Shown here piece by piece: positions 1-8,531 of a stretch of 8,531 bases of DNA. Within the stretch, counting starts at the first letter, position 1. Each line of letters starts with the position of its first letter. Below the pieces are notes generated by a model. It worked only from the letters and a program-made list of their open reading frames with translations. It ran no database searches and had not been told where the DNA came from. Location of the stretch: positions 1-8,531 of the forward strand of contig JAGCOI010000240.1 in assembly GCA_017645485.1 (NCBI GenBank), written 5' to 3'. Origin of the DNA: Alphaproteobacteria bacterium. GTDB taxonomy: Bacteria; Pseudomonadota; Alphaproteobacteria; RF32; CAG-239. A program made the translations under genes and the position numbers.

Positions 1-833
1 CAATTTTCAAAATAAGCTGCCATTATGTTTCCGACATTGTTTTGAATGCCATACTTCTTAGGCGACAGCCCTTGACCGAATCTTAATTTAACAGCATCTT
101 CAGCCGTTACAGCCAACGCCGCGATGTCGCGCAGCGGGGTTTGAATCGGCAAAAGAGAATCTTGCTGGCTACCTTCATACACCATATTTTTTAAATTTTC
201 CAGTAAAATCGTATCTTGAAGGCAAAAAAATCCGCATTTTGTGCGTCTTAGAGCGGTTAAATGACCGAAAGTATTGAGTTTTAAGGCAATATCACGCCCG
301 AGAGCCCGAATATATGTACCCTTTGAACAGGCAACTCTGAAACGAAAAGAATCTGCGGAAATTTGTTCTAAAAATTCAAGTGATTGAATAAAGACATTTC
401 TTGCCGGAACTTCAAAATCTTTGCCCTGACGTGCCAATGTATATGCACGCTCGCCGCCTATTTTAACGGCACAATAGGCAGGCGGTGTTTGTGTGATATT
501 TCCGAGAAAACAGGGCAATATATTTAAGATTTCTTCTTTTTGCGGAATTGGACCGCCCGTTTTGCAGACGGCACCTTCCGTATCGTCAGTGTTTGTCGAG
601 CTGCCGAATTTTAAGGTGAATTCATAAATTTTATCACCGTCTGTGACAAAGGGCAGAATTTTTGTTGCTTCACCGAAAGCAATCGGTAATACGCCCGTAG
701 CAAAAGGGTCTAACGTGCCGGCGTGACCGTTTTTGGCGGCATGAAACAGACGACGTGTGATATTAACGGCATCGGTGGAGCCCATGCCTTGCGGTTTATC
801 CAAAATAAGCCAACCGCTTATGTTTTCTTTCAT
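1..833 (-). CDS. truB: tRNA pseudouridine(55) synthase TruB, 3' end cut by window edge
   Basis: TruB converts uridine 55 in the T-loop of tRNAs to pseudouridine in the cytoplasm. The 277 codons present open with the family pattern WLILDKPQGMGST (residues 8-20), followed by the catalytic motif HAGTLDPFATG, in which Asp42 is the expected nucleophile. Further TruB signatures are KIGGERAYTLARQG near residues 122-135 and CSKGTYIRALGRDI near 168-181. The reading frame runs open to the left edge, so the C-terminus is missing; most TruB proteins are about 300 residues, so little is lost. An in-frame ATG three codons upstream (842) is an alternative start; neither start has a clear Shine-Dalgarno sequence. 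It lies 48-57 nt downstream of the TlpA-like gene on the same strand and is probably co-transcribed with it. The identification is firm; only the exact start is uncertain. Confidence 0.95.
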   Translation of the reverse strand, partial: MKENISGWLILDKPQGMGSTDAVNITRRLFHAAKNGHAGTLDPFATGVLPIAFGEATKILPFVTDGDKIYEFTLKFGSSTNTDDTEGAVCKTGGPIPQKEEILNILPCFLGNITQTPPAYCAVKIGGERAYTLARQGKDFEVPARNVFIQSLEFLEQISADSFRFRVACSKGTYIRALGRDIALKLNTFGHLTALRRTKCGFFCLQDTILLENLKNMVYEGSQQDSLLPIQTPLRDIAALAVTAEDAVKLRFGQGLSPKKYGIQNNVGNIMAAYFEN

Positions 834-890
834 ATTTTTCATAAATAAGATGTTTAACAGATATTTGAAAAAAAAGCAACAATCAAATAT

Positions 891-1421
891 TTAAGGTTTT
901 TGTAAAGATTTGATATATGCCAAAACACGCTTGTCTGCCCATTTGGCCGTTCCCCGAATGCGTCCGATTTCTTGTCCGTCTTCGTTGATTAAAACGGTGT
1001 GAGGGGTTGTGAAAATACCGAAATCAGCAGCTAATTCTCCTTTTTTATCGGTGTAAAATTCAACATCGGATGCACCGTATTTTTTTAAAAACAAACGTTG
1101 TTCGACGGCCGAGTGCCATTCCGATTTCGGCGAAATTAGGATTAAACGAATATTTTCAGGCAGGGCATTTTTGTAAAAAACATTTAAATCTTTCATTTCT
1201 TTAAGGCACGGTCCGCAATTTTTCGACCAGAATACGGCAACGACAAATTGCCCCTTAAAATCACCTAAAGAATATGATTTGCCGCTTTCGTGCATAATTT
1301 TGCGTTGGGGGGCATCTCTTGAATCGGCAAAAATATTCACAGCATTTTCTTTGGCTGAAACGATGTGCGTCAAGAACATCAGACTGACAGCAAAAAAGAC
1401 AATTTTAAAAATGTTTTTCAT
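891..1421 (-). CDS. TlpA-family thioredoxin-like thiol-disulfide protein, exported or membrane-anchored
   Basis: This 176-residue protein starts with a charged and then hydrophobic segment (about residues 4-22, ending VSA) that should act as a signal peptide or membrane anchor, placing the domain in the periplasm. The rest is a thioredoxin fold of the TlpA/ResA type: a 'FKGQFVVAVFWSKNCGPC' strand and active site with the CGPC motif at Cys69-Cys72, then a 'TTPHTVLI' segment with the cis-proline at Pro140 and 'DGQEIGRIRG' near residues 148-157. Such proteins reduce disulfides in envelope proteins, for example apocytochrome c, and need an electron donor such as DsbD/CcdA; no such partner or cytochrome maturation gene is visible here. 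An AGGA sequence lies about 12 nt before the ATG. It is divergent from the lipoprotein gene and followed by truB. The family is clear; the substrate is unknown. Confidence 0.9.
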   Translation of the reverse strand: MKNIFKIVFFAVSLMFLTHIVSAKENAVNIFADSRDAPQRKIMHESGKSYSLGDFKGQFVVAVFWSKNCGPCLKEMKDLNVFYKNALPENIRLILISPKSEWHSAVEQRLFLKKYGASDVEFYTDKKGELAADFGIFTTPHTVLINEDGQEIGRIRGTAKWADKRVLAYIKSLQKP

Positions 1422-1447
1422 CGTGTTTGAAATCCTAAAAATTATGC

Positions 1448-1477
1448 TTTACTTTTAAGTGTTGTTTTGAATATAAT
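1448..1477 (+). promoter_or_regulatory. candidate promoter of the lipoprotein/VWA/phosphatase/kinase gene run
   Basis: A perfect -10 hexamer TATAAT (1472-1477) lies 18 nt after a partial -35 TTTACT (1448-1453). Transcription would start near 1484, about 30 nt before the lipoprotein ATG, leaving room for the AAAAGG ribosome binding site at 1500-1505. This is the only obvious sigma-70-like site ahead of the plus-strand genes. In AT-rich DNA such matches also arise by chance. Confidence 0.4.
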
Positions 1478-1497
1478 CAATATTAACAGACTTACAA
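1470..1497 (-). promoter_or_regulatory. candidate promoter of the TlpA-like gene and truB
   Basis: Read on the minus strand, TTGTAA (1492-1497) and TATATT (1470-1475) are separated by 16 nt, a sigma-70-like arrangement about 50 nt upstream of the TlpA-like start. It overlaps the proposed plus-strand promoter, so the two directions may compete. Evidence is by eye only. Confidence 0.3.
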
Positions 1498-1514
1498 TAA
1501 AAAGGTTAAAAATT

Positions 1515-1640
1515 ATGAAACAAATGCTAAAATTGTTGCTTTTGCTCGGATTTGTGTTGAGTGTTTCGGCATGCGGTAAAATCTCGGATCCGAAACCTGT
1601 CGAAAACAGCGGCTACCCGCATGTGTATCCGAGAAATTGA
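1515..1640 (+). CDS. 41-residue lipoprotein, LptM/YifL-like
   Basis: The frame encodes a 41-residue peptide with a lysine-bearing N-terminus, a leucine-rich hydrophobic core (residues 5-17) and a lipobox VSAC ending at Cys20, so signal peptidase II should cleave before Cys20 and leave a lipidated 22-residue tail. The tail (CGKISDPKPVENSGYPHVYPRN) has the 'CGxxxxP...YPxxYPR' look of the small lipoproteins that sit beside argH and lysA in many alphaproteobacteria, and resembles E. coli LptM (YifL), which helps assemble the LPS translocon. An AAAAGG ribosome binding site lies 9 nt before the ATG. It ends 10 nt before the VWA gene and is probably first in the operon. Whether it is truly functionally LptM cannot be decided from so short a sequence; the lipobox itself is clear. 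Confidence 0.8.
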   Translation: MKQMLKLLLLLGFVLSVSACGKISDPKPVENSGYPHVYPRN

Positions 1641-1644
1641 GAGG
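1640..1644 (+). promoter_or_regulatory. ribosome binding site of the VWA gene
   Basis: AGAGG sits 6 nt before the ATG at 1651 and overlaps the last base of the lipoprotein stop codon. It fixes the VWA start and suggests that translation of the two genes is coupled. Confidence 0.6.
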
Positions 1645-1650
1645 TAAATT

Positions 1651-2340
1651 ATGGACGATACAAACAATATTTCAAATGATATGATTCCCTACGTGGAATT
1701 TGCCGATAATGCCAATGAACGGACACCATGCGTTTTGGTGCTTGATTGTTCGGGCTCTATGCGCGGGGAACCGATTAAACAACTAAACGTCGGCTTGCAG
1801 GCTCTTGAAAAAGAATTGAAAGAAGATATAGATGCCTCATCGCGTGTGCAAATTTTGATTATTAAAGCATGCGGTAAAGAAGATGAGGCTGTTGTGGCGT
1901 CCGATTGGGTTGATGCTATGGATTTTACGGCACCTGTTATGGAAGCCGGCGGCTTAACACCGCTTGGAAAAGCAGTGCATCTTGCCTTGAAAAAAATTGA
2001 AGATCAAAAAGAATTATATGATTCTTGCGGTGTCAGTTCAAAACGTCCGTGGATTTTTTTGGTCAGTGACGGGGAGCCGACGGATTACGGTTGGGAACAG
2101 GCAGCTCAAGAATGTTTGGAAGCGCAAAAAAATAAAAAGGTTATTGTTCATGCTATCGGAACGCAGGGCGCAAATATGGAAAAACTGGCCAAGTTTTCAA
2201 TGATGCCGCCGAAGCGTTTGGTCGGTTTGAAATTTACCGAATTTTTCTTATGGCTCAGCCGGAGTGTTTCGTGCGTTTCAAAGGCTGCGCCGCATGCAGA
2301 TGATTTATTGAAAGATATCAATGCCTGGAATGAAGAATAA
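1651..2340 (+). CDS. von Willebrand factor A domain protein, YegL/TerY-like
   Basis: The 229-residue protein is essentially one VWA domain with an intact metal-ion-dependent adhesion site: DCSGS at residues 32-36, Thr103 in 'GGLTPLG', and Asp140 in 'VSDGEPTD'. No signal peptide is seen, so it should be cytoplasmic. The sequence follows E. coli YegL and TerY closely, including 'PCVLVLDCSGSM', 'RPWIFLVSDG', 'AIGTQGANMEKLA' and the end region 'LKFTEFFLWLS'. Family members act as Mg-dependent protein-binding adaptors linked to a PP2C phosphatase and a kinase. Exactly those two genes follow, the first overlapping this gene by 20 nt. The start is supported by AGAGG 6 nt upstream. The domain is certain; the bound partner is inferred from context. 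Confidence 0.93.
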   Translation: MDDTNNISNDMIPYVEFADNANERTPCVLVLDCSGSMRGEPIKQLNVGLQALEKELKEDIDASSRVQILIIKACGKEDEAVVASDWVDAMDFTAPVMEAGGLTPLGKAVHLALKKIEDQKELYDSCGVSSKRPWIFLVSDGEPTDYGWEQAAQECLEAQKNKKVIVHAIGTQGANMEKLAKFSMMPPKRLVGLKFTEFFLWLSRSVSCVSKAAPHADDLLKDINAWNEE

Positions 2341-3079
2341 TGACACATTTAAGATAGTGGCGGTTACGACCGTGGGTACCTATCATAAAGCAAAAGGCTT
2401 TAGGGGGCAGGATTTTTTTGCCAGCAAGCAAAATAAACGTCGTGTCGTTGCGGTTGTTTCTGATGGTGCGGGTTCTGCCAAATACGGTAAAATAGGTGCA
2501 AAATGTGTGTGTGAAAAAATGTGTGATATTCTCTTGAAAGCGGATTTTACGCAAATACGCCAGAATATTATTAATGCGGTTGATGCAACGCGTGATGAAT
2601 TAATGATACACCGTTTGAATAAAACAAAAGACGAAAACGGATTACTTGATTTTTCGGCAACACTTATAGGTGCGGTCTATCAAGACGGAAAGGGTGTGTT
2701 TTTTCATATAGGGGACGGTGCCGGTATAGCTTTATTTGAAAAGCCAACGCATCAAGCCGTTATTTCGGAACCTGAAAACGGGATTTTTGCGAGTGAAACG
2801 TTCTTTTATACCATGGATGATTGGAAAGACAGTTTACGTTTTACGCCTTTTAACGGTGCCCAAAGTTTGTTTTTAATGACGGACGGAGTGACGTGTTTTG
2901 CCTTAAAAAACAATGAAAATACTTTGGAAAAAGATTTTATCGGGCCTATTAATCGGTTTTTAAGACAGGAAAAAGATACGGCGAGAGCAACAAGAGCATT
3001 GAAAAATACCCTTGAAACACCGAAAGCCTGTCGATTGAGCGCAGATGATAAAACGCTGATGTGGGTAGGCTTAAAATGA
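2321..3079 (+). CDS. PP2C-type serine/threonine protein phosphatase, YegK-like
   Basis: This 252-residue protein carries the metal-binding aspartates of the PP2C family: 'GQD' at residues 29-31, 'VVSDGAGSAKYGKIGA' with Asp48-Gly49, 'IGDGAG' at 131-136, 'LMTDGVT' with Asp188, and a closing 'SADDKTLMWVGLK' with Asp242-Asp243. The motif order matches the short stand-alone phosphatases found next to YegI-like kinases and TerY-like VWA proteins. It should remove phosphate from Ser/Thr in a cytoplasmic setting, most likely from the neighbouring kinase or its targets. The gene starts inside the 3' end of the VWA gene and overlaps the kinase gene through an ATGA. A second in-frame ATG at 2330 is possible and would shorten the product by three residues; the upstream one has a slightly better AAAGA-like ribosome site. 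Confidence 0.92.
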   Translation: MPGMKNNDTFKIVAVTTVGTYHKAKGFRGQDFFASKQNKRRVVAVVSDGAGSAKYGKIGAKCVCEKMCDILLKADFTQIRQNIINAVDATRDELMIHRLNKTKDENGLLDFSATLIGAVYQDGKGVFFHIGDGAGIALFEKPTHQAVISEPENGIFASETFFYTMDDWKDSLRFTPFNGAQSLFLMTDGVTCFALKNNENTLEKDFIGPINRFLRQEKDTARATRALKNTLETPKACRLSADDKTLMWVGLK

Positions 3080-4518
3080 GTGAATTTTTGGTGTATAATG
3101 CTATTTTCGGTGACGGGCATTTTGAACGCATTGCGTTAGGCAATATGCTCAACAAAGGCGGGGCTGCCGGTAAAATATATGCGTGTCCGATGTATCCGGA
3201 TATGGTCGCCAAAATATTTCATGACAGAAGCAAAAGCAAAACCAATCGGCAAAAATTAGAGGCGATGATTCAAAATAAGCCGAATATTCCGATAAGGGAA
3301 GAAAACGGTAAAAAATATGTGCAAATTGCATGGCCGGAAGCCGTATTGGAAGATGATGAAGGTTTTTGTACGGGCTATTTGATGCCTCTTATCAATACAG
3401 ATGAAGCTGTATCTTTAGACCATTTAATGCAAAAAGCGGTGCGCCAGAAAGAGCATTTAAGCGAAAAATATACCGATCGTTTAACGGCGGCCTTAAATGT
3501 TACGGGTATGGTTATGGCTTTGCATCAATGCGGGCATCATATTGTTGACTTAAAACCGGCAAATGTTTCGGTTTATAAAGATAATATGTTTGTGGCTATA
3601 TATGATTGTGACGGTTTTTCAATTAACGGGCAATCGGCAAGGTATCCGGCAGAATTTGTCAGTGAAGAATATATTTATCCGGAAGGTATGCACGAAAATC
3701 CGGAAGATATGGGCGAAGAGCAGGATAAATTTGCGCTTGCCGTGATTATTTTTAAGCTTTTAAATAACGGCATACACCCGTTTTCGGGAACGCTTCGCAA
3801 CAAAGAAGACGAAAAAACGGATATTCAGACACGCATTGAGCAATATCATTATGCGTATGGTATGTGGCCGGATAAATATCAGGCACCGCATCCGTACAGT
3901 ATGCATGAGTATTTCGATAAATCAACGCTTGATATGTTTGAAAGAGCGTTTTCAAAAAACGGCAAAAGGCCGACGGCAAAAGAATGGTTTCAACATTTGA
4001 ACTATTTGGGTACAATATTACAACCGTGCAAAAAAGATAAAAATCACGTCTATTTTACAAACAAAGGTTGCGGCTTGTGTGCGGTGGAGCAAAAATTTAA
4101 ACTGAAGCTGTCGGATGTTGCCAAAGAAAAACAAGAACAACAAAAAGTCAGAGGGTTCGGCATAAGTAATTTAACAAGCGAAAAAACGCGAACTTTCAAG
4201 CAGATGAAACAACAAGCATTAAACAGGTTAAATAAATTGGCCGTATTGTTGTGTGCGGTGCATTTGGGTTTGTGGACCATATTGCCGATTTATGTTGCGA
4301 AATTCAAAGATGTTGTATCATCACGAGGATATTTTTTACAGTTGTTGGTCGGTGTTTTAATCTTAAAAGCGGTGTTTGTTTTTTTAAATAAAATGCAAAC
4401 GTTTTTACCGTTGTTACAAAATGCGGCACTTTTATATATGCTTAAATTATATGCCGTATTTAATGCGGTTGTTTGCTTTTTTGTTGTAAACGGTATCGGT
4501 TGGACATTGCTCAGGTAG
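3076..4518 (+). CDS. Ser/Thr-kinase-like protein with Zn-knuckle and C-terminal membrane segments, YegI-like
   Basis: The 480-residue product begins with a protein kinase domain (about 20-315): glycine loop 'GGAAGKIY' (28-35), ATP lysine Lys46 in 'MVAKIF', catalytic 'IVDLKPANV' with Asp158 and Asn163, and metal-binding 'YDCDGF' with Asp177, in place of DFG. The HRD arginine is a valine, as in other non-RD kinases. Next comes a Cys/His group (Cys318, His324, Cys332, Cys335) resembling a zinc ribbon, a charged lysine/glutamine-rich stretch (340-387), and hydrophobic segments at about 388-408, 418-438 and 449-475. E. coli YegI carries a helix-hairpin-helix region instead, which I do not see here. 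The ATG at 3076 forms an ATGA overlap with the phosphatase stop, so I prefer it to an upstream in-frame GTG at 3061. Kinase activity is inferred from conserved residues; the substrate is unknown. Confidence 0.9.
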   Translation: MSEFLVYNAIFGDGHFERIALGNMLNKGGAAGKIYACPMYPDMVAKIFHDRSKSKTNRQKLEAMIQNKPNIPIREENGKKYVQIAWPEAVLEDDEGFCTGYLMPLINTDEAVSLDHLMQKAVRQKEHLSEKYTDRLTAALNVTGMVMALHQCGHHIVDLKPANVSVYKDNMFVAIYDCDGFSINGQSARYPAEFVSEEYIYPEGMHENPEDMGEEQDKFALAVIIFKLLNNGIHPFSGTLRNKEDEKTDIQTRIEQYHYAYGMWPDKYQAPHPYSMHEYFDKSTLDMFERAFSKNGKRPTAKEWFQHLNYLGTILQPCKKDKNHVYFTNKGCGLCAVEQKFKLKLSDVAKEKQEQQKVRGFGISNLTSEKTRTFKQMKQQALNRLNKLAVLLCAVHLGLWTILPIYVAKFKDVVSSRGYFLQLLVGVLILKAVFVFLNKMQTFLPLLQNAALLYMLKLYAVFNAVVCFFVVNGIGWTLLR

Positions 4519-4543
4519 TTGATAAAGGTTTGAAAATTAGATT

Positions 4544-5404
4544 ATGACGGTTTTGGCTTTTTTCACGGCAATTATGTTGATTTTATTATCGGTTGCAAAA
4601 CCTTTGGTTTATAAACCGGTTGCGCAAAAATACGATTTTGGTTTTTCAGCTGCCATAATGGCTTATTGGATTGCCTTTTTTGTGGCCTTGACACTGCCTT
4701 TTATGGGCGGAAGGATTGTTGATATATGGCCGGTTATAAAAGAAAATCCGAAGTTTTTTGTTTTAACGCTTTTAAAAGGGGTGCTTGCATGGTATGCCGT
4801 GAAATTCGGGCAGATGGTTAATAAAGACAGCACGTCTTCATCACAATTTTTTCCGTTTATTTCGCTGGCTTTGGCTTCACTGATGCTTAATGTATTTTTT
4901 TCGGAAAATCTTAAGCAATTACAATTGTTTTGTATCGTAGCACTCGGTGTGTTGGGTGTCTTTTTTTGTGCGTCGGGAGATACCGCGCAAATGAGCAAAA
5001 AATGGAAAATCAGTTTTATGATTGCGATTTTTTTCTCGGCGGCATGCCCGATAACGGACCATATATGTATTAGGCAGATAGGGTGGTATCCTTATTTTGT
5101 TTTTTCGAATATGTTTATGCTCGTCATGGCCTGTATGCGTAAAACATTTGTGCATGATTTGAAGGTGGCGTTTACAACCAAAGATGCCATCAGAGCCGGC
5201 TTTTTTATTATGTTGCTTGAAGTGACGATTATCAGTTCGTGTATTACCATTATGCCGGTGTCTCTTGTGAATTTTTTCAGGCGGCTTGCCGCACCGATTG
5301 TGATGGTTTATTCTGCTTTTAAATTTAAGGAAAGAACTGTCAAAAATCAGCTGATATTCGGAGTGCTCGCATTGTTGTTTGCTTTGCCGATTATTTTAGG
5401 ATGA
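4544..5404 (+). CDS. EamA/DMT-superfamily transporter
   Basis: The 286-residue protein is almost entirely hydrophobic, with about ten predicted membrane segments in two halves (near 3-22, 35-54, 70-86, 102-119, 126-143, 154-171, 182-198, 215-235, 240-257 and 267-285). Length, ten-segment layout and the ending 'RRLAAPIVMVYSAFKFKERT' followed by a last hydrophobic helix fit the EamA branch of the drug/metabolite transporters. These carry small metabolites across the inner membrane; nothing here identifies the substrate. It starts 25 nt after the kinase stop, with only a weak AAAGG element about 15 nt upstream, and ends 16 nt before the cca start, so it is probably in the same operon. Family assignment is fairly safe; function is open. 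Confidence 0.82.
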   Translation: MTVLAFFTAIMLILLSVAKPLVYKPVAQKYDFGFSAAIMAYWIAFFVALTLPFMGGRIVDIWPVIKENPKFFVLTLLKGVLAWYAVKFGQMVNKDSTSSSQFFPFISLALASLMLNVFFSENLKQLQLFCIVALGVLGVFFCASGDTAQMSKKWKISFMIAIFFSAACPITDHICIRQIGWYPYFVFSNMFMLVMACMRKTFVHDLKVAFTTKDAIRAGFFIMLLEVTIISSCITIMPVSLVNFFRRLAAPIVMVYSAFKFKERTVKNQLIFGVLALLFALPIILG

Positions 5405-5408
5405 GATG

Positions 5409-5413
5409 AAGGG
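5409..5413 (+). promoter_or_regulatory. ribosome binding site that decides the cca start
   Basis: AAGGG lies 7 nt before the ATG at 5421. An in-frame ATG at 5406 overlaps this site and has no ribosome site of its own, so 5421 is the likelier start. The resulting MKIYKVGGAVRD N-terminus lines up with E. coli Cca. Confidence 0.75.
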
Positions 5414-5420
5414 CTTGAAA

Positions 5421-6665
5421 ATGAAAATATATAAAGTCGGCGGTGCCGTCAGAGATAAGATTTTAGGATTAAAAGCACATGACAACGATTATGTTGTTGT
5501 GGGGGCAACTCAAGATGAAATGTCGGCTTTGGGTTTTAAGGCCGTCGGAAAGGCTTTTCCGGTGTTTTTACACCCTCAAACGCACGAAGAATACGCTTTG
5601 GCACGAAAAGAGATTAAAACAGGCAACAAACATACGGATTTTGAATTTATCTTTACCCCTGATGTTACTTTAAGGGACGATTTGGAACGTCGGGATTTGA
5701 CATGCAATGCCATAGCCTTTGATGAAGAAAAAAAAGAATATATTGATTATTTTGAAGGGCAAAAAGATATTCAAAACAAAATTTTAAGGCATGTCAATGC
5801 CGAGCATTTTATAGAAGATCCGCTTCGGGTTTTAAGGGTTTGCCGGTTTGCGGCGCAACTTGATTTTGAAGTGGCCGATGAAACGCTTAAATTGTGTGAA
5901 AAAATGGTTTTAAGCGGGGCAATGGAAAATTTATCGGCGGAACGCATTTTTGAAGAATTAAAGAAAGCTTTGAAAGCCAAAAAAAGTTCTAAATTCTTTT
6001 TAATTTTAAGGCAAATCGGTGCATTAAAAGAAATTATGCCGGAAATTGAGGTGTTGTTTGATGTGCCCGAAAAAGAGCAATATCATCCCGAAAAAAATAC
6101 GGGCGGTCATGTGATGACGGCACTTGATACGGCAGCGGGAGTATCTGAACTTATTAAATTTGCGGTGCTGACGCATGATGTCGGTAAAGCTTTAACCGAC
6201 AAAAGTAAGTGGCCCTCGCATCACGGACATGCGGATTTGGCCTTAAAGCCGATTTTAGATTTGTGCAGGCGTTTGAAGATGCCTAATATTTATAAGGATT
6301 TTGCACTTAAAGCAGCCAAATATCATATGAAATATTTTGATATTTTTGAAATGCGACCGCGCAAAATTTATGATTTAATCAGTGCTTTTATTATCGGGCA
6401 CAAATCTTATCTTGAAGAATATATTGAAGTTTGTCGCGCGGATTTTGAAGGTTCGGCCTGTCAAAACAGGGCGGAAGGCCGACAAATTTTTGAGGCAAAA
6501 GCTTTGTTTTTAAGAAAAGCCAAGGCACTTTTAGAGGAAATTAAAGCTTCCGATATGCCGGACTTTGAAAAAGTGCCGCATGATGAAACATTCGGCACAA
6601 AATTACGCGAATATAAAATTCGGCTTTTGACGGACTTTATGAAAAATAACACATTTTGTGTGTGA
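5421..6665 (+). CDS. cca: CCA-adding enzyme (tRNA nucleotidyltransferase) with HD domain
   Basis: Cca adds or repairs the CCA end of tRNAs from CTP and ATP without a template. The 414-residue product closely follows E. coli Cca (about 412 residues). It has the nucleotide-binding 'KVGGAVRD' (5-12), catalytic Asp21 and Asp23 in 'HDNDYVVVG', 'FPVFLHPQTHEEYALAR' (46-62), 'ERRDLTCNA' with the base-selecting RRD motif (90-92), and 'EDPLRVLRVCRFAA' (132-145). The C-terminal HD phosphohydrolase domain is present: His224 in 'YHPEKNTGGH', 'THDVGK' with His252-Asp253, and 'KWPSHHGH'. In E. coli this domain gives phosphatase and phosphodiesterase activity. It is the last gene of the plus-strand run and ends one base from the convergent repeat-protein gene. 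Confidence 0.96.
   Translation: MKIYKVGGAVRDKILGLKAHDNDYVVVGATQDEMSALGFKAVGKAFPVFLHPQTHEEYALARKEIKTGNKHTDFEFIFTPDVTLRDDLERRDLTCNAIAFDEEKKEYIDYFEGQKDIQNKILRHVNAEHFIEDPLRVLRVCRFAAQLDFEVADETLKLCEKMVLSGAMENLSAERIFEELKKALKAKKSSKFFLILRQIGALKEIMPEIEVLFDVPEKEQYHPEKNTGGHVMTALDTAAGVSELIKFAVLTHDVGKALTDKSKWPSHHGHADLALKPILDLCRRLKMPNIYKDFALKAAKYHMKYFDIFEMRPRKIYDLISAFIIGHKSYLEEYIEVCRADFEGSACQNRAEGRQIFEAKALFLRKAKALLEEIKASDMPDFEKVPHDETFGTKLREYKIRLLTDFMKNNTFCV
6642..6661 (-). terminator. weak candidate terminator for the repeat-protein gene
   Basis: On the minus strand, just after the stop of the repeat-protein gene, ACACA and TGTGT can form a 5-bp hairpin with a 3-nt loop (6649-6661), followed by TATTTTT. 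It lies inside the 3' end of cca. The stem is short and AT-rich, so this is only a possibility. No better terminator is seen between the two convergent genes. Confidence 0.3.
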
Positions 6666-6666
6666 T

Positions 6667-7551
6667 TTATTTATATCTTATCATCACTTTGTTTTTTTTG
6701 CCGCTGACCATATTGGCTTCTTCAACGGTATAGATGCGTTTGTTTAAACGATTGCCGTATGTTGTCATCAAGTTTCCTTTATTATCATAAACATAAGTCA
6801 TACCGTTGACTTTTTTTGTTGTTGTCGGGATGGTCGAAAGATTAGTATAACCTGCGGCGGCAAGATTGGCATTGCACTGAGCCGTATCTCCCATGCAATA
6901 GATTTTAAGGTTGTCTAAATCAACCCTCATTTCTTCATCATAAAAGCTAAAAATTTTTCCCAAATCTGTTTGGTCGCTGATAACAAGGGTTTGTAATTTG
7001 GTGCAATGACTTAATGCTATATAACCTATAGACTGAACACTGTCCGGAATAACAAGTTCTTGAAGATTTGTGCCGCGAAAAGCCCCACCTATTGTTTGAA
7101 CAGAATCGGGAATGTCAATTTTTTGAATAGATGACCAATTAAATGCTTGATATCCAATTGATGTGACGGTATTTGGAATAATAACTTCAGATGTATTAAC
7201 GCCATAAAATGCACAGGTACCGATATCGGTTACGGAATTTGGGATTTTAATCGGGTTTTCACTTTTAATTGATCTAAATGCATAATTTCCCAAATCTTTA
7301 ATACCTTCTTCAATCACAACATTTTTAACACCTTTTCCTCGCCATGGCGCAAGAGTGCCTGTATCTTGATCCCAACTGCCGATATTGCCGTTATCTCCGA
7401 CAGGTCTAATTGTGAGGGTGCCTTTATCATCAATTTCATATTCGCAATTAGCTGTTTTTCCTGTATTATCCGTACCGCAAGCCGTCCATGCCTTTGCTTC
7501 AAAAGAAAAAGCCATGAACGCCATCAATAAAATAAAACTTTTCTTTTTCAT
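6667..7551 (-). CDS. exported BspA-like leucine-rich-repeat protein
   Basis: The 294-residue protein opens with KKK and a hydrophobic segment ending in EAKA (residues 18-21), a clear Sec signal peptide with cleavage expected before Trp22. A short region with Cys25 and Cys36 ('WTACG...NCEYEIDDKGTLTI') leads into about five BspA/LRR_5-type repeats (about 74-195), each with a pattern like 'IPxSVTxIGxxAF'. A Cys219-Cys226 pair follows, then a tail containing 'TYVYDNKGNLMTTYGN', which resembles a single YD/RHS-type repeat. Such repeat proteins are usually surface or secreted and bind other proteins, but the ligand cannot be inferred. GGGAG 7 nt upstream fixes the start at 7551; an in-frame ATG at 7572 lies in the U-tract of the upstream terminator and is unlikely. 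It lies directly downstream of the structured RNA on the same strand. Confidence 0.88.
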   Translation of the reverse strand: MKKKSFILLMAFMAFSFEAKAWTACGTDNTGKTANCEYEIDDKGTLTIRPVGDNGNIGSWDQDTGTLAPWRGKGVKNVVIEEGIKDLGNYAFRSIKSENPIKIPNSVTDIGTCAFYGVNTSEVIIPNTVTSIGYQAFNWSSIQKIDIPDSVQTIGGAFRGTNLQELVIPDSVQSIGYIALSHCTKLQTLVISDQTDLGKIFSFYDEEMRVDLDNLKIYCMGDTAQCNANLAAAGYTNLSTIPTTTKKVNGMTYVYDNKGNLMTTYGNRLNKRIYTVEEANMVSGKKNKVMIRYK

Positions 7552-7558
7552 TTTTCTT

Positions 7559-7563
7559 CTCCC
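7559..7563 (-). promoter_or_regulatory. ribosome binding site of the repeat-protein gene
   Basis: On the minus strand GGGAG lies 7 nt before the ATG at 7551. It follows the terminator U-tract by only about 10 nt, so transcripts must pass the terminator before this site can be used, unless another promoter lies within the RNA region. Confidence 0.7.
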
Positions 7564-7573
7564 AAAAATCATT

Positions 7574-7599
7574 AAAAAAGACCGCCCTTGAAAGAGCGG
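7574..7599 (-). terminator. intrinsic terminator of the structured RNA
   Basis: On the minus strand CCGCTC (7594-7599) pairs with GGGCGG (7582-7587) across a 6-nt loop, six pairs including one G-U, and is followed by TC and a run of six T (7574-7579). This is a standard rho-independent terminator. It lies 23 nt before the start codon of the repeat-protein gene. Confidence 0.8.
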
Positions 7600-7816
7600 A
7601 CGGAGAGTTCGAAAATCACATGTAGCGAAATGACTCCGATGGCCTTTGGGATAAATCCTTGAACATTCGCCATCGGCTCCCCGACCTTATATCGGGGATA
7701 ATGTGCTATTTAAAATAAAAATAGCACCCATACGGTGTTACCCATCACCGCGCTACATCAAAGCCTTCGACAGCTCCGCGCCCAACCAAGGCACTAAACG
7801 GATATTAAATCCATCT
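7574..7816 (-). ncRNA. structured RNA of unknown class, about 240 nt
   Basis: This gene-free stretch is visibly richer in G and C than its surroundings and is dense with complementary segments. An 8-bp helix (7620-7627 with 7751-7758) closes a junction holding four hairpins: 7636-7643 with 7669-7676 (8 bp), 7678-7684 with 7692-7698 (7 bp), 7703-7711 with 7719-7727 (9 bp) and 7733-7737 with 7746-7750 (5 bp, stacked directly on the closing helix). The other side has two smaller hairpins (7763-7767 with 7788-7792, and 7800-7803 with 7809-7812). A promoter-like pair upstream and a strong terminator downstream both point to the minus strand, giving an RNA from about 7816 to 7574. I see none of the fixed motifs of RNase P RNA, SRP RNA, tmRNA or the common riboswitches. 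It may be a free RNA or a leader of the repeat-protein gene. Confidence 0.65.
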
Positions 7817-7823
7817 GAAATAT

Positions 7824-7852
7824 ATTGTGCCATAAGAACGGGTTAAAGTCAA
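7824..7852 (-). promoter_or_regulatory. candidate promoter of the structured RNA
   Basis: Read on the minus strand, TTGACT (7847-7852, five of six consensus bases) is followed after 17 nt by CACAAT (7824-7829, four of six). Transcription would begin near 7816, just ahead of the first small hairpin. Spacing and position fit the proposed RNA well. Confidence 0.5.
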
Positions 7853-7952
7853 ATAAAAAAGAGAGAAATGAGGTTGCGAAAGTGATAAAATCATCTATAC
7901 ATTTGTTTTTTTTTCGGTTATAGTGCGCTTAGAATAAAGAAAAGGCTGTCAG

Positions 7953-8531
7953 ATGAATTTTTTAAGGAAATATTCGTTTCAAATTTTTTTGTTTTTACAT
8001 GTGATGTTTTGGAGTGTTTTGCCGCTGATGCGGCGTGCATTGCCGATGGACAGTATTGAGGCGATTGTTTGGGGGCAATTTTGCACGCTTGGCACAAATA
8101 AACATCCGCCGTTTTCAGGATGGCTCGCTGACTTTTTTTATAATACCGTCGGGTTTGAACATCCGTTTGCCATCTATTTTTTGAGCCAGCTTTGCGTTTT
8201 GGTCGGGTTTATTTATATTTATCGGTTGGCACGCGGATTTTTATCTAAAGACAGAGCCGTATTTTCGGTGATGGTGCTTGAAGGCGTCATTTATTACGGG
8301 TTCAGCGCGATTGAATTTAATGTGAATGTTGTGTCACTTGCCTTGTGGCCGATGTGCGCATTTTATTTTTACAGAGCCTTAAAGCAAGATGCACTTAAAG
8401 ATTGGTTTTTAACGGGTTTTTCGGCCGGATTGAATCTGCTTAACAAATATATGGGTGTATTTTTATTTATTCCGATGGCGGTTTTTTTGCTCTATAACAA
8501 AAATGCGCGAGAAAAACTTAAAAATTATAAG
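7953..8531 (+). CDS. GT39/ArnT-like membrane glycosyltransferase, 3' end cut by window edge
   Basis: The first 193 codons are present, without a stop. The N-terminus is a membrane helix (about 9-27), followed by a periplasmic loop with 'MDSIEAIVWGQ' (Asp33, Glu36) and 'TNKHPPFSGWLADFFY' (48-63). An acidic pair early in the first loop followed by a 'K-HPP' segment is typical of the GT39/PMT_2 group, which includes ArnT. More membrane segments follow (about 73-92, 102-120, 123-142, 152-162 and 166-182). These enzymes move a sugar from a polyprenyl-phosphate donor to lipid A, other glycans or proteins; the acceptor cannot be told. AAAGG 7 nt upstream supports the start. The 100 nt before the gene hold a TATAGT at 7919-7924 that may be a -10 element, without a convincing -35. 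It is divergent from the structured RNA. Confidence 0.85.
   Translation, partial: MNFLRKYSFQIFLFLHVMFWSVLPLMRRALPMDSIEAIVWGQFCTLGTNKHPPFSGWLADFFYNTVGFEHPFAIYFLSQLCVLVGFIYIYRLARGFLSKDRAVFSVMVLEGVIYYGFSAIEFNVNVVSLALWPMCAFYFYRALKQDALKDWFLTGFSAGLNLLNKYMGVFLFIPMAVFLLYNKNAREKLKNYK

What the first reader, a model, noticed from the sequence alone, without database searches (positions are those of the whole stretch)
7574..7816. Compact multi-helix RNA of no recognised class
A gene-free, relatively GC-rich stretch contains an 8-bp closing helix around four hairpins of 5 to 9 bp, separated by only 0 to 8 unpaired bases on the inner side, plus two smaller hairpins, a plausible promoter and a strong intrinsic terminator, all on the minus strand. 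So many near-perfect helices in 240 nt of AT-rich DNA are unlikely by chance. None of the marker motifs of RNase P RNA, SRP RNA, 6S RNA, tmRNA or common riboswitches is visible.
Basis: partly seen in the sequence, partly recalled or inferred. Interest (0 to 1): 0.75.

Follow-up and report, generated by a model that had tools for sequence, protein, structure and literature searches.

The report
Unknown RNA switch before many genes
A tightly folded RNA, found in dozens of copies in some relatives of this bacterium and also on plasmids such as the Agrobacterium tumour plasmid, sits directly in front of genes and likely works as a switch that decides whether they are read; what it would sense is unknown.

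Summary
Window 7816-7574 (minus strand) is one copy of a large RNA family with no Rfam match. Its helices covary: in 55 copies from the window's genus one 7-bp helix is paired in every scored cell, with 183 double-sided changes. It is not free-standing: of 187 copies with a called downstream gene, 172 have that gene on the same strand, median 50-52 nt on; here it is a BspA-type surface protein. Model hits occur in 84 of 101 genomes of the family (at least 42 copies in four), 47 of 385 of the class and 27 of 398 of the phylum. Blastn finds it on 362 plasmid records; on pTiC58 it precedes traM. One core carries two endings: an intrinsic terminator in 122 of 136 mostly AT-rich copies, or a hairpin that kisses the 5' hairpin in GC-rich ones. 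Two incompatible helices, P4 and P5, are both kept. Best reading: a cis-acting, probably riboswitch-like switch. Transcription and ligand are untested; c-di-GMP, CsrA and ProQ are disfavoured.

The parts
7824..7852 (-). predicted promoter: -35 TTGACT 7852-7847, 17 nt, -10 CACAAT 7829-7824 with TG before it
   Evidence: Across copies the support is modest: 80 of 135 AT-rich copies score 9 or more of 12 (mean best 8.8, shuffled 8.2), 38 of those 80 with the -10 ending 145-159 nt before the core (about 137 nt in the window); GC-rich copies show no such signal, 6 of 58
7796..7816 (-). P1 hairpin at the predicted 5' end (7816-7809 with 7803-7796)
   Evidence: fold; a hairpin there is part of the consensus fold of 55 copies
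7778..7794 (-). P2h hairpin GTGCCT/GGGCGC
   Evidence: 97.2% of cells paired in 55 copies, 4 of 6 pairs with double changes
7774..7777 (-). 5' strand GGAG of the closing helix with CTCC 7605-7602 (alternative to P5)
   Evidence: 94.5% of cells paired; one pair A-U 26, G-C 17, G-U 6, other 5
7767..7770 (-). pseudoknot a, 5' strand (TCGA), pairs with 7612-7609
   Evidence: 24, 18 and 18 double changes at three pairs, 87.7% of cells paired; GC-rich group 99.5%
7751..7758 (-). pseudoknot b, 5' strand ATGTAGCG, pairs with 7627-7620
   Evidence: (7 pairs counted): 100% of cells paired, all 7 pairs with double changes (5 sequences at one pair, 25-35 at the other six)
7733..7750 (-). P3 hairpin CGGTG/CACCG
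   Evidence: 99.6% of cells paired
7703..7727 (-). P3b hairpin GTGCTAT/ATAGCAC
   Evidence: 89.5% of cells paired, 19 double changes at one pair
7692..7697 (-). P4 5' strand CCCCGA, pairs with TCGGGG 7684-7679; incompatible with P5
   Evidence: 98.8% of cells paired in the genus, hardly varying; helix of 5 bp or more in 72/75, 50/65 and 59/59 copies of three sets against 34-38% in shuffles
7677..7686 (-). P5 5' strand GGTCGGGGAG, pairs with CTCTCCGTCC 7607-7598 (one U-U mismatch in this copy)
   Evidence: at least 8 of 10 pairs in 57/65 genus, 71/75 other AT-rich and 59/60 other GC-rich copies against 12-22% shuffled; 89.4% of cells in the genus
7636..7676 (-). P5a hairpin CCGATGGC/GCCATCGG with conserved internal loop ATGTTCAA / AAAG
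   Evidence: 99.5% of cells paired, all 8 pairs with double changes; ATGT, CA and AAAG columns invariant in 55 BLAST-found genus copies
7615..7634 (-). P6 hairpin GTCAT/GTGAT whose loop holds the 3' strand of pseudoknot b (7627-7620)
   Evidence: 98.9% of cells paired in the genus; 81.1% with double changes at 4 of 5 pairs in 100 diverse copies
7598..7612 (-). 3' strands of pseudoknot a (7612-7609), closing helix (7605-7602) and P5 (7607-7598)
7574..7599 (-). intrinsic terminator CCGCTCTTTCAAGGGCGG + TCTTTTTT; its base overlaps the end of P5 by 2 nt in this copy
   Evidence: a terminator at this place in 69 of 73 copies of loci L001-L072
6667..7572 (-). downstream gene: BspA-type leucine-rich-repeat surface protein; probable start ATG 7551 behind GGGAGAAG 7563-7556, upstream in-frame ATG 7572
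   Evidence: PF13306 LRR_5 E 6.5e-39

Best explanation
The window carries one copy of a widespread structured leader RNA that lies directly upstream of a surface-protein gene and likely switches that gene's transcription by choosing between a fold that allows a terminator and a fold that would prevent it. Shown by sequence: a core of covarying helices and pseudoknots, a terminator at the 3' end, and a same-strand gene tens of nucleotides further on; a promoter-like sequence precedes it. Also shown: two mutually exclusive pairings of the strand GGUCGGGGAG, either with an upstream CCCCGA-like strand (P4) or with the downstream strand CUCYCCGACC (P5), both kept across the family. Inferred: P4 together with the GGAG/CUCC closing helix leaves the terminator intact (off), while full P5 takes the first bases of the terminator stem and lets RNA polymerase through (on). 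Inferred: the core folds around a cellular signal, most likely a small molecule, which sets the balance. In GC-rich relatives the terminator is mostly replaced by a hairpin near the start codon whose loop pairs with the loop of the 5' hairpin, so there the same core would more likely act on translation.
For: Covariation: genus alignment, 56 pairs, 96.6% of cells paired against 85.2% shuffled and at most 44.9% when slid, 430 double-change cells against 123 shuffled; 100 diverse cores, 367 against 108; 49 GC-rich copies, 400 against 121, including both pseudoknots and the 5'/3' kissing loops (C-G 43, U-A 6, none broken at that pair). Leader position: downstream gene codirectional in 172 of 187, upstream gene in 111 of 186. 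Exchangeable 3' ends on one core: terminators in 69/73 copies of L001-L072 (mostly the genus), 53/63 other AT-rich, 7/58 other GC-rich; shuffled 7%, 5%, 4%. Competing helices: P4 of 5 bp or more in 72/75, 50/65 and 59/59 copies against 34-38% shuffled; P5 with at least 8 of 10 pairs in 57/65, 71/75 and 59/60 against 12-22% shuffled; in the genus both the P4 + closing set and the P5 set are kept. The terminator's 5' arm starts inside the 3' strand of P5 in 115 of the 122 copies of the first two sets that have one, most often by 4 nt. pTiC58 keeps the architecture with compensated P5 pairs (read by eye).
Against: No transcript, ligand or binding test exists. In the genus the three P5 pairs that overlap the terminator are the least kept (30, 43 and 49 of 55), and the window copy has a U-U mismatch there and only a 2-nt overlap, so antitermination by P5 may be weak or not the real route. 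Part of the P5 conservation follows from how copies were found: the pattern fixed most of its 5' strand, and the core extraction (source of A3 and of model R1) also asked for a P5-like 3' strand, so the 98.2% is inflated; and the BLAST-found genus set are less biased. P4 and P5 bases hardly vary, so covariation cannot separate the two states. Folding without pseudoknots prefers the terminator state in the window copy (-44.0 against -37.7 kcal/mol with P5 forced). The promoter signal is modest in AT-rich and absent in GC-rich copies. 7 of 58 GC-rich copies also pass the terminator test. The downstream genes share no metabolic pathway, so no ligand is suggested.
Confidence: 0.6

Rival explanations
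1. Same leader, but the signal is an RNA-binding protein (or the ribosome) that recognises the conserved core, as in ribosomal-protein leaders, not a small molecule.
For: A large, highly conserved, pseudoknotted core in front of unrelated genes fits a general binding factor; Hfq is present in 18 of 20 genomes tested.
Against: CsrA and ProQ were not found in any of 20 genomes tested, 11 of them the window's genome and its genus, which carry the RNA. No protein gene is regularly next to the RNA, although a trans factor need not be.
Confidence: 0.22
2. The RNA is chiefly a trans-acting small RNA: each copy is transcribed and terminated, and downstream genes are neighbours only.
For: Promoter-like sequence and strong terminator in AT-rich copies; dispersed multicopy distribution.
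Against: 92% codirectional downstream genes a few tens of nt away leave little room for another promoter; the GC-rich copies mostly lack the terminator and carry a conserved hairpin right before the start codon.
Confidence: 0.11
3. A processive antiterminator or stability element: the RNA acts on RNA polymerase or protects the mRNA constitutively, without sensing anything.
For: Found before genes of many kinds; compact pseudoknotted folds can bind polymerase (general knowledge, recalled).
Against: The terminator is a conserved part of the element itself in AT-rich genomes and mostly absent in GC-rich ones, while the P4/P5 competition is kept in both.
Confidence: 0.1
4. A selfish or mobile repeat (MITE-like element or guide RNA of a nuclease system) that happens to land upstream of genes.
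For: Many dispersed copies per genome; frequent on plasmids and found on 6 viral contigs.
Against: Orientation and spacing to genes; the Pfam families shown for the adjacent proteins include no IscB/TnpB-type nuclease or transposase (lists capped at 25 families each); compensatory changes retained over a whole class.
Confidence: 0.04

Closest known systems
Riboswitches with intrinsic-terminator or RBS-masking expression platforms (as a mode of action)
   Same: 5' leader, conserved covarying core, mutually exclusive helices, exchangeable 3' output parts, several copies in one genome
   Different: no ligand known; the downstream genes define no pathway; no match to any riboswitch family in Rfam 15
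Cobalamin riboswitch (recalled)
   Same: long-range kissing between a core loop and a hairpin loop near the ribosome-binding site
   Different: here the 5'-most hairpin kisses the 3'-most hairpin; no Rfam match
c-di-GMP riboswitches GEMM-I/II (recalled as multicopy, upstream of pilin, adhesin and mobile-element genes)
   Same: similar spread of target genes (pilins, surface proteins, regulators, mobile elements) and high copy number
   Different: no Rfam match; a genome estimated 100% complete with 13 copies (G013) has no GGDEF hit
Rhizobiales-1 motif (Weinberg 2010, PMC2864571; table entry only seen)
   Same: candidate RNA from Rhizobiales shown there without an Rfam accession, so perhaps not covered by my scans

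Membership tests
Any described RNA family (Rfam 15) | covariance-model score at or above the gathering threshold at the RNA | tested here: not met
   window and 24 relative loci; hits above threshold lie elsewhere in those loci (tRNA, 6S, ar15, Atu_Ti1); the one hit overlapping the RNA in the window (HTT-AS1_3) has 22 bits against 70
Riboswitch | lies in the 5' leader of the regulated gene | tested here: met
   position only: 172 of 187 codirectional, median 50 nt in the AT-rich and 52 nt in the GC-rich group
Riboswitch | conserved aptamer-like core supported by covariation | tested here: met
Riboswitch | mutually exclusive helices linking core to output | tested here: inconclusive
   P4 and P5 both kept, but the terminator-overlapping P5 pairs are the least conserved in the genus
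Riboswitch | binds a small ligand without protein | not testable with these tools
   needs in-line probing or SHAPE
c-di-GMP riboswitch | GEMM sequence and structure | tested here: not met
   no Rfam match
c-di-GMP riboswitch | host makes c-di-GMP (GGDEF protein) | tested here: inconclusive
   GGDEF in 25 of 29 genomes, but G013 with 13 RNA copies has none
6S RNA / SRP RNA / RNase P / tmRNA | family model match | tested here: not met
   also multicopy and gene-associated
CsrA- or ProQ-controlled leader | the protein is encoded in genomes that carry the RNA | tested here: not met
   0 of 20 genomes each, 11 of them the window's genome and ten of its genus with the RNA
Nuclease guide RNA / mobile element | adjacent TnpB/IscB-type protein or transposase | tested here: not met
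   none among the Pfam families shown for 156 adjacent proteins (25 of 30 and 25 of 45 families shown)

The most novel reading that the evidence does not exclude
A previously undescribed, class-wide riboswitch: one pseudoknotted sensor, fitted with a terminator in AT-rich and a start-site kissing hairpin in GC-rich bacteria, which lets a single unknown cellular signal set surface adhesins and pilins in gut alphaproteobacteria and brakes on conjugation (TraM and QseM-like antiactivators) in soil and plant bacteria, including on the Ti plasmid.
Probability: 0.48. Interest if true: 0.92.

Novelty: new variant of a known kind. Interest (0 to 1): 0.82.

Why it matters
A large, strongly conserved regulatory RNA in a much-studied bacterial class, present in front of traM on pTiC58, appears in neither Rfam 15 nor the literature searched. 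It points to an unknown signal that would control surface display in gut bacteria and plasmid transfer in rhizobia and agrobacteria. With more than a hundred loci in named records, a covariance model and two natural output types, the signal and mechanism become directly testable, and many genes gain a predicted common regulator.

Tried and rejected
Free-standing sRNA gene: rejected as the main reading because of the gene association. Known RNA families: rejected. c-di-GMP as signal: disfavoured. CsrA and ProQ: not found. ppGpp: RelA/SpoT found in 19 of 20 genomes, the window's own incomplete genome being the exception, so uninformative. Shared neighbouring protein gene: none found by clustering neighbours; the largest groups were pilin-like and surface-protein-like genes, site-specific recombinases in 9 loci at varying distances, and spurious ORFs that overlap the RNA itself. 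QseM-like protein search in viral contigs: 33 pattern matches, no relative confirmed. An idea that GTGTTAT..ATAACAC forms a second terminator in mid-RNA was dropped on reading the pairs by eye; the alternative was not counted. A resemblance of the internal loop to 11-nt tetraloop receptors was considered from memory only and not pursued. Alignment A2 had mis-set ends and was replaced by A3.

Rows dropped before counts: A1 used 55 of 68 BLAST hits (13 weak, truncated or cut). A3 used 100 of 158 distinct cores that passed a two-ended pattern. Model R1 was built from A3, so it matches many of the loci by construction. A6 used 49 of 53 GC-rich copies (L021, L207 and two L099 copies left out as divergent), so its figures describe the typical GC-rich form. 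Pfam scan A5 used 91 of 102 proteins (11 dropped by eye as doubtful or repeated). Of 115 genome contigs stretches, L174 has no model match, L106 is marginal (E 0.004), L103 is a 30-nt end fragment and L082 is cut. In one search, 13 of 200 copies had no called downstream neighbour. The set L001-L072 used is mostly but not only the genus (65 of 76 copies).

Full report
What was checked. The window stretch 7816-7574 on the minus strand folds far better than shuffles (z = -5.8; the other strand z = -5.3) and lies between a promoter-like sequence and an intrinsic terminator. No Rfam family reaches its gathering score there; the one weak hit that overlaps it has 22 bits against a threshold of 70. 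Scans of 24 further loci carrying the RNA found only unrelated families elsewhere in those loci (one search also holds the window copy again as L001).

It is a family of repeats. A BLAST-type search found 4 copies in the window's own genome and matches in 23 of 57 genomes, the own one included; some of the weakest of these are chance (for example L026, which gave no model match). Fifty-five full copies from the genus were aligned. RNAalifold predicts 57 pairs, 39 of them with compensatory changes. Counting a structure named by me, with one helix in pseudoknot brackets, on the same alignment gives 96.6% paired cells and 430 double-change cells against 123 in shuffles; sliding the partners destroys it. 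These controls do not remove relatedness of the sequences, but so many changes without one break are hard to explain otherwise.

It reaches across the class. A covariance model of the 90-nt core (R1) matches 114 of the 115, one only marginally, one as an end fragment and one cut by a contig end, and all 6 viral ones; many of them were in the alignment behind the model. In whole genomes it finds 84 of 101 in the family, with four genomes at the scoring ceiling of 42, 47 of 385 in the class and 27 of 398 in the phylum, 8 of these outside the class. The window's own genome has 8 matches. Blastn with an RNA-containing query gives matches on 362 plasmid records, 280 of them Agrobacterium or Rhizobium and 265 typed as conjugative; most cover part of the query at 60-80% identity.

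Architecture of the wide family. In 49 GC-rich copies a structure with four crossing elements was counted: local hairpin P2 (100% paired), pseudoknot a from its loop to the strand before P5 (99.5%; 28 and 21 double changes at two pairs with no break), pseudoknot b into the loop of P6 (76.7%, weaker, with many gaps), an H-type pseudoknot at P3 (83.9% and 89.5%), P5 (100%, hardly varying), P5a with a conserved AUGUCCA/UAAAG internal loop, and a kissing interaction between the loop of the 5' hairpin and a GCGG-GGGCGNA-CCGC hairpin before the start codon. At the one kissing pair that varies 43 copies have C-G and 6 have U-A, none broken; its two neighbours are invariant, and the outer pair is formed in only 22 of 49.

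It is a leader. Of 200 distinct copies, 187 have a called downstream neighbour and 172 of these run in the same direction, against 111 of 186 upstream neighbours; the median distance from the core to the start codon is 50 nt in the AT-rich and 52 nt in the GC-rich group. Downstream proteins in loci L001-L072: 31 of 65 BspA-type LRR proteins, plus pilins, outer-membrane and Rhs-repeat proteins. In the wide set of 91: pilins, outer-membrane proteins, glycosyltransferases, HTH and AraC regulators, PF10074 (DUF2285 under its newer Pfam name, recalled) in 5 and TraM in 2. On pTiC58 the RNA lies between traH and traM (51.9 bits); TraM is the antiactivator of the conjugation regulator TraR (PMC3907764, passages). 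In Ketogulonicigenium it precedes a 96-residue DUF2285 protein, the domain of the antiactivator QseM (PMC10359603, passage). Whether the leader controls conjugation is inferred.

Output part. The element ends in an intrinsic terminator in 69 of 73 copies of L001-L072 and 53 of 63 other AT-rich copies, but only 7 of 58 other GC-rich ones, against 7, 5 and 4% in shuffles. In the first two sets the terminator's 5' arm begins inside the 3' strand of P5 in 115 of 122, most often by 4 nt; in the window by 2. The 5' strand of P5 can instead pair with an upstream strand (P4), present with 5 bp or more in 72/75, 50/65 and 59/59 copies against 34-38% in shuffles. P5 itself has at least 8 of 10 pairs in 57/65 genus, 71/75 other AT-rich and 59/60 other GC-rich copies against 12-22% shuffled. 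In the genus the P4 plus closing-helix set and the P5 set are each well paired, yet they exclude each other. This is the main reason to call it a switch. Against it: the P5 pairs that would invade the terminator are the least conserved in the genus, and the selection of copies favoured P5 (see evidence against).

Signal. Unknown. GGDEF proteins occur in 25 of 29 genomes but not in G013, estimated 100% complete, which has 13 copies. CsrA and ProQ were not found in 20 genomes, Hfq in 18 and RelA/SpoT in 19 of 20.

Novelty. Nine accepted literature searches and term look-ups in eight papers gave no description of this RNA. Of six papers I saw passages (PMC8632094, PMC10359603, PMC10469942, PMC3738593, PMC3907764, PMC2864571); in PMC11109978 the terms did not occur; of PMC6341043 I saw the abstract and outline. 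The library holds open-licence papers only, and the Rhizobiales-1 motif of PMC2864571 could not be compared. I therefore call it undescribed as far as searched.

Noticed in passing
window 1651-4518 (+): Three overlapping genes: one that looks like a von Willebrand A domain protein (MIDAS-like DCSGSMRG), a PP2C-like phosphatase and a Ser/Thr-kinase-like protein with C-terminal membrane helices, resembling a compact signalling operon. Named by eye, not searched.
   Followed up: no
L211:1382-1465 and 1501-1585 (-): Two core copies in tandem, 35 nt apart (G402), reminiscent of tandem riboswitches.
   Followed up: no
L067:2509-2596 and 2825-2912 (-): Two successive RNA copies, each followed by its own short ORF.
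   Followed up: no
L223:1348-1439 (-): Rfam sRNA Atu_Ti1 (RF02506) lies inside the annotated traB gene of pTiC58 on the opposite strand.
   Followed up: no
L186:6564-6684 (+): A divergent core (53.9 bits) with a longer stretch between P5a and the end of P5; could be a distant subtype.
   Followed up: no
L090, roughly 2690-2735 (+): A run of N lies upstream of the core inside the leader region of this record, so its 5' hairpins could not be read.
   Followed up: no
L007, L045, L049 (all from G002): Near-identical stretches downstream of the RNA, leading into pilin-like starts, in several places of one genome, suggesting duplication of leader and gene together.
   Followed up: partly
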